Assembly: GCF_003428625.2 (NCBI RefSeq)
Contig: NZ_QVQT02000003.1
Coordinates: 488,207 to 552,206, forward strand
Origin: Paracidobacterium acidisoli
Lineage (GTDB): Bacteria > Acidobacteriota > Terriglobia > Terriglobales > Acidobacteriaceae
Direction: 5' to 3'
Length of the DNA: 64,000 nucleotides
The notes under the pieces are model-generated. The model was not told the origin of the DNA, did not search any database, and saw nothing but the letters and a program-made list of their open reading frames with translations. Position 1 is the stretch's first letter; each line of letters opens with the position of its first letter. Position numbers and translations under genes: made by a program. Shown one piece after another: positions 1 to 64,000 of this stretch.

Positions 1-12
1 GGCGCGAGACAT

Positions 13-102
13 ATGCCCGCCTTAGCTACGCGAAGGTGGGCACCCGGACTTTTCGGATGGAAGAGAACGCAGATCCCTCGGCTGCGCTCGGGATGACGAG
101 GC
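13..102. repeat. Truncated family B repeat followed by family A repeat
   Basis: A shortened family B unit (GCCTTAGC then GCGAAGGTGGGCACCC, without the inner hairpin) is followed at about 65-102 by a family A unit (GCAGATCCCTC, short loop, CGGGATGAC). No gene is visible before the ankyrin gene that ends at 112. Confidence 0.75.
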
Positions 103-111
103 GATGAAGGT

Positions 112-774
112 TCAGACGGTGATCTGTGGGCTGAGCTTTTCGGCGAGGCTGGTGTGGCCTTTGGCGCGGGCGTATCCGGCGGGCGTTTTGCCCTGATTGC
201 AGAGGGCGGAGGGGTCGGCTCCGCGAGCGAGGAGGAGCAGGGCGATTTCGGCTTTGCCGGAGTCGGCGGCCTGATGGAGAGGCGTGTATCCGCCAGCCTG
301 CTTCGCGTTGATATCGGCTCCGGCATCGAGGAGCGCAAGGACCACTTCATAAGAGGTGTTGAGCGCGACGGCAGCGTGGAGCGGCTGGTTGTCGAGGGGA
401 TTCTTCGAGCGGGCGTCGAGGCCGGCTCCGCGCGCGAGGAGGAGGGTGACGGCCTGGGGTGTGGCGAAGGCCGCGGCGAGGTGGAGCGGCGTCCATCCAT
501 CGCCGGAGACGGAGCGGGCAGCGGAGGGATCGGGGGCGAGCAGGCGCTCGAGCTGCGCGGTGTCGCCGAGGGCGGCGGCTTCGAAGATATCGAGCTCAGG
601 CAGGCGGGTGATGAGGAAGTCGCGGATGACGGGCTGGCCGGTGTAGATGGCCCACAGGAGCGCAGAGACGCCCTGCGCGTCGCGCGAGGCGGCGAGGTCG
701 GGGTTGTCCTCGATGTCGGCGGCGAGCTCGGAGGTCTGTCCGCGGCGGATCATGTCGAAAATATGGCGGCTCAT
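112..774 (-). CDS. Ankyrin-repeat protein
   Basis: A 220-residue protein built almost entirely of ankyrin repeats, which are protein-protein interaction modules. Repeats are seen at about residues 34-58, 64-88, 91-120, 128-157, 161-190 and 195-217; the TPLHLA, QPLHAA and TPLHQA turns and the LLLARGA helices are the family hallmarks. There is no signal peptide or catalytic domain, so a cytoplasmic scaffold or inhibitor role is likely but the partner is unknown. The frame stays open to 1302, but the ATG at 774 is preceded by GGAG with a 9-base gap, and the upstream part has no ankyrin character. It lies divergently from the SGNH esterase. Confidence 0.85.
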   Translation of the reverse strand: MSRHIFDMIRRGQTSELAADIEDNPDLAASRDAQGVSALLWAIYTGQPVIRDFLITRLPELDIFEAAALGDTAQLERLLAPDPSAARSVSGDGWTPLHLAAAFATPQAVTLLLARGAGLDARSKNPLDNQPLHAAVALNTSYEVVLALLDAGADINAKQAGGYTPLHQAADSGKAEIALLLLARGADPSALCNQGKTPAGYARAKGHTSLAEKLSPQITV

Positions 775-934
775 GCGGGTGGGCTCCAGTGAGTGGCTGG
801 TGATGCGAACAGGATACAGAGACGGGGAGAATTTCGCAGACCGGGCGAGGGGCGCGGGCGCGGAGAGAGCGGCGCGGATATGATGGGAGCGGCTTTTCCT
901 CGCGTAAAACTCAACTCTTCTGTCGGGTGAATGA

Positions 935-2173
935 ATGATGATGCGATCTGGTTTGGCGGTGGGGACCGCGCCGGTGTGGTGTGCGGCGGCGATCTTCGGA
1001 GCGATGTTTGCAGGTTCGGCGTTTGCGGCGGACAAGCCGGCGGCGGACTGGGTGGGGACGTGGGCGGCGTCTCCGGTAGCGGTTCCGGTGAAGGCGGACG
1101 AGTCGGCGGCGAATGCGACGTATCGCGATGTGGTGCACATCAGCCTGGGCGGGAACACGCTGCGGGTGCAGCTGACGAATGAGTTCGGCTCGACTCCGCT
1201 GAAGGTGGGCGCGGCGCATCTGGCGGCCAGCGCGGGCAGCGGAGCGATCCAGGCGGGATCGGACCATGCGCTGATGTTCGGGGGCAAACCGGATGTGATC
1301 ATTCCGGCGGGCGCATTTGTGCTGAGCGATCCGGTGACGATGACGGCGGCGGCGATGTCGGATCTGGCGGTGAGCGTGTATGTGCCGGACCAGCCGCTGG
1401 CGACGAAGAGCTGCCACTCGTTCGCGGCGTCGACGAATTACACGATGCCGGGCGATGAGACGGCGGCGGCGACGCCGGAGAATGCGAAAGAAACGGGCTC
1501 GTGGTGCTTCGTGAAGGGCGTGGAGGTGAAGGCGGGCGATAAGGACGCGGCGATTGTGGCCTTCGGCGATTCGATCACGGACGGGGCGCACTCGACGGCG
1601 AATGCGAACCACCGCTGGCCGGATTATCTGGCAGCGCGGCTGCAGGCGGACAAGAAGCTGTCGCACCTGTCGGTGCTGGATGAGGGGATCGGCGGCAACC
1701 GCGTGCTGCGCGACGGATACGGGCCGAGCGCGCTGGCGAGGTTCGACCGCGATGTGCTGTCGCAGGACGGCGTGAAGTATGTGATCGTGCTCGAGAGCAT
1801 CAACGATATCGGGCGGATTCACAATCCGGCTGATCCGGATGCGGGCGTGACGGCGGAGGACCTGATCTGGGGGCTGACGCAGCTGGTGACGCGGGCGCAT
1901 GCGCACGGGATCAAAATTTACGGTGCGACGCTGACGCCGTATATGGGCGCGGGCTACTCGACGGAGCGCGGCGAACAGGTGCGCGAGGCGGTGAACCAGT
2001 GGATCCGCACGGGCGGTGTGTTCGACGGCGCGTTCGATTTCGACAAGGCGACGCAGGACCCGCAGAAGCCGACGTGGTTTCTGCCGGCGGACGACAGCGG
2101 AGATCATCTGCACCCGCAGGATGCCGGATACAAGGCAATGGCGGATGCGATCGATCTGAAGATGTTTAAGTAG
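935..2173 (+). CDS. Secreted SGNH/GDSL-family hydrolase
   Basis: A 412-residue lipase/esterase of the SGNH superfamily, resembling the large extracellular GDSL esterases found near polysaccharide-degrading enzymes. An N-terminal signal peptide ends near residue 31 (GSAFA-A). An N-terminal beta domain of about 180 residues precedes the catalytic domain: block I GDSITDG with Ser213, block II GIGGN, block III ESIND, and block V DHLHP giving Asp390 and His393. All four SGNH residues are present, so it should be an active carbohydrate or carboxyl esterase outside the cytoplasm. The substrate cannot be told from sequence. It is a single gene; a GTGAATGA stretch precedes the start, without a strong ribosome-binding site. 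Confidence 0.9.
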   Translation: MMMRSGLAVGTAPVWCAAAIFGAMFAGSAFAADKPAADWVGTWAASPVAVPVKADESAANATYRDVVHISLGGNTLRVQLTNEFGSTPLKVGAAHLAASAGSGAIQAGSDHALMFGGKPDVIIPAGAFVLSDPVTMTAAAMSDLAVSVYVPDQPLATKSCHSFAASTNYTMPGDETAAATPENAKETGSWCFVKGVEVKAGDKDAAIVAFGDSITDGAHSTANANHRWPDYLAARLQADKKLSHLSVLDEGIGGNRVLRDGYGPSALARFDRDVLSQDGVKYVIVLESINDIGRIHNPADPDAGVTAEDLIWGLTQLVTRAHAHGIKIYGATLTPYMGAGYSTERGEQVREAVNQWIRTGGVFDGAFDFDKATQDPQKPTWFLPADDSGDHLHPQDAGYKAMADAIDLKMFK

Positions 2174-2192
2174 GGCGGGTAATTTTGCAGTG

Positions 2193-2252
2193 CGGGCGGT
2201 GGCTGCGGCCGGGCGTTATGCCGGGTGGTGGCTGCCGCCCGAATTGTTTTTA
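2193..2252 (+). terminator. Possible terminator after the esterase gene
   Basis: CGGGCGG (2193-2199) can pair with CCGCCCG (2235-2241), and AATTGTTTTTAT follows. The loop is long (35 bases) with some internal pairing, so this is a weak call. Confidence 0.35.
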
Positions 2253-2358
2253 TACGCGATGCGGGGAGTCCTGCGGCTGCGGAGATTGCTGAAACGAAGC
2301 AGTGTACGCGGGGGCGGCGGGGCATGTACTATCGGCAGGCACCGACGGATGGAGAACG

Positions 2359-3165
2359 ATGGAATTCCGCGATGACGATCTGAAAGCGTTTGAGAAGAAC
2401 GGCGCGGCGCCGCTGCCTGCCGCTGAGGATCAGGGCTATGTGGAGCATGAGGGGGCCCGGATCTGGTACAGCACGTATGGCTCGGGATCGCCGGTGATTC
2501 TGCTGCATGGCGGGCTGGGGCACAGCGGCAACTGGGGGTATCAGGTGCCGGCGCTGACGGAGAGCGGGTATCGCGCGGTGGTGCTGGACAGCAGAGGCCA
2601 TGGACGCAGCACGCGCGACGGCAGGCCGTACTCGTATGAGCTGATGGCGGCCGATCTGCGGGCGGTGATGGACCGGCTGCTGCTGGAGAAGGCGTGTCTG
2701 GTGGGATGGAGTGACGGAGCGTGCACGGCTCTGATGTTTGCGGCGGAGGAGCCGGGGCGCGTGCATGGGGTCTTCTTCTTTGCATGCAATATGGACCCGG
2801 GCGGCGTGAAGCCGTTTGCGGCGACGCCGGCGTCGGACCGGTGCTTCGAGCGGCATGCGAGGGACTATGCGGAGCTGTCGGCGGCTCCGGAGAGCTTCCG
2901 GGCGTTTGTGGAGGATGTGAGCCTGATGCAGCGGACGCAGCCGAATTATTCGGTGGACGATCTGGCTGGGGTTCGCGTGCCGGTGCTGGTGGTGCTGGGC
3001 GAAGAGGATGAATTTATCCGGCGCGAGCATGCGGAGTATCTGGCGCGGTCTCTTCCGGCGGCGGAGTTTGTGATGCTGCGCGGAGTGAGCCACTTTGCTC
3101 CCCTGCAGCGGCCGGGGCTGTTCAATGCCACGATGCTGGCCTTTGCGGACAGCGTGCAGGGCTGA
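2359..3165 (+). CDS. Alpha/beta-fold hydrolase
   Basis: A 268-residue alpha/beta hydrolase. The oxyanion HGG lies near residue 50, the nucleophile elbow GWSDG puts the serine at 118, an acidic EEDEF turn follows the sixth strand, and the catalytic histidine is in GVSHFAP near the C-terminus. There is no signal peptide, so it is probably cytoplasmic. The family covers esterases, lactonases and C-C hydrolases, and the substrate is not readable here. An earlier in-frame start at 2302 exists, but the ATG at 2359 has GGAG four bases upstream and gives the normal family N-terminus. Confidence 0.85.
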   Translation: MEFRDDDLKAFEKNGAAPLPAAEDQGYVEHEGARIWYSTYGSGSPVILLHGGLGHSGNWGYQVPALTESGYRAVVLDSRGHGRSTRDGRPYSYELMAADLRAVMDRLLLEKACLVGWSDGACTALMFAAEEPGRVHGVFFFACNMDPGGVKPFAATPASDRCFERHARDYAELSAAPESFRAFVEDVSLMQRTQPNYSVDDLAGVRVPVLVVLGEEDEFIRREHAEYLARSLPAAEFVMLRGVSHFAPLQRPGLFNATMLAFADSVQG

Positions 3166-3255
3166 GGCGGCGTTTCACGAGCGGGTCCGGATTTCCCGCA
3201 CGGGGCTTTTCGGCATCCAACCCTGACAGAAGAAGTCTGGATGGGAGGGAATCCG

Positions 3256-3759
3256 ATGAAATGCATTCTCGCAGCGATATGCTGCGTCGCGATGTGCTCG
3301 ATGCCTGCGCTGGCTCAGAAGAAGGCGGCGATGACGGACCAGCAGTTTGTGGATTTTGCCGGGCAGACGGACATGGTTGAGGCGAACCTGGGACAGCTTG
3401 CGGCCACCACGGCCTCTTCGCAGCCGGTGAAGGACTATGCGCAGATGCTGGTGACGGATCACACGAGCGACTTCAGCCAGCTGAACAGTGTGGCGCAGCA
3501 GGCGAGCCTGACGGCGCCGACGGCGATCGATGCGGCGCACAATAAGATGATGATCGATCCCTTCCAGAAGCTGAAGGGCGCGGCCTTCGATCATAAGTAT
3601 GTGCAGGAGATGATCGCGGGACATACGAAGGCGATCGCCGTTTACAAAAAAGAAGCGGACGACGCGCAGAATCCGGCGCTGAAGTCGTACGCGCAGCAGA
3701 CGCTGCCGACGCTGCAGAAGCATCTGGACGGCGCCAAAGCGCTGCTGAAGGCGAAGTAG
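3256..3759 (+). CDS. DUF4142 family exported protein
   Basis: A 167-residue protein with a cleavable signal peptide (MKCILAAICCVAMCSMPALA) followed by a four-helix, ferritin-like DUF4142 domain. Visible family features are TDQQFVDFAGQTDMVE, the KDYAQMLVTDHT helix, and conserved histidines in DHT, AAHNK and AGHTKAI that suggest a helical bundle. Function is unknown; relatives are often stress-induced periplasmic proteins. The start at 3256 is preceded by GGGAGG with a 6-base gap. The first possible start at 3241 overlaps this ribosome-binding site. Confidence 0.85.
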   Translation: MKCILAAICCVAMCSMPALAQKKAAMTDQQFVDFAGQTDMVEANLGQLAATTASSQPVKDYAQMLVTDHTSDFSQLNSVAQQASLTAPTAIDAAHNKMMIDPFQKLKGAAFDHKYVQEMIAGHTKAIAVYKKEADDAQNPALKSYAQQTLPTLQKHLDGAKALLKAK

Positions 3760-4265
3760 CGAAGCCCGTCTCCATTCGTGTCAGCAAGGGGCGCAAAGGG
3801 ACACTGGGATGTTGCGAAATGCAGATCCCTCGACTTCGCTCGGGATGACAAGGGTTGAGGGTATCGTCTTCCCACCTTAGCTTCCCGTCCCGGCGCACGA
3901 ACACCGTGCGCGCCGGCCCGGTTCGCGAAGGTGGGGCACCCTGGATTCCGCGCAGAAGGAGGAAATGCAGATCCCTCCACTGCGCTTCACTGCGTTCTCC
4001 ACCCCAGCGCACGAACATCACGTGCGCCGGGGACCCCGGTCCGCTTCGGTCGGGATGATAAGGGTGGAGGGTATGCATGCCCACGTCCGGAAATCCGGAC
4101 GCGGGGGCACCTAGGTGTTCGCACCCGGGTGTTCGTCTCACCTTCCACACTCATAATCCGTCCGCAGACCGCGTCTGAAGATCCGGACGCGGAGCATCCC
4201 CGGCGATTCAGCGGGCTGTCATCGAGTTCTGCCATAATGCGGGCTTCGGGAAAGGAGTAAGACCG
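3760..4265. repeat. Mosaic of dispersed repeats (families A, B, C)
   Basis: This gap has no gene. It holds a family A unit at about 3817-3860, a family B unit at about 3874-3940, and a composite at about 3963-4065. In the composite the loop of family A carries the inner CCAGCGCACG..CGTGCGCCGGGG hairpin of family B. A family C unit follows at about 4077-4112, and a decayed C-like stem (GCGTCTGAAGATCCGGACGC) lies near 4168-4190. Confidence 0.8.
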
Positions 4266-5297
4266 ATGGCCACAGGTAAAGTGACAGGCAGATTCGGGCA
4301 GGTAGCGAAGGGCGGATCTCCGCTGGAAGTGGTAACGCGGGAGGTGCGCGATCCGGGCGCGCATGAGGTGCGGATTCGTGTGCAGGCATGCGGAGTGTGC
4401 CACAGCGATTCGCTGACCGTGGAGGGATACTGGCCGGGGATTGCGTATCCCAGAGTGCCGGGGCATGAAGTGGTGGGCGTGGTGGACGCGGTGGGCGAGA
4501 GTGTGACGCAGTTTGCTCCGGGGCAGCGCGTGGGCGTGGGCTGGTATGGCGGCCACTGCGGCAAATGCGAGCCGTGCCGGCGCGGCGATCATGTGGCGTG
4601 CCAGGTGCTGAGCATTCCCGGCATTTCGTATGACGGTGGATATGCGGACTACATTGTGGTTCCGGCGATGGCGGTGGCCTCGGTTCCGGAGTCGCTGACG
4701 AGCGCGGAGGCGGGTCCGCTGCTGTGCGCGGGGATTACGACGTTCAATGCGCTGCGCAACAGCGGAGCGCGGCCTCCGGATGTGGTGGCGGTGCTGGGGA
4801 TGGGCGGACTGGGCCATCTGGGCGTGCAGTACGCAGCGAAGATGGGCTTCACCACGGTGGCTGTGGCGCGCGGCGCGGACAAGGCGAAGTTTGCGCATGA
4901 GCTGGGCGCGCATCATTACATCGACAGCACGACGGAGGACGTAGCGCAGGCGCTGCAGAAGCTGGGCGGCGCGAGGACGATTCTGGCGACGGTGACGGAC
5001 GCGGGCGCGATGTCGGCGGCGATCGGCGGGCTGGGCTATGCGGGCAAGCTGATGGTGCTGGGCGCGCCGATGGAGCCACTGCAGGTGCCGGCGATTCCGC
5101 TGATCATGCAGCGGAAGACGGTGGCGGGATGGCCGAGCGGGACGTCGATCGATTCGGAGGACACGCTGAAGTTCAGCGCGCTGACGGGTGTGAAGCCGCT
5201 GATCGAGACGTATCCGCTGGAGAAGGCGGCGGAGGCATACGCTCGGATGATGAGCGGGAAGGCGCGCTTCCGGGTGGTGCTGGAGACGGGTGCGTAA
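4266..5297 (+). CDS. Zinc-dependent alcohol dehydrogenase
   Basis: A 343-residue medium-chain dehydrogenase that oxidises alcohols or reduces aldehydes with NAD(P). The catalytic zinc ligands are Cys45 (GVCHSD), His67 (PGHE) and Cys154 (LLCAGIT). Four structural-zinc cysteines are seen at 98, 101, 104 and 112. The Rossmann motif GMGGLGHLG lies near residue 180. It resembles the AdhP/cinnamyl-alcohol-dehydrogenase branch. A strong AAAGGAG ribosome-binding site precedes the start. It stands alone between two repeat clusters, and a terminator lies downstream at 5559. Confidence 0.92.
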   Translation: MATGKVTGRFGQVAKGGSPLEVVTREVRDPGAHEVRIRVQACGVCHSDSLTVEGYWPGIAYPRVPGHEVVGVVDAVGESVTQFAPGQRVGVGWYGGHCGKCEPCRRGDHVACQVLSIPGISYDGGYADYIVVPAMAVASVPESLTSAEAGPLLCAGITTFNALRNSGARPPDVVAVLGMGGLGHLGVQYAAKMGFTTVAVARGADKAKFAHELGAHHYIDSTTEDVAQALQKLGGARTILATVTDAGAMSAAIGGLGYAGKLMVLGAPMEPLQVPAIPLIMQRKTVAGWPSGTSIDSEDTLKFSALTGVKPLIETYPLEKAAEAYARMMSGKARFRVVLETGA

Positions 5298-5550
5298 GGC
5301 TGATCGTCCCAGCTACGCGGGACTGGCCGTCCAGGCGTACGCGTCGCACGGGGGGGAGCAATGCAGATCCCTCCGCTGCGCTTCACTGCGTTCTCCACCC
5401 CAGCGCACGAACATCACGTGCGCCGGGGACCCCGGTCCGCTTCGGTCGGGATGACAAGGGTTGAGGGTATACGCTCCCACGTCCGAAGGTCCGGACGTGG
5501 GGCACCCGGGGACTGGCCGTCCAGGCGTACGCGGTCTCTGCCGAGACCGC
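5298..5550. repeat. Composite A+B repeat, C repeat and an 8-bp inverted repeat
   Basis: At about 5359-5465 the same A-with-B composite as in the preceding gap recurs almost base for base. A family C unit lies at about 5476-5512. A short sequence (GACTGGCCGTCCAGGCGTACGC) occurs on both sides of the composite, near 5320 and 5513. GCGGTCTC TGCC GAGACCGC (5531-5550) is a perfect 8-bp hairpin. Confidence 0.8.
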
Positions 5551-5558
5551 AAAAACAG

Positions 5559-5586
5559 GGCCCGCTCGATGGCGGGCCTTTTCTTT
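5559..5586 (+). terminator. Intrinsic terminator downstream of the alcohol dehydrogenase
   Basis: GGCCCGC (5559-5565) pairs with GCGGGCC (5572-5578) around a six-base loop, followed by TTTTCTTT. Confidence 0.75.
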
Positions 5587-5672
5587 ACAGGTAGGTAAAG
5601 GTAAGTGCCGGTGCGAAAGAAGAGTGCGTGCCGGGTGCGACCAATCGCGGGCTGGAGCATCTGTTTCGATAC

Positions 5673-6797
5673 ATGTCGAATTATCCTCGTTTGTTTTCTC
5701 CTCTTCGTGTGGGCGCGCTGGCGCTGAAGCATCGTGTGGTGATGGCTCCGCTGACGCGGATGCGGTCGGAGCAGCCGGGCGATGTGCCGACGGATCTGAT
5801 GGCCACGTATTACGGGCAGCGCGCCTCGGAGGGCGGGCTGATTATTTCCGAGGCGACACAGATTTCGCTGCAGGGAAAGGGCTATCCGGGCGCGCCGGGG
5901 ATCCACTCGCAGGAGCAGGTGGAGGGCTGGAAGAAGATTGTCCAGGCGGTGCATGCGAAGGGCGGATTTATCTTTCTGCAGCTCTGGCATGTGGGGCGGA
6001 TCTCGCACAGCTCGCTGCATCCGGAGGAGGGATTGCCGGTGGCGCCTTCGGCGATTGCTCCGTCAGTGGGGGAGACCTTCGACGCGCACTTCGGGCGCGT
6101 GCCCTTCGAGACGCCGCGCGCGCTGACGCTCGAAGAGATTCCGGGGCTGATTGCCACGTACCGCCAGGCGGCGGAGAATGCGAAGGCCGCGGGCTTCGAC
6201 GGCGTCGAGGTGCACTCGGCGAACGGGTATCTGCTGGAAGAGTTTCTTGAGGACCGCACGAACCGGCGCACCGATATCTACGGCGGCTCGATTGAGAACC
6301 GAGCACGGCTGCTCTTTGAGGTGGTCGATACGGCGATCGATGTGTGGGGAAAAGACCGCGTGGGCGTGCGGCTGTCGCCGTACGGAACCTTCGGCGATAT
6401 AGCCGACAGCGATCCTGTGGCGCTGTTTACGTATGTGCTGAAGGGGCTGAGCGAAAAAGGCATTGCGTATGCGCATGTGATCGAGCCGCGCACTTCGGGC
6501 TCGGGCGGCGGCGCGCCGACCAATCATGATGCTCCGCGCACGGCGAAGATCTTTCGCGGCGCGTTTCAGGGCGTGTTTCTTTCGACCGGCGGATATACGG
6601 CCGAAGAGGCTGAGGAGACGCTGCGCGACAACTACGCCGATGCCATTGGCTTCGGGCGGCCGTTCATCGCCAATCCTGATCTGCCGGAGCGCTTTCGCCG
6701 GAATACCACTCTGAATGCTCCGGACCGTTCGACCTTTTACGGCGGCACGGAGAAGGGATACACGGATTATCCGGCGATCGAGGCCGCGGGCGTCTGA
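5673..6797 (+). CDS. Old yellow enzyme family NADH:flavin oxidoreductase
   Basis: A 374-residue FMN-dependent ene-reductase of the NemA/OYE type, which reduces activated C=C bonds, nitrate esters or N-ethylmaleimide. The TIM-barrel landmarks are present: MAPLTRMR at residue 24, QLWHVGRISH, the substrate-binding VHSANGYLLEEFL pair (His and Asn), and DRTNRRTDIYGGS with the phosphate-binding end GFGRPFIANPDL. The frame opens with a GTG at 5628, but family homology begins at MSNYPRLF, so the ATG at 5673 is preferred; GGAG lies 15 bases upstream, which is rather far. It is followed by a very good terminator. Confidence 0.92.
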   Translation: MSNYPRLFSPLRVGALALKHRVVMAPLTRMRSEQPGDVPTDLMATYYGQRASEGGLIISEATQISLQGKGYPGAPGIHSQEQVEGWKKIVQAVHAKGGFIFLQLWHVGRISHSSLHPEEGLPVAPSAIAPSVGETFDAHFGRVPFETPRALTLEEIPGLIATYRQAAENAKAAGFDGVEVHSANGYLLEEFLEDRTNRRTDIYGGSIENRARLLFEVVDTAIDVWGKDRVGVRLSPYGTFGDIADSDPVALFTYVLKGLSEKGIAYAHVIEPRTSGSGGGAPTNHDAPRTAKIFRGAFQGVFLSTGGYTAEEAEETLRDNYADAIGFGRPFIANPDLPERFRRNTTLNAPDRSTFYGGTEKGYTDYPAIEAAGV

Positions 6798-6819
6798 GAC
6801 GGAAAGAGCGAAGAGGGTG

Positions 6820-6854
6820 CGGGCATCCGGTAAAACGGGTGCCCGTTTTGTTTT
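6820..6854 (+). terminator. Intrinsic terminator after the OYE gene
   Basis: CGGGCATCCG pairs with CGGGTGCCCG (ten pairs, one T-G wobble) around GTAAAA, followed by TTTTGTTTTG. Confidence 0.85.
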
Positions 6855-6880
6855 GTGCGCCAGAGGCCGGAGGGTCGCTC

Positions 6881-7252
6881 TCAGGCGTGCTGCGAGAATG
6901 AGAGGACGTTGCCGTCGGGATCTTTGAACCAGGCGACTTTATCGCCGGTGGGAAAGGTGCAGATGGCGTGCTCGTCCTGCGGAAGGCCGGGGTAGCGCTC
7001 GAAGGCGACGCCCTTTTGCGCGAGCCCGGAGACGGCTGCGGCGATGTCGGGGACCTCCCAGCCGAGGACGGTGGAGGGCGAGGGGGTGAAGCCGGGCAGT
7101 TTGCTGATGCGGAGCATGATGCCGTGGATGTCGAAGACGAGAGCGAAGCCGTCGTCGCGGAGAAAGCGCAGGCCGAGGGTGTCGCGGTAGAAGACGGTCG
7201 AGGCTTCGGGGTTTTGGGTGAGCAGAAAGGTGACGACGCGGTCGAGTGGCAT
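6881..7252 (-). CDS. VOC (glyoxalase/bleomycin-resistance) family protein
   Basis: A 123-residue protein with two beta-alpha-beta-beta-beta modules. The first is TFLLTQNPEASTVFYRDTLGLRFL and the hallmark ending is AWFKDPDGNVLSFSQ. Such proteins act as metal-dependent lyases, dioxygenases or drug-binding proteins; which one applies here is unclear. The ATG at 7252 has GGAG six bases upstream. The earlier ATG at 7264 overlaps that site and is less likely. Confidence 0.85.
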   Translation of the reverse strand: MPLDRVVTFLLTQNPEASTVFYRDTLGLRFLRDDGFALVFDIHGIMLRISKLPGFTPSPSTVLGWEVPDIAAAVSGLAQKGVAFERYPGLPQDEHAICTFPTGDKVAWFKDPDGNVLSFSQHA

Positions 7253-7485
7253 GGGCGGCTCCATACATCCCGGCTCAGGGCTGGGAATATCGGCTCAGGA
7301 TGGGCGCCATGCTACGCGATTCGCGCGGCGGGGGAAAGACCGAATTCATGAAGATCGGGAGGGCGGCGTTCGTGAATATTTGATGGAGCCGGAAGGGAAG
7401 GCTGCGAGGGGAATTGCCGTGCGCGTCTTCTGCGGATAGTCTGCGATGTACGATCTTAGCGACGGGCGCGAGGGGGATGGCGGCG

Positions 7486-8310
7486 ATGGATTTTCAGAGC
7501 AGGCTGGGAAGACGGATTGCGGTTGCGATGATGGCGCTGCTGACGGCGGGCGCCGGCGCGGCGCATGCGCAGGAGTGGGCGAAGGCGCGGCTGGATAAAT
7601 CGCCGCGGCACCAGGAGTGGGTGAACATTCAGTACGGCAACCGGACGGTGCACGCGTATGTGGTGTATCCGGAGGTGAAGGGGAAGGCTCCGGCGGTTCT
7701 GCTGATTCATGAGATCTTCGGGTTGACCGACTGGGCGCGCGAGGCGGCGGATGAAGTAGCGGCGGCGGGGTATGTGGCGATCGAGCCGGATCTGCTGTCG
7801 GGGTTTGGTCCGAAGGGCGGAGGGACGAGCGACTTCCCGGACCAGGATGCGGCGGTGAAGGCGGTGTCGGGGCTTGATCCGGATGTGGTGACGGCGGACC
7901 TGAATGCGACGGCGGATTATGTGAAGAAGCTGCCGGCGGTGAACGGGAAGCTGGCGGTGGCGGGGTTCTGCTGGGGCGGCGGGCAGTCGTTCCGCTTTGC
8001 GACGAATCGGCATGACCTGAGCGCGGCGTTCGTGTTTTACGGGCCTCCCCCGAAGGATCTGAGCGCGATCACGGCTCCGGTGTACGGGTTCTACGCGGGG
8101 AACGATGCGCGGATCTCGGCGACGGTTCCGGATACGACGGCGGCGATGAAGGCGGCGGGGAAGAAGTACGATCCGGTGATTTATGACGGCGCGGGGCACG
8201 GCTTCATGCGGGCCGGGGAAGACCCGACACGGACGACGGGCAATGAGGCGAACGTGAAGGCCCGGGAGCAGGCGTGGGCAAAGTGGAAGACGCTGCTGGG
8301 CGGGCTGTAA
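7486..8310 (+). CDS. Exported dienelactone hydrolase family protein
   Basis: A 274-residue protein with a signal peptide (cleavage near AHAQ, residue 28) and a dienelactone-hydrolase-type alpha/beta domain. The oxyanion region HEIFGL, the nucleophile elbow GFCWGG with Cys162, and the GAGHGFM histidine are all present. Cysteine as nucleophile is the classic dienelactone hydrolase arrangement. Such enzymes open lactone rings in aromatic degradation, but many exported relatives have other, undefined ester substrates. GAGGGGG lies nine bases before the chosen ATG; the frame is open from 7414. Confidence 0.88.
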   Translation: MDFQSRLGRRIAVAMMALLTAGAGAAHAQEWAKARLDKSPRHQEWVNIQYGNRTVHAYVVYPEVKGKAPAVLLIHEIFGLTDWAREAADEVAAAGYVAIEPDLLSGFGPKGGGTSDFPDQDAAVKAVSGLDPDVVTADLNATADYVKKLPAVNGKLAVAGFCWGGGQSFRFATNRHDLSAAFVFYGPPPKDLSAITAPVYGFYAGNDARISATVPDTTAAMKAAGKKYDPVIYDGAGHGFMRAGEDPTRTTGNEANVKAREQAWAKWKTLLGGL

Positions 8311-8380
8311 GAGCCAGAACGTTGATAGCTTTCGAAGCTTATCGAGAACCTGCGAAGATTCACGGAGCCGAAGTATTCAG

Positions 8381-8956
8381 CTAAAGTTGTTTATCGCCGA
8401 ACTTTTTGGATAGCCATTCAAATACGGCTTTTTGTTCATCTTGCCCAGCCCGCCGGATTTGTGACAGCAACCAGATAGTAGTTGGTTTTTCCCCGGTAAT
8501 ATTCTTCGCCCCCTGATTACAGGTCGAGCACAGAGCGCGGAGATTTGATAACTCGTCTTTGCCGCCGAGATTTTTGTCTTTGATATGCCCAATATGAAGG
8601 CGAACTTTGCGCCTGGTAAAAGGGTCAATATCACCGGGAGTCAGGCCGCACATCTGGCACGTGAAGCCATTGCGGTCAAGGACTTCAGCACGAAGCTTCG
8701 CAGAGATACCGCGACCGAACCTAACTTGTTTTTCCGGTGGGTTTTCGCTCAGGAGATATTCCCCTGGTTTTAAGTCGACACTGTCGTGATGAGTCAGGAT
8801 TTTCCAGCCCTCATCTTCCCTAAGTTCGCGGACACGCCTTGCCCACTCGCTGACACTGGAGCCAGCTGCGTCACGAAGCTGGATAGATGTAACTACCTTT
8901 CCGACATTAGCTGCAAGAAAGCGCCGGATTCTTTCTTTTGATCCCGGCTTACGCAT
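8381..8956 (-). CDS. HNH endonuclease, probable restriction enzyme
   Basis: A 191-residue protein with a helix-turn-helix-like N-terminal part (residues 5-50, SIQLRDAAGSSVSEWARRVREL) and a ββα-metal HNH nuclease domain. Zinc-type cysteines are C100xxC103 and C143xxC146. The metal/catalytic histidines are in HIGH (121 and 124), followed by the canonical GGKDELSNLRALC. It is the last gene of a four-gene minus-strand operon and overlaps the upstream cytosine methyltransferase by 8 bases. I infer it is the restriction half of a type II system. The specificity is unknown. The region is AT-richer than its surroundings. Confidence 0.8.
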   Translation of the reverse strand: MRKPGSKERIRRFLAANVGKVVTSIQLRDAAGSSVSEWARRVRELREDEGWKILTHHDSVDLKPGEYLLSENPPEKQVRFGRGISAKLRAEVLDRNGFTCQMCGLTPGDIDPFTRRKVRLHIGHIKDKNLGGKDELSNLRALCSTCNQGAKNITGEKPTTIWLLSQIRRAGQDEQKAVFEWLSKKFGDKQL

Positions 8957-9743
8957 GCCCTTCCATACTCACTAATTCAGATGTGTTGAGAGGCAGCTGA
9001 TGCAGCAGTTGTTTTCCTATCAGTTCTGTATATGCGGGTGGAATTGCTTCATTGATCTCGCTTTTGGTCATCCAGTCAATCCCCATAGCTTCGCTTGCGG
9101 CCGCAAGCGTGCAATTCCCTCCTCCGGTAACCTGTACAAAATCTTTCCACTCATCGGTCTTACCGTAATGCGATTTGCGTCTATCAAAAGTATGTACTTT
9201 CGGATGCTTTTGATGAGGAGGTGTCAGAATTGGAAACGATGCCTCAAAAAGACGATGACGTAATACTCTAAGTCTAGGGAACATCGTTCCACAAAGAACG
9301 ACAGGATTGATTAGCGGCGCACCTTCCACATTCTCGATTACATACGGCAGGTTTGACCTGATGAGCATTTCCCGCACAGGCTCAATGAGGCGCGGCCAAG
9401 CATGTGCATTCCCGTTTCTTTTGGCGAGGTCGCTATACGATTGACACGGCGGGGATGCATGAATCGCGTCGAACGATGCAATAAAGGTCGGGTCCAAGTT
9501 CAAAGCATCAGCCTGAATGAACTGAAATGGATAGCGAGGTTGTGGGCTTATATCGACACCCACGACATCAAAACCAGCTTTCTGATAACCTGCCCCCGCT
9601 CCGCCTGCACAGCAAAAAAGATCAAGAAGTCTCGGCCTTCTCCGGGCTTTTGAGGCTGAGCGACTAGGCCGGTATGAAGGAACTTTATTTTCCTGTGTGG
9701 GACAGCGTTCGGTCTTGTCATTTTCAATCTGCGAGAAATTCAT
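8949..9743 (-). CDS. DNA (cytosine-5) methyltransferase
   Basis: A compact 264-residue C5-methyltransferase. SAM-binding motif I is LLDLFCCAGGAGAGYQ (39-54). Motif IV is ASPPCQSYS with catalytic Cys100. Motif VI is ENVE (137-140), motif VIII is RHRLFE (162-167), and motif X is IPPAYTELIGKQLL. The interval between VIII and X is only about 70 residues, so the target-recognition region is minimal, as in phage-type enzymes. It should methylate the site cut by the HNH nuclease downstream. The first 20 bases overlap the end of vsr. Codon use and base composition differ from neighbouring genes, suggesting transfer. Confidence 0.9.
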   Translation of the reverse strand: MNFSQIENDKTERCPTQENKVPSYRPSRSASKARRRPRLLDLFCCAGGAGAGYQKAGFDVVGVDISPQPRYPFQFIQADALNLDPTFIASFDAIHASPPCQSYSDLAKRNGNAHAWPRLIEPVREMLIRSNLPYVIENVEGAPLINPVVLCGTMFPRLRVLRHRLFEASFPILTPPHQKHPKVHTFDRRKSHYGKTDEWKDFVQVTGGGNCTLAAASEAMGIDWMTKSEINEAIPPAYTELIGKQLLHQLPLNTSELVSMEGHA

Positions 9744-10134
9744 TCAGCCGCTCCATCAGCCTTGCAGGTTTTTTCAATTCGCATTGCCATACTGTAAGTA
9801 CTTTCCATCCCATCTTTCGCAGTTGATAGCGAACATGTCGATCCCGAGTTGCATTAGCGAGAAGCTTTGTTTGCCAGAAGTCGGTGCGTGTCTTCGGGAT
9901 CGTAGCGCGCTTACATCCAGTATGGCGATGCCAGAAGCATCCATGCACAAATAACGCTTTTTGGCGTGATGGAAAAACCAGATCGGGCTTGCCGGGCAAA
10001 TTTGGGTCGTGGAGTCGATATCGGTACCCAAGCGAGTGAACAATTTTTCGAACTGCCATTTCCGGGCCTGTATCCTCCGCGTGAATCGCCGCCATATTCA
10101 GGGAGCGGCGGTCAGAATTCAGGTGATCAGTCAC
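9724..10134 (-). CDS. vsr: Very short patch repair endonuclease (Vsr)
   Basis: A 136-residue nicking enzyme that cuts beside the T of T:G mismatches left by deamination of 5-methylcytosine. The Vsr signature is complete: AEDTGPEMAVRK with Glu25, LPGKPDLVFP with Asp51, and FVHGCFWHRH with His64, His69 and His71, in the same order and numbering as in E. coli Vsr. The C-terminal VWQCEL strand is also present. The frame is open to 10386, but the GTG at 10134 starts one base after the stop of the RHH gene and gives the normal family length. Its job is to protect the sites methylated by the adjacent enzyme. Confidence 0.88.
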   Translation of the reverse strand: MTDHLNSDRRSLNMAAIHAEDTGPEMAVRKIVHSLGYRYRLHDPNLPGKPDLVFPSRQKALFVHGCFWHRHTGCKRATIPKTRTDFWQTKLLANATRDRHVRYQLRKMGWKVLTVWQCELKKPARLMERLNEFLAD

Positions 10135-10135
10135 A

Positions 10136-10330
10136 CTAAAGCCTCGTATGGCCAAATAAAGGCCATTGATCTGCCACGTATTTCTCTGCGGCTTCCCGCA
10201 CAACCCACGCAAGAGATACTTTTTTACGCCGCGCAATTTCTTCAAGCGTTCGATAAACATCGGGTGGAAATCCAACCGAGGCGCGGATTGTAGACGGCTT
10301 GGCGGCTTTTGCGATCTGTTGGCCCGACAT
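10136..10330 (-). CDS. Ribbon-helix-helix (CopG-like) regulator of the RM operon
   Basis: A 64-residue basic protein of the shape ribbon (STIRASVGFPPDVYRTLEEIA) then helix (KVSLAWVVREAAEKYVADQ), typical of CopG/Arc-type DNA-binding proteins. The start is preceded by GAGGA with a nine-base gap. Its TAG stop is one base from the GTG start of vsr, so the genes are almost certainly co-transcribed. I infer an autoregulatory controller for the restriction-modification operon, in place of the more usual helix-turn-helix C protein. An antitoxin-like role is the alternative, but no toxin gene is next to it. Confidence 0.7.
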   Translation of the reverse strand: MSGQQIAKAAKPSTIRASVGFPPDVYRTLEEIARRKKVSLAWVVREAAEKYVADQWPLFGHTRL

Positions 10331-10358
10331 TTCTTAAAATCCTCATTGCCTAACTTTA

Positions 10359-10385
10359 TGCACCAGCTTACACCGCTACGGTGCA
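10359..10385 (-). promoter_or_regulatory. Candidate operator upstream of the RM operon
   Basis: Two nested inverted repeats lie 29-55 bases before the RHH start: TGCACC (10359-10364) with GGTGCA (10380-10385), and CACCG CTA CGGTG (10371-10383). The position fits autoregulation by the RHH protein. No clean -35/-10 pair could be assigned. Confidence 0.35.
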
Positions 10386-10446
10386 AACGGGGAGACGGAA
10401 ATTTAATCCAAGATGTAAACGCAGGTTACGGAAAGCAGCGGAATCG

Positions 10447-10475
10447 TTGACTCGGGTGGGGAATTGCCGTATTCT
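10447..10475 (+). promoter_or_regulatory. Consensus-like promoter for rplM-rpsI
   Basis: TTGACT (10447-10452), a 17-base spacer and TATTCT (10470-10475) form a strong housekeeping-type promoter, about 310 bases upstream of rplM. Confidence 0.7.
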
Positions 10476-10788
10476 GAAGTCCTTGCGCAGTCTGCGTCTG
10501 CCGTTCTGTGCGTTCGTGCATAGAGATACGGGCAGGCGAATCCGGAAAACCTGAGAGAAGCCGGTTCCGGGGAAGTTGCGCCAGCCTCACGCGAACAGCA
10601 TTCTGTAAGCCGCGGGGTACTTTGCAGGACCGCGCGTGGCTGCGCGTGGATCATTCGCGGTGTTTACCGGACGATGACAAGCCGGCCGCGCGATGAGAAA
10701 ACAGGGTTTTGGCCGCGGCGGAGGCAACTCCGGAGATGCGCGGCGCGGGCCGAATGGCCCGGAAATGGTTCGGGAGAAGGAAGAAGCG
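10476..10788 (+). other. Long untranslated leader of rplM
   Basis: The predicted transcript has roughly 300 bases before rplM with no convincing gene. It contains GCCGCGC (about 10683) able to pair with GCGCGGC (about 10738), and a GC-rich hairpin CGGGCC GAAT GGCCCG (10746-10761) just ahead of the ribosome-binding region. It may be an autoregulatory leader, as ribosomal operons often have; this is inference only. Confidence 0.4.
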
Positions 10789-11223
10789 ATGTCGACATAT
10801 ATTCCGAGCGCGCTCGAGATTCAGCGGAAGTGGTTCGTGGTCGATGCCAGCGGCAAGACGCTGGGACGGCTGGCGACCGAGGCGGCCAGCGTGCTGGCCG
10901 GAAAGCGGAATCCGAAGTACACGCCGTTTATCGATGTGGGTGATCACGTGATCGTGATCAATGCAGAAAAAGTACGGCTGACGGGGCTGAAGAGCCAGAG
11001 CAAGGTCTACCGCCGCTATACGGGTTTCCCGGGGGGACTGCGCGAGGAGTCGTTTACGCGGCTGCTGGAGCGGAAGCCGGAAAAGATTGTGGAAGAGGCG
11101 ATCAAGGGCATGCTGCCGAAGACGAAGATGGGCCGGAAGATGGGCTCGAAGCTGAACGTCTACAAGGGCGATAAGCATCCGCATGCTGCGCAGCAGCCTC
11201 AGCCGCTCGAAATCAGCGCATAG
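10789..11223 (+). CDS. rplM: 50S ribosomal protein L13
   Basis: A 144-residue L13, the usual length. Characteristic segments are [33 protein letters not shown], and the C-terminal [10 protein letters not shown]...[12 protein letters not shown]13 is an early-assembly protein of the large subunit. The ATG at 10789 follows GAAGGAAGAAGCG; an in-frame extension from 10693 is not L13-like. rpsI follows after 23 bases, the near-universal rplM-rpsI pairing. Confidence 0.97.
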
Positions 11224-11246
11224 GTTTTCAGAGGATTCGATAAGAC

Positions 11247-11642
11247 ATGGCAGATCTGGTTCAGTACTACGGAACGGGGCGTCGCAAGTCGGCGATCGCC
11301 CGCGTTTTCCTGCGCCCCGGCAGCGGTGGTTTTACCGTGAACGGCAAGCCGTTTGAGACCTACTTCGTGACCGAGCAGCAGCGGGTGTCGGCAAAGAAGC
11401 CGCTGGTGGCAAGCGACACCGGCGCGACCTTCGACGTGCTGACGACGGTGCGCGGCGGCGGCGTGGCGGCTCAGGCCGATGCGGTCAAGATGGGCATTGC
11501 CCGCGCCCTGCTCGAGTTCAACGTCGAGCTGCGCAAGACGCTGAAGGCCGAAGGCTTTCTGACCCGCGACGCCCGCATCAAGGAGCGCAAGAAGTACGGT
11601 CAGAAGGGCGCCCGCAAGCGGTTCCAGTTCTCGAAGCGCTAG
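11247..11642 (+). CDS. rpsI: 30S ribosomal protein S9
   Basis: A 131-residue S9. The N-terminal [16 protein letters not shown], the central [21 protein letters not shown] and the basic C-terminal tail ending KRFQFSKR, which reaches the ribosomal P site, are all present. GAGGA precedes the start. It forms one operon with rplM. The next gene, rpsB, is separated from it by a repeat-filled gap. Confidence 0.97.
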
Positions 11643-11874
11643 TTTCCGGTATCCCATGTCCGAAGATCCGGACATGGGGCACCCACGGTTCGGCAGGCGC
11701 TGGTTTTTGGGATCATCCCAGCTTAGCTTCCCGCCCCGGCGCACGAATATCACGGGGACCCGGTTCGCGAAGGTGGGGCACCCACAGATTTGTGAAGTTA
11801 AATCTTCCCTTAAACGGGGAATCAATTCCGGCGACCTTAAACCTTGCCGGGATGCAGTCCACGAAGGAGGCTGT
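11643..11874. repeat. Family C and B repeats between rpsI and rpsB
   Basis: A family C unit (about 11653-11684) and a family B unit with a shortened inner hairpin (about 11717-11782) lie directly after the rpsI stop, inside a ribosomal protein cluster. The remainder up to the rpsB ribosome-binding site AAGGAGG (11864-11870) shows nothing else recognisable, although a promoter for rpsB could be here. Confidence 0.75.
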
Positions 11875-12783
11875 TTGGCCACGATCACCATGAAGGAGCT
11901 GCTCGAAGCGGGTGTTCACTTCGGGCATCAGACGAAGCGCTGGGATCCGCGGATGAAGGAGTACATCTTCGGCGAGCGCAATGGCATTTACATCATCGAC
12001 CTGCAGAAGACCCTGAAGATGTTCAAAGAGGCGTCGAAGTACGTGACCGACCTCACCGCTCAGGGCAAAGTGATTCTGTTTGTCGGCACCAAGCGGCAGG
12101 CGCAGGACGCCATTGCCGAAGAAGCCAACCGCGCGGGGATGTTCTACATCAACAACCGCTGGCTGGGTGGCCTGCTGACGAACTGGGTGACGGTGCAGAA
12201 GTCGGTGAAGCGCCTTCAGGAACTGGATGATATGGCCACGGACGGCCGTTACGGATTGCTGACCAAGAAGGAAGTGATTCGCCTGGAGCGGGAGCGCAAG
12301 CACCTGCAGGCTAACCTGGCGGGCATCAAGAACATGCGCCGGCTGCCGGATGCGATCTTCGTGGTCGATTCGAACAACGAAGCGATTGCGGTGAAGGAAG
12401 CGCGGAAGCTGGGCATTCCGGTGGTTGCGGTCGTCGATACGAACTGCGATCCGACGGTGGTCGATTACGTGATTCCGGGTAACGACGATGCGCTGCGCGC
12501 GATTCGTCTGTTCACCTCGAAGATTGCCGATTCGGCGATCGAAGGCGTGCAGATGGCCGGTGACAAGGTGCTGGTCGATGTGGCCGGTGTAACGGCCGAT
12601 ATCCAGGCAGTGGCCGACGGCGAGGCCGATGAGGCTCCCGAAGCCGCAGAGGCATCGGCACCGGGCGAGGTCTCCGAACCGAGCGAGGATGTCGATCTGG
12701 AAGCGGCTCTGGGCGGCGGGATTCGCAAGGCTCCGGTTGCGGTGAGCGCGATCGACGAAGAGGCAGCGGAAGGCAGCATCTAA
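11875..12783 (+). CDS. rpsB: 30S ribosomal protein S2
   Basis: A 302-residue S2 starting at TTG (M)[24 protein letters not shown], preceded by AAGGAGG. Family blocks [40 protein letters not shown] and [28 protein letters not shown] are all present. The C-terminal 60-70 residues form an acidic, low-complexity tail (runs of E, A, D, P), longer than in E. coli. The open frame begins at 11656, but that extension is translated repeat DNA and should not be annotated. Confidence 0.95.
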
Positions 12784-13094
12784 CTGAGCTAAAGGCCGGA
12801 CAGCTAAAAAGGCGGTCAGCTGATGAAGCGGACAGCTAAAGACCGGATAGCTAAAAGGCCGGGTAGCTGAGACGCAGACGGCTTAAACTGAACGGACGTA
12901 TAACCGGACAGCGATATGGTGGCCCGGACGGAAGCTTACAGAAGCGTGGCTGCTCTCAAGACGGCCACGCTTTCTTTCTGCCCGGATACAGGGCAAATTT
13001 GAAAAGCCGATAAATGCAGATCCCTCGACTGCGTTCCCGCGTTGCGGGAACTTCGCCCGGGATGACAAGATTGAGAAGGAAGGACTGAATCAGG
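12784..13094. repeat. Tandem family E units and a family A unit between rpsB and tsf
   Basis: About five imperfect tandem units of 16-17 bases (GGCCGGACAGCTAAAA and variants such as GGCGGTCAGCTGATGAA) run from about 12784 to 12870. A family A unit with the alternative stem TTCCCGCG..CGCGGGAA-like loop lies at about 13014-13075. No gene is seen. Confidence 0.75.
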
Positions 13095-13757
13095 ATGTCT
13101 ACTGTGAGTGAGAAGATCGATGCGAAGCAGGTAAAAGAGCTGCGCGACAAGTCGGGCGCGCCGATGGGCGACTGCCTGAAGGCTCTGCAGGAAGCGAAGG
13201 GGAACCAGGAAGACGCGTTCGTCCTGCTGCGCAAGCGCGGGATGGCGTCGGCGGCAAAGAAGGCTTCGCGCTCGACGAACGAGGGCGCGGTGGGCACCTA
13301 CATTCACGCGGGCGGCAAGATCGGCGTGCTGGTGGAAGTGAACTGCGAGAGCGATTTCGTGGCGCGCACGGACGACTTCCAGGACCTGCTGAAGGACATC
13401 GCGATGCACATCGCGGCGACCGATCCCCGCTACATTCGCCCGGAAGACGTCACTCCTGAGGACCTGGAGCGCGAGAAGGAGATTTATCGCGCGCAGGCGG
13501 CGGCGACGGGCAAGCCGGCTCCGGTGGTCGAGAAGATCGTCGAGGGCAAGATGAGCAAGTTCTACGAAGAGGTCTGCCTGCTGGAACAGCCGTTCATCAA
13601 GGAGCAGTCGGTATCGATCAAGGACCTGATTGCGCAGAAGGTGGGCAAGCTGGGCGAGAACATCACGGTCCGGCGCTTTGCGCGCTTCAAGGTCGGCGAT
13701 CCCGGCTGGACGGTGGCGCAGACGAAGCTGGCGGCGGAAGACGCGCCCGAGGCGTAA
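13095..13757 (+). CDS. tsf: Translation elongation factor Ts
   Basis: A 220-residue EF-Ts, the nucleotide-exchange factor for EF-Tu. The N-terminal UBA-like domain (KQVKELRDKSGAPMGDCLKAL) carries the canonical motif, followed by the core with VEVNCESDFVARTDDFQ. The C-terminal subdomain is shorter than in E. coli, as in many bacteria. It follows rpsB as usual, but with an unusually long repeat-filled spacer, and it ends in a strong terminator, so pyrH is transcribed separately. Confidence 0.96.
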   Translation: MSTVSEKIDAKQVKELRDKSGAPMGDCLKALQEAKGNQEDAFVLLRKRGMASAAKKASRSTNEGAVGTYIHAGGKIGVLVEVNCESDFVARTDDFQDLLKDIAMHIAATDPRYIRPEDVTPEDLEREKEIYRAQAAATGKPAPVVEKIVEGKMSKFYEEVCLLEQPFIKEQSVSIKDLIAQKVGKLGENITVRRFARFKVGDPGWTVAQTKLAAEDAPEA

Positions 13758-13779
13758 GCTCTGTTGCGGAAGTGAACAA

Positions 13780-13808
13780 AGCCCGGCCATCGGCCGGGCT
13801 TTTTCTTT
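13780..13808 (+). terminator. Intrinsic terminator after tsf
   Basis: AGCCCGGCC ATC GGCCGGGCT, a nine-pair perfect stem, is followed by TTTTCTTTT. Confidence 0.9.
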
Positions 13809-13837
13809 TCGCGGAACCGTAAAAGACGGGGCTGGTT

Positions 13838-15391
13838 TCAGTGAGAGCGTCCGCCTCCGCTGGCCGGAGCGCTCATGGAGGGTCCTGCCGCCGGTGCCGA
13901 GGCGTGAGCGCCGGAGAAGCCAGGCTGCATGCCTCCGCCTGAAGGCTGCATGTTCCCGCCGCGTTGTGCGCCGGATGAGGTGCGGCTGATCTGGCCGGGG
14001 CTGTAGGAGCGCGGGCCGTAGGAGCGTCCGGCAGCCGATTCGCCGGGACCTGAGCCGGGCATGGATGCGGGGTTGAAGACGGACAGATTTGCGGAGCCGT
14101 GATGCTCGACCTCCCGCGAGAAGGAGTGCAGGTTGCCGAGGCTGCCGCGCGGAACGCCGAGGCCGGCGGAGTCGTTGCGGAAGACGAAGTTCTCCGAGGT
14201 GCCGGTGCTGAGCGAGGAGCGGGAGAGCGGCTGCCTGCTGACGGCGATCAGCGTTCCGCGGCCGGCGATGGGAGGCAGGATGGGCTGATGGGGGAGCCGT
14301 CCGGGGGGATTGAGGCGATGGCCGGTGGAGGGAACGGTGGCCGTTCCCGGTATGTTGGAGAGGCCGTACCATCCGCCGCCAGGCTGCCATCCCCAGCCGA
14401 CACCGGAGCAGAAGCCCCAGGAGCCGTAGTGATAGGGCATCCAGCCCCAGGGATAGGGCGATACCCAGGAGTAGCCGGCTCCGGAGTACCAGGCCCACGA
14501 GCCGTTGGAGTAGGGGTCCCAGGCGGCGCTGGCGAAGTACGGACGCCACATGGAGCCGCATCCGCCGCCGGCATTGATGAAGCTGCCGTAGTAGAGCATG
14601 TCGCTGACGCCGTAGCTGTAGGCGGAGCCGCCGAAGGCGCTGAGGCTGGCGAAGTGCTTGTGGTAGTCGGCCTGATCGTGGTCCCAGGGATCGAAGATGT
14701 CGGAGGTTACCTTTTTCGCCAGCTCAGGAGGGTTCTGACTGGCGAGGTCGAAGGTGAGCGTGTGCTTTTTGGAGACCTCGATGGTTCCTGAGGCAGCGTT
14801 GACGGGGACGGGTGCTCCGTCAAGAACGGCAAGCGTCGCGGTGGAGGGGCTGAGCTGCAGGCGGATGTGGCTGGAGGGCGGGAGGTCGAGCGTCTGCGAG
14901 CCGAAATCGACGGCGAACTGATTGCCTTTGGTGCCGGTGAGGCTGACGTAGACCAGGCCTTTGAGGACTTTGACGGCGGAGAGGGTGGCTCCGGTGGGCA
15001 TGAGCTCGAGCTTTGGGAATTCGATGAGGGAGCTGGGGCCGACACGCAGGGTGCTGTTGTCCTCGAATTCAATTTCGGCGATGCCGACGGTGGTCTGGAG
15101 ACGGCTGCCTTCGACGATGGGAAGGTTGGTGATGGCCTCTTCGAATCCGTGGCCGATGGCGCGGTCGAGCAGGACGGTGCCCTTGATCTCGCTGAGGCGC
15201 ACGATGCGCACCTTCGATAAGGTCTGTGCGGGCACGGTGCTGTTCTGCAGCGAGGGTGCGGCTGCGGGCTCCTGCGCCGCCGAGGGAAGAGCGATGCAGC
15301 AGGCGAGCAGGGCTGCCGCTGTGGCAATTCCAAAGAGCGTCTGAACGGGCGTGGCGGCTGCGGGTCTTCCGTGCGTGGGGTTGGTTCTCAT
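13838..15391 (-). CDS. Exported FecR-domain protein with aromatic/glycine-rich tail
   Basis: A 517-residue protein with a signal peptide (hydrophobic ATAAALLACCIALPSAAQ). A FecR-like beta domain follows at about residues 65-190 (KGTVLLDRAIG, VGIAEIEFEDNSTLRVGPSSLIEF, QFAVDFGSQTLDLPPSSHIRLQ). In acidobacterial proteins such domains are thought to bind peptidoglycan or surface partners rather than sense iron. Residues 260-350 are extremely rich in W, Y, G and S, and the last 150 residues are low-complexity S/G/P. AAGGAGG lies six bases before the ATG at 15391; the upstream frame extension is rejected. No sigma/anti-sigma gene is nearby. Confidence 0.8.
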   Translation of the reverse strand: MRTNPTHGRPAAATPVQTLFGIATAAALLACCIALPSAAQEPAAAPSLQNSTVPAQTLSKVRIVRLSEIKGTVLLDRAIGHGFEEAITNLPIVEGSRLQTTVGIAEIEFEDNSTLRVGPSSLIEFPKLELMPTGATLSAVKVLKGLVYVSLTGTKGNQFAVDFGSQTLDLPPSSHIRLQLSPSTATLAVLDGAPVPVNAASGTIEVSKKHTLTFDLASQNPPELAKKVTSDIFDPWDHDQADYHKHFASLSAFGGSAYSYGVSDMLYYGSFINAGGGCGSMWRPYFASAAWDPYSNGSWAWYSGAGYSWVSPYPWGWMPYHYGSWGFCSGVGWGWQPGGGWYGLSNIPGTATVPSTGHRLNPPGRLPHQPILPPIAGRGTLIAVSRQPLSRSSLSTGTSENFVFRNDSAGLGVPRGSLGNLHSFSREVEHHGSANLSVFNPASMPGSGPGESAAGRSYGPRSYSPGQISRTSSGAQRGGNMQPSGGGMQPGFSGAHASAPAAGPSMSAPASGGGRSH

Positions 15392-15585
15392 TTCCGCCCT
15401 CCTTCTTTTCCCGGCAGGGTTCGATCGGGAAGACGCCGGGCAGGGGGATAGAACCTTACCGGACGGCCGGGCGCAGGCAGAATCTGCGCTTCCGCAGGCA
15501 TGGTAGCACTGCAGAGCACAGGTAGCGAGCGTCCGGCCACGGGCGGTTTTGATGGCACTGCAGCACAAAGCGGGGAGCAGCGCGC

Positions 15586-15732
15586 TCAGATGACGCGCAG
15601 CAGCAGAAGGATGATGAGGATCAGCAGGATCAGACTGACGCCGCCGCCGCCGTAGTAGCCGATGCCTGGCCCCATGCGATAACCGCCAAACCCAAAGAGC
15701 AGAAGCAGAACGATCAGGATAATGAGTAACAT
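15586..15732 (-). CDS. DUF3309-like small membrane protein
   Basis: A 48-residue protein: a hydrophobic helix (MLLIILIVLLLLFGFGGYRM), a glycine/tyrosine turn (GPGIGYYGGGGV), and a second hydrophobic helix (SLILLILIILLLLRVI). This is the layout of the DUF3309 family, small hydrophobic proteins of unknown role. AAAGGAG precedes the ATG with a five-base gap. It lies between the FecR gene and the iron-permease-like gene on the same strand. Confidence 0.8.
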   Translation of the reverse strand: MLLIILIVLLLLFGFGGYRMGPGIGYYGGGGVSLILLILIILLLLRVI

Positions 15733-15831
15733 GGTTTCTCCTTTGGGACGTTAGGATGCGCGGCGGAGGGCAGGTGCAGGGGAATATTTGCTTTCGCGCC
15801 GGGTTGTACGGCGGTGGACGAGAATGTGCGC

Positions 15832-16338
15832 TTAATGAGCGGATGAAGAGGTTTGCCGGCGCTGATCGCAGGCGGCTTTGATCTTTTCGTATTTGGCGTG
15901 GAGCTCGTCGAGCTCGAGGTCGCTGAGGTTCTCGATGTCGATCATCTGATCGCGGGCGTTGTCGATGGCGCGGATGAGCTCATTGAGCTTGAGGTTGATG
16001 GCGCGGGCGTCGCGGTTCTGGGTGTTCTGGATGAGGAAGACCATGAGGAAGGTCACGATGGTGGTGCCGGTGTTGATGATGAGCTGCCAGGTGTCGGAGT
16101 AGTGGAAGATCCATCCGGTGGAGCCCCAGGCGACGATGACGAGGCCGGCGCCGAGGAAGGCCCATTTGGAGCCGAGCCAGCCGGAGGTTCCGGCGGCGAA
16201 GCGTCCGAAGCGGTCGCTGGTGGTGCGGACGCGGACTTCGAGGGGGATGTTCTCGTGGTTCGTTCCCGGGGCTGGTTCGGGCGTGCATCCGGAGGGAGCT
16301 CCGGGCGAATGCCATCGATGCTGCGCGAGGCGGCTCAT
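15832..16338 (-). CDS. Low affinity iron permease family protein
   Basis: A 168-residue protein of the low-affinity iron permease family. Two membrane segments are visible (SKWAFLGAGLVIVAWGSTGWIF and WQLIINTGTTIVTFLMVFLI) followed by the family motif QNTQNRDARAINLKLNELIRA and a charged helical tail. Despite the family name (after yeast Fet4), bacterial members have no proven transport activity. Its start lies about 50 bases from a perfect 16-bp palindrome that is also upstream of the divergent tetR gene, so the two may be co-regulated. Confidence 0.82.
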   Translation of the reverse strand: MSRLAQHRWHSPGAPSGCTPEPAPGTNHENIPLEVRVRTTSDRFGRFAAGTSGWLGSKWAFLGAGLVIVAWGSTGWIFHYSDTWQLIINTGTTIVTFLMVFLIQNTQNRDARAINLKLNELIRAIDNARDQMIDIENLSDLELDELHAKYEKIKAACDQRRQTSSSAH

Positions 16339-16388
16339 CTACCGGGAATGGATGTTTTGCCGGCGGGAAGGGTTGGAGCGGGCGGTGA

Positions 16389-16404
16389 TTTGAATATATT
16401 CAAA
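16389..16404. promoter_or_regulatory. Palindromic operator 1 in the tetR/iron permease intergenic region
   Basis: TTTGAATATATTCAAA is a perfect 16-bp palindrome with the same TTTGAA half-site as operator 2 at 16460. It lies between the divergent starts. AT-rich direct repeats (TATTCAAAAA, twice) follow it. Confidence 0.65.
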
Positions 16405-16459
16405 AAATATTGACCCTATTCAAAAATATCTTGACGCCGGGGACTCTGCCGGCGCAGGA

Positions 16460-16475
16460 TTTGAACATGTTCAAA
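16460..16475. promoter_or_regulatory. Palindromic operator 2 covering the tetR start codon
   Basis: TTTGAACATGTTCAAA is a perfect 16-bp palindrome. Its centre is the ATG of tetR (16467), 71 bases from the centre of operator 1. The shared half-site and position point to autorepression. Confidence 0.65.
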
Positions 16476-17147
16476 ACTGAGCCTTCGACGGACAAGGGCG
16501 AACAGACGCGGCGGCATATCTTCGACTGCGCGCTGGAGCTGTTTCGGGAAAACGGCTTCGACGCCACGACGATGCAGGAGATCGCGCTGCGCGCGGATGT
16601 GGCCAAGAGCGCGGCCTACTACTACTTTCCCGGCAAGGAAGCGATTATTCAGGCGTATTACGAGGCGGTGCAGGACGAGCAGGAGCGCGTCTGCAGGCGG
16701 ATCTTCGCCGGGAGCGGGAATCTGAAGGCCCGGCTGGCGGCGGCGATGCATGCGAAGTTCGATCTGGCGAAGGAGGACCGGAAGCTGCTGGGGGTGGTCT
16801 TCCGCTACACGGGTGAGCCGGAGCATCCGCTGTCTTGCCTGGGAGCGGGGACGGAGGAGATACGGCGGAGGAGCATCGGCGTCTTTCGCGAGGCGATTGC
16901 GGGCGAGCGGCTGCCGAAGGATCTGGATCAGCTTCTGCCGGTGGCGCTGTGGTCTCTGCAAATGGGGCTGCTGATTCTGTTTCTGTACGACAGATCGGAG
17001 GGACAGAGGCGGACGCGAAGGCTGGCAGACGGGGCGCTGGAGCTGACGCTGAAGCTGCTGGCGCTGGCGAAGCTGCCGGTGCTGAAGCCGGTGCGCACGA
17101 AGGTGCTGTCGCTGCTGCGCGAGGCGGATCTGCTGCCGGAGGGATAG
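16467..17147 (+). CDS. TetR/AcrR family transcriptional regulator
   Basis: A 226-residue regulator with the TetR N-terminal helix-turn-helix (TRRHIFDCALELF, then TTMQEIALRADVAKSAAYYYF with the typical YYYF-PGKEA ending) and an all-helical ligand-binding domain. The ATG at 16467 lies within a perfect palindrome, strongly suggesting negative autoregulation. It heads an operon with a membrane/SRPBCC-like gene (28-base gap) and an ICMT-DCC fusion. The ligand is unknown; given the neighbours, a lipid or hydrophobic compound is possible. Confidence 0.88.
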   Translation: MFKTEPSTDKGEQTRRHIFDCALELFRENGFDATTMQEIALRADVAKSAAYYYFPGKEAIIQAYYEAVQDEQERVCRRIFAGSGNLKARLAAAMHAKFDLAKEDRKLLGVVFRYTGEPEHPLSCLGAGTEEIRRRSIGVFREAIAGERLPKDLDQLLPVALWSLQMGLLILFLYDRSEGQRRTRRLADGALELTLKLLALAKLPVLKPVRTKVLSLLREADLLPEG

Positions 17148-17174
17148 CTGCAGAAGGGACGAGGGGAGGCGGAG

Positions 17175-18338
17175 ATGAGCGAGGCAGGCGGGCCCAGGAA
17201 GTATCAGTCAGTGATTCTGTGGGCGATGGCCGGGCTGGGCATCGTCATGGTTGCCGGAGTGTACCTCTCGGATATTCATTCGTTTCTGCAGGGCGATCCG
17301 TTCTGGCTGGCCGCGGCGCTGTATGTGGGTGTTCCGAGTGCGCTGGCGACGCTTCTGGCGCTGCTGTGCCTGCGCGGGATGGGAGGGCAGGCCGAGGTCG
17401 AAGAAGCGGAAGGCGGAGCGGGAAAGGCCGGGCCTGCAGGGATCGAGCCGGCGCAGTGGGGCGTGATTGCGCTGGCGATCGCGTTTACCGCGGGAGCCAT
17501 ACTCTATCGCTGGCTGATGCACAGGCATCTGGGGCACAGCGCGGCGATGTTCCTGGGGATTCCGGCGATGCTGGCGATTCTGGTGGCGCTGACGCCGCAG
17601 GCGAAGACGGTGACGGGTGGCATTCTGAAAGGGATTACGCTGGCGCTGCTGATCGTCGCTCCGCTGCTGGGCGAGGGATATCTGTGCATTCTGATGGCCT
17701 CGCCGCTGTTTTATTGTGTGGGGATCATAGTCGGCTGGATTGTGGACTGGCAGCGCGGGAAGCGGACGGAGACAGTGAGCTGCATTGCTCTGGTGCTGCT
17801 GCCGCTGTGTCTCGAAGGCACGGTTCCGCAGCTCACAATCAACAGGAAGCAGACGGTGGAGGCGACGCGCGTGGTGGATGCTTCCGCGGATGCGGTCGAA
17901 GAGGCGCTGTCACAGGGGCTCGATGTGCGCGCGCCGCTTCCGGTGTGGCTGCGCGCGGGCTTTCCGCGGCCGCTGTGGGCAGGCGGGGATGGGCTGAGCG
18001 CCGGCGCGGTGCGCACTATCCATTTTGCGGGAGCAGAGGGCGATCCTCCGGGAGACCTGGTGATGCGGGTGGCGGAGCGGAGGGTGGGGTATGTCCGCTT
18101 CGAGACGGTGAGCGACGGCAGCAAGCTGACGCAGTGGGTGGCGTGGGAGAACTCCGAGGTGGAGTGGAGGGCGGTGGATGCGTCGCATACGGCGGTGACG
18201 TGGCGGATTCACTTTGAACGCGAGCTTGATCCGGCGTGGTACTTTACGCCGATCGAGCGCATGACGGTGCGCGAGGCGGCGGGGTATCTGATCGAAGCGA
18301 ATGCCGTGCCGCATGTCACAGCAGGGGCGACTCGGTGA
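17175..18338 (+). CDS. Polytopic membrane protein with C-terminal SRPBCC-like domain
   Basis: A 387-residue protein. The first 220 residues hold about seven hydrophobic segments, for example SVILWAMAGLGIVMVAGVYL and GITLALLIVAPLLGEGYLCI. The remaining 165 residues are soluble. They begin with a segment resembling the start of polyketide-cyclase/SRPBCC ligand-binding domains (RKQTVEATRVVDASADAVEEALSQ) and contain alternating beta strands (RVGYVRFETVSDGSKLTQWVAW, HTAVTWRIHFERELD). SRPBCC folds bind hydrophobic ligands; the assignment is by pattern only. GGGAGG precedes the ATG. It overlaps the next gene by four bases (GTGA). Confidence 0.65.
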   Translation: MSEAGGPRKYQSVILWAMAGLGIVMVAGVYLSDIHSFLQGDPFWLAAALYVGVPSALATLLALLCLRGMGGQAEVEEAEGGAGKAGPAGIEPAQWGVIALAIAFTAGAILYRWLMHRHLGHSAAMFLGIPAMLAILVALTPQAKTVTGGILKGITLALLIVAPLLGEGYLCILMASPLFYCVGIIVGWIVDWQRGKRTETVSCIALVLLPLCLEGTVPQLTINRKQTVEATRVVDASADAVEEALSQGLDVRAPLPVWLRAGFPRPLWAGGDGLSAGAVRTIHFAGAEGDPPGDLVMRVAERRVGYVRFETVSDGSKLTQWVAWENSEVEWRAVDASHTAVTWRIHFERELDPAWYFTPIERMTVREAAGYLIEANAVPHVTAGATR

Positions 18339-19660
18339 CGAGCGCCGAATGGGCGCGCGCCGCTGCGCTCTACTTCCCGCTGATGGCGGCGCTGCTGGCG
18401 GGAGCGCTGCGCGGACGCAGACCTCGGCTGTTTGCGGCGTGTCTGCTGAGTGCGCTGTGGGCGGCTCCGGCGCTGCTGGTTGTCGAGCGGCTGAACCAGT
18501 GGGCGCAGTGGTGGAGCTTTCCGGCGGGCGACGCTGCGTTTCGGGGCATGCCGCTCGAGCTTTATGCCGGCTGGGTGATTCTGTGGGGTCTGGTGCCTCA
18601 GCTGGCATTTCCCCGGCTGAGGATCGCCGGATGTGCGGCGGTCATGACCGGCGCGGATCTGGTGGCGATGCCGCTGTGCCGCACTGTCGTGCATCTGGGG
18701 CCGCACTGGCTGGCGGGTGAGGCCGTGGCCGTGGCGCTGGCGCTGCTTCCGGCTCTGTGCCTTGCGCGATGGACGCTCGAGGATACGCATCTGTATCTGC
18801 GCGCGGCGCTGCAGACGGCGCTGGCAGGGATGATCTTTCTCTTTCTTGTGCCGGAGATTGTTTTTGCGGTGAAGGGGGGAGCGGGGTGGGGTCCGCTGCT
18901 GAGGGTGGCGGGGTGGGAACGGCAGATTGCGGTGCAGATGTTCTTTCTGCTGGCGGTGCCTGGCGTCTCGGCGGTGATGGAGTTTGCGGAGCGAGGCGAG
19001 GGGACGCCGATCCCGTACGATCCGCCGAAGCGCATGGTGAGCAGCGGGATTTATCGCTACGTGGCCAATCCTATGCAGCTCTCGTGCGGAGTGGTGATGC
19101 TGGCGTGGGCCGCGCTGCTGCGGAGCGGATGGCTGGCGGCGGGGGCGTGTCTCTCGCTCATTTACAGCGCCGGGCTTGCCGAATGGGATGAGCGCCAGGA
19201 TCTGTCGCGGCGCTTCGGTGAGGCATGGCACGGGTATCGCGCCGCCGTGCGGAACTGGCTGCCGCGATGGAGGCCCTTCCATGCCGGAGCGCCGGCCAGG
19301 CTGTACATGGCATCGACCTGCGGGCCGTGCAGTGAGCTGCGCCGCTGGCTGGAGGCGCGGCGACCGTTGGGGATGGAGATTGTGGATGCGGAGAGGCTTC
19401 CGGTGGGCTCGATCCGGCGCATGCGGTATCTTCCGGGCGACGGGAGCGCTGCCGTGGAGGGAGTGCGGGCGATGGGGAGGGCGCTCGAGCATCTGCACTT
19501 CGGATGGACCTTTGCCGGGGCGATGCTGCGGCTGCCGGTTGTGTGGCAGACGGTGCAGCTGCTGATGGATGCGAGCGGGCTGGGCCCGAGGCTGCCGGAC
19601 GCCCACCTTTCGCTGTGCGAAAGCGGGAAGGATGGGCATTCGGTATCCTGCCGGGGCTGA
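18335..19660 (+). CDS. Isoprenylcysteine-carboxyl-methyltransferase-like protein fused to a DCC/DUF393-type thiol domain
   Basis: A 441-residue membrane protein starting at GTG that overlaps the stop of the upstream gene. Residues 1-300 carry about eight hydrophobic segments and the ICMT/phospholipid methyltransferase signature: GTPIPYDPPKRMVSSGIYRYVANPMQ (about 225-250, partly quoted) then the AEWDERQDLSRRFGEAWHGY end motif. Residues 315-425 look like a DCC-family thiol-disulfide domain, with CGPC at 329-332 and the LPVVWQTVQLLMDASG tail. The enzyme should methylate a membrane-embedded substrate using SAM; the redox domain may recognise or reduce a thiol on it. The substrate is unknown. The fusion is noteworthy. 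Confidence 0.72.
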   Translation: MTSAEWARAAALYFPLMAALLAGALRGRRPRLFAACLLSALWAAPALLVVERLNQWAQWWSFPAGDAAFRGMPLELYAGWVILWGLVPQLAFPRLRIAGCAAVMTGADLVAMPLCRTVVHLGPHWLAGEAVAVALALLPALCLARWTLEDTHLYLRAALQTALAGMIFLFLVPEIVFAVKGGAGWGPLLRVAGWERQIAVQMFFLLAVPGVSAVMEFAERGEGTPIPYDPPKRMVSSGIYRYVANPMQLSCGVVMLAWAALLRSGWLAAGACLSLIYSAGLAEWDERQDLSRRFGEAWHGYRAAVRNWLPRWRPFHAGAPARLYMASTCGPCSELRRWLEARRPLGMEIVDAERLPVGSIRRMRYLPGDGSAAVEGVRAMGRALEHLHFGWTFAGAMLRLPVVWQTVQLLMDASGLGPRLPDAHLSLCESGKDGHSVSCRG

Positions 19661-20422
19661 AGCCCCCCCTTTTTTTTGCCTGTTCACTGAGCTAAAGATC
19701 ACCCCCAGCGAACTTTGTTCGCCGGGGACCCCGATTACCCGGTGCTTCTACCGGGTCTCGCTGACGCGAGACGGGAAGTGTTCCGTGGCTATGTCGCACA
19801 GGGGCTGAAGCCCTTTGGTTTTGAGGATGGGTTCGGCACGGCTGAAGCCGTGCCCTGATACAAAGCGATGACGCTTCCCACCTTAGCTTCCCACCCCACC
19901 GCACGAACATCACGTGCGCCGGGGACCCCGGCTCGCGAAGGTGGGGCACCCCGGATTTGTGTTTTGGGAGAGCCGGGGCTGAAGCCCGTTTTTCTTTTGG
20001 CGCTCAATTCCCCCCGGCTGAAGATCGCCCCAGCGAACTTTGTTCGCCGGGGACTCCGATTGCCCGGTGCTTCTACCGGGTCTCGCTGACGCGAGACGGG
20101 AAGTGCAGATACCTCCGCGGCGCAGCCGTTTACGCGGCTGCTTCGGTCGGGATGACAATGCCGGGTCGGGGAATAAGGGGAAGCCGGGATGACAGGGTTT
20201 AATGATTTGCATGCCCGCTTCCGGAGATTCGTCTGCTTCCCATGTCCGAAAATCCGGACATGGGGCCCGGGTACCCGGCCGGTGAATCCGGAGGCAGGAC
20301 GATCGGCTCCGCGGAGGATGCCGGGCATCCGCGGCCGGGGATGACGGGCGAGTGAAACTGCCTCGAAACGCGCCGGGTCCGGGTTACGCGGGAGGGGGGC
20401 TGCGTGCGATACTCCAGAAGGA
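19661..20422. repeat. Large mosaic of repeat families A, B, C and D upstream of pyrH
   Basis: No gene is present in these 760 bases. In order I see a family D block (about 19690-19875: CGAACTTTGTTCGCCGGGG, the TCTACCGGGTCTCGCTGACG hairpin, the GCACGGCTGAAGCCGTGCC hairpin), family B (about 19877-19952), a second D block (about 20030-20102), family A with a different loop stem (about 20103-20160), and family C (about 20238-20268). The pyrH promoter is presumably in the last 150 bases. Confidence 0.8.
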
Positions 20423-21127
20423 ATGTATAAACGCGTCGTACTGAAGCTCTCAGGGGAAGCACTGGCCGCGGGCCGCGGTTTTGGCGTGGACTCAGACCGT
20501 GTTCACGAGATTGCCGGAGAAATAGCCGAAGTGCATGCGATGGGCGTGGAAACGGCCGTTGTGGTGGGCGGAGGGAATTTCTTTCGCGGCGTGGCCGAGC
20601 AGGCCAAGGAGATGGACCGGGTCTCGGCCGATAACATGGGCATGCTGGCGACGGTGATCAATGCGCTGGCGCTTCAGGACGCGATCGAAAAGCAGGATAT
20701 TCACTGCCGGGTGATGTCGGCGATCGAGATGCACGAGGTGTGCGAGCCCTATATCCGGCGGCGCGCGGTGCGGCATCTGGAAAAGGGCCGGGTGGTGATC
20801 TTCGCGGCGGGGACGGGGAATCCGTACTTTTCGACCGACACGGCGGCGTCGCTGCGGGCGATGGAGATTCGCGCGGATGTGCTGCTGAAGGGGACAAAGG
20901 TGGAAGGCATCTACGACGCCGATCCGGTCATCACAGAGGGAGCGGTGAAGTTTGAGCAGATTACGTACATGGATATTCTGCGGCTGGGGTTAAAGGTAAT
21001 GGACACCACCGCGGTAAGCCTGTGCAAGGACAATAATCTGCCGATGATCATCTTTAACCTCAATCAGCCGGGCAATATCCGCCGGGTCGTCTCCGGGGAG
21101 AAGGTCGGCTCACTGGTGACTGCCTGA
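20423..21127 (+). CDS. pyrH: UMP kinase
   Basis: A 234-residue bacterial uridylate kinase, phosphorylating UMP to UDP with ATP. It belongs to the amino-acid-kinase fold: [10 protein letters not shown] at the N-terminus, [42 protein letters not shown] and [16 protein letters not shown] directly precedes the ATG. In most bacteria pyrH follows tsf and precedes frr. Here it is detached from tsf by unrelated genes, and an acyltransferase follows instead of frr. Confidence 0.96.
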
Positions 21128-21171
21128 GCGCACCAACCCAGGTCGTTCCACGACCGCGGGCAGACTCGAGG

Positions 21172-22302
21172 GTGGCTTCGCAGGCCGCCGATGCGGTTTC
21201 TCCCGGCATCGGGGCGAAGAAGCCCCGTCTGGCAGCCCTTTCGGGACTGCGTGCCTTTGCGGCACTGAATATCGTCTTCTTTCATTTCTCGAACCCTAAA
21301 TGGTTTGGGCCCTTTGCGCCGATTGTGGACAACGGCTACACCTCGGTCAGCTTTTTTCTGCTGATGTCCGGGTTCATTCTGGCCTACAACTACAGCGAGC
21401 GGGCGCAGGCCGGGACGCTGAAGGCGCGGAGCTTCTGGCTGGCTCGGTTTTCGAGGCTGTATCCGGTATACGTGTTTGCGCTGCTGATTTCGCTGGGCAT
21501 GCTGGTGGAAGAGTGGCATGCGCGGTCGCACGCGCAGTTTGCCTGGGGATTGGCGCTGACGCCGCTGCTGCTGCAGGGATGGTCGCCGACGCTGTCGACC
21601 TTCTGGAATACGCCGGCGTGGACGATGTGCACAGAGGCTTTCTTCTACCTGATCTTTCCGGCAGTGGTGGTGTGGAAGCGGCCAAAGCGGCTGGGCGCGC
21701 TGCTGGCGCTGATGCTGGGGCTGTGGGCCCTGGGGATGGTGCTGCCGGGGCTGTATATGTGGCTGCATCCGGATGGAGACCTGCACCCGGGACGATATAC
21801 GGACGGGTTCTGGATACGGGCGCTGAAGTTTACGCCGCCGCCGCATGTGCCTTCGTTTCTCTTCGGGATCGCGCTGGCGGATCTGGACCGGCTGATTCCC
21901 AGAGCGAGCCGCAAACGGCTGATGATGGGCGTGCTGGGCATGATCGGACTGTATCTGATTTTGTATTACGGCGACAAAATGCCGTATCCGATGATGCACG
22001 ACGGCCTGCTGATGCCACTGTATGCGCTGGCCATTCTGGGGCTGGCCGGGCATAACCTGATCTCGCGCTTCTTCGGGTTCTTTCCCTTTGTGGCCGTGGG
22101 GCAGGCGAGCTACTGCCTGTATATTCTGCACTTCAATCTGTGGAATATGATCCACGAGTCGCACCTGCTGGAGCGGACGGGTCTGATCCGCTTCGATCCC
22201 TGGCTGAGCTATGGGTTGCTGATCGGCGCTTCGGTGCTGGTGATGCTGGCGATCGAGAAGCCAGCGCAGCGGTATATTCGGGGATTGTTAAAGCCGGCGT
22301 AG
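21172..22302 (+). CDS. Acyltransferase 3 family membrane protein
   Basis: A 376-residue integral membrane acyltransferase with about ten transmembrane segments. The N-terminal LAALSGLRAFAALNIVFFHF carries the catalytic-type histidine, followed by FFLLMSGFILAYNY and RSFWLARFSRLYPVY. The C-terminal YCLYILHFNLW and IEKPAQRYIRG blocks are typical. Such enzymes O-acylate sugars of exopolysaccharide, peptidoglycan or lipids. The start appears to be GTG after GAGG, 44 bases after pyrH, so co-transcription is possible. The substrate is unknown. Confidence 0.88.
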   Translation: MASQAADAVSPGIGAKKPRLAALSGLRAFAALNIVFFHFSNPKWFGPFAPIVDNGYTSVSFFLLMSGFILAYNYSERAQAGTLKARSFWLARFSRLYPVYVFALLISLGMLVEEWHARSHAQFAWGLALTPLLLQGWSPTLSTFWNTPAWTMCTEAFFYLIFPAVVVWKRPKRLGALLALMLGLWALGMVLPGLYMWLHPDGDLHPGRYTDGFWIRALKFTPPPHVPSFLFGIALADLDRLIPRASRKRLMMGVLGMIGLYLILYYGDKMPYPMMHDGLLMPLYALAILGLAGHNLISRFFGFFPFVAVGQASYCLYILHFNLWNMIHESHLLERTGLIRFDPWLSYGLLIGASVLVMLAIEKPAQRYIRGLLKPA

Positions 22303-22837
22303 CTTTTGGGGTGGGCGTCGCTTCGCGAAAGCGGCGAGGATGGGGTACCCGGCCGGGGCTGAAGCCCCTTTTTTCCTTACATCGTTACTCCCCCGGCTAA
22401 AACCGGGGGCTTCTACCGGGTCTCGCTGGCGCGAGACGGGAAGTGTTCCGTGGCTATGTCGCACAGGGGCTGAACCCCCCCCTTTGATTTTTGAGGATGG
22501 TTCGGCACGGCTAAAGCCGTGCCCTGATACAAAGCGGTGAGGCTTCCATCTTTCGCTTCGTTTCCCACCTTAGCTTCCCGCCCCAGCGAACTTTGTTCGC
22601 CGGGGACTCCGGTTCTCCACCCCAGCGCACGAACACCACGTGCGCCGGGGGCCCCGGTTCGCGAAGGTGGGGCACCCGGGTCCTGCGAACACCCCATTCA
22701 TGAGAAGCAAATGCAGATCCCTCCGCTGCGCGCCTCCGGCGCTTCGGTCGGGATGACAAGGGAGTGTCGGGATGACAGGGGTAAGGACGGTTCCATTCCC
22801 ATGTCAGAAAATCCGGACATGGGGCACCGCTGTTCTG
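22303..22837. repeat. Repeat mosaic (families D, B with doubled inner hairpin, A, C)
   Basis: Family D occupies about 22350-22545 and again contains the TCTACCGGGTCTCGCTGGCG and GCACGGCTAAAGCCGTGCC hairpins. At about 22568-22680 one family B outer stem encloses two inner hairpins in tandem (GCGAACTTTGTTCGC and GCGCACG..CGTGCGC). Family A (about 22709-22760) and family C (about 22796-22830) follow. There are no genes. Confidence 0.8.
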
Positions 22838-22874
22838 TGCAGAGAAAGAAAAGGCCCGCCGAGTGGCGGGCCTT
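22838..22874 (-). terminator. Terminator of the first propeller lipoprotein gene
   Basis: AAGGCCCGCC (22851-22860) pairs with GGCGGGCCTT (22865-22874) over GAGT. Read on the minus strand it is followed by TTCTTTCTCT, so it serves the gene ending at 22902. Confidence 0.75.
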
Positions 22875-22901
22875 TGTCTGCTGTGGAGCGGAGAGCGGGG
22901 A

Positions 22902-24212
22902 TCAGTCGCCCGCGCCGGACTGGACATGCGTGGTGGCATGGTTGCCATGCGGCACGGCGATGACAGCCGTCGGCTGGCCACCGGTGGGGTAGGGCGAGTT
23001 CGGATTTTCAGAGAGCGCGCCCGTGTTGGGGTTCAGGGTCATGCTGGTGATGTCGGCGCCGGTGAAGTTGGCGGTGAGGACGACACGGGCAAGGCCGGGA
23101 TCGATGACGATGCTGGAGGCTCCGGCATCGGCTTTGGCCGCGGAGGAGGCTCCAGCGGTCGGAGCGCCGGTGGCCTGATCGATGGCGTATTCGCTGACGG
23201 TCCCTGAGGTGTAGTTGACGAGATAGGCGTAAAAGCCGGTCGGATCGACGGTGACGGCAACCGGGAAGGTTCCGGTAGCGACCGGGCCGCTGTTGATGGC
23301 GGTCAGAACGCCCTTCGTGGAGATGGTGTAGCCGATGAGCTGATCCTGCTGGCTGTCCGTGGTGTAGAGGAAGCGGCCGGTGGGATCAAGCGCAAGACCG
23401 GTCGGCGTGGCTCCGGCGGTGAAGGGGCTGCCGGCGACGGAGGAGAGCACACCACCCTTCGCGATGGAGAAGCCGTAGATCTGTCCCTGCAGTCCGCTGG
23501 GAGCGGGCGGCGCGCCGGTGGTGGGCGGCGTGGTCGTGGTCACGTACGTGTTAGTGGCGGTGACGAACACATAGGGATAAAGGGTGGAGTTGGCGCCGGG
23601 CGTGCTCGCTGAAACGAAGGTGAGCGGCGTGGTGGCCACGGTGCCGGGATACCGGCCGAGCGCCCAATAGGGCTGTCCGGTGGCAGTGTTGGTGACCGGG
23701 GTGCAGTTGCCGGCGGCGGTGCCGAGGCTGCCGTCAGAGTTGACGTTGTACACCACGAGATCGCCGGGGCCGGGATTGGTGTCGCTGAATCCGCTCTGGT
23801 AGAAGTCGACCACAAAGAGCAGGGTTCCGTCGGAGCTGAAGGTCATCGACGAAGGGCTGCTGCCGGGTGTGGTGCAGGCATTCTGTTTGGCGAGGGTTCC
23901 GTCGGAGCCGATCTGGAAGCGCACCACTGAGCCGTCGTCGCGGTTGGCAACGAAGAGGTACTGGCTGTCGGGCGAGGTCACTTCCGCCACCGGATTGTTC
24001 CCGCCGGAGGCGAAGGGCGAGCCGGTGATCTGCGTCAGAGCTCCGGACTGGGAGTCGACGCGAAAGGCATTGATCTCTCCAGGGGAGTTCTTGTTCGAGG
24101 TGACGTAAACGTAATCGATGGTATGGCTCTGACCACATGAGATAGTGCCGAGCCCAACAGCAGCAGTGGCTGCAACCGCCAGCAGAACCTGGCCCGTTTT
24201 TCTGAACTTCAT
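22902..24212 (-). CDS. Lactonase-like beta-propeller lipoprotein (paralog 1)
   Basis: A 436-residue exported protein. The N-terminus (MKFRKTGQVLLAVAATAAVGLGTISC) is a lipoprotein-type signal with the Cys at about residue 26. Repeating blades follow, of the YVTN/6-phosphogluconolactonase-like type (DYVYVTSNKNSPGEINAF, QYLFVANRDDGSVVRFQI, RFLYTTDSQQDQLIGY, FYAYLVNYTSGTVSEY). The propeller may be a binding surface rather than an enzyme, as such proteins are greatly expanded in Acidobacteria. It shares promoter, leader and N-terminus with two tandem paralogs. The frame is open to 24497, but the ATG at 24212 with AAGGAAG is conserved in all three. Confidence 0.85.
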   Translation of the reverse strand: MKFRKTGQVLLAVAATAAVGLGTISCGQSHTIDYVYVTSNKNSPGEINAFRVDSQSGALTQITGSPFASGGNNPVAEVTSPDSQYLFVANRDDGSVVRFQIGSDGTLAKQNACTTPGSSPSSMTFSSDGTLLFVVDFYQSGFSDTNPGPGDLVVYNVNSDGSLGTAAGNCTPVTNTATGQPYWALGRYPGTVATTPLTFVSASTPGANSTLYPYVFVTATNTYVTTTTPPTTGAPPAPSGLQGQIYGFSIAKGGVLSSVAGSPFTAGATPTGLALDPTGRFLYTTDSQQDQLIGYTISTKGVLTAINSGPVATGTFPVAVTVDPTGFYAYLVNYTSGTVSEYAIDQATGAPTAGASSAAKADAGASSIVIDPGLARVVLTANFTGADITSMTLNPNTGALSENPNSPYPTGGQPTAVIAVPHGNHATTHVQSGAGD

Positions 24213-24279
24213 GCGCTTCCTTCGTCCCGACCATTGCCGGGAATGCCCGGGCATTATTTGCGGGATCGCTCCCGGTTCG

Positions 24280-24285
24280 ATTGTA
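24280..24285 (-). promoter_or_regulatory. Conserved -10 element (TACAAT) of paralog 1
   Basis: TACAAT on the minus strand lies 68 bases before the ATG. The same hexamer is at 70 and 69 bases before the other two paralogs. The 75-base leader is nearly identical to that of paralog 2, including GCGGGATCGCTCCCGGTT on the plus strand. Confidence 0.6.
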
Positions 24286-24438
24286 AAAGGTTGTACCGCG
24301 TTCAGCCATCTTCGAACGGGCCAACTGTGCTGCAAAACAACTCTTCGCTGCGGGCTGCCGGGGCGGGAGAATTCCCCGGCGAAGGGCCGGAAGCGTTTCA
24401 GATATGCCACAGCTCCCGCTGTCAGCCGTACGCGCATG

Positions 24439-25710
24439 CTATTTGCTGACGGCATGCTGGTTGTGCGGAATCGCCGCCACGGAGGTGGGCTGACCACTGG
24501 TGACGTAAGGTGAATTCTGATTGTTCACCAGCGTGCCGTTCGTGGTGTTGACCCTCGCACCGGAGATGGTGCCGTCGACGAAGTTCGGGGTGAAGAGGAA
24601 CTCGTTCAGGCTGGGATCGATGAGCAGGGCGGTAGGGCTGTGTCCCACGGCCAGGGTGGACGAGGAGCCGTTGAGTGCGGGAACGCCGTTCGAGACGGTG
24701 TACTCGCTCACGGTGCCGTCGGTGAAGTTGCTCACATACAGATCGCTGCCGTCGGAGCTGAGCACGACGCCTACAGGGAAAGTTCCGGTGGGCGTGGTGG
24801 GGCTGGACGGATTGGCCGAAAGAGCTCCGCCGGCGCCGATGACGTAATTGAGAAGCTGATTCTGCGCGGTGTCGGTGACAAAGAGCCCGCTGTTATCGGG
24901 ACTGACGGCGACACCCAGCGGCTCTGAACCGGAAGCGGTCGTAAAGGGGCTGCCGGCAACGGTTCCCAGGGTACCGCCGGAGCCGACCGTGAAGCCGTAA
25001 ATCTGACCGGGAAGGCCGGGGACGATGGGCACGGTGCCATTGGTGGGCGGCGTGACGGTCGTGACAAAGATATTGGGGTCGGCTACATAGACAAGCGAGC
25101 CATTGGGCGCGGCGGCGACATTACCGGGGTAGTAGCCGAGCGGCCAGTAGCTGAGATTGCCGTTCGCGATCGAGTTGCAGTCACCAGTGGTTGCGCCGGA
25201 GGAGCTTGTTATGGGATTGCCCAGGCTGCCGTCCGACTGGATGTGATACACGGCCAGGGCGCCGGGGCCGGGGTTCACATCGGTGAAGCCGGCCTGATAG
25301 AAGTCGACGACATAGAGCAGGGAGCCGTCGGGGCTGATGGCCATCGCGGAGGGCTCGGTGCCGGGGGTGTTGCAGGTGTGCTGCGGATAGAGCTTGCCGT
25401 CGGTGCCGATGACGAATTCGACGAGGGTGTTGTCGTCGTGATTGGCGACGTAGAGATTCTTGCCGTTGGGCGAGGCCACGTCCGCTACCGGGTTACGTCC
25501 GCCGGAGGGGTAAGGCGAATCGGCGATCTGCCGCGCGGCTCCGGATTCGGAGTCAACGATATAGACATTGATCTGGCCGGGGTTGTTCTTGCTGGAGGTG
25601 ACGTACAGAAAGTCCACAGTGTTGCTTGCGCCGCACGAGGTCAGGCCCAATCCCACGACAACGGTTGCAGCAGCAGCCAGCAGAACCTGGCCCGATTTTC
25701 TGAACTTCAT
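24439..25710 (-). CDS. Lactonase-like beta-propeller lipoprotein (paralog 2)
   Basis: A 423-residue paralog of its neighbours. The signal (MKFRKSGQVLLAAAATVVVG) ends in a good lipobox LTSC. The propeller blades show DFLYVTSSKNNPGQINVY, KNLYVANHDDNTLVEFVI, SLLYVVDFYQAGF, SGLFVTDTAQNQLLNY and SDLYVSNFTDGTVSEY. The protein should be anchored to a membrane facing the periplasm or outside. It has its own promoter, so the three genes are a tandem array of single transcription units rather than one operon. Ligand and function are unknown. Confidence 0.86.
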   Translation of the reverse strand: MKFRKSGQVLLAAAATVVVGLGLTSCGASNTVDFLYVTSSKNNPGQINVYIVDSESGAARQIADSPYPSGGRNPVADVASPNGKNLYVANHDDNTLVEFVIGTDGKLYPQHTCNTPGTEPSAMAISPDGSLLYVVDFYQAGFTDVNPGPGALAVYHIQSDGSLGNPITSSSGATTGDCNSIANGNLSYWPLGYYPGNVAAAPNGSLVYVADPNIFVTTVTPPTNGTVPIVPGLPGQIYGFTVGSGGTLGTVAGSPFTTASGSEPLGVAVSPDNSGLFVTDTAQNQLLNYVIGAGGALSANPSSPTTPTGTFPVGVVLSSDGSDLYVSNFTDGTVSEYTVSNGVPALNGSSSTLAVGHSPTALLIDPSLNEFLFTPNFVDGTISGARVNTTNGTLVNNQNSPYVTSGQPTSVAAIPHNQHAVSK

Positions 25711-25779
25711 GCGCTTCCTTCGCCTCAGCCATTGCCGGCAACGGCATGGGCGTCATAATGCGGGATCGCTCCCGGTTGA

Positions 25780-25785
25780 ATTGTA
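25780..25785 (-). promoter_or_regulatory. Conserved -10 element (TACAAT) of paralog 2
   Basis: TACAAT on the minus strand, 70 bases before the ATG, within a leader nearly identical to that of paralog 1. Both have TGGC at about -35. Confidence 0.6.
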
Positions 25786-25916
25786 AAGTCTCGCTTACGG
25801 TTAGGCCAGGTGTCTGTGCCGGACGGAGCGAGTAAAACCTGTTTGCGGCGGCTGCCCGATTTTACCGGCGGCCCCGAGAGAGGCCACCGGTGAGGGCAGA
25901 AGAGGAGCCGCGAGCG

Positions 25917-27248
25917 TTAATCCGTTACGCCGGTGGCCACGCACCAGGTCGGAGTCTGCACGGTGGCAAAAGTAGAGCCAGAGCGCAGATCGGTCAGGGT
26001 ACCGGTGTCCGGATTGATGAGGTGGCCGGTGACGGTGTTGGCATCGGAATCCGCGGTGTAGACGTACTGATGGGTGGGATCCTGGAAGATGCAGACCGGA
26101 CCGGAACCTGTTCCATAAGGCTCGTCGGAGAGCAGCGTCAGCACGCCGGAGGCGGGGTTGATGGTGAAGCCGGTGATCTCGCTGTTGGAGCTGGAGATGC
26201 TGGACGTGGCCTTGGTATTGGCGATGTAGAGGAACTTGGATTTGCTGTCGGCGGTGAGGGCGACAGGGCCTGCAGCGGTTCCGTCATTGGCGGTTACGCC
26301 GCCGGTGATGGTCTGCAGGAAGCCGTTGGAGCCCTGGCTGTAGGCGATGATCTGGCCGCTGCCGTTGTTCGCGCCGGCATCCACTACATAGATGTAATTG
26401 TTGGAAGAGGTGGCGCCGATGACGCTGATCGCTACTGCGCCGGTGGCCTCAGCGCCGCCGGGGACGGTGGTGAGCTGGCCGGTGGAGGCGGTGTAAGCGT
26501 AGGGCAGGATCACCTGATTGTTTTCCGCAGAGCCGGCCGGGAGCGACGGGTCGCTGACTTCGGCGGTATAGACGTTGCCCCCGGTCGCATGGAAGTCGAT
26601 GGGGCTGCAGCCGACGGGGAAGTAAGTCAGCGGCGTGTTATTGGAGCTGTTCTGCTGGAGATTCGTGACGATCGAAAGGCGTCCGGTGGTGCTGTCCACA
26701 TTGAAGACGCTGATGTCGCCATAGGGATGGTAGAAACCATCGCTTCCGAGGCAGGGCAGCGTGGCGGTCGGCGCTGTGGAGCCGTTGCTGGTAAAGGGCT
26801 CGTAGCTGTCCAGCACGAAGAGGTGCGATCCGGTGCCGTCGAAGGCGATGCGGATAGATCCGTTGCCTGCGCTGTTGTAGCTCTGCTGGAAGGCCAGGGT
26901 GCCGTTGCCGCCGATGCTGAACAGGGAGATATTGGCGCCGGTCCAGCTGATGTTGCCGTTGGAGTCGGTCGTGGGCGTGCCCTCATTGAGGACATAAAGG
27001 AAGCGTCCGTTGGAGGTCACCAGAGACCGAATGGGATTGGAACCGCCGCTGCTGATGGGAGAGCCCGGAACGGGGCGCAGGCGACCGGTGTTGTTGTCTT
27101 CCTTATAGGCACCGATCTGGTTGTAGTAAGAGCCGGTTACGTAAACATATGCTGCGGTGAAATTATACGAGCACGACGTAACTCCGAGAGCGAGAACAAA
27201 AGAAGCCGACAGAGCGACTGCAATCCGGCCGAATTTACTCAACTTCAT
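25917..27248 (-). CDS. Lactonase-like beta-propeller lipoprotein (paralog 3)
   Basis: A 443-residue, more divergent paralog. The signal MKLSKFGRIAVALSASFVLALG is followed by the lipobox VTSC. Blades include AAYVYVTGSYYNQIGAY, RFLYVLNEGTPTTDSNG, SHLFVLDSYEPF, NYIYVVDAGANNGSGQII, KFLYIANTKATSS and QYVYTADSDANTVTGH. The last blade ends near a C-terminal VTD. The leader keeps GCGCTTCCTTC (plus strand) and the -10 spacing of the other two but is otherwise diverged, so it is the oldest copy or has been under different selection. Confidence 0.85.
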   Translation of the reverse strand: MKLSKFGRIAVALSASFVLALGVTSCSYNFTAAYVYVTGSYYNQIGAYKEDNNTGRLRPVPGSPISSGGSNPIRSLVTSNGRFLYVLNEGTPTTDSNGNISWTGANISLFSIGGNGTLAFQQSYNSAGNGSIRIAFDGTGSHLFVLDSYEPFTSNGSTAPTATLPCLGSDGFYHPYGDISVFNVDSTTGRLSIVTNLQQNSSNNTPLTYFPVGCSPIDFHATGGNVYTAEVSDPSLPAGSAENNQVILPYAYTASTGQLTTVPGGAEATGAVAISVIGATSSNNYIYVVDAGANNGSGQIIAYSQGSNGFLQTITGGVTANDGTAAGPVALTADSKSKFLYIANTKATSSISSSNSEITGFTINPASGVLTLLSDEPYGTGSGPVCIFQDPTHQYVYTADSDANTVTGHLINPDTGTLTDLRSGSTFATVQTPTWCVATGVTD

Positions 27249-27316
27249 GCGCTTCCTTCAGCCCGGCCATTCGGGGAAATGGTCCTGGCAAAACTGGTAC
27301 AGGATGGTTCCGCACT

Positions 27317-27322
27317 ATTGTA
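27317..27322 (-). promoter_or_regulatory. Conserved -10 element (TACAAT) of paralog 3
   Basis: TACAAT on the minus strand, 69 bases before the ATG, matching the position in both paralogs although the surrounding leader has diverged. Confidence 0.55.
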
Positions 27323-27346
27323 ACCGGACGGGCGGGGAAATGCAGA

Positions 27347-27381
27347 ACGAGGCTCAGAGCAGTGCTCCGGGCCTCGTTTTT
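27347..27381. terminator. Hairpin between the M13 peptidase and paralog 3
   Basis: ACGAGGC (27347-27353) pairs with GCCTCGT (27371-27377), with an inner GAGC/GCTC stem. T runs follow on the plus strand (TTTTT) and only weakly on the minus strand. It lies directly after the peptidase stop at 27385 and probably ends that transcript. Confidence 0.5.
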
Positions 27382-27384
27382 GGC

Positions 27385-29472
27385 TTACCAGACGCGGCAG
27401 GGATTGTCGGGCATCATGGGCTGGCCTTTGTGGCAGCCGAAGGCTTTGCCGAACTCGTCGAAGTTCTGCACGCTGCCGTTGGCGCGGAAGCGGCCGGGCG
27501 AATGCGGATCGACGCGAGCGGCGACGCGCGATGCCTGATCGGTGCGGTTTTCACACCAGACCTGGGCGAAGGAGATGAAGAAGCGCTGCGCCTCGGTGTA
27601 GCCGTCGATCTTCTGATGGACGTTTTTGCCGTCCTGCGCAAGGGTGCTGAGCAGCGCCTGCCAGGCGATGTGAAGGCCGCCGTTGTCGGCGGTGTTTTCG
27701 CCGAGCGTGAGCTTGCCGTTGAGCTTCTGGCCGGAGACGGGCTCGAAGCTGCCGTACTCCGTCACCTCGCAGTCGGTGCGCTGATCGAAGGCCTTGCGAT
27801 CGTCGGGGGTCCACCAGTTCTTCACGTTGCCCTGTCCGTCGTACTGGCTGCCTTCGTCGTCGAAGCCGTGGGTCATCTCATGACCGATGACGACGCCGAT
27901 GCCGCCGAAGTTGACGGCGGGGTCCTTCGATGCGTCGTAGAAGGGCGGCTGGAGGATGCCGGCGGGGAAGTTGATGTCGTTCAGAGAGGGATCGTAGTAG
28001 GCGTTGACGGTGGGCGGCGTCATGCCCCACTCCTTTTCGTCGACGGGGCGGCCGATGTGGTCGAGCTGCCAGGCGAATTCAAAGGCGTCGGAGTTATGGA
28101 TGTCGGTGATGAAGTTGTCGCGGGTGACTTCGAGTTTCGAATAGTCGCGCCATTTATCGGGGTAGCCGATTTTCTGGCGGAAGTCGTCGAGCTTGGCCTC
28201 GGCCTGCTTTTTGGTCTCTTCGGTCATCCAGGGCAGGGACTGAATGTCGGATGCGAGCGCGGTCTTCAGGGCGGCGACCAGTTTTTCCATGCTGGCTTTG
28301 TCCTGGGGCGGGAAGTTCTGTTTTACCCAGTCCTGGCCGACGGCTTCGCCGAGGGCGCGGTCGGTGATGGCGGTGCAGCGCTTCCAGCGGGCGGTCTGCT
28401 CGGCCTGTCCCTGCAGGGTCTTCTGGAAGAAGCCGAAGCTGGCGTCTTCAAAGGGCGAGGAGAGCCAGGGCGCGGCGCCGTTGATGACGTGGAAGCGGAG
28501 ATAGCTGCGGATGGCGTCGAGGCTCTGGCCGGTGATGACCTGATTCATCGCCTTGAAGAAGTCCGGTGTGCCGACATTAAGGTCATTGATAGAAGGAGCC
28601 TGGATGTCGGAGAGATAGACGCTCCAGTCGAAGTCGGGCGCGAGGCTTTTGAGCCCGGATACGGGCAGAAGGTGGTAGCGCTTGTTCGGGTCGCGCAGAT
28701 CGACGCGCGCCATGGAGTTTTGGGCGAGCGTGGTTTCGATGTCGATGACATGGCCGGCCTCGGCTTTGGCCTGATCGTCGCTGTCTCCGGCGAGCTTAAA
28801 GAGGCTGATGACGTAATCGCGGTACTGATCGCGGATCTTCGCCATGCGGTCGGACTTGTCGATGTAGTAGTCGCGGTCGGGAAGGGTGAGGCCGTCCTGG
28901 AAGGCGGCGGCGATCTGACGCGTGGAGTCCTTCTGATCCTGCTCAACGCCGAAGCTGAAGAAGACATTCGAGCCGTTGCGCGACTGCAGCAGGGCAACGA
29001 GGGCCGCGAGCTGCTGCCGGTCGTCCAGTTTCGCGATGCGGTCGAGCAGCGGCTGGATGGGCTGGATGCCGAGCTGGTCGGCGCGGTCGGTGTTCATGCA
29101 GGCGGCGAAGAAGTCGCCGTACTGGCGCTGCAGGGGCGATGCGGGATGATCGGTGGCCTGCTTCAGCTCCACATAGAGCAGATAGCGGTTGCGCTCGTTG
29201 AGCTGATTGAAGCGGCCCCATCGGGACTGATCGCCGGGGATGGGATTGTCTTTGCGCCAGTTGCCGCAGGCGTACTGATAGAAGTCGACGCAGGGGTCCG
29301 CGGTCTTGTCGATGGCGGTGAGATCGAAGCTGTGTGGGGCCTTCGGCTCAACGGGCGCGGCTGTGGTCTTTGCATCCGATGCCTCGGGAGCGGACGAGGC
29401 GAAGGCGGCATGGGAGGTGAAGGCGAGAGCTCCGGAAAGCAGGATGAGCGAAGCAAGTCGGGTGGGTTGCAT
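27385..29472 (-). CDS. M13 family zinc metallopeptidase (neprilysin/PepO type)
   Basis: A 695-residue exported peptidase. An N-terminal signal peptide (LASLILLSGALAFTSHAAFA) is followed by the M13 N-domain with DPCVDFYQYACGNW. The catalytic domain has NAYYDPSLNDINFPAGIL, the zinc motif HEMTH at 531-535, GENTADNGG with the third ligand Glu592, and the C-terminal FRANGSVQNFDEF..GCHKGQPMMPDNPCRVW block. All catalytic residues are present, so it should cleave small peptides in the periplasm or outside. Such enzymes are numerous in Acidobacteria. The start is the ATG before the signal peptide. It is in line with the lipoprotein array but has its own upstream region. Confidence 0.93.
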   Translation of the reverse strand: MQPTRLASLILLSGALAFTSHAAFASSAPEASDAKTTAAPVEPKAPHSFDLTAIDKTADPCVDFYQYACGNWRKDNPIPGDQSRWGRFNQLNERNRYLLYVELKQATDHPASPLQRQYGDFFAACMNTDRADQLGIQPIQPLLDRIAKLDDRQQLAALVALLQSRNGSNVFFSFGVEQDQKDSTRQIAAAFQDGLTLPDRDYYIDKSDRMAKIRDQYRDYVISLFKLAGDSDDQAKAEAGHVIDIETTLAQNSMARVDLRDPNKRYHLLPVSGLKSLAPDFDWSVYLSDIQAPSINDLNVGTPDFFKAMNQVITGQSLDAIRSYLRFHVINGAAPWLSSPFEDASFGFFQKTLQGQAEQTARWKRCTAITDRALGEAVGQDWVKQNFPPQDKASMEKLVAALKTALASDIQSLPWMTEETKKQAEAKLDDFRQKIGYPDKWRDYSKLEVTRDNFITDIHNSDAFEFAWQLDHIGRPVDEKEWGMTPPTVNAYYDPSLNDINFPAGILQPPFYDASKDPAVNFGGIGVVIGHEMTHGFDDEGSQYDGQGNVKNWWTPDDRKAFDQRTDCEVTEYGSFEPVSGQKLNGKLTLGENTADNGGLHIAWQALLSTLAQDGKNVHQKIDGYTEAQRFFISFAQVWCENRTDQASRVAARVDPHSPGRFRANGSVQNFDEFGKAFGCHKGQPMMPDNPCRVW

Positions 29473-30227
29473 GGGTCCTCATTCAGTGCCCGGAGGGCCG
29501 GGGGGAGGGTTTTTATCGCCGTGCGAAGGAGAAAGATAACAGAAAGCAGCGGAAAAGCGGCAAAGAAGCGGGCTCCGCTGTGACGAACGGCAGAAAGCGT
29601 GGGATTAAAAGAGCGGGTGGTGGCCCCATGTTTGAAAGGACGGATGTGGGGCAATCCTGATTTTATGTTTTGGCGGAGCCGGGCTGAAGCCCCTTTTTTC
29701 CCTTTATTCACCGGGCTAAAGCCCGGTGCTTCTACCGGGTCTCGCTGACGCGAGATGAGAAGTGTTCCGTGGCTATGTCGCACAGGGGCTGAAGCCCCTC
29801 TTCTTTCGGGTGCTCTTTTCGGCACGGCTGAAGCCGTGCCCTGATACAAAGCGATGACGCCTCCCACCTTAGCTTGCCCACCCCGGCGCACGAACACCCC
29901 ATGCGCCGGGGACCCCGGTCGCGAAGGTGGGGCACCCGGATTCTTCTCAGAAGGAGGAAATGTAGATCCCTCGGCTTCGCTCGGGATGACAAGGGGAAGG
30001 GATTGGGATGACAAGGAAAGGGTTTTTATTTCCATGTCCGAACAGACGGACATGGGGTACCCGGGCACCCGGATTCTTACCTTCCCACCTTAGCTTCCCG
30101 CCCCGGCGCACGAACACCGCGTGTGCCGGGGACCCCGGTCGCGAAGGTGGGGCACCCGGATTCTTCAGCGAGAGAATGCTTCGAGCCGGACATCGGCACT
30201 CGGCGAGGGACTTATGGATGCGATCGC
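29473..30227. repeat. Repeat mosaic (C, D, two B, A, C)
   Basis: A 750-base gap without genes. Family C (about 29626-29655, degenerate), family D (about 29680-29868, with the TCTACCGGGTCTCGCTGACG and GCACGGCTGAAGCCGTGCC hairpins), family B (about 29862-29940), family A with short loop (about 29957-30000), family C (about 30031-30062) and another family B (about 30086-30160) follow one another. Confidence 0.8.
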
Positions 30228-30794
30228 TTATTGGTTGCTGTTGTTGACGGCGGGTGGTGCAGGCGGCGGGGCCGGGGCATTGACGTCGCGCGCGTCGACC
30301 AGCTCGATATCGAAGATGAGGTCGGCTTTGGGCGGGATGGGGCCGCGTCCGGCGGCTCCGTAAGCGAGCTGCCAGGGGATGAAGAGACGGCGCTTTCCGC
30401 CGATGTGCATGCCTTCAAAGCCCTGATCCCATCCGATGATGACGCGACGGGAGCCCTGCAGGAACTCGATGGGCTTGCCGCGGTCGAGGGAGGAGTCAAA
30501 CCTGGTGCCGTCGGAGGCGAGCCAGCCGGTGTAGTGGACGGTGTAGATCTGTCCGGGCCCGGCGAGAGCTCCGGTGCCGAGGGTGATGTCCTGATAGCGC
30601 ATGACGTACTGCACCTTCATGGGCGCGTGGACGGGAGGGATGTTCTTCGGCAGCGGCGGCTGCGCGGGAGCGGCTCGGTGCGTGGCATGCGCCGCGGTGT
30701 GATGCGCGGGCGGCGTCTGGGTCTGCGCATGCGACAGAGCGGCGGCGAGGGCGAAGGGCAGAAGCGCAGCGACAGCGAACCAGCGTGCGTGCAT
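30228..30794 (-). CDS. Exported FKBP-type peptidyl-prolyl cis-trans isomerase
   Basis: A 188-residue protein with a signal peptide (AVAALLPFALAAALSHAQ), a low-complexity His/Ala/Pro linker (about residues 25-55), and one FKBP domain (about 70-175). The domain contains YTVHYTGWLASDGTRFDSS, the FLQGSRRVIIGWDQGFEGM active-site region and GKRRLFIPWQLAYG. It should catalyse prolyl isomerisation during folding of exported proteins. The C-terminal tail is proline-rich. GGAGAG precedes the ATG at 30794; the frame extends upstream to 30941 without homology. Confidence 0.9.
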   Translation of the reverse strand: MHARWFAVAALLPFALAAALSHAQTQTPPAHHTAAHATHRAAPAQPPLPKNIPPVHAPMKVQYVMRYQDITLGTGALAGPGQIYTVHYTGWLASDGTRFDSSLDRGKPIEFLQGSRRVIIGWDQGFEGMHIGGKRRLFIPWQLAYGAAGRGPIPPKADLIFDIELVDARDVNAPAPPPAPPAVNNSNQ

Positions 30795-30960
30795 GATCTC
30801 TCCGAAGGGTACTGCCAATGTATCAGGAGCGTCTCCGGCGGCTGCCGGGGAAGCGCGACGCCGATCGTGGGTCAGTTTGAAATGCAGAGAAAACAAAGCA
30901 TTCCTCAGCGGCTGAAGCCGAGCCCTTCCCAAATCATTCAAACCAACCCACTCTCGCGCG

Positions 30961-32037
30961 TCAGAAGATTTTGAGGTGAATCGTGAGATATTTCTTCGGA
31001 TCTTTGCGGACGGCCAGGATGAGCTGATTGGTGTTGCGGATCATCTCGTCGGAGTGGTCGTAGAGATCGCGGTTTTTCATGAGCTGGCCGAGGGTACCCT
31101 GGCCGCTGTCGACGCCGTTCAGGATCGAATCGAGATGGGTGACGGTGTCGTTGAGCTTCTGCGCGAACTGCGGATCTTTGGCGAGCAGACCGAGGCCGCC
31201 TTTGCCTTCGTTGATGCCGGCGAGGAGCTTGTTGAGGTTCTCGGTGGACTGGCGCAGGTTGTTGTAGAGGGTATCGTCCTTCATCAGCTTGCCGACGGTG
31301 CCCTGGCCTGAGTCGAGGCGGGTGGCGATGTCGTCGAGCTTGCCGATGGTTTCATTGGCGCGATTGTAGAGCGTGTCGTCGCTGACGAGCTTGCCGATGG
31401 AGCCTTTGCCGTTGCTGATCTGATCGACGAGGGACTGGAGCTGATCGAAGGTGCCGACGGCTTTTTTGTAAAGGGTCGGGTCGTTGATCAGCATGCCGAT
31501 GGAGCCCTTGCCGTTGTTGAGCGCGTCGACCAGGCTGTTGACCTTGGCGAGGATGACGTTGAGCTGCTCGATGGTGCCCTGGCTGGACTTGATGACGTCG
31601 CTGAGGTTGGGCGTCTCGGTGGTGTGGAGCTCGTCGCCGTCGCGTACGGGAGAGCCGGACTTGAATTTGCTGGTGATATCGACGACGGTGTCGCCGAGCA
31701 CGCCGATGGTGTCGAGGTCCGCGGTCGAGTCTTCGCGGATGGCGGCGGCATATTTTTTGTTGATCTTCATGACGACCTCGACGGGCGTGGGGCTGTGCGA
31801 GGCCACGATGCGAATGGACCTCACGTTGCCGACGGTGACGCCTTCGAGGTTGACGGGAGCGCCGATCTTGAGGCCGGCGGAGTTCTCAAAGTAGGAATGG
31901 AGGGTGACTTTGCCGGTGAAAAAGCCGCCGGTGGTGCCGGTCATAAGAAAGATGAGAGCGAGCAGGGCGAAGATCGCGACCAGCACCAGCACGCCAACCT
32001 TCAGTTGTGACCACCGCACTTCCTGCTGGCCCGGCAA
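30961..32037 (-). CDS. MCE-family (MlaD-like) lipid transport protein with helical repeats
   Basis: A 358-residue protein. A short cytoplasmic start and one membrane helix (KVGVLVLVAIFALLALIFLMTG) precede an MCE domain (about residues 42-140, SYFENSAGLKIGAPVNLEGVTVGNV, IGVLGDTVVDI). The C-terminal part has five copies of a 33-35-residue unit, each opened by G(K/Q)G(S/T/G)(I/V/L)G at 177, 210, 244, 278 and 313, then a DDTLY-type turn and an amphipathic helix. MCE proteins form hexameric rings or tubes that carry lipids between the membranes. The start is TTG with GAGGGGG upstream. The partner permease and ATPase genes are not adjacent. Confidence 0.88.
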   Translation of the reverse strand: MPGQQEVRWSQLKVGVLVLVAIFALLALIFLMTGTTGGFFTGKVTLHSYFENSAGLKIGAPVNLEGVTVGNVRSIRIVASHSPTPVEVVMKINKKYAAAIREDSTADLDTIGVLGDTVVDITSKFKSGSPVRDGDELHTTETPNLSDVIKSSQGTIEQLNVILAKVNSLVDALNNGKGSIGMLINDPTLYKKAVGTFDQLQSLVDQISNGKGSIGKLVSDDTLYNRANETIGKLDDIATRLDSGQGTVGKLMKDDTLYNNLRQSTENLNKLLAGINEGKGGLGLLAKDPQFAQKLNDTVTHLDSILNGVDSGQGTLGQLMKNRDLYDHSDEMIRNTNQLILAVRKDPKKYLTIHLKIF

Positions 32038-32257
32038 TGCGCCCCCTCAAAATGAAAGAACTGCTGCTGCGCAGAGGATACCAGAGAGCGAAGAGAAATC
32101 GGCCCCCTTGTTCCACGCTGGTTTTTGGATGAAAAAGCGGGGCAGGCCGTTGCAGGAGGATTTTCACAGAAGCGAAACAGTGAAGAATGCGGAAGTTACG
32201 GCGCGGTTAAAGCAGAGTGTCGCGGGCGTTGCATGGGGAGGGAAGCGGAGAGCCGGG

Positions 32258-32635
32258 TCAGGCTTCGAGGTGGACGGTGGCCATGGCGAGGGCGGCGGTG
32301 TGGGTGAGCGAAAGCGAGACATGGGTGACGCCGAGCTGTCCGGCGATGGCACGGGCGCGTCCGGAGAGGTGGAGGGTGGGACGCTGGCCGGGAAGGCGGC
32401 GGACTTCGAGCTCCTGCCAGGTGACGCCGCGCTGGATGCCGGTGCCGAGGGCTTTGGCGGCGGCCTCTTTGGCGGCGAAGCGGGCGGCGAAGCTTTCGGC
32501 GGCGGTGGCGCGGGGACGGCAGTAGGCGATTTCGGCCTCGGTGAAGATGCGGCGGAGGAAGCGGTCGCCGAAGCGCTCGATGGAGTGGGCGATGCGGGGG
32601 ACTTCGACGAGATCGATACCGGTGCCGACGAGCAT
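32258..32635 (-). CDS. acpS: Holo-[acyl-carrier-protein] synthase
   Basis: A 125-residue AcpS that transfers 4-phosphopantetheine from CoA to acyl carrier protein. The N-terminal GTGIDLVEVPRI carries the metal-binding Asp, and the second motif FAARFAAKEAAAKAL carries the conserved Glu and Lys. The C-terminal HVSLSLTHTAALAMATV completes the family pattern. Length is normal. The ATG at 32635 gives the family N-terminus; an earlier ATG at 32671 is possible, and neither has a clear ribosome-binding site. It follows an unrelated divergent gene. Confidence 0.92.
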   Translation of the reverse strand: MLVGTGIDLVEVPRIAHSIERFGDRFLRRIFTEAEIAYCRPRATAAESFAARFAAKEAAAKALGTGIQRGVTWQELEVRRLPGQRPTLHLSGRARAIAGQLGVTHVSLSLTHTAALAMATVHLEA

Positions 32636-32730
32636 AGGAAGGCGGAGGAGCCTGGGTGAGAACTTTCTCATACTACGGGAGCGCTGGGCGGCGAGTGAAG
32701 TGCAGGCGTGAATTGTCCGATCAGTGATAT

Positions 32731-33132
32731 GTGCGAGGGAGCGAAGTCCAGGACGGTCACGACGAGGCGACGGCGCGGAGAGAGCTGCGGCTGACGGCGC
32801 TTTGCCATGAGGACGCGGCGCGGACGGTGCGCTTTCTGACCGGCGCGGTGATGGCCTGCGGCGGATGGGTGCTGGTGCGGCGGTTTTTCCCGGATGACAG
32901 CGCGGAGATGGAGTTCGAGTTTCCGCGGGCGACCTGTGTGGAGATGTACAGCGTTCTGATTGCGGCGGGGCTGGAGCTGATCCGGGAGTCGCACGTGCTG
33001 ATGGCGGATCTGTGCCAGTGCACCAAAGACCTGATCGAGAGCAAAGGGCTGGAGACCGCCGGGGTGGATCTGCGGGTGCTTCCGGGGAAGCCGGGAGAGA
33101 GCAGGGAACAGCGATTAGGGATCAGCGATTAG
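32731..33132 (+). CDS. Hypothetical protein
   Basis: A 133-residue protein that I do not recognise. The core (about residues 15-115: TARRELRLTALCHEDAARTVRF, MACGGWVLVRRFFPDDSAEMEFEFP, CVEMYSVLIAAGLELIRESH) has the codon use and composition of a real gene and an alpha-beta pattern. There is no signal peptide. The start is uncertain (GTG at 32731 chosen). The last eight or so residues are encoded by the left arm of an inverted repeat, so the C-terminus looks recently altered. Confidence 0.55.
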   Translation: MRGSEVQDGHDEATARRELRLTALCHEDAARTVRFLTGAVMACGGWVLVRRFFPDDSAEMEFEFPRATCVEMYSVLIAAGLELIRESHVLMADLCQCTKDLIESKGLETAGVDLRVLPGKPGESREQRLGISD

Positions 33133-33309
33133 AAAAGCAGGGTGCAGGTCGCAGGTCGCAGGTCGCAGGTCGCAGGTCGCAGGTCGCAGGTCGCAGGTCG
33201 CAGGTCGCAGGTCGCAGGTCGCAGGTGGATGCACACTTCTTTCTGATTGCCGCCTGATCGCCCTCTAATAGCTGATCCCTGCTTTTCTAATCGCTGATCC
33301 CTAATCGCT
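33110..33309. repeat. Inverted repeat, 33-bp arms, flanking a tandem array
   Basis: The arms at 33110-33142 and 33277-33309 are exact reverse complements. Each arm contains an internal direct repeat of AGCGATTAG separated by GGATC. A 7-bp tandem array lies between them. The left arm enters the 3' end of the preceding gene, and the right arm ends just before the recG stop (33321). Confidence 0.85.
33144..33226. repeat. 7-bp tandem repeat, about 12 copies
   Basis: The unit GCAGGTC is repeated without interruption, 11 full copies plus six bases. It is too short and lacks spacers for a CRISPR; it is a candidate variable-number tandem repeat. Confidence 0.95.
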
Positions 33310-33320
33310 ACTCGCTGCTT

Positions 33321-35630
33321 TTATCCCGCTTCGGCGAGGCCGTAGCGGCGCTGCCAGGTCTCTTTCAGGCGGGCGGAGATGCGGCTTCGTTCCTCTTCGG
33401 TCGCCTCGACGCTGGCGTTTTGCACGAAGCGGGAGGATTCTTCCTTCGCAAGCTCGAGCAGGGCGCGATCGCGGACGAGGTTGGCGACGCGGAAGTCGGG
33501 GAGTCCGGCCTGGCGGGTGCCGAAGAATTCACCGGGGCCGCGGAGCTGGAGGTCGAGCTCGGCGAGCTCGAAGCCATTCTGGGTGCGGACCATGGCAGCG
33601 AGGCGCTCTTCGCCCTGCTGAGAGAGCTTTCCGCCGGTCATGAGGATGCAGTAGGACTTTGCGGCGCCGCGTCCGACACGTCCGCGAAGCTGGTGAAGCT
33701 GGGCGAGGCCGAAGCGCTCGGCGTGCTCGATGACCATGACAGTGGAGTTGGGAACATCGACGCCGACTTCGATGACGGTGGTGGAGATGAGGACGTCGAG
33801 GTCGCCGCGCTGGAAGCGCGCCATAACCACCTCCTTGTCGTCAGCGCTGAGGCGACCGTGGAGCAGGCCGAGGCGCAGTCCGGAGAGATGCGTGGCGCGC
33901 AGGTTTTCGTACATCTCGGTCGCGGACTTGAGTGTGGGCTTCTCGAAAAGTGGGTTAGGGAGCGGCTTTTCTTTGGATTTTTTCGCGGCTTTGGCGGATT
34001 TTTTGGCCGGGGCACGCTTTGCGGCTTTTGCAGGCTTCGCGGTCTGGGAGGCTTCGGTTTTCTGTGAAGCTTCGGTTTCGGGATCAGGCGGAGCGAAGTC
34101 GAGCTCGGGCTGATCGTCTTTCGGGCCTTCGATGACGGGGTAGACGACGTAGGCCTGATGGCCTTTGGCGACCTGCTCGCGGACGAATTTCCAGACTTCA
34201 TCGGCGCGTTCGTCGGAGACCTGGCGGGTGACGATGGGCGTGCGGCCGGGGGGCAGCTCGTCGAGCACGCTGAGGTCGAGATCGCCGTAGAGCGAGAGGG
34301 CCAGCGTGCGCGGGATGGGCGTGGCGGTCATGATGAGCACGTCGGGCTCGGCGGCGTTGGGCTTCTTCATGAGGCGAAAGCGCTGCAGGACGCCGAAGCG
34401 GTGCTGCTCGTCGACGACGACGAGGCCGAGGTTGGCGAACTCGACTTTTTCCTCAATCAGCGCATGCGTGCCGATGACGAGATCGGCTTCTCCGGAGAAG
34501 ATGCGGCTGCGGGCGAGGCGCTTGACGTCTTCATCCAGCGAACCTGTGAGCAGGGTGATGCGATAGCGGCGCGAGGAGCGATCGAGGAGGCGTCGCGCTG
34601 AGAGGTAGTGCTGCGTGGCGAGGATTTCCGTGGGCGCCATGAGCGCGGCCTGACAGCCGTTTTCGATGGCGACGAGCATGGCCTGAAGCGCGACGATGGT
34701 TTTTCCGGAGCCGACGTCGCCCTGCAGCAGGCGGCGCATGGGGTGGGGCTGGCGCATATCGCCGGCGATTTCGCCGAGGGCTTTTTTCTGAGCGGCGGTG
34801 GGATGGAAGGGCAGAATCTCACGCAGCGCGGAGCGGGCCTTTTCGCTGGTTTCGAAGGCGATGCCGGTCTTCTTCTGAAAACGGCGGCGCTTGAGCTCGA
34901 GGCCGAGCTCGAGGTAGAACAACTCTTCGAAGATGAGGCGGCGATGCGCGGGCGTGGCCGAGGACTGCAGGCGCGACATGGGGGTTCCGGCGGGCGGGAA
35001 GTGGATGGCGCGGAGGGCCTCGTCGCGTGAGGGCAGCTCGAGACGGTCGATGAGAGCGCGGGGCAGCGTCTCGGGCATCTGCCCTTTCATCTCTTCGAGC
35101 AGGTTCCAGACGATGCGGCGTATCCAGCGCGAGGCGAGGCGGCTGCCGCTGAGCGATTCGTAGACGGGCGTGATGCGGCCCACTTCGAGGATGCGGTCGA
35201 GGTCGTCGCCGGTGCTGGCGTCGGGAAGGATCTCAAACTGCGGCTGGATCATTTTGAAGCCGCGGCCGGAGCGGGAGGCGTCGACTTTGCCGTAGAGGGC
35301 GACCATTTGCCCGGGCCGGAATTTGCCTTCGAGATAGCTGCCGTGGAACCACATGCACTTGAGGGTCGACAGGCCCTGGCCGATGGTCATTTCGTAGATG
35401 GGCATGGCGCGGGTGCGGAGAAGAGCGGCTCCGCGGACCTCGCCGATGATGCTGGCGGTTTCTCCGGCTTTGAGCTCGCTGAGAGCGCGCGGGTGCAGGC
35501 GGTCTTCGTAGCGGAAGGGCAGATGCAGGAGCAGATCTTCGACGGTGAGGATGCCTTTTTCAGCGAGAGTACCGGCGATCTGCGGGCCGATGCCTCTGAC
35601 GAACTGTACGGGGGTTTCGAGCTCCGGCAC
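33321..35630 (-). CDS. recG: ATP-dependent DNA helicase RecG
   Basis: A 769-residue RecG, the branch-migrating helicase that remodels stalled forks. The N-terminal wedge/OB domain (FVRGIGPQIAGTLAEKGI; RFRPGQ-like GKFRPGQMVALYG) is followed by the helicase motor. Motor motifs are GDVGSGKT, the DEQH box (VVDEQHRFGVLQR), TATPIPRTLALSLYGDLD, and the C-terminal RGRVGRGAAKSYC. An insertion rich in Lys, Ala and Pro lies at about 510-565 within the second motor domain (repeated EASQ, KPAK and KKS units), not seen in E. coli RecG. Divergent from the ABC operon. Confidence 0.95.
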   Translation of the reverse strand: MPELETPVQFVRGIGPQIAGTLAEKGILTVEDLLLHLPFRYEDRLHPRALSELKAGETASIIGEVRGAALLRTRAMPIYEMTIGQGLSTLKCMWFHGSYLEGKFRPGQMVALYGKVDASRSGRGFKMIQPQFEILPDASTGDDLDRILEVGRITPVYESLSGSRLASRWIRRIVWNLLEEMKGQMPETLPRALIDRLELPSRDEALRAIHFPPAGTPMSRLQSSATPAHRRLIFEELFYLELGLELKRRRFQKKTGIAFETSEKARSALREILPFHPTAAQKKALGEIAGDMRQPHPMRRLLQGDVGSGKTIVALQAMLVAIENGCQAALMAPTEILATQHYLSARRLLDRSSRRYRITLLTGSLDEDVKRLARSRIFSGEADLVIGTHALIEEKVEFANLGLVVVDEQHRFGVLQRFRLMKKPNAAEPDVLIMTATPIPRTLALSLYGDLDLSVLDELPPGRTPIVTRQVSDERADEVWKFVREQVAKGHQAYVVYPVIEGPKDDQPELDFAPPDPETEASQKTEASQTAKPAKAAKRAPAKKSAKAAKKSKEKPLPNPLFEKPTLKSATEMYENLRATHLSGLRLGLLHGRLSADDKEVVMARFQRGDLDVLISTTVIEVGVDVPNSTVMVIEHAERFGLAQLHQLRGRVGRGAAKSYCILMTGGKLSQQGEERLAAMVRTQNGFELAELDLQLRGPGEFFGTRQAGLPDFRVANLVRDRALLELAKEESSRFVQNASVEATEEERSRISARLKETWQRRYGLAEAG

Positions 35631-35653
35631 AGAGTGATGGTAGCAGCCAGGAA

Positions 35654-35700
35654 GCGGTCAGCTAAGGTCCGATCAGCTGACCGCTTTACCAGCTGACCGT
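35654..35700. repeat. Family E inverted repeat upstream of recG and the ABC operon
   Basis: GCGGTCAGCT (35654-35663) and AGCTGACCGC (35675-35684) form a perfect 10-bp hairpin, followed by another copy in CAGCTGACCG. It lies in the divergent promoter region and shares its core with units at 12784-12870 and 37911-37955. Confidence 0.7.
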
Positions 35701-35767
35701 TTCACAGCCGGACATCGCTTTTACGATGCTTTGTTAGACTTTGGGTTACTTCCGGAGAATGGATTCG

Positions 35768-36673
35768 ATGGCTGCGGTGGTTGAGCTGGATTGTGTCTCG
35801 AAGGTGTACGAACAGAAGATCGCGGTTAAAGATCTGAGCCTGCGCATCGAGGCGGGAACGATGTTCGGCCTGCTGGGGCCGAACGGCGCGGGCAAGACAT
35901 CGAGCATTCGCATGATGGTCGGCATCACGATGCCGGACTCGGGCACGGTGAGTCTGCTGGGCAAGCCGTTTGCGCGCGAGAGCCTGCGGCGCGTGGGCTA
36001 TCTGCCGGAAGAGCGCGGCCTCTACAAAAAGATGAAGGTGATGGAGCAGCTGGTGTTCATGGGACAGCTGCGGGGGCTGGACCCGGCGACGGCGGGGAAG
36101 CGGGCGCATGCGTGGTGCGAGCGGCTGCAGATTCTGGAGGCCGTGGACAAGAAGACCGAAGAGCTGTCGAAGGGGATGCAGCAGAAGATCCAGTTCATTT
36201 CGACGCTGCTGCATGAGCCTGAGCTGATCATTATGGACGAGCCGTTCTCGGGGCTGGACCCGGTGAATGCGACGCTGCTGCAGGACACGCTGATCGATCT
36301 GAAGAATCAGGGGCGGGCGATTTTGTTTTCGACGCACCGGATGGATCAGGTTGAGAAGCTGTGCGACGCGATCTGTCTGGTGAATCGCGGGCGGGCGGTG
36401 CTGGCGGGCGGGATGCGCGAGGTGAAGTCGCGCTACGAGCGCAACCATGTGCAGATGAGCTTTGAGGGCGATAACTCCTTCCTGCAGCATCCGGCGATTG
36501 CGGAGTACAAGGACTACGCGGGACTGGTGGAGATTCGTCTGAAGCCGCATGCGGACGCGCAGGACCTGCTGCGGGAGGCGTCGCGGAAGGCGACGGTGTG
36601 GAAGTTCGAGGTGATGGAGCCGTCGCTGGAGGAGATTTTCATTCAGACGGTGGGGGAGAAGATCGATGCGTGA
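35768..36673 (+). CDS. ABC transporter ATP-binding protein (NatA-like)
   Basis: A 301-residue ATPase of the ABC-2 exporter class. Walker A is GPNGAGKT, the signature ELSKGMQQKIQF, Walker B IIMDEPFSGLDP, and the switch histidine is in FSTHRMDQ. A C-terminal extension of about 80 residues (HVQMSFEGDN to EEIFIQTVG) is typical of NatA/drug-type subunits. The ATG at 35768 sits ten bases after GGAG; an ATG at 35759 is possible. It overlaps the permease gene by eight bases. The substrate is unknown. Confidence 0.92.
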   Translation: MAAVVELDCVSKVYEQKIAVKDLSLRIEAGTMFGLLGPNGAGKTSSIRMMVGITMPDSGTVSLLGKPFARESLRRVGYLPEERGLYKKMKVMEQLVFMGQLRGLDPATAGKRAHAWCERLQILEAVDKKTEELSKGMQQKIQFISTLLHEPELIIMDEPFSGLDPVNATLLQDTLIDLKNQGRAILFSTHRMDQVEKLCDAICLVNRGRAVLAGGMREVKSRYERNHVQMSFEGDNSFLQHPAIAEYKDYAGLVEIRLKPHADAQDLLREASRKATVWKFEVMEPSLEEIFIQTVGEKIDA

Positions 36674-37910
36674 TGTGCTGCTGATTGCGAAGCGCGAGTA
36701 TCTGGAGCAGGTGAAGGGACGCGCCTTCAAGGTCACGACGATTCTGATTCCCGCGGTCTTTGCCGGACTGATTGCGGTGATGGTGTTCGCGGGAAAGAAC
36801 TCAGGCGCGGGCAAGCACATTGCGGTGGCGGCGGAGAGCCCGGCGCTGGCGGGGGTGGTGCGCGACCAGCTGCTGGCGGACAAAGACGCGCGCATGGTGG
36901 TGGATGTGATTGCGCCGGCCGATGCGGCGGCGAAGGCCGATCTGATTGCGAAGGTGAACGGCAAGGAGATCGACGGGTTTCTGTGGATCGAGACGCCGGC
37001 GGGCGGGGCGGCGAAGGCGGAGTGGGAGTCGCGCAGCTCAGGTGACTTTGTGACCGAGGGCAGGCTGACGGATGCGGTGAATCATGCGCTGGTGCAGCAG
37101 CGGCTGGCGGAGCGGGGTATCTCGGCGGGTCAGGTGGAGACGCTGACGAAGCGGATCGATCTGACGACGATGCGGATCGAGAAGGGCAAAGAGACGGTCT
37201 CGAACGCGCTGAATACCTTCTGGGCCGCGTACGCGATGGCGTTTCTGCTGATGTTTACGGTGATCTTCTACGGCATGAACGTGGGCCGCTCGGTGATTCA
37301 GGAGAAGACGTCGCGCATTTTTGAAGTGATGCTGGCGACGGTGAAGCCGAGCGACATGCTGGCCGGGAAGCTGATCGGGATTGGCGCGGTGGGGCTGACG
37401 CAGCTGGCGATCTGGGGCGCGGCCGGCGCGCTGTTTGCCAGCACGGCGCTGGCGGAGAAGCTGCTGGCGGGCGAGTTTACGATCAGCATTTCGGGAATCG
37501 ACATTGCGCTTTTTGCGGTGTACTTTCTGCTGGGCTATGCGCTGTACAGCACGCTCTTCGCGGGGCTGGCGGCGACGTGCGACACGGAGCAGGAGCTGCA
37601 GCAGTATGCGCCGCTGGCGGCGGTTCCGGCGTGGCTGAGCTTTGGGCTGATCACGTATATCGTGAGCAATCCCAACTCGGTGTGGTCGGTGGCGATCTCG
37701 CTGTTTCCGCCGTGCGCGCCGATCACGATGTTTCTGCGCATGGCGTCGCAGTTTCCTCCGGCGTGGCAGATATGGGCTTCGGTGGGCCTGATGGCGGTGT
37801 CGGTGTACGTGGTGCTGTGGTTCTCCTCGCGGGTGTACCGCGTGGGCATTCTGATGTACGGCAAGCGGGCCACGCTGCCGGAGATGCTGCGCTGGCTGCG
37901 CTATAGCTAA
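36666..37910 (+). CDS. ABC-2 type transporter permease (NatB-like)
   Basis: A 414-residue permease. One N-terminal membrane helix (TTILIPAVFAGLIAVMVFAG) is followed by a large extracytoplasmic domain (about 45-180) and five or six C-terminal helices (AYAMAFLLMFTVIFYGMNVGRSV with QEKTSRIFEVMLATVKPSDMLAGKLIG). This is the NatB/DUF-type organisation of Na+ or drug exporters. It partners the ATPase encoded just upstream, overlapping by eight bases. Confidence 0.9.
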   Translation: MRDVLLIAKREYLEQVKGRAFKVTTILIPAVFAGLIAVMVFAGKNSGAGKHIAVAAESPALAGVVRDQLLADKDARMVVDVIAPADAAAKADLIAKVNGKEIDGFLWIETPAGGAAKAEWESRSSGDFVTEGRLTDAVNHALVQQRLAERGISAGQVETLTKRIDLTTMRIEKGKETVSNALNTFWAAYAMAFLLMFTVIFYGMNVGRSVIQEKTSRIFEVMLATVKPSDMLAGKLIGIGAVGLTQLAIWGAAGALFASTALAEKLLAGEFTISISGIDIALFAVYFLLGYALYSTLFAGLAATCDTEQELQQYAPLAAVPAWLSFGLITYIVSNPNSVWSVAISLFPPCAPITMFLRMASQFPPAWQIWASVGLMAVSVYVVLWFSSRVYRVGILMYGKRATLPEMLRWLRYS

Positions 37911-37955
37911 AGGACAGCGAAGAGGCGGTCAGCGGAAAAGCGGTCAGCGGGGAAT
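37911..37955. repeat. Family E direct repeats
   Basis: GCGGTCAGCGGAAAAGCGGTCAGCGGGG: two copies of the GCGGTCAGC core in the short gap between the ABC permease and the DUF374 gene. Confidence 0.6.
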
Positions 37956-37997
37956 GCTGTTGTGCGGCTGATTTGTTTCCACCGCTAGAATGAGCCA

Positions 37998-38675
37998 GTG
38001 AGTGCGCGCAGAGAGTTCTCCTTTGGGCAGCGGGTGGCGCTGTGGGTGGTGCCGCGCGTGACGGCGCTGGTGCTGGCGGCGATCGGCGCGACGCTGCGCT
38101 TTGAGGTGATTGCCGAAGAGGGCGCGGTTCCGGCGGCGCCTCCGGCGAAGGGCATTTTTTGTTTCTGGCATCGATGCACGCTGCCGTGCGGCTGGTACTT
38201 CCGCAAATTTCGCTGCTCGATTCTGATCAGTCAAAGCTTTGACGGGGAGCTGATTGCGCGGACGCTGGGGCTGCTGGGGTATAACAGCGTGCGCGGGTCG
38301 AGCTCGCGGGGCGGGTTTGCGGGGCTGCTGGGGCTGCGCGATGTGCTGGCGAAGGGCCTGCCGGTGGTGTTTACGGCGGATGGTCCGCGGGGGCCGATTT
38401 ACCAGACGAAGATCGGGCCGGTGAAGCTGGCGCAACTGACAGGCGAAGCGATGGGCAGCTTTTATCTGCTGCCGGAGCGGGCGTGGGTGATGCGCTCGTG
38501 GGATAGATTTCTTGTTCCTAAACCGTTCTCGCGCGTGGCGGTGAGCTGGGCGCGGGCGGTGGCTGCTCCTGCGGACGATGCCGACGCGGAAACGCTCGAA
38601 GCGAAGCGGCAGGAGCTGAACGACGCGCTGGAGCGGGCGCGGCTGCAGGCGGAAAGGCATTTCGCGAAGGGGTGA
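37998..38675 (+). CDS. DUF374 / lysophospholipid acyltransferase family protein
   Basis: A 225-residue protein related to LPLAT-like acyltransferases (DUF374). The family pattern is IFCFWHRCTLP, with the His and the aromatic neighbourhood of the HX4D-type site, then ILISQSFDGELIARTLGLLGYNSVRGSSSRGG and VVFTADGPRGPIYQTKIGPVKLAQLTG. It probably acylates a membrane lipid or lipid A precursor. The start is GTG. The 3' end overlaps the next gene by four bases (GTGA), so translation is coupled. Confidence 0.87.
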   Translation: MSARREFSFGQRVALWVVPRVTALVLAAIGATLRFEVIAEEGAVPAAPPAKGIFCFWHRCTLPCGWYFRKFRCSILISQSFDGELIARTLGLLGYNSVRGSSSRGGFAGLLGLRDVLAKGLPVVFTADGPRGPIYQTKIGPVKLAQLTGEAMGSFYLLPERAWVMRSWDRFLVPKPFSRVAVSWARAVAAPADDADAETLEAKRQELNDALERARLQAERHFAKG

Positions 38676-38968
38676 GGGAGATGGCGGCAGAGGCAGTGAA
38701 GAAAAGCCGGAAGGGTCGTCTCGGCATTTACCTTGCCGCCGGCTACATCGTGCTTGTCGTGGCTGTGTATATTCTGACGGCCGCGACGACGAAACCTTCG
38801 AACGTCGGGCTCGACTGGATTCCCTTTGTCATGCTGGCTTTTCCCTGGTACCAGATGGACATACACCTGCTCCTGTCTGGATTTGTCATCAATGCCGGCA
38901 TTCTGTATCTGATCGGCACGCTGGCGGGAACACTGTGGCGCGAGATGAGGAAAAGTAAATCGGCCTGA
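38672..38968 (+). CDS. Small two- to three-helix membrane protein
   Basis: A 98-residue protein with a basic N-terminus, a first membrane helix (LGIYLAAGYIVLVVAVYILT), a periplasmic stretch with WIPFVMLAFPWYQ, and a second helix (LLLSGFVINAGILYLIGTLAG). I do not recognise a family. The GTG at 38672 overlaps the upstream stop; an ATG at 38681 is the alternative start. It is in an apparent operon with DUF374 and queA (12-base gap). Confidence 0.7.
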   Translation: MREMAAEAVKKSRKGRLGIYLAAGYIVLVVAVYILTAATTKPSNVGLDWIPFVMLAFPWYQMDIHLLLSGFVINAGILYLIGTLAGTLWREMRKSKSA

Positions 38969-38980
38969 CGGGCCGATAAA

Positions 38981-40051
38981 ATGGCCGGAGTGCTTGTCTC
39001 CGATTTCGATTTTCATCTTCCCGAAGAACTGATTGCGCAGCAGCCGCCTGAGGACCGCGCAGGCGCACGGATGCTGCGCCTGGATCGTGCCACAGGGGCA
39101 TGGCAGGACGGATGGTTCCGCGAGTTTCCCGATCTGCTGCGCGAGGGCGATCTGCTGGTGCTGAACGACAGCCGCGTGATTCCGGCGCGATTGTTCGCGC
39201 ATCGCGCGGGGCTGCACACGCAGGCCGGGCACCAGACGAGCGGGCGCATTCAGGTGTTGCTGACCGAGCAGGTTTCCGAGTGGGAGTGGAGAGTGCTGGC
39301 GCGGCCGGGGCGCAAGGTGCTGACGGGCGAGAGGCTGACCTTCGGCGAAAACGAGCTGCAGGCCGAGGTGACGGCGCACGGGGAGTTCGGCGAGCGGACG
39401 CTGCGCTTTGAACCCACGCCGGATTTTTTTGCGATCTTAGACAGGCTGGGGCATATGCCGCTGCCGCCCTACATTCACAGGCAGGACCGGGCGCAGGATC
39501 GCGAGCGATATCAGACGGTGTATGCGCGGGAGCGGGGATCGGTGGCTGCTCCGACAGCGGGGCTGCACTTTACACCGGAGATCCTGGAGCGGCTGCGCGG
39601 GCGCGGTGTTGAGGTCGCGTACGTGACGCTGCATGTGGGGCTGGGGACGTTTCAGCCGGTGCGTGTGGAGACGGTGGAGGAGATTCATCTGCACGCGGAG
39701 CGCTATACGCTGAGCGAGGCGACGGCTGCAGCGATCAACGCGGCTCGGCGCGACGGACGGCGTGTGATTGCTGCGGGCACGACGACGGTGCGCACGCTGG
39801 AGCACTGCGCGGCAACGATGGAGAGCGGTGAGCTTGCGGCGCATTCGGGCGTGACGAGTATTTTTATCTCTCCCGGTTACAAATTCCGGATCGTCGGCGG
39901 ACTGCTGACGAATTTTCATCTGCCGCAGTCGACGCTGCTGATGCTGGTGAGCGCCTTTGGCGGGCGCGAGCATGTGATGGCGGCGTACGGCCATGCAGTG
40001 GAAGCGGGCTATCGCTTCTTTTCTTACGGCGACTGTATGTTCGTCTCCTGA
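38981..40051 (+). CDS. queA: S-adenosylmethionine:tRNA ribosyltransferase-isomerase
   Basis: A 356-residue QueA, which transfers and rearranges the ribosyl of SAM onto 7-aminomethyl-7-deazaguanine in tRNA to make epoxyqueuosine. Hallmarks are [61 protein letters not shown], and the C-terminal [16 protein letters not shown]. Length is normal. Its last 28 bases overlap the 3' end of the convergent lhr-type gene. Confidence 0.96.
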
Positions 40052-43000
40052 TGAGGCAGGCTGAAGCCGGAGGGGGCGGCGCGGAAGCCGGCTTCGGTGA
40101 GAAAGCGCGCGAGGAAGTGCCGCTGCGCGGGTTGTCCATTGATGGTGGCGATGAGGATGCCGCCGCGCTGGCGGGATTCTTCGTGGCGGCGCTGATCGAG
40201 CGTCTGCTGCGCGAGGAAGGCTGCCAGATCGCGGGCGGCGGCGGAGCGGTCGGGCTCATCGGCGGGCAGAAAAACGGTGAGAGCGGGATTGTTGCGGCGC
40301 ATGTACGCGATGAGCTCGCCATTGCGCAGAATGACGGAGGCTCCGGCGCTGCGGGTGAGCGTGGTGGCGGGTGCGTCGCTGGATTCGGGATCGCCGGAAG
40401 GCTGCGGCCAGCGCAGAACGCTGCCGTAAACGCCGGCGGGATCGGTGGCGGCGAGAGAGACCATCTCCGGCTTGTCGGGCGGGGGTGCGCTGCGCAGCGA
40501 GCGCAGCAGATCGACGGCGGCGGGGAGGGCGAACTGCGCGGCTCCCAGACCGGCGACGAAGTAGCCGCGGCGGATGCGGCCGCTCTCTTCAAGCGCTTTG
40601 AGCACATCGTAGACGGCGCTGAAGCCGCCGGGGAGATTTTCCTGCGCGACGGATTCGCGGGTGACGATGCCGTAGCGGTGCAGAAGCTGAAGGGCGATGG
40701 CGTGGCTCCATTCGGTCTGCGCGGCGGCGGTGGTGCGGTCTGTCTGGGGAATGAGCGTCCAGCGGCCCTGCGCGGCGGGTGGAGTGGTGCGGCGCGAGTG
40801 AAAGGCGGGGAGATTGTGCCGGCGCTTTGCGGAGCGCGCGGTATCGGGGCGGGCGACATAGGCGCGCAGCGCGTGGAAGGTGTCGTTGGTGATGAGGCCG
40901 CGCCAGACGAGGCTCCAGAGGGCGTCGAGGGTTTCGCCGGGATAGCCGCCGCCGAGCGCGTCGTGGAGCTGCGCGAAGAACATGGCTCCGGAGCGGGCGA
41001 GCTGCGCGAGGATGGCTTCCTCGCGGGGATCGAGCTGCGCGGGCTTTGGACGTGGCGGCAGCAGCGCAGGGGCTTTGTCGGCGAGATAGAGGGCGATGCG
41101 TCCGTCGTGCTCGCCGAGGGGGTCGAAGCCGATCCAGACGACTTCGCCGGCGGCGATGAGGGTGTCGAGATCGGCGGGCGCATATTTTGCGAGACGCGCG
41201 GGGAGGATCTGCGACTCGACGAGCGAGGCGGGCAGCGGCGCACCCTGCAGGTTTTCGATGGTGTCGAGCAGCGCATCGAGACCACGGCGCTTCTGCAGAA
41301 CGCCCTGCCAGTGGGTTTCAAGGCGGGCCAGCGTGGCGGGTTCGGCAGGTTCGATCTCCTTTCGTAACCGTGACAGTGACTTTCTGCGGATGAGGCGCAG
41401 CGATTCGGCGTCGCACCACTCGCGATGGACGCCGCCGGGACGGAAGCCACCTTCGACGATGCGTCCGTCGAGGAGAAGAGTGCGCAGCGCGGCTTCGACG
41501 GCTGCGGGGTCGAGTGCGAAGCGGTGCGCGGCCTCCTGCAGCGTGAATGGCCCGTGGGTGCGGGCGTAGCGGCGGATGAGCTCGAGGACGGGCTTTTCGA
41601 CGGGAGCAAGCAGGGCGGCGGCGATGCCGGAGGTAAGCGGAGTGCCGAGGGCGTCGCGATAGCGGGCCACATCTTCGACGGCGATGAGGCGCGGCTCCTG
41701 GGCGATGGCGACTTCAAGCACGCGGCGGGCGCGGAGCAGGCGCGGGACGGCATCGAGCACTTCGGGCGAGGCGACGCGGCGGGAGAGCTCAGAGCGGGAG
41801 AGATCGCCGAGGCGGAGGAGCAGATCGTGCACGGCGTCGGCGGTGCGGGCACGCTGCGTTTCGCCGAGTGACTGAAGCTGTTCCTCGACTTCGGCGATGG
41901 CGGCGGCATCGAGCAGCTCGCGGAGATCGGCTTCGCCGAGGAGATCGCGAAGCTGCTCCTGATCGATGGAGAGCGCCTGGGCGCGGCGCTCGGCGAGCGG
42001 AGCATCGCCCTCGTAGATGTAATTGGCGACGTAGCCGAAGAGGAGCGAGGCGGCGAAGGGCGATGGCTTCTGCGTGTCGACGACGTGGACGCGGATGCGC
42101 TGCGCTTCGATGGCGCGCAGGGTTTCGAGAAAGGCGGGCATGTCGAAGACATCGCGCAGGCACTCGCGATAAGTCTCAAGCAGCATGGGGAAGGAGGGAT
42201 ACTGCGCGGCCACCGAGAGCAGATCAGACGCGCGTTTGCGCTGCGCCCAGAGCGGCGTGCGGCCCTGGGCACGGCGGCGCGGCAGCAGCAGAGCGCGGGC
42301 CGAGGCCTCGCGGAATTTGGCGGCGAAGAGCGCGGTGGCTCCCAGCTGCTGCAGGACGAGGCCGGTGGCTTCGGCGGAATCGACGAGCAGCGGAGCGGCG
42401 TCGGGCACCGTATCGGTATCGGGAAAGCGGAGGACGAAACCGTCGTCGGTCCACATGGTTTCGACGCCGGCGAGGCCGGAGGTCCTGAGACGCGCGGCGG
42501 CGGCCATGGCCCAGGGAGCGTGCACGCGGCTGCCGAAGGGGGTGAGCACGCAGACGCGCCAGTCGCCGAGCTCGTCGCGGCTGCGTTCGATGACGATGTT
42601 GCGGTCATCCGGTACTGTGACGGTTACATTTTGCTGGTCGGCGAGGAAGCGCAGCAGGTTCTCGGCGGCCTGGGCTTCGAGATCGTGCTCGCGGACGAGG
42701 CGGCTGATGGCGGCGTTCGGCGGCAGCTCGCGCAGCTCGCGGATGAGCGCGCCGATGCGCTGTCCGAATTCGAGAGGGCGTCCGGCGCGGTCGCCGTGCC
42801 AGAAGGGCATTTTGCCGGGTTCGCCGGGCGCGGGCGAGACGAGGACGCGGTCGTGGGTGATCTCGTCGATGCGCCAGGTGGAGGCTCCGAGCAGAAAGGT
42901 CTCACCCTGTTTGCTCTCAAAGACCATCTCTTCGTCGAGCTCGCCGACGCGGACGGGCTTCTTTTCCGTGCCGGAGAGGAACACGCCGTAGAGGCCGCGG

Positions 43001-44811
43001 TCGGGGATGGTACCGCCGTTGAGGATGGCGAGGCTCTTTGCGCCTTCGCGCGGCGTGAGGAGATGGCGCTGCCGGTCCCAGGTGATGCGCGGACGCAGCT
43101 CGGCGAACTCGTCGGAGGGATAGCGGCCGGAGAGCAGATCGAGCACGCCTTCAAAGGCGGAGCGGGTGAGCGAGGCAAAGGGCGCGGCGCCGCGGATGAG
43201 GGCGAAGAGATCGTCGACATGCAGGACGGCTTCGCGCGGCGGCTGGCCCTTTTGCCGCGGATGAGCAAGCGAGGGCGGCTGGGCGACGGTGGCGACGATC
43301 TGCTGCGCGAGCACGTCGAGCGGGTTGCGCAGATAGCGCGTGGATTCGACCAGCCCCTCGTGCATGGCGCGGGTGGCGGCGGCACAGGCGACGAGATCGG
43401 CGCGGTACTTGGGGAAGATGATGCCGTCGCTGGCGGCTCCGACCTGGTGGCCGGCGCGGCCGATGCGCTGCATGCCGGCGGCGACGGAGGGCGGCGCTTC
43501 GATCTGAATGACGAGGTCGATGGCGCCCATATCGATGCCGAGCTCGAGGGAAGAGGTGGCGACGAGAGCGCGGATGTGGCCGGCCTTGAGCTGCTCCTCG
43601 ATCTCGGAGCGCTGCGCGGCGGCGAGCGAGCCGTGATGGGCGCGGGCCAGCGGCTGCTGCGCGAGGTCGTTGATGGCCTCGGCGATGCGCTCGGCGCTGC
43701 GGCGGTTGTTGACGAAGAGGAGGGTGGAGCGGCGCTCGAGGATGATCTCGAGCAGGCGCGGATGGATGGCGCTCCAGATGGAGGTGCGCTTCGGCTGCGC
43801 GGCTCCGTCTTTTGAGGGCTCTTCGGGCTGGGTGAGGCGGGCCATGTCCTCGACGGGAACTTCGACGCGGAGCTCAAGGCGTTTGGGCTCGCTGGCGTTG
43901 ACGATGGTGACAGGGCGGAAGCGGTGCGGCGGCTCGTCGTCATTCACCACAGAGGACATATTCACCACAGAGGACGCAGAGAGCACGGAAGGTGCTGAGG
44001 CATGCACCACAGAGAGCACAGAGGAAGCGGAGGGCTCGGAGGGATCGTGCTCCGGGGCGGGCTTTTTCGGTGGCTCTGCGCCGGCGAGGAAGTGCGCGAC
44101 CTCTTCGAGCGGACGCTGTGTGGCGGAGAGGCCGATGCGCTGCAGCGGTTTGTGCGCGATGGCTTCGAGGCGCTCGAGGCTGAGGGCGAGATGGGCTCCG
44201 CGTTTGGTGGGGACGAGTGCGTGGATTTCGTCGACGATGACGGTCTCAATGGTGCGCAGGCCGGCGGCGGCTTCGGAGGTGAGCAGCAGGTAGAGCGACT
44301 CCGGCGTGGTGATGAGGATCTCGGCGGGAGTGCGGCGGAAGCGGGCGCGTTCGCGTTGCGGGGTGTCGCCGGTGCGGATGCCGATCTCCGGTATATGGAC
44401 GGCGATGCCGCTGCTTCGGGCTGTCTCCGCGATTCCGGCGAGCGGGGCGCGCAGGTTGCGCTCCACATCGACGGCGAGGGCCTTGAGCGGGCTGAGGTAG
44501 AGGACGCGGCAGCCGGGGACGGCGGGCGCGGCGTCGCGTGGGAGCATGAGCCGGTCGAGGCACCAGAGAAAGGCGGTAAGGGTCTTTCCGGTGCCGGTGG
44601 GGGCGAGGATCAGCGTGCTTTCACCGCGTGCGATGGCCGGCCAGCCGAGGCGCTGCGGCGCGGTGGGGCGACCGAAGGCGGAGCGGAACCACGTCCGCGT
44701 GACGGGATGGAAGAGCGCGAGCGCGGCGTTGTTTGCGGCCTCTGCGATGCGCTCGGCGCTGCGGGCGGAGCGCTGCTTCGGCGGCGGTTTTTCTGCGGTC
44801 TTTTGGCTCAT
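40024..44811 (-). CDS. lhr: Lhr-type large DEAD/DEAH-box helicase
   Basis: A 1595-residue helicase of the Lhr (large helicase-related) family, linked to DNA repair. The N-terminal motor has Walker A APTGTGKT (70-77), the DEIH box (VDEIHAL), [13 protein letters not shown], and in the second RecA domain [15 protein letters not shown] and [11 protein letters not shown] winged-helix and Lhr-core region follows, then the long C-terminal domain typical of full-length bacterial Lhr. Residues of about 262-291, between the two RecA-like domains, are a low-complexity insert encoded by repeat DNA. Its end overlaps queA by 28 bases. Confidence 0.92.
43941..44025. repeat. CACCACAGAGGA direct repeats inside the lhr gene
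   Basis: TTCACCACAGAGGAC occurs at about 43943 and again at about 43961, with a further CACCACAGAGAGCACAGAGG at about 44006-44025. Read in the gene they encode SVVN and SSVL/SSVV units in a region that is otherwise helicase sequence. This looks like a dispersed repeat accepted in frame. Confidence 0.7.
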
Positions 44812-44889
44812 CGCACTCAGTGCATACCCACTGCGAGGATAGACCGGAAAATGCGGCAGTGTGGTTGTATGCGGCGGTGCGGTCTGCGA

Positions 44890-45717
44890 TCAGCCGGCGG
44901 CAGGGAGCGGCCGGTAGTAGCAGGTCTTTTCGGTCAGGACGGGGAGCCAGTGCTGGGGCATGCCGGGCTGCTCGCTCGAGCCGAGGACGAGAAAGCCGTC
45001 GGGGGAGAGCGCGCGGTGCATCTCGAGCAGGACGTGGCGGCGGGTTTCCGCGGAGAAGTAGAGCATGACGTTGCGCAGGAAGATGCCGTCGAAGGTGTCG
45101 AGCAGGACGGGCAGGCGGCAGAGGTTGCGCTGCTCGAAGCGGCAGAGGGGACGCAGGGCCGGGGCGACCTCCCACTCGTCGTCGATGCGCACCATGTATT
45201 TGAGCAGAAAGCGGGCGGGCAGGCCGCGGTTGACCTCGAGGCGCTGATAGCGGGCGGCGCGGGCGCGCTCGACCATCTCGGCGGAGAGGTCGGTGCCGAG
45301 GATCTCGATGCGCCACGAGGCGAGGTCGGGGAAGTGCTCGCGCAGCAGCATGGCCAGCGACCAGGCCTCCTGCCCGGTGGAGCTGGCGGCGGACCAGAAG
45401 CGCAGGCTGCGGATGTGGCGGCGGCGCTCGATGAGGGCGGGCAGCAGGGCGGTGCGCAGCAGCTCGAAGGGGGAGTTGTCGCGGAAGAAGCTGGTCTCGT
45501 TGATGGTCATGGCCTCGGCCACGGAGCGCTGCAGCCGGGCATCGGGCTCCAGTTTGAGGGCGGCGACGAGCTGGTCGAGCGCGGTGAGCCCCTGGGCGCG
45601 CAGCAGGCCGCCGAGGCGGGATTCGAAGAGGTAATCGCGCGAGGGGTCGATCTGGTTGCCGGAGTTGCGGGAGACGACGGTGCGCAGAAAATCGAAGTCG
45701 GTCGCGGTCATTGCCAT
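44890..45717 (-). CDS. cheR: Chemotaxis protein methyltransferase CheR
   Basis: A 275-residue CheR that methylates receptor glutamates with SAM. The N-terminal helical domain (TDFDFLRTVVSRNSGNQI, SRLGGLLRAQGL) is followed by TINETSFFRDNSPFELLR, the SAM motif FWSAASSTGQEAWSLAML, and FDGIFLRNVMLYFSAETRRHVL. The start is either ATG at 45717 or the ATG at 45711 that overlaps the cheB stop (ATGA). It is the last gene of the che operon. No receptor gene is seen in the window. Confidence 0.93.
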   Translation of the reverse strand: MAMTATDFDFLRTVVSRNSGNQIDPSRDYLFESRLGGLLRAQGLTALDQLVAALKLEPDARLQRSVAEAMTINETSFFRDNSPFELLRTALLPALIERRRHIRSLRFWSAASSTGQEAWSLAMLLREHFPDLASWRIEILGTDLSAEMVERARAARYQRLEVNRGLPARFLLKYMVRIDDEWEVAPALRPLCRFEQRNLCRLPVLLDTFDGIFLRNVMLYFSAETRRHVLLEMHRALSPDGFLVLGSSEQPGMPQHWLPVLTEKTCYYRPLPAAG

Positions 45718-46880
45718 GCGGCGCCTGCCTCGTGCCGGGTACGGAAGAGCCGCCGGGCGGAGTAGTGCAGGATCTCTCCTGCCATTTCGCCGAGCGGCAG
45801 AGTCATGTGGGCGAGGCCGGCCTCGGCGACGACGCCGGGCATGCCCCAGACGGCGCTGGTGGCGCGGTCCTGGACGAAGACGGTGCCTCCTGCCTCGCGC
45901 ACGGTGCGGCAGCCGGCGAGGCCGTCGGAGCCCATGCCGGTGAGGATGACGCCGAGCAGGCCGGCTCCCCAGACGGCGGCGGCGGAGCGGAAGAGAACAT
46001 CGACGGAGGGGCGGCAGGAGTGCTCGGGGAGGGTCTGGCGAAGCTGCAGGTGCAGGTCGCGGGTGACCTCCATGTGCCAGTCGCCGCGGGCGATCCAGAT
46101 GGTGCCGGGCTCGGGGCGGGCGCCGGGGATGGCCTCGCGCACGGCAAGGGGGCAGAGCAGGTTGAGCCGCTCGGCCAGCAGCGAGGTGAAGAGCTGCGGC
46201 ATGTGCTGGACGATAAGGACGGGCAGAGAGAAATCGGCGGGCAGGGCGGGCAGAAGACGCTCGAGCGCCGCCGGGCCGCCGGTGGAGACACCGATGAGCA
46301 GCGCGCCGGGTGAGGCGGCGGAGCGCGAGGGAAGGAAAGGTGCGGGCGGTATCGCGTCCGGGTTCGCATCCGTGATCGCGTTCGGGGCCGGCGGAGTTCC
46401 GGCGGCGGGAGATACAGCCGCGGGTGGCGGCGGAGTGCGAACCGGAGCCGGGAAGAGGGCGAGGATTTTGGGGATGAGGTCGCGGGTGAGGGTTTCGACG
46501 CCTTCGGCGACGCCGTGCTGGGCCTCGGGCTTGGTGACGTAGTCGGTCGCGCCGCGGGCGAGGGCTTCGAGGGTGATGGCGGCTCCGCGCCGTGTGAGGG
46601 TGCTGCACATGATGATGCGGACGGCGTCGTGGCGCTCGCGGATGCGGGTGAGGACGTCGAGGCCGTTCATGCCGGGCATCTCGATGTCGAGGAGCATCAG
46701 GTCGGGGCGGAGGCGGTCGAGCGATTCGAGAGCCTGGGCGCCGTCGCGGGCGATGCCGGCGATCTCCATCTCCGGATGCGGATCGAGGGTCATGCGCAGC
46801 AGGGTGCGCATAACGGTGGAGTCGTCGACGATGAGGACGCGGATGCGGGCTCCCGCAGCGGGAGAAACTGCGGCGCTCAT
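45708..46880 (-). CDS. cheB: Chemotaxis response regulator protein-glutamate methylesterase CheB
   Basis: A 390-residue CheB. The N-terminal receiver has Asp65 (LLDIEMPG) and Lys in VTKPE. A long Pro/Ala linker (about 145-190) is followed by the esterase domain with the catalytic triad Ser199 (GVSTGGP), His226 (VQHMP) and Asp319 (TGMGSDG). It removes methyl groups from receptors when phosphorylated by CheA. It overlaps the upstream cheY by four bases and the downstream cheR, so the genes are translationally coupled. Confidence 0.95.
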   Translation of the reverse strand: MSAAVSPAAGARIRVLIVDDSTVMRTLLRMTLDPHPEMEIAGIARDGAQALESLDRLRPDLMLLDIEMPGMNGLDVLTRIRERHDAVRIIMCSTLTRRGAAITLEALARGATDYVTKPEAQHGVAEGVETLTRDLIPKILALFPAPVRTPPPPAAVSPAAGTPPAPNAITDANPDAIPPAPFLPSRSAASPGALLIGVSTGGPAALERLLPALPADFSLPVLIVQHMPQLFTSLLAERLNLLCPLAVREAIPGARPEPGTIWIARGDWHMEVTRDLHLQLRQTLPEHSCRPSVDVLFRSAAAVWGAGLLGVILTGMGSDGLAGCRTVREAGGTVFVQDRATSAVWGMPGVVAEAGLAHMTLPLGEMAGEILHYSARRLFRTRHEAGAAWQ

Positions 46881-47248
46881 GCCTCGACGACGCCTACCAT
46901 CTGCAGCTTGTCGATCAGTCCGGCCTCGTCGAAGGGCTTCATCAGATATTCGTCGGCGCCGGCGTGGAGGGCGGCTTCAATGTGATCGTTCTCGGCCTCG
47001 GTGGTGACCATGACGATCTTCATGCCGTCGAGCGCCGGGTCCTGGCGCAGAGCCTGCACCATTTCAAGCCCGCTCATGCCGGGCATGTTCCAGTCGATGA
47101 GGGCGACGCGATAGGGGCCGAAGCGGCGGACACAGTCGAGGCCGGCGGCACCGTCTCCGGCGGCTTCGCAGACGATGCCGTGCACTTCAAGCAGGGCGCG
47201 AAGGTAACTGCGGATGAACTGGGAGTCGTCGACGATCAGGGCGCGCAT
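46877..47248 (-). CDS. CheY-like response regulator
   Basis: A 123-residue single-domain receiver. The acidic pair is in RALIVDDSQFIRS, the phospho-acceptor Asp in VALIDWNMPGMSG, the Thr in VMVTTEAE and the Lys in YLMKPFDEAG. It has no output domain, as in CheY. A run of GGAGAGGAGAGGAG precedes the ATG at 47248; the upstream extension to 47296 is that purine-rich run in translation. Gene order cheA-cheW-cheY-cheB-cheR makes it the likely CheA target. Confidence 0.92.
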   Translation of the reverse strand: MRALIVDDSQFIRSYLRALLEVHGIVCEAAGDGAAGLDCVRRFGPYRVALIDWNMPGMSGLEMVQALRQDPALDGMKIVMVTTEAENDHIEAALHAGADEYLMKPFDEAGLIDKLQMVGVVEA

Positions 47249-47364
47249 CTTTCTCCTCTCCTCTCCTCCTCTCCGTTTCTCTGTGGTCGGCTGCAAAGGA
47301 CTGCTCTGTTGGCCGTTGCGAAGGACTGCTGTTTGCTCCGGATTCGGCGCGGTGTCTGCGCGGC

Positions 47365-47865
47365 TCAGGCTTCGAGGGTGCGGGAGAGGTGGGTCGGTTC
47401 AAAGCGCGCCGCCTCAAGGGCGATGAGCAGGCCTTCCTTCCGCTTCCACGTGCCGGCGTAGAGGGTCTTGCGGCGGCTGTCGAGGGTGGCCGGGGGTGGC
47501 TCGTACTCGGAGGCCGACACGGTGAGCACCTCGCTGACGGCGTCGACGAGCAGGCCGTAGTGGCCGCCGGTCGATTCAAAGACGAGGACATCTTCCGGCG
47601 CGCCGAGCGGCTCCATACCGAGCAGACGGCGCAGAGAGACGGCGGTCAGCAGCTCGCCGCGGTAGTGAACGAGGCCGCCGACCCACGAAGGGGCGAGCGG
47701 AACGCTCTGCGCGGCGGGACGGCCGAGGATTTCAAGGATCTGCGCGATGGGGATGCCGAAGAGCGTATCGCCCACGCGGACCGAGCAGACCTCAAGGATT
47801 TCGGCGGAGGCGCTGCCGGGCCGTCCGAGGCTTTCGAGCGTTCTCTCTTCCTGCGCTGCGATCAT
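47365..47865 (-). CDS. cheW: Chemotaxis coupling protein CheW
   Basis: A 166-residue CheW. The SH3-like folds show VCSVRVGDTLFGIPIAQILEIL, PSWVGGLVHYRGELLTAVSLRRLLG, VLVFESTGGHYGLLVDAVSEVLTV and a weaker end. It bridges receptors and CheA. The ATG at 47865 overlaps the end of cheA and is preceded by GGAGGTG; the upstream extension of the frame lies inside cheA. It has an N-terminal extension of about 25 residues before the fold. Confidence 0.92.
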   Translation of the reverse strand: MIAAQEERTLESLGRPGSASAEILEVCSVRVGDTLFGIPIAQILEILGRPAAQSVPLAPSWVGGLVHYRGELLTAVSLRRLLGMEPLGAPEDVLVFESTGGHYGLLVDAVSEVLTVSASEYEPPPATLDSRRKTLYAGTWKRKEGLLIALEAARFEPTHLSRTLEA

Positions 47866-47866
47866 T

Positions 47867-50395
47867 TCAGGCCACCTCCGTAGAGAAGTTCGGGGAGAAT
47901 TCCACTGCCGGCGCTTCGGTCTCCCCGGCGGCTGCGGGGCTCTCTTCCGGAGCCGCATGCGGAGGCAGCGCGGGAATGCGGGCGAGATTGACGACGCTGG
48001 TGACGCGATCCTTCAGCAGGGTGACGCCGGTGGCGACGGCGCCGGTTCCGGCCTCCTCGAGCTGACGGCCTCCGGCCACGTCGAGCACCTGGGAGACGGC
48101 CATGCCGACGTGGCGCCGGCCGTCGAGGCAGACGACGATGGTCATCTGCTCGTCGATGGTCTGCTCGCCGGCTTTTCCTGGCGGCACGGGCTGCGCGCTG
48201 TCCTCGACCGGCAGCAGAGTGCCCTCGAAGCGCAGCACCGGCGTCCGGCCGATGTGCTCGATGCGCGAGCGGGGGATGCGCTCGATGCGCAGCACGGTGG
48301 TCAGAGGCAGCGCCGCCAGCTCGCTGCCGGTCTCGACCAGCAGATACTCGCTGTCCCCGGTGCCGGCGGTCTGAACTTCGGTGGCGGTCTCTTCCTCCTC
48401 TTCGGCGGAGAGGCCGACGCCGGCGCGGGTGGCGAGCGCTCCGGGGTCAAGGATCAGGGCCGTCTCTCCGTTGCCGAGAATGGTGGCTCCGGAGAAGAGG
48501 CCGATGCTTTTGAGAATGGGGGAGAGCGGCTTGACGACGATCTCTTCGGGGTCGGCAAGGCCGTCGACGACCAGGCCGTAACGGCGTCCGTCGGCATTGA
48601 GCACGGCGATGTAGCAGCCGGAGGGGGCTCCGGTGACGGGATTCGTGGCCTGGTCGGAGGCCGCGGCCTCCGGCATGCGGTCGAGCGCCAGCATCTCCTT
48701 CAGGAAGATCAGCGGCAGCAGCCTTTCGCGCAGACGGAAGAGCGCGGCGCTGCCCAGCCACTCGATCTGCGCGGCGGCCTGATCGGAGGCCAGATGCACG
48801 AGCTCGGTGAGCGTTCCCTGGGGGAGGGCGAAGTTGCGGTCGCGGCTGCGGACGATGAGCGCGGGAATGATGGCGAGGGTGAGCGGGATGCGCAGGCGCA
48901 TGACCGTGCCCCGGCCGACCTTGCTGTCGATCTCGACCTTGCCGCCGATCTTTTCGACGTTGTTGCGCACCACATCCATGCCGACGCCGCGGCCGGAGAC
49001 GCTGGTGACCGCCTCGGCGGTGGAAAAACCGGCGAGGAAGATCAGCTGCAGCACCTCGCGCTCGCTCATCTGCGCAGCCTGCTGCGGGGTGATCAGCCTG
49101 CGGTCGAGGGCCTTGGCGCGAATCTTCTCGACGCGCAGTCCGCCGCCGTCGTCGATGACCTCGACGATGACGTGGCTGCCATCCTGAAGGGCGCGCAGAC
49201 GTACCAGCCCTTCGGCCTCCTTGCCGGCGGCGAGGCGCGCTTCAGCGGCCTCGATGCCGTGATCGCAGGCGTTGCGCACGACGTGGGTGAGCGGATCTTT
49301 GATGGCTTCGAGCAGGCTCTTGTCCAGCTCCGTCTCCTGCCCTTCCATCTCGAGGCGGATGCGCTTGCCGAGAGTCTGGGCGAGATCGCGCACGAGGCGC
49401 GGAAACTTCGAGAAAACATGGCTGACCGGCTGCATGCGGGCCTTCATCACCGCCTCGCGCAGGTCGGCAGTGACCATGTCGAGCCGCCGCGAGAGCAGCG
49501 CGAAGCCGGCGTCGGCTGCGGTGGCCTGCAGAATCTGGTTGCGGGTCAGCACCAGCTCGCCCACCAGGTTCATCATGCGGTTGAGCAGATCGACATCGAC
49601 GCGCAGCGTGGAGTCGGCGGCGGCGGAGGGCTGGCGCTGCGCGGCGATCTCCGATGCCGGCGAAGAGGGCGGGGCCGAAGGTGCAGCCGCAGGCCGGGCC
49701 GGCTTTGGGGCCTCGGCGGCGGGTGCGGGCTGACTGAGACCGGAGCTGAGATCGGGACGGGGACCGGGACTGGGATCAGGAGCGGAGCGGGGAGGGTCCG
49801 AACGGTCCGGATCGCCGGGTGCGCCGCTTTCCGAGGCCGGGCGCGGCCTTCCGGCCGGTCCGGTTCCGCGGCTGCGGCGGACGCGCCGCTTCACGGTTCC
49901 GGAGGCCGCTGCTGATGGGGCTGTTGCGGCCACAGCGGCAGATTCTTCGGCGACGGCAACACCTGCGAGGACGGGAGCGGCCTCTGCCACGGCTTCGGGC
50001 ACGTTTTCGACTGCGGGGCCTGGCTGCTGCAGGGCCTGCAGATGCGCGATCATCGCGGCATCGTCGCCCTGGCCCTCGGCGCCTGACTCCTCGATGGACT
50101 GCAGGATGGAGCGCAGGCCGTCGAGCAGGGAGAGCAGACCGCTGATGATCTCCGCGTTAGCCAGCATTCTGCCTTCGCGCAGCAGGCCGAGGAGGTTTTC
50201 GCCGGCGTGGGAGAGCGACTCGAGGCGGCCGAAGCCGAGAAAGCCGGTCGTCCCCTTGATGGTATGCACGGAACGGAAGATCTCGGCGATCAGCTCGGCG
50301 TCCTCGGGGCGTGTTTCAAGCTCCGTCAGGCACCGCTCCATGCGGTCGAGGCCTTCCTGGCTCTCGATCAGAAATTCTCGTGTGAGGTCATCCAC
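47867..50395 (-). CDS. cheA: Chemotaxis histidine kinase CheA with an extra CheW-like domain
   Basis: An 842-residue CheA starting at GTG. The HPt domain has SVHTIKGTTGFLGF with phosphorylated His44. A long Ala/Pro linker (about 120-265) replaces a clear CheY-binding P2 domain. The dimerisation domain (LRVDVDLLNRMMNLVGELVLTRNQ), the ATPase domain (HVVRNACDHGIEA, VIDDGGGL, GRGVGMDVV, GRGTVMRLRIPL) and a P5 CheW-like domain follow. A further CheW-like segment occupies about 690-830 (EYLLVETGSELAALPLTTVLRIERI; HVGMAVSQVLDV). The frame begins upstream at 50455, but that part is repeat-derived. Confidence 0.92.
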   Translation of the reverse strand: MDDLTREFLIESQEGLDRMERCLTELETRPEDAELIAEIFRSVHTIKGTTGFLGFGRLESLSHAGENLLGLLREGRMLANAEIISGLLSLLDGLRSILQSIEESGAEGQGDDAAMIAHLQALQQPGPAVENVPEAVAEAAPVLAGVAVAEESAAVAATAPSAAASGTVKRRVRRSRGTGPAGRPRPASESGAPGDPDRSDPPRSAPDPSPGPRPDLSSGLSQPAPAAEAPKPARPAAAPSAPPSSPASEIAAQRQPSAAADSTLRVDVDLLNRMMNLVGELVLTRNQILQATAADAGFALLSRRLDMVTADLREAVMKARMQPVSHVFSKFPRLVRDLAQTLGKRIRLEMEGQETELDKSLLEAIKDPLTHVVRNACDHGIEAAEARLAAGKEAEGLVRLRALQDGSHVIVEVIDDGGGLRVEKIRAKALDRRLITPQQAAQMSEREVLQLIFLAGFSTAEAVTSVSGRGVGMDVVRNNVEKIGGKVEIDSKVGRGTVMRLRIPLTLAIIPALIVRSRDRNFALPQGTLTELVHLASDQAAAQIEWLGSAALFRLRERLLPLIFLKEMLALDRMPEAAASDQATNPVTGAPSGCYIAVLNADGRRYGLVVDGLADPEEIVVKPLSPILKSIGLFSGATILGNGETALILDPGALATRAGVGLSAEEEEETATEVQTAGTGDSEYLLVETGSELAALPLTTVLRIERIPRSRIEHIGRTPVLRFEGTLLPVEDSAQPVPPGKAGEQTIDEQMTIVVCLDGRRHVGMAVSQVLDVAGGRQLEEAGTGAVATGVTLLKDRVTSVVNLARIPALPPHAAPEESPAAAGETEAPAVEFSPNFSTEVA

Positions 50396-50562
50396 GGGTG
50401 TTTTATCGGAAGGGAAGACAGGGAACTTGAGAACAGGGCGCAGAGGACAGGGCACAGGGCGCAGGGATCAGGGATCAACCATCAGGCATCAGGTGCGGGC
50501 GGGAATCGTTTCTCGCTTTTGCGGGCCGGGTCTGGTGAAATCAGCTTCGGGGACCGGAATGT
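50396..50562. repeat. Micro-repeats in the cheA/cdd divergent region
   Basis: Short direct repeats of ACAGGGCGCAG / ACAGGGCACAG, then AGGGATCAGGGATCA and CATCAGGCATCAGG, fill about 50435-50500. The AGGGATCAG unit also occurs in the inverted repeat at 33110. Promoters for both genes must lie here, but none stands out. Confidence 0.6.
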
Positions 50563-50976
50563 ATGACGGCGATCGATGCGGGAACACTTCATCGTCTGCG
50601 CGAGGCGGCGGCTGCGGCGGCTCATCACGCCTATGCGCCTTACTCGAAGTTTCGCGTGGGCGCGGCGCTGCTTTTCAGCGATGGAACCATGTATGCGGGC
50701 TGCAATGTCGAGAATATGTCCTTCGGACTGTCGAACTGCGCGGAGCGGAGCGCTCTCTTTCGTTCGGTGAGCGAGCGGGGGGCGGGGGCGAGGATTGTGG
50801 CGATTGCGGTGACCAATCTGAATGACGCGCCGAGTCCGCCGTGCGGGGCGTGCCTGCAGGTGATGAGCGAGTTCACGGCTGCGGATGCGGTGGTGAGCTT
50901 TACCGGAGAGCAGGGGTGGGAGACGCATCCCTTTTCCGAGGTCTTTCCCTTCGGCTTCCGCCTGGAAGGAAAGTGA
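50563..50976 (+). CDS. cdd: Cytidine deaminase
   Basis: A 137-residue tetrameric-type cytidine deaminase. The zinc site is CAE (Cys59, with catalytic Glu61) and PCGAC (Cys94, Cys97), and the substrate loop is APYSKFRVGAALLF..GCNVEN. It converts cytidine and deoxycytidine to uridine. It leads a nucleoside-salvage operon with a nucleoside transporter and a purine nucleoside phosphorylase. Confidence 0.95.
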   Translation: MTAIDAGTLHRLREAAAAAAHHAYAPYSKFRVGAALLFSDGTMYAGCNVENMSFGLSNCAERSALFRSVSERGAGARIVAIAVTNLNDAPSPPCGACLQVMSEFTAADAVVSFTGEQGWETHPFSEVFPFGFRLEGK

Positions 50977-51041
50977 CGGCGGGGGAGAAATCTGTTCCGG
51001 AAAGACGGGGGCTGCCCATAGGATGAGGGGAACGCAGGGAG

Positions 51042-52286
51042 ATGGATTTGGCGCGATTTACCGGAGTGCTGGGAGTGATGACCATGCTGCTGCTGGCATG
51101 GCTGTTTTCGTCGAACCGGAGGGCGATTCGCTGGCGCACGGTGGTCTGGGGCCTGAGCATGCAGGTGCTCTTCGCCTTTCTGGTGCTGGAGTGGACGGTG
51201 GGCCAGCATGTGCTGAAGACGGCCGGAGATGCCGTCAACAAACTGCTCTCGTACGCCTTTGATGGATCGACCTTCGTCTTCGGGGAGCTGGGCAAACAGC
51301 ACTCCTCGGTGGGGAGCATCTTCGCTTTTCAGGTGCTGCCGACGATCATCTTTATCTCGGCGTTTTTTGCGGTGCTGTATCACCTGGGGATTATGCAGAT
51401 CATCATCCGCATCTTTGCGCGGGTGATGCAGTGGACGATGAAGGTCTCAGGCGCCGAGAGCCTGAATGTGGCGGCGAGTATTTTCATGGGTCAGACGGAG
51501 GCTCCGCTGACGATCCGGCCGTTTCTGCCGGACGCGACGCGCTCGGAGCTGATGACGATCATGACGAGCGGCATGGCGCATGTCTCGGGCGGGATTATGG
51601 CGGCGTACATTCTGTACGGCATCAGCGCGGAGCATCTGCTGGCAGCGGTGATCATGACGGCTCCGGGCACGATTCTGCTGGCGAAGATGCTGGTTCCTGA
51701 GACGGAGCAGGCGGCGACGGCGGGCGTGGTGCGGATGCCGGAGGAGGCCGAGCACAGGAGCGAGAACCTGCTGGGCGCGGTGGCGCGGGGGACGATCGAC
51801 GGCGGGCAGCTGGCCTTCAACGTGGCCATTATGCTGATCTCGTTTCTGGCGCTGATTGCGCTGTGCAACGGCGTTCTGGGGGGGCTGCACAACTGGCTGG
51901 GCGGGCACCATATTCCCTTTCCGGCGAGCCTGAATGCGATTCTGGGATTTTTCTTCGCGCCGGTGGCGTGGCTGATCGGGATTCCGTGGCGGGATGCGCG
52001 GATGGTGGGCAATCTGCTGGGCACGCGGATGGTGCTGAATGAGCTGGTGGCGTATACGTATCTGGGCGCGCAGAAGGCGATGATCAGCACGCGCTCGTTC
52101 ACGATTGCCACCTTTGCGCTGTGCGGCTTTGCGAACTTCAGCTCGATCGGGATTCAGATCGGCGGGATCGGCGCGCTGGCTCCGAATCGGCGCGGGGAGC
52201 TGGCGAAGCTGGGACTGCGGGCGATGCTGGCGGGGACGATGGCGAATCTGATGTCGGCGTCGATCGTGAGTATTCTGATTCGATAA
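51042..52286 (+). CDS. nupC: Concentrative nucleoside transporter (NupC/CNT family)
   Basis: A 414-residue membrane transporter that imports nucleosides with H+ or Na+. CNT signatures are present: NKLLSYAFDGSTFVFG, the ESLNVAASIFMGQTEAPLTIRPFL core, SGMAHVSGGIMAAYILYG, and the C-terminal NELVAYTYLGAQKAM and CGFANFSSIGIQIGG. All expected helices can be seen. It is 65 bases from cdd and 17 from the phosphorylase gene. Confidence 0.94.
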   Translation: MDLARFTGVLGVMTMLLLAWLFSSNRRAIRWRTVVWGLSMQVLFAFLVLEWTVGQHVLKTAGDAVNKLLSYAFDGSTFVFGELGKQHSSVGSIFAFQVLPTIIFISAFFAVLYHLGIMQIIIRIFARVMQWTMKVSGAESLNVAASIFMGQTEAPLTIRPFLPDATRSELMTIMTSGMAHVSGGIMAAYILYGISAEHLLAAVIMTAPGTILLAKMLVPETEQAATAGVVRMPEEAEHRSENLLGAVARGTIDGGQLAFNVAIMLISFLALIALCNGVLGGLHNWLGGHHIPFPASLNAILGFFFAPVAWLIGIPWRDARMVGNLLGTRMVLNELVAYTYLGAQKAMISTRSFTIATFALCGFANFSSIGIQIGGIGALAPNRRGELAKLGLRAMLAGTMANLMSASIVSILIR

Positions 52287-52303
52287 CGAACGGGGATGCT
52301 GAC

Positions 52304-53149
52304 TTGATCACGAAGGGGACACTTTACGACAGGGCCTGCGCGGCGGCGGATTATCTGCACACGCGCTGCGCGATGCGGCCGCAGGTGGCCATCATTCTGG
52401 GCTCGGGTCTGGGCGCGTTTGCCGACCACCTGGACTGCGCGACGGCGATCCCGTTCGAGGAGATTCCGTACTTTCCGCACTCGACGGTCTTCGGACACAG
52501 CGGGCGGATGGTGCTGGGCCGCGTGGGCGGGAAGACGGGCGTGCCGGTGGCGGTGATGCAGGGGCGGGTGCACGCCTATGAGGGCTACAGCTCAGAGGAA
52601 GTGACCTTTCCGGTGCGGGTGCTGGGGCGGTACGGAATCCGGACGCTGATTCAGACGAATGCGGCCGGAGGAATACGGCTGGATATGCATCCGGGGCAGC
52701 TGGTGCTGATCGCGGACCAGATCAATTTTTCGGGGCGGAATCCGGCGTGCGGGCTGAACGATGCACGTCTGGGCGAGCGCTTCTTCGATATGTCGGAGGC
52801 GTATTCGACGCGGCTGCGGCGGCTGGCGCACGAGGCGGCGGAGGCGGAGGGGTTTGCGCTCGATGAGGGCGTGTATCTGTGCGTGCTGGGGCCGAGCTTC
52901 GAGACGCCGGCGGAGATTCGGGCCTTCCGGACGATGGGCGCCGATCTGGTGGGGATGTCGACGGCGCAGGAGACGATTGTGGCGCGGCACATGGGGCTGG
53001 AGGTGCTGGGCATCTCGTGCGTCACGAATATGGCGGCGGGCATCGGGGCCAGACCGCTCGACCACGTCGAGGTTCTGGAGACGGGAAAACAGGTGGAGGC
53101 GCGCCTCAGCGGCCTGCTGAAGCGGCTGGTGCCGGCGATTGCGGGCTGA
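52304..53149 (+). CDS. punA: Purine-nucleoside phosphorylase (trimeric type)
   Basis: A 281-residue PNP of the trimeric (mammalian-like) class, splitting inosine and guanosine with phosphate. Motifs are ILGSGLGAFAD, PHSTVFGHSGRMV, VMQGRVHAYEGYS, QTNAAGGI, GPSFETPAEIRAF, DLVGMSTAQETI and CVTNMAAG. The start is taken as TTG at 52304 (LITKGTLYDRA), since the upstream extension of the frame overlaps nupC and has no homology. It completes the salvage operon. Confidence 0.93.
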   Translation: MITKGTLYDRACAAADYLHTRCAMRPQVAIILGSGLGAFADHLDCATAIPFEEIPYFPHSTVFGHSGRMVLGRVGGKTGVPVAVMQGRVHAYEGYSSEEVTFPVRVLGRYGIRTLIQTNAAGGIRLDMHPGQLVLIADQINFSGRNPACGLNDARLGERFFDMSEAYSTRLRRLAHEAAEAEGFALDEGVYLCVLGPSFETPAEIRAFRTMGADLVGMSTAQETIVARHMGLEVLGISCVTNMAAGIGARPLDHVEVLETGKQVEARLSGLLKRLVPAIAG

Positions 53150-53172
53150 CACCGGCCATTGCCGGGGCGGGC

Positions 53173-54201
53173 TCAGGATTCGGAAACGGCTGTTTCGCCG
53201 GGCTGCGCGCCGGATGCGGTAATGCGGCGATGCAGGCCGGAGGCAATGACCACAACCAGAAGCGCGGAGAGCTCGGAAAAGATTCTGATTTCGCGGAGAA
53301 TGCCGGCTCCGAACATCAGCAGCCCCCAGGCGGCAGCGGTGATGGCGAAGGTATAGCGCATCCGCTGAGAGATCCACGGCCAGAGAGCGACCACCGCGAC
53401 CCAGAGGTACGCGAAGACGCTGAAAATCGATATCCAGAAGAGGGGATTGACGAGCTGCGAGAGATTGGAACGGAGCTGATTCTGCATCAGATTCCCACAG
53501 TGCGCGCAGGGCTGATAGAGCTCGCGAAAGAGCAGGTATTTGATGATGACGAAGAGGACGGAGAGAAAAGCGCAGTACGATACCACCTTCTTCCAGTTGT
53601 CCTGCCGTATCTGCAGAAGAAAGAAGATCAGGATGGCGATGACGACCGTTTCTTTCGTCAGCTCCGCAGGAATGAAGGTCAGGGCAAAGAGCCAGTAGTT
53701 CCCGGTGACGGCGAAGCAGGTGAGCGCAGAGAAGAAAAAGAGCGTCGGCAGATCGTAGGGATAAAAAAGATTCCGGTTGAGGACCAGCGTGTAATCGAAA
53801 TAGGCGCAGAGGACCAGCGCAAAGGAAAGCCACTTGTATCGCGATGTGCCGGTGATATGCCGGATGGCGTGCGCGGTGAAGTAAACAGCGCCGATCACAG
53901 ACGCGGCCGCGAGCAGCACCATGAACCAGTTGTCGGGCGAATCAACGGGAGGGTTGAGAGACGGCAGGTGAATGTGCAGGTGCGCGATGACGTACGCCCA
54001 GACGCGGTAGAGAAGCTGAGGCAGAATGCGGTAACGGAAGGGAGTGTCGATCTGGAGGTGCAGGTAGTCCTCCAGCCCGATCATGGGATTGGTAAGGCGC
54101 ACATAGTCGAGCGCGAAGTGCAGAGAGACGGCGACGGTGAGCAGAAAGAATGCGATCTCCGAACGCCTGCTGGTGCGTGATTTCTCAGACAGTGGGGGCA
54201 T
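53173..54201 (-). CDS. Polytopic membrane protein of unknown function
   Basis: A 342-residue protein with about nine membrane segments (EIAFFLLTVAVSLHFALDYV, WFMVLLAAASVIGAVYFTAHA, LFALTFIPAELTKETVVIAIL, VVSYCAFLSVLFVIIKYLLF). A loop carries PCAHCGN, a CxxC pair. Loop sequences such as DTPFRYRILPQLLYRVW and NRNLFYPYDLPTLFFF recall membrane glycosyltransferase-like or DUF-type proteins, but I cannot name a family. The gene is alone and convergent to the phosphorylase. Confidence 0.75.
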   Translation of the reverse strand: MPPLSEKSRTSRRSEIAFFLLTVAVSLHFALDYVRLTNPMIGLEDYLHLQIDTPFRYRILPQLLYRVWAYVIAHLHIHLPSLNPPVDSPDNWFMVLLAAASVIGAVYFTAHAIRHITGTSRYKWLSFALVLCAYFDYTLVLNRNLFYPYDLPTLFFFSALTCFAVTGNYWLFALTFIPAELTKETVVIAILIFFLLQIRQDNWKKVVSYCAFLSVLFVIIKYLLFRELYQPCAHCGNLMQNQLRSNLSQLVNPLFWISIFSVFAYLWVAVVALWPWISQRMRYTFAITAAAWGLLMFGAGILREIRIFSELSALLVVVIASGLHRRITASGAQPGETAVSES

Positions 54202-54328
54202 CTGTATGACTCTGGCCTCTGCGGTGATTTTCTGCGTGAAGGTACCTTAAACGTAACAGAAGAGCTGAGCGGAGCCGGCAGCGCGCAGGCGGAAGTCATG
54301 GTTTCCGGTGTGCGACTGTGGCGGCGCT

Positions 54329-55411
54329 TCAGCCCTGAAGCATGGTGCTCGACCGGGCGGACTGTGCGTCAGGCAGATCGAGCATGGCTCTCGCTTCGGA
54401 CAGAAAACCCGATTTGTCTTTGTTCTTCCGCCATAGCCTGAAGAGCCGCCTGTCATAGCCGTACACTGCCTGCGGTGCCAGCCGCGCCAGCTCCTGCAGG
54501 GCTTCGGAGACCTTTGCCTCATCGAGCTGCGTCTGCACTTTCTGGCCGAGACGGTCGTATGCGATGAGCGAGTGGCGCTTTGAAACGGTGATGAGGAAAT
54601 AGACTTTGCGCTTCATCACGTGACGGTAGGCCCACACGAGGTCCTGAAGCTGCATCGGGGTCGCGCTGAAAAGAGAGCCGCTCAGCAGCCAGTGCTGTGT
54701 GATGTCGAGTGAGACGGTGCCTCGCTTTGCCTGAAAGTGAGCCTGCGAAGTCTCCGCTTCGATCTGCTGCGTCAGCATCTCAAGCTGCCCACAGCGCGCG
54801 AGGCGCTTTGCGAAGGGGTGCCTGGAGAACTCGCCGCTGCGCTGGAGATAAAGCCAGAGTCCCCAGAGCGCCAGCAGCAGGATGGGTGCGGCGATGATGA
54901 CCGATGTCCAGCCGAAGGTTTTGTAATCTTCTTCGTCGAGATAGAAGGACAGGAAGCGCACGCCGGGATTGTCCTGGACGACCGGATCGATGAGATGCGA
55001 ACGCAGCTCGGGATAGACCGGCTGCAGGCGGCCTTCGAAGGATGCGGAGTCCACCGTTGCCGCGAGAGAGTGCGGGGAGCGCACGATCAGAAAGCGATCG
55101 CCGACGGCGGTGGCGAGGAAGTAGCTGTCGGTGTATCCGCCGGGGTGGTTGTCGTCTTTTGTGATGTGCGTGATGCCGGTGTCGATGGTGCGGCCACCCT
55201 GCAGGCGGATGAAGCGGTCGCCTGCCTGCGCGGAGCCGGAGATGGCGATGAGCTGCTGCGCGGTAACGGACTGCGCGCCGCGAAAGAAGCCAAGGAAGTA
55301 CTGCCGGTTAAAGCCGAAGAAGGCGATCAGGGCAGCGAAGACGATCACCAGCAGGATGAGAAGATTCCGGTTCGTTCGCCGGATCAGGTTTCCGCAGAAT
55401 CCATTCCACAT
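54329..55411 (-). CDS. Membrane-anchored hypothetical protein
   Basis: A 360-residue protein that I do not recognise. One membrane helix near the N-terminus (NRNLLILLVIVFAALIAFFGF) is followed by an extracytoplasmic domain of about 130 residues. A second helix (VIIAAPILLLALWGLWLYLQ, about 170-190) precedes a cytoplasmic domain of about 165 residues with alternating strands and helices (GTVSLDITQHWLLSG, QDLVWAYRHVMKRKVYFLITVSKRHSLIAYD). Two flanking same-strand genes are unrelated. Codon use is normal. Confidence 0.75.
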   Translation of the reverse strand: MWNGFCGNLIRRTNRNLLILLVIVFAALIAFFGFNRQYFLGFFRGAQSVTAQQLIAISGSAQAGDRFIRLQGGRTIDTGITHITKDDNHPGGYTDSYFLATAVGDRFLIVRSPHSLAATVDSASFEGRLQPVYPELRSHLIDPVVQDNPGVRFLSFYLDEEDYKTFGWTSVIIAAPILLLALWGLWLYLQRSGEFSRHPFAKRLARCGQLEMLTQQIEAETSQAHFQAKRGTVSLDITQHWLLSGSLFSATPMQLQDLVWAYRHVMKRKVYFLITVSKRHSLIAYDRLGQKVQTQLDEAKVSEALQELARLAPQAVYGYDRRLFRLWRKNKDKSGFLSEARAMLDLPDAQSARSSTMLQG

Positions 55412-55439
55412 AACAGATCTCCGGCCGGGGCGGTTTGAC

Positions 55440-56420
55440 TTACATTCCGGGTGCGGCTGCGCCGTCCTTTACGGGCGGGGCGCTGCGGTGGTATTCGGGC
55501 ACGGGGTCGGCGCTTTTGATCCACGCGGCGGAGATGAGGTCGCGGAGCATGGCGGCACCGGCGGCGAGGCGCTCTTCGGTGAACTGCTTTCCTTCCGGGG
55601 TGCCGGCGCCGTCGAAGCCGTGGTCTTTGTCGAGCTGATAGAGCTTTTCGACAAGGGAGTTCGTGTGGTTCAGATACGCCAGGTAGTCGGTCCACTCGTC
55701 GCCGATGGGGCGGCCGGCGGGAAGCAGCGGCTTTATGTCGGACGCTTTGATATTGGCGGCGACGTAGACGGTCTCGAAGCGGCTGTGAATCTGGTGATCG
55801 GTGGTGTAGTTGCCGGGATTGTCTTTATTTGCCCAGCCGTTGTAATTGATGGTGGTGTGCAGCGGCTGCGAGCCGTCTCCGACATAGTGGCCGAGCCAGC
55901 CGGCATAGAAGAGGATCGCGGCCTCGACGGGCTTCGTGTCTTCATGCTTCGCGCTGAGCTCGCGGTAGTCGCGCATGGCGGACTTGAGGCGCTCCCAGAC
56001 CTCGCTGGTGATGTAGGGCTGAAAGCCGACCTTTTCGGGGCGGAGGTCGGCGGCCTGCTTCGGGTGCGTGATGCCCGCGGCGTAGAGGTCGGCGATGTAC
56101 TCATAGCGCTGGCGGGGCAGCGGTCCGATGAGGGTGGCGAGCTCGAGGTCGATAAAGTGGTCCGGCGCCTGCTCGGCGTTGAGCTCGGGCTCGGCGGGCG
56201 AGCGCCAGCGGTCGGGCTCGGGGCCGAGGTACTCGATCTCGTCGATGGCCTGCGGGGTGTGCAGGAAGGCGGGCAGATCGGCGGGCAGGCTTTCGGCGGC
56301 GAGGCGATTGATCATCATGTGCCCTTCGCGGCCCCATCCAAAGGAGGGCGGGACGGCCGTGAGCGGCAGGACCAGAAGGGCGGCGATGCGGCGCAGAAGG
56401 CTGGCTGAGGGCTTCATCAT
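55440..56420 (-). CDS. Exported S1/P1-type nuclease family protein
   Basis: A 326-residue protein of the zinc-dependent S1/P1 nuclease and phospholipase C fold. The signal peptide ends so that mature Trp29 (WGREGH) is N-terminal, as the family needs to bind zinc through its own amino group. Other zinc ligand regions are APDHFIDLE, YAGWLGHYVGDGSQPLHTTINYNGW and DHQIHSRFETVYV. It should hydrolyse single-stranded nucleic acid or nucleotides in the periplasm or outside. A salvage operon lies 2.3 kb away. Confidence 0.9.
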   Translation of the reverse strand: MMKPSASLLRRIAALLVLPLTAVPPSFGWGREGHMMINRLAAESLPADLPAFLHTPQAIDEIEYLGPEPDRWRSPAEPELNAEQAPDHFIDLELATLIGPLPRQRYEYIADLYAAGITHPKQAADLRPEKVGFQPYITSEVWERLKSAMRDYRELSAKHEDTKPVEAAILFYAGWLGHYVGDGSQPLHTTINYNGWANKDNPGNYTTDHQIHSRFETVYVAANIKASDIKPLLPAGRPIGDEWTDYLAYLNHTNSLVEKLYQLDKDHGFDGAGTPEGKQFTEERLAAGAAMLRDLISAAWIKSADPVPEYHRSAPPVKDGAAAPGM

Positions 56421-56536
56421 GGTGAGTATAGACGCGGTCTGCGCGGGCGCATGAAGGAAAGACGGGAGATGCGGGCGAGTTGCCTGAAATTCACATTCGG
56501 CCCTCGAAACCCGCGGCCATACCTTGATATTCTGGA

Positions 56537-57604
56537 ATGGCTATGCCTACGAAACAAGAGCTACTGCAGGACCCGATCCGGCACATCGATATCAAAGAGC
56601 ACAACGTCGTCGCGCTGGTCGATGCGATGCAGCACATGGCGTACAGCTCCCGTGACCTTTACCGGGCCGCTTCGATCTACGAACGCATGCTGCACGACCA
56701 GGAGTGCGGCGTGATTCTGTGCCTGGCGGGATCACTGATCTCGGCCGGGCTGAAGCAGATCTTCGTCGATCTGATCCGCAACAACATGGTGGACGCGATT
56801 GTGTCGACCGGCGCGAACATCGTCGATCAGGATTTCTTCGAGGCGCTGGGCTTCAAACACTACATCGCCAGCGACCTGCTGAAGCAGGGCACCGAAGACG
56901 GCACGCTGCGCGAGCTGAAGATCGACCGCATCTACGACACGCTGATCGACGAGGAAGAGCTGCGCATCTGCGACGAGACGACGGAGAAGATCGCCGACTC
57001 GCTCGATCCGCGTCCGTACAGCTCGCGGGAGTTCATTCGCGCGATGGGCGCGTATCTGGAAGAGCAGGCGCGGACGCCGGACAAGTGCGGCGTGGACTCG
57101 ATCGTCTGCGCGGCGTATCAGAAGGACGTGCCGATCTTCTGCCCGGCCTTCAGCGACTGCTCGGCGGGCTTCGGGCTGGTGGCGCACCAGCACAAGCGGC
57201 AGGACAAGCCGAAGGTTTCGCTCGATTCGGCGAAGGATTTCTACGAGATCACGCAGCTGAAGATCGCCAACCCGACGACCGGGCTGCTGATGATCGGCGG
57301 CGGGGTTCCGAAGAACTTCGCCCAGGACATCGTGGTAGCGGCGGACGTGCTGGGCATGGACGCGCCGATGCACAAGTATGCGATCCAGATCACGGTGGCC
57401 GATGTGCGCGACGGCGCGCTGTCGTCGAGCACGCTGAAGGAAGCCAGCTCGTGGGGCAAGGTCGACACCACCTTCGAGCAGATGGTGTACAGCGAAGCGA
57501 CGCTGGCGCTGCCGCTGATCACCGGCTATGCCTGGCATAAAAATGCGCACGCGGAGCGCAAGGGACGCCGCTGGGCGCGCCTGCTGGAGCCGGTAACAGC
57601 CTGA
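56537..57604 (+). CDS. Deoxyhypusine synthase-like protein
   Basis: A 355-residue protein of the deoxyhypusine synthase family, which joins spermidine's aminobutyl group to a lysine using NAD. Family segments are seen along the whole length: VALVDAMQHMAYSSRDLYRA, VDAIVSTGANIVDQDFFEALGF, SIVCAAYQKDVPIFCPAFSDCSAGFGL, LLMIGGGVPKNF and EASSWGKVD with the active-site lysine at 308. Bacteria lack eIF5A, so bacterial members probably make homospermidine or a related polyamine, or modify another protein. The start could also be the second ATG (56543). It stands alone and ends in a weak hairpin. Confidence 0.88.
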   Translation: MAMPTKQELLQDPIRHIDIKEHNVVALVDAMQHMAYSSRDLYRAASIYERMLHDQECGVILCLAGSLISAGLKQIFVDLIRNNMVDAIVSTGANIVDQDFFEALGFKHYIASDLLKQGTEDGTLRELKIDRIYDTLIDEEELRICDETTEKIADSLDPRPYSSREFIRAMGAYLEEQARTPDKCGVDSIVCAAYQKDVPIFCPAFSDCSAGFGLVAHQHKRQDKPKVSLDSAKDFYEITQLKIANPTTGLLMIGGGVPKNFAQDIVVAADVLGMDAPMHKYAIQITVADVRDGALSSSTLKEASSWGKVDTTFEQMVYSEATLALPLITGYAWHKNAHAERKGRRWARLLEPVTA

Positions 57605-57610
57605 AGACAA

Positions 57611-57633
57611 AAGGGCTGGAAAATCCGGCCCTT
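57611..57633 (+). terminator. Hairpin after the deoxyhypusine synthase-like gene
   Basis: AAGGGC T GGA AAA TCC G GCCCTT forms a stem of six plus three pairs. The T tract is poor, so efficiency is doubtful. Confidence 0.4.
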
Positions 57634-57750
57634 CCACGTAACTTTCGATCAGGGAAAATCGAATCTTTTTCTGGTCAAATCCAGTTATTTGGGCGTAACA
57701 TCCAACCCCGGATGTAGTTTGAATATCTGTTAAATTTCCGGGGTTCTGCC

Positions 57751-57933
57751 GTGCTGCTGGTTATCGAGCTGTTTGCGCTTGTTTATGTCTTCTTTCTGAT
57801 CTGGTTCTGGTCGCTTTGCCGTATCTCGGCTCGCCGGGAACGCGCCGCGGCCGAGGATATACATTCCCGCTCCAACCTGATTCCCTTTGAACGCGGTATC
57901 CGATTGTCGCTGCGCAAGACAGCGCGCTCCTGA
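57751..57933 (+). CDS. Possible small membrane protein
   Basis: A 60-residue frame from GTG: one strong membrane helix (MLLVIELFALVYVFFLIWFW) and a basic tail ending RLSLRKTARS. The helix-then-basic layout is that of real bacterial small membrane proteins, but the ribosome-binding site (CCGGGG) is weak and no family is recognised. Confidence 0.35.
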   Translation: MLLVIELFALVYVFFLIWFWSLCRISARRERAAAEDIHSRSNLIPFERGIRLSLRKTARS

Positions 57934-58223
57934 CAGATTCGCGTGAAGGAAAGATCCGGCGGTTGCGCTGCCGGTGTTCCGGCTGTGTGTGTGACGGGCG
58001 GATCAGGGCAGCTTCCTGCACGGAAGCGGATCTCAAGGCTGCGGCCGAGGTTCGAGGCAGAACGAGCGGGTTCCGTTCCGGTCCGGAATGCTCCGGATAA
58101 TGTGCAGATTTTTTACCGAAAATCGTCCTGGACAGATGAAAATACAAGTTACCAGGTAATCCGAGACACGTGGCTGGCTCGTAACCTATTCGATGGTTTC
58201 TCGCGTCTCCCCCGGCAGAAGCT

Positions 58224-61200
58224 TTGAACTATTTACGTAACGCGCGCTTACTTACCGCTGTGTTTGCAGCGGCGCTCCTGCTGACGGCGGGAGGCGCCTG
58301 GGCGCTGGCGCATTTTGCCCGGTCTGCGGAGCGGAGCACGCCCTGGATCTTTGAGGTGGCGGTCTGCTGGGCCCTGGCGCAGATTCTGCTGATCCTCCTT
58401 TGCATTGTCAGCTTCCGGACGACGCGGTATCAGGCGCAGGCGGAGCGGCTGCTGATGCCGACGGCGCAGCTGCAGCGCAGCATCCTCGATTCGGCCGGGC
58501 CGATGATCATCGCCGCCGATCTTTATGGCCGGATTGTGGTCTTCAATCCTTCGGCGGAGCGGATGCTGCACTACCGCGCCGAGGATGTGCTGGGGCTGCT
58601 GGACCCGGCGCAGCTGTTTCCGCCGGGCGAGATGAACCGGGTGGGCGAGCAGCTGCTGACGGTGCCGGGGCGGGTGAAGATGCCGGTGCCGGCGGCCGAT
58701 AATACGCCGGCGATTCTGCGCAATTACGTCCAGTATGTCTCGGGCTTTCCGGCCAGCCGGGTGCGCGGCTTCGAGATGCAGTTCCGGCGGCGGGACGGCA
58801 GCACGTTTCCGGCGATGGTGTACCTGGCGGCGGTGCGGACGCCGGAGGGGGTGGTCACCGGGCTGGTGATGATCGCCATCGACATCAGCGCGACGCGGCG
58901 GGCCGAGCATGCGCTGCGCGAGAGCGAGGAGCGGTACCGCGATCTGTTCGAGAGCTCGAGCGAGATGATTGCGACGCTAAGCCCGCGGGGGCGCTACCTG
59001 TACGTCAATCCGGCGTGGCAGGAGCTGTTCGGCATGGACGCGAGCCAGTTCGAGACGCTGATCAGCTTCGAGTCGGCCTTTCCGCCCGAGGTGCAGATCG
59101 AGGCGGCGGCGCTGTTCCGCCGGGCGCTGTATGGAGCGCGGATCGAGCGGGCGCCGCTGCGGCTGCAGAATGCGGACGGCGGGATTGTGGAGGTGGAGGC
59201 GAGCCTGAGCTGCCGGCGGACGGATGACGCGCCGGTCTCGGTGCGATGCACCTTCCGCGATGTGACGGCGCAGAACCGCCGCGAGCGGCGGCTGGCGATG
59301 CAGCTTGAAGTGAGCCAGGTGATCGGCGAATCGACCTCGACCGAGGAGGGGCTGCAGAGAGTGCTGGAGTCGCTGTGCTGCAGCCTTTCGTTCGACTTCG
59401 CGGCCTTCTGGGTGGTGGACGAGGGGCAGCACGTGATCCGTTTCCACAGCAGCTGGGCGGTGCCGGGGCGCTCGAGCGCGGACTTCCGCCGGGAGACGGA
59501 GGGAGCGGTCTTTACGCGCGGGCAGGAGCTGCCGGGCAGCGCGTGGGCGCAGGGAAAATCGCGGTGGGTTCCGGATGTGCGCGAGGACCTGACCTTTACC
59601 CGGCGGCGGACGGCGAGGCTGAACGGCTTCATTACCGGATGGGCGGTGCCGGTGCGGGTGGGGAACCGGGTGACGGCGATCGTGGAGTTTTTCAGCCGGC
59701 AGCGCGAGCGGGAAGACGCGGACACGATGGCGACGGTGGAGACGGTGTGCGCCTCGATCGGACAGTTTATGGCGCGCTCGGCGCAGGAGGCGCTGATCCG
59801 CGATCTGAACAGCCAGAAGGAGCTGATTCTCAACTCGGTGGCCGATGGTATCTTCAGCATCGGCCATGACGGGCGGATCGACTTCGTGAACCCGGCGGCG
59901 TCGCACATGCTGGAGGCATCGACGGCGGAGCTGACGGGCAGGCTGGCGCATTCGGTGCTGCACGGGGTCTTCGGGGTGGAGTCGTGCGGCGAGCAGTGCC
60001 AGAGCCGCAGGGCGCTGCTGCAGCATGAGAGCGCATCGGGCCAGGATAGCTATTACCGCAGCGACGGGAAGAGCTTTCCGGTGGAGTTTTCTCTGACTCC
60101 GGTGCGGGAGAACGAGGCGGTGGTGGGCAGCGTGCTCAGCTTCCGCGACATCAGCCAGCGGGATGCGCTGGACCGGATGAAGGACGAGTTTATCTCGACG
60201 GTCAGCCATGAGCTGCGCACGCCGCTGACCTCGATCCGCGGGGCGCTGGGGCTGCTGTCGTCGGGCATGCTGGGCGAGGTGGCGCCGAAGGCGGCGAACC
60301 TGATGCGCATCGCGGTCTCGAACTCGGACCGGCTGGTGCGGCTGATCAACGACATTCTGGACCTGGAGCGGCTGCAGTCGGGCAGGGCGCCTCTGGCCTT
60401 CCGGCAGTTTGCGCTGGATGAGATGGCGCAGCAGGCGATCGATGCGATTCAGCCGATGGCGGATACGGCCCAGGTGAAGGTGGAGCTGCAGGCGGTGCCG
60501 GCGCCGGTGGAGGCCGATCCGGACCGGCTGCTGCAGGTGCTGACGAATCTGCTGAGCAATGCGGTGAAGTTTTCAGGCGCCGGCTCGTCGGTGCGGGTGG
60601 TGGTCCGCACGGGGAACGGCGGCGTGACGCTGGGAGTGATCGACGAGGGGCGCGGCATTCCCGCCGATAAGCTGGAGAGCATCTTCGACCGGTTTCAGCA
60701 GGTGGACGCGTCGGATTCACGGCAGAAGGGCGGCACGGGGCTGGGGCTGGCGATCTGCCGCACCATCATGGAACAGCACGGGGGGCGCATCTGGGCGGAG
60801 CAGAATCCGGAGCGGGGCGCGACGTTCTATGTCTTTCTGCCGGAGCGTTCGAGGCTCGATGCGCGGCCGCTGCCGGGCGACGACGCGGGGAGCGTGACGG
60901 CTGCGGATGAGCGGGCGGAGATGGAGACGGCCATTCTGCTGTGCGAGGACGACGTGGAGGCCTGCGCGGTTCTCTCTGCCAGCCTGCAGCGGCATGGCTA
61001 CCGGGTGATGGAGGCCGAATACGGCGAGCCGGCGGCGGAGATGGCGCGCGAATCTCTGCCGGGCGCGATTCTGATCGATCCGGCGCGGGCCGGAGCCCGG
61101 GCATGGGATACGCTGCGCATGCTGAAGAGCGAGGAGGCGACCGCGAAGATTCCGGTGATCGTGCTGAGCCTGCTGTCGCGCGAGGGGGCGCAGAACGGCA

Positions 61201-61700
61201 CGGCAGAAGCCGCATGGGTGCAGAAGCCGGCGGATGAGGAGCGGCTGCTCGGGGAGCTGAGCCGCGTGCTGTGCTGCCGGGACGAGCGGGCGCGGGTGCT
61301 GGTGGTGGAGGACGATCCGGACCTGGCGCGGGTGGTGATCGCCACCTTCGAGCGGGACGGGATTCTGGTGGATCATGCGCCGACGCGGCGCAGCGCGATC
61401 GAGCTGTGCGAGCGGCAGCGGCCGGATCTGATCCTGCTGGATCTTGCGCTGCCGGATGGCGATGGATTCCATGTGGTGGACTGGCTGCGTCAGCGCGAAG
61501 AGATGCGCAGTCTTCCGCTGGTGGTGTATTCGGCGCGCGAGGTATCGGCCCAGGAGCAGCAGCAGCTTCGTCTGGGTCCGACGGAGTTTCTGACCAAGGC
61601 GCGGGTGCAGCCGCAGGAAGTAGAGGCGCTGGTGCTGACGATGCTGCGCAGCCGGCAGAACCAAAAACAGATGCGGGACGAGGTTCTGCCCAATTCCTGA
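58224..61700 (+). CDS. Hybrid sensor histidine kinase with PAS, GAF and two receiver domains
   Basis: A 1158-residue membrane kinase. Two N-terminal helices (about 8-30 and 43-65) precede three PAS-like domains (about 85-230, 235-355, 530-650) with a GAF domain between (about 375-520). HisKA has FISTVSHELRTPLTS with His662. The ATPase domain has NLLSNAVKFS, VIDEGRGIP and GGTGLGLAI. A first receiver (about 900-1020) has an unusual acceptor context, Asp952 in ILIDPARAG. The second receiver (about 1035-1150) is canonical with Asp1073 in LLDLALPDG. The start is taken as TTG. A CheY-like and an HPt gene follow. Confidence 0.9.
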   Translation: MNYLRNARLLTAVFAAALLLTAGGAWALAHFARSAERSTPWIFEVAVCWALAQILLILLCIVSFRTTRYQAQAERLLMPTAQLQRSILDSAGPMIIAADLYGRIVVFNPSAERMLHYRAEDVLGLLDPAQLFPPGEMNRVGEQLLTVPGRVKMPVPAADNTPAILRNYVQYVSGFPASRVRGFEMQFRRRDGSTFPAMVYLAAVRTPEGVVTGLVMIAIDISATRRAEHALRESEERYRDLFESSSEMIATLSPRGRYLYVNPAWQELFGMDASQFETLISFESAFPPEVQIEAAALFRRALYGARIERAPLRLQNADGGIVEVEASLSCRRTDDAPVSVRCTFRDVTAQNRRERRLAMQLEVSQVIGESTSTEEGLQRVLESLCCSLSFDFAAFWVVDEGQHVIRFHSSWAVPGRSSADFRRETEGAVFTRGQELPGSAWAQGKSRWVPDVREDLTFTRRRTARLNGFITGWAVPVRVGNRVTAIVEFFSRQREREDADTMATVETVCASIGQFMARSAQEALIRDLNSQKELILNSVADGIFSIGHDGRIDFVNPAASHMLEASTAELTGRLAHSVLHGVFGVESCGEQCQSRRALLQHESASGQDSYYRSDGKSFPVEFSLTPVRENEAVVGSVLSFRDISQRDALDRMKDEFISTVSHELRTPLTSIRGALGLLSSGMLGEVAPKAANLMRIAVSNSDRLVRLINDILDLERLQSGRAPLAFRQFALDEMAQQAIDAIQPMADTAQVKVELQAVPAPVEADPDRLLQVLTNLLSNAVKFSGAGSSVRVVVRTGNGGVTLGVIDEGRGIPADKLESIFDRFQQVDASDSRQKGGTGLGLAICRTIMEQHGGRIWAEQNPERGATFYVFLPERSRLDARPLPGDDAGSVTAADERAEMETAILLCEDDVEACAVLSASLQRHGYRVMEAEYGEPAAEMARESLPGAILIDPARAGARAWDTLRMLKSEEATAKIPVIVLSLLSREGAQNGTAEAAWVQKPADEERLLGELSRVLCCRDERARVLVVEDDPDLARVVIATFERDGILVDHAPTRRSAIELCERQRPDLILLDLALPDGDGFHVVDWLRQREEMRSLPLVVYSAREVSAQEQQQLRLGPTEFLTKARVQPQEVEALVLTMLRSRQNQKQMRDEVLPNS

Positions 61701-61718
61701 AACAGAACAGAGGAGAGC

Positions 61719-62096
61719 ATGGCGCACCGCATTCTGATCATCGACGACGAGGAAGATATCCGGCAGGTTGCCGCAATGAGCCTGGAGACGGTGGCGGGCT
61801 GGGACGTGATGATGGCGACCTCGGGCGCGAACGGGATCGCCCGAGCCGCCGTGGAAAGGCCGGACGCCATTCTGCTGGACGTGATGATGCCGGGGATGGA
61901 CGGGCCGACGACCTTTCAGGAGCTGCAGAAGAATCCGGAGACGGCGGGGATTCCGGTGGTGCTGTTGACGGCCAAGGTGCAGGCGGCGGACAAGAAGCGG
62001 TTTTCGGATCTGGGCGTGGCCGGGGTGCTGTTCAAGCCGTTCGATCCGATGACGCTGGCCGGGCAGATTGCCGAAGCCGTGGGCTGGAAGGATTAG
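61719..62096 (+). CDS. Single-domain response regulator
   Basis: A 125-residue receiver: RILIIDDEEDIRQ, phospho-acceptor Asp54 in ILLDVMMPGMDG, Thr in VVLLTAK, Lys106 in GVLFKPFDP. GGAGAGC precedes the ATG. It lies 18 bases after the hybrid kinase and 6 before an HPt gene, so it is probably a relay component. Confidence 0.93.
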   Translation: MAHRILIIDDEEDIRQVAAMSLETVAGWDVMMATSGANGIARAAVERPDAILLDVMMPGMDGPTTFQELQKNPETAGIPVVLLTAKVQAADKKRFSDLGVAGVLFKPFDPMTLAGQIAEAVGWKD

Positions 62097-62102
62097 AGCG
62101 CG

Positions 62103-62447
62103 ATGGCCGATGTGAAGGCGCAGCTGGCAGCGAAGCTGCAGGCACTGTGGGAGGCCAGCCAGGCGACGATTCAGGAGCGGATGGAGGCGCTTCGCGCGGC
62201 GCAGAGGCGCCTTGCGGCGCATCCGTCCGACGGGGAAGCGCGCCGCAGCGGGCACGGCGCGGCGCACAAGCTGGCCGGCGTGCTGGGCGTCTTCGGCTTA
62301 CCGCGCGGCAGCGAGCTGGCGTCTGAGATCGAGGCGCGGCTGGCGGGTGAGGCCGCGTTATCCGTTGCGGAGCTGAGCGCTCTGGCGGAGCGTATCGAAG
62401 CGCTGGCCGCGGCGATTGCCGCCAGAGATGCGCAGATCGTTGAGTGA
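62103..62447 (+). CDS. Histidine phosphotransfer (HPt) domain protein
   Basis: A 114-residue all-helical protein. The HPt signature is GHGAAHKLAGVLGVFGL, with the likely phosphorylated His55, followed by the LASEIEARLAGE helix. It should shuttle phosphate between the receivers of the kinase upstream and a response regulator. The three genes are closely spaced, giving a complete phosphorelay unit. The N-terminal 45 residues form an Ala/Gln/Glu-rich helix. Confidence 0.8.
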   Translation: MADVKAQLAAKLQALWEASQATIQERMEALRAAQRRLAAHPSDGEARRSGHGAAHKLAGVLGVFGLPRGSELASEIEARLAGEAALSVAELSALAERIEALAAAIAARDAQIVE

Positions 62448-62711
62448 GCCGGCATTTTTGCTTCGCCCTCAGGACAGGCTTGTGTGGATCGCTTCTTTCT
62501 CATCCTTCGCGCCAGAATCAGCACAAAGGATGGGCACGTGGGGATTCTTCGAAGAGAAGAAAATGCAGATCCCTCGACTTTGCTTCTCCACCCAGGCACA
62601 CGAAGACCGCGCGCGCCGGGAACCCCGGTTGCGCTTCGCTCGGGATGACAAGGGTTGAGATTTGTTGCCTTCCTCCTGCGGAATCGAAAATGCTGCAGCG
62701 GATGGCCCGGT
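62448..62711. repeat. Family A repeat with a family B-like insert
   Basis: At about 62562-62660 a family A unit encloses the CACCCAGGCACACGAAGACC..CGCGCCGGGAACCCCGG portion of family B. This is the same A-with-B arrangement as at 3963 and 5359, but with a diverged insert. The rest of the gap shows nothing. Confidence 0.7.
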
Positions 62712-63899
62712 TCAAAAGACGTGCGTATCGTCGTCGTGCAGCAGAATGGCCGAGGCATCGGCGGGCGGCTGGCCATTTGCGACGGCTTCGGTTTCGGCGC
62801 GGAGCTTTGCGACCGAGAGCCAGTTGTCCTTGTGCGGATGGTCGGTGATGAAGGGCGGCAACGGCATGCACAGAAAGCGGCTCAGCGCCTCGGCGTGGCC
62901 TTCATAAAGCTGACGCATCTGCACAAGGCGCGCCTGCGATTTTTCGTCGCGGCAGAGGGGCACGCCGTATCCGCACAGCCGGTCCTGGAGGCGCTGAAAG
63001 TCCGCCGCCGGCAGCCGGTCATTCCGCTCCTGCACCGGCGCCAGGGAGAAGATCTGCGACAGATCCACCAGCGCGTGCCGTGCCATGGCGAAGGTGAGCT
63101 GTGCCTGGCGAGCGGGATGCTCCTGCACGCTGGCGATGAGCAGGGCGCAGGTGTCGAGCACGGCGGTGAGGCCGCCGAGCCAGCTCTGATTGGAGTGCTG
63201 AGAGCGGAAGTAGCAGAGCAGCGGGTAGGAGATATGGCTCTCCATCAGCTCGGCGGACCAGCGCTCCCACTCTTCGAGCAGCAGCGTCAGCGCGCTGTTC
63301 CCGCCTTCAAAGGCGTGCCGCTTCAGCAGCTCCGCGGCCGTGGGCGGCGAGCCGGCGCGGGCGTCGAGAAGTGAGATGGCGACCTCGCGCCGTGAGAAGG
63401 CACCGTACAGCACGGGAAAGTATCCGATCACGAGTGCGACAAAGCCCAGGCCCATCCCTGCTTCGAGCACGATCAGGCTGCGCACCACGATCGTGTGCGG
63501 GACCACGTCGCCGAGACCGAGGGTGAAGATCGTCGTTCCGCTGACGTAGAAATCCGTATGCCATGCACTGTCCGGGTTGGCGTTCTGTCCCAGCGGATCG
63601 ACAAAGGGCGAACCCAGCGCGTGAAAGATGAGCCCGAAGCCGAAGACCAGCGCGCCTGCCCAGATGACGATCAGCGCCACCAGAGAGAGCGGCCCATAGA
63701 TGCTGAAGAGCGTTTCGCGCTTGCGCGTATCGCGCACCCGGCTGACGAGCCACGACCACGGCATCCACGTGACGATATAGAAGATGCGCGTAAGCCGGAA
63801 GCGTCCCGTCGCCCGGCGCGGGAGAATCACTGTCTGAAAGGCGTCGAGCAGCGCATACAGGATGAGAAGAATTCCGGCAATCAGACCTGGGATGCTCAT
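62712..63899 (-). CDS. Potassium-channel-like membrane protein
   Basis: A 395-residue protein with an N-terminal helix (GLIAGILLILYALLDAFQTVIL), a second helix (LSLVALIVIWAGALVFGFGLIFH), a pore loop FYVSGTTIFTLGLGDVVP (filter residues about 126-131), and a third helix (LEAGMGLGFVALVIGYFPVLYG), the Ion_trans_2 layout. The filter reads TLGLGD instead of TVGYGD. The C-terminal 230 residues are helical and cytoplasmic, of unknown role, possibly regulatory. The start ATG at 63899 is the first of the frame. Confidence 0.8.
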   Translation of the reverse strand: MSIPGLIAGILLILYALLDAFQTVILPRRATGRFRLTRIFYIVTWMPWSWLVSRVRDTRKRETLFSIYGPLSLVALIVIWAGALVFGFGLIFHALGSPFVDPLGQNANPDSAWHTDFYVSGTTIFTLGLGDVVPHTIVVRSLIVLEAGMGLGFVALVIGYFPVLYGAFSRREVAISLLDARAGSPPTAAELLKRHAFEGGNSALTLLLEEWERWSAELMESHISYPLLCYFRSQHSNQSWLGGLTAVLDTCALLIASVQEHPARQAQLTFAMARHALVDLSQIFSLAPVQERNDRLPAADFQRLQDRLCGYGVPLCRDEKSQARLVQMRQLYEGHAEALSRFLCMPLPPFITDHPHKDNWLSVAKLRAETEAVANGQPPADASAILLHDDDTHVF

Positions 63900-64000
63900 G
63901 GGGACTTTCCTGCGTTCGCTCTTCGCCAGAAGAGCAGGAAAGGACAGATGCCGTCAATGCCGCCGGGCTGAGCGGCAAGGGTCTTACACTGAAAGTATGA

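Follow-up and report, generated by a model that had tools for sequence, protein, structure and literature searches.

We have found that the short ribbon-helix-helix (RHH) regulator at the head of a restriction-modification (RM) operon in Paracidobacterium acidisoli stands behind a predicted 27-bp operator, and that, judged by sequence, its relatives mostly head unrelated RM or immune operons, DISARM/HmaA-like helicases and prokaryotic Argonautes among them. The best reading of the locus is that a mobile autorepressor-operator head was acquired by an HNH RM set, with binding and repression being inferred. In more general terms we consider it quite likely that the RHH protein is an autorepressor heading a self-contained operon and that the RHH-operator head is an interchangeable cassette for unrelated immune operons. 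The gene order, the protein families, the predicted operator, the association with immune genes and the covariation of protein and operator are all read from the DNA itself; DNA binding, repression, the burst of expression when the operon reaches a new cell and the enzyme activities remain inferences.

Structure and genomic setting of the island

The window, by which we mean the whole 64-kb stretch of DNA analysed, belongs to a genome of 5.0 Mb in 15 contigs. In it four minus-strand genes abut or overlap, and when the coordinates were re-read the single-base gap and the overlaps of 20 and 8 bases reported in the initial annotation were found to be correct. The first gene (10136..10330) encodes an RHH/CopG-type regulator of 64 aa (PF01402, 26.2 bits, cut-off 20.5), and one base past its stop lies the GTG start of a gene for a Vsr mismatch endonuclease (9724..10134; TIGR00632, 140.8 bits, cut-off 97.85). 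This gene overlaps by 20 bases with one encoding a small phage-type C5 cytosine methyltransferase of 264 aa (8949..9743; PF00145, 36 bits, cut-off 22), which in turn overlaps by 8 bases with the gene for an HNH restriction endonuclease of 191 aa (8381..8956; PF01844, 36.4 bits, cut-off 21.4). The neighbours previously named, a dienelactone-hydrolase-like gene (7474-8310, plus strand) and rplM (10792-11223, plus strand), were both confirmed. The island was also described as AT-richer than its flanks, and the composition check agreed: the four-gene stretch has a G+C content of 49.8% against 63.9% for the whole window, its genes have a GC3 of 0.44-0.49, far below the 0.83 of the hydrolase gene and the 0.78 of rplM, and the 1950-bp segments of lowest G+C in the 64 kb fall on it. 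Outside the island a consensus scan gave a promoter-like site for rplM at 10447..10475 on the plus strand (1 found versus 2.5 in shuffled sequences). Positions 10444-10508 are 77% identical to the region upstream of rplM in one relative (G019), and beyond that promoter region the upstream side of rplM was not conserved in the comparison with relatives.

It was proposed that the module had been acquired horizontally. This is supported by the low G+C, by the absence of the HNH gene from about 1.5 kb beside rplM in 29 relatives (L122-L150, L124 being shortened by a contig end), and by the patchy distribution of the methyltransferase, for which, counting the present genome, just 4 of 61 genomes gave a match. 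The insertion beside rplM as such is supported only by composition and by absence in distant relatives; no other genome of the genus was among those searched, hence no empty site at the level of strain or genus could be shown. No terminator-like sites, tRNA genes or direct repeats were found that would mark the island as an insertion.

The restriction-modification enzymes

The claim that the island is an RM module gained weight from the surroundings of the HNH gene in other genomes. Scanning genome contigs with an HNH alignment gave at least 511 relatives, and the 80 best of these, together with 17 from viral contigs, make up the 97 loci that were examined. At 84 of these the HNH gene lies directly behind a C5-methyltransferase gene, which is of the classic type at 54 loci, of the small phage type seen in the window at 27, and of another type at 3; at the remaining 13, some of them cut by contig ends, no C5 methyltransferase precedes it. 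These counts do not represent independent events, since a few of the loci are near-copies (L095/L096, L097/L098). The window HNH protein itself, which has a helical/winged N-terminal part followed by HNH, has a type II restriction endonuclease as its best PADLOC model (REase_II, 2.2e-13), and its predicted structure has a mean pLDDT of 81.0 and a pTM of 0.43. One family of HNH nuclease is served by two families of methyltransferase, one of which is widespread in phages.

The small methyltransferase matches phrog_363 (8.2e-44) and belongs to a family with many phage members (298 records); in a 16-sequence alignment the PCQ and ENV residues do not vary. The model of the protein has a mean pLDDT of 72.7, with M.HaeIII as the best PDB match by E-value and modest TM-scores of 0.47 and 0.40. 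Intact methyltransferase motifs beside a restriction nuclease are what defines a type II RM set, and on these predicted families the enzymes form an ordinary one, whose restriction and protection activities are inferred. The Vsr protein scores above the TIGR00632 cut-off, aligns with E. coli Vsr (1cw0, E 1.4e-28) and by that alignment has the zinc positions and those which we take to be catalytic. Placement of vsr upstream of the methyltransferase gene had been called uncommon, and so it proved among HNH loci: a Vsr gene was present within the fetched stretch at 28 of the 97, downstream in 27 cases and upstream in one. In RHH-headed operons the order RHH then Vsr was found in the window, L215, L223 and L233 (at L215 and L233 the Vsr was identified by visual reading of its sequence).

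A target can be proposed for these enzymes. The restriction enzyme NgoMIV recognises GCCGGC, and an RHH-headed operon of the NgoMIV kind does exist: locus L227 holds the RHH gene, a C5 methyltransferase, a nuclease of the NgoMIV family (PF09015, 6e-119; NgoMIV structure 1fiu, E 1.2e-111) and a Vsr, identified by its sequence. The L227 methyltransferase is akin to those of HNH loci, being 54-71% identical over its length to 9 of 11 classic methyltransferases compared (the other two are 28-30% identical to it), and at three loci with such methyltransferases, L030, L036 and L048, the HNH protein is 71-73% identical to that of the window. Following this chain of identity from the NgoMIV operon through the classic methyltransferases to the HNH proteins, it can be proposed that the HNH family and both of its methyltransferase types act on GCCGGC, if the chain holds. 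The proposal is an inference from homology; identity between the phage-type and classic methyltransferases is only about 21%, and the window differs from the NgoMIV system in having an HNH nuclease and the small phage-type methyltransferase. Avoidance of GCCGGC was not found in the window, where 95 sites were seen against 115 expected, within the range of other G+C palindromes.

The RHH regulator and its occurrence

C proteins, the small regulators encoded with many RM systems, are helix-turn-helix proteins, and the initial annotation had pointed to an RHH protein in their place. This was borne out. With the profile score given above the protein falls in the RHH_1/CopG superfamily, and at E<=0.01 no helix-turn-helix family was found for it in Pfam, NCBIfam, PADLOC or PHROGs, while RHH families did match; membership of the C proteins, with their Xre-like fold, was rejected on the same grounds. 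The nearest solved relatives by sequence are the RHH proteins 6iya, 2k9i and 7etr (E 0.0006-0.002). CopG, which controls plasmid copy number, gave an E of 0.73 (1b01), and the likeness to CopG/ORF56-type RHH regulators is one of fold, with marginal similarity of sequence.

None of the other 97 HNH loci that were examined has a relative of the RHH gene or the core of the operator. The regulator is hence not needed for this type of RM system, and the idea that every HNH RM system includes it was rejected. Of 398 genomes of the host's family, 44 were positive in a search with the single RHH protein, which gave 47 matches at E<=1e-8, the window included; two of the matches share one locus, leaving 46 distinct loci, which were retrieved together with some 5-6 kb of DNA to either side, contigs permitting. 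The single-protein search was used because a profile search of the phylum with an RHH alignment, positive in 9 of 396 genomes, had in many genomes been limited to 15 scored candidates. As the main set comes from the genomes of one family, plasmids and viral contigs served as an outside check. Plasmids gave 44 records, 35 of them from Xanthomonas, and 10 were opened, picked to spread over organisms; viral contigs gave 9 loci, and phage records no match.

A predicted operator over the promoter

Comparison of the upstream regions of the first 21 RHH loci yielded a 27-bp predicted operator, TGCACC-N5-GGTGTA-N4-GGTGCA in the window (10359..10385, minus strand), which consists of three GGTGYA half-sites, one inverted and two direct. 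The window site, which the initial annotation does not mention, agrees with the consensus at 18 of 18 positions with no mismatch. It is the sole match in the window when up to 3 mismatches are allowed (0.01 expected by chance), and the operator core occurs once in the whole genome. Within the derivation set 18 of the 21 loci reach a score of 13, the plasmid loci L169, L177 and L178 scoring only 12. Outside it, scores of at least 13/18 were obtained at 33 of 35 family loci (0.9% in shuffles) and at 7 of 9 viral loci (1.3% in shuffles), with L217 and L222 as the viral loci lacking the site. The spacing N5/N4 was the best of 42 tried, with a mean score of 15.0 against at most 12.5. At L235 and L253 there is an RHH gene with a methyltransferase but no operator.

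Inside the operator, at positions 16-21, lies a putative -10 element, TAAGCT (10365..10370, minus strand; family consensus TAANGT). Over 58 loci these positions hold T in 45, A in 58, A in 43, a mixture, G in 47 and T in 53. A putative ribosome-binding site for the RHH gene, GAGGA, was read at 10340..10344 on the same strand. Outside the operator, conservation is limited to a weak TTG, placed 17 bp ahead of TAANGT, and a downstream stretch rich in purines; the operator thus extends over the spacer and the putative -10. Because the operator overlies the -10, we infer that the RHH protein represses and does not activate.

It is possible, though we think it unlikely, that the RHH protein is instead a dual regulator of the C-protein kind, which activates from the outer half-sites at low level, represses at high level and so times the nuclease. 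The three half-sites differ in quality, which would permit filling in two steps, and the window's own -35 is poor; moreover, the available text of PMC12255303 describes C proteins as promoting at low concentration and repressing at high. Nonetheless, an operator that covers both spacer and -10 speaks against activation, the RHH family does show a TTG, weak as it is, at the -35 position, and a consensus scan, admittedly a weak test, found no minus-strand promoter-like site inside the operon.

Starting from the operator core in place of the protein, a search of the 398 genomes gave 46 matches in 44 genomes, 26 of them at loci of the window-type RHH family, and the reversed pattern was absent among the matches listed. 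Of the 20 matches outside that family 11 were inspected; ten head a second RHH family, which has the same operator core and, where seen, a small protein behind it, and one (L294) was unresolved. A looser pattern gave 26 matches in 61 relatives, many of them in unrelated coding sequence, and 5 when reversed, while in the viral contigs the strict pattern was confined to 1 stretch, on the same contig as L220.

Many RHH proteins are antitoxins, and the small protein behind the second RHH family could be taken as a hint that the window regulator is likewise the antitoxin of a toxin-antitoxin pair that merely lies beside RM genes. In the part of the review PMC3874152 that is available, the one mention of RHH indeed concerns regulators of toxin-antitoxin systems. 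The gene behind the window RHH is vsr, however, the four proteins of the island matched no toxin family, and none of the proteins scanned elsewhere fell in a small toxin-like family; a toxin-antitoxin module was rejected on these grounds, and we regard it as very improbable.

Immune genes behind the regulator

The reading of the RHH protein as an autorepressor at the head of its own operon is carried further by the genes that follow its relatives, and here the evidence goes beyond the controller role first proposed, since the relatives and their operator head many immune operons. For 33 of the 45 family loci other than the window the first large ORF behind RHH was scanned against Pfam (a later ORF at L164, L233, L237, L238, L247 and L251), leaving 12 loci outside the scan (L166, L223, L228, L234, L243, L245, L246, L248, L249, L252, L256 and L257). 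A DNA methyltransferase or restriction nuclease was found at 24 of the 33 (C5, N6_N4, HsdM, MT-A70, Eco57I, D12, Mrr), an SNF2-type helicase at 3, and an Argonaute, a TIR protein and an AAA_21/SMC protein at 1 each; two loci had ambiguous families (NOV_C alone at L251, AAA_30 at L254) and at L237 no Pfam family was found. PADLOC, run on ten proteins from the less clear loci, identified HmaA at L241 (2032 bits), a class II pAgo with Aga_Helical-REase at L232, a PNTD-type protein with a class I pAgo at L255, and HKD+Snf2 at L250.

Plasmids gave the same picture, a methyltransferase gene being annotated directly downstream of RHH at all 10 of the opened loci. The methyltransferase is of the Eco57I type, with a BsuBI/PstI nuclease, on Xanthomonas phaseoli and campestris plasmids; a C5 methyltransferase follows in X. 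hyacinthi and Methylomonas, and one accompanied by Vsr in Sinorhizobium and Rhizobium, while Mesorhizobium, X. citri, Ancylobacter and Neorhizobium have paired N-6 or Eco57I-type methylases.

Of the 46 loci taken together, 41 had an immune-gene homologue downstream of RHH within 1.5 kb (the queries came from the same loci and self-matches are included); only 2 of 40 had one on the upstream side, and none of 30 control loci of other RHH_1 genes had one. The five without such a downstream gene are L166, L237, L248, L254 and L257, the contig of the last ending inside the RHH gene; at L166, L237 and L248 an operator accompanies RHH but no immune gene was recognised. In 31 of 61 loci, counting back from where the RHH stop codon ends, a start codon of the next frame is met at 1, 4, 8 or 11 bases. 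Defence genes do cluster and any mobile gene may end up near them, but the notion that the island is an ordinary RM island with RHH as a hitch-hiking passenger is hardly tenable when the gene is adjacent, on the same strand and often closely coupled to the next frame, when the enrichment is on the downstream side only, and when an operator stands in front of it.

Covariation of the regulator with its operator

Among the 58 operator-bearing loci, 30 have operators of a GGTGCA class, 26 of a GGTGAA class and 2 are mixed. In the GGTGCA class the last residue of the R-x-S-[V/I] motif in the beta-strand is Val at 25 loci, Ile at 4 and Ala at 1; in the GGTGAA class it is Ile at 26 of 26, with no Val. 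This column has by far the highest covariation score of those scored (z 30.7), followed by a C-terminal column that falls outside the beta-strand (z 11.8) and then by three strand columns. That the Val/Ile residue tracks the outer base of the operator fits direct contact, although there are no binding data. On a tree built from the helices only the operator class needs 7 changes, of which the supported branches force only 1; as the protein is short and only one change is forced, shared descent cannot be excluded, and a test with independent pairs was underpowered.

We hold only tentatively, and with slightly more doubt than belief, that RHH and the 27-bp operator form a mobile cassette acquired by RM, Argonaute and helicase defences in which the Val/Ile residue and the operator base sort operons into cross-regulating groups. 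If this were true, an RHH protein already present in the cell would repress every incoming operon whose operator belongs to the same class.

Proposed mode of control

Under the autorepressor reading, RHH dimers would bind the three half-sites overlapping the -10 and block RNA polymerase, thereby keeping transcription of vsr, the methyltransferase gene and the HNH gene low. On arrival in a new cell without repressor, transcription would be free and a burst of operon expression would follow. The methyltransferase would then be made ahead of the nuclease, HNH being last in the operon, and Vsr would repair T:G mismatches arising from deaminated 5-methylcytosine. Accumulated RHH would later bring expression down to a low level. 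Since the same RHH and predicted site front dozens of unrelated immune operons, the pair has the look of a switch that can be reused to control bacterial immunity. How immune operons are turned on and off is poorly known, the worked cases named in the literature consulted being C proteins, WYL proteins and RptR. A single repressor family ahead of several RM types, Argonautes and DISARM/HmaA-like systems would offer a general handle on immune control; new immune operons can be sought by way of the operator, and from the Val/Ile rule it can be predicted which operons are under common control.

Comparison with known systems

No RHH protein controlling RM operons, or immune operons of mixed type, was found in the literature, with the reservation that subscription journals and bioRxiv were mostly not covered. 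A term search of the accessible text of a 2025 RM review (PMC12707154) gave no 'ribbon', 'CopG' or 'RHH'. The available part of the DefensePredictor study (PMC13092281) has RHH among the common domains of predicted E. coli defence proteins and gives it no control role there, and RHH proteins occur in other roles in what could be consulted of PMC12016545, PMC10853773, PMC9122588 and PMC3346939.

Reg, the RHH protein of conjugative plasmids of the p576/pLS20 type, is also a repressor associated with transient expression upon entering a new cell; it differs in controlling plasmid establishment genes and not RM or immune operons, to judge from the accessible text of PMC8708921. Like the window regulator, CapW/BrxR is a regulator family common to several immune systems, yet as described in the available part of PMC9122588 it is a WYL ligand-binding, winged helix-turn-helix protein, whereas the window RHH protein, with its 64 aa, has no room for a sensor domain. 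C proteins are likewise small regulators encoded together with an RM set and acting on their own promoter, but they can activate, while the RHH protein is probably a repressor only.

The likeness to RptR is closer. According to the portion of PMC12255303 at hand, RptR represses a type I RM island, is a small autorepressor encoded by the first gene of an RM or defence operon with three repeated sites over the -10, and is conserved together with its site in many genomes. Membership was nevertheless rejected: none of TAGCTA, TAGATA, TATCTA or TATATA was found from the upstream flank of the operator to the RHH start, where GGTGYA is present instead. RptR is described in the same text as an all-helical protein of 79 aa that acts at TAGCTA palindromes in Gammaproteobacteria, and 54 of its 117 homologues lie beside type I RM genes, whereas the window family has the RHH fold and GGTGYA half-sites, is found in Acidobacteriota and on plasmids of Pseudomonadota, and heads operons of many unrelated types. 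Thus, the kind of device is already known from C proteins, RptR and CapW/BrxR, while this RHH family, its predicted operator and the breadth of the operons that it heads appear to be new.

The HNH nuclease family to which the window's nuclease belongs (8381-8956, minus strand) was found together with two kinds of C5 methyltransferase. Among 97 homologous HNH loci (L013-L109; the best 80 of at least 511 contig relatives and 17 from viral contigs), the partner was a classic C5 methyltransferase at 54 and a small phage-type enzyme, as in the window (8949-9743, minus strand), at 27. The pairing of a single nuclease family with both methyltransferase families implies a common target, which the classic and the phage-type enzymes would both serve. 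The small methyltransferase family was also present in 298 phage records, with hosts that were mostly Mycobacterium, Streptomyces, Paenibacillus and Arthrobacter, and it may shield phage DNA against HNH restriction-modification systems of the window's type.

Two additional C5 methyltransferase genes were seen in the window's own genome (L005 on C11 and L006 on C13), where the open reading frames that hold them are 354 and 545 residues long. In Pandoraea oxalativorans (L011, 3095-4453) a vsr-annotated gene of 452 aa also holds an HNH nuclease match, which suggests a Vsr-HNH fusion.

Two prokaryotic Argonaute operons were headed by an RHH gene and the predicted operator, one encoding a class II pAgo whose partner is a helical-REase protein (L232) and the other a TIR/PNTD-type protein with a class I pAgo (L255). 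The operator core is also used by a second RHH family, with a VRRSVTLP-like strand (L186, L187, L191, L196, L290, L293, L302, L305, L306 and L307), in whose operator the spacer is often TATACT or TATAAT. At L186, L191 and L196 the RHH gene is followed by one for an 81-aa protein starting [MV]PQIE, and the two are possibly an uncharacterised toxin-antitoxin-like pair.
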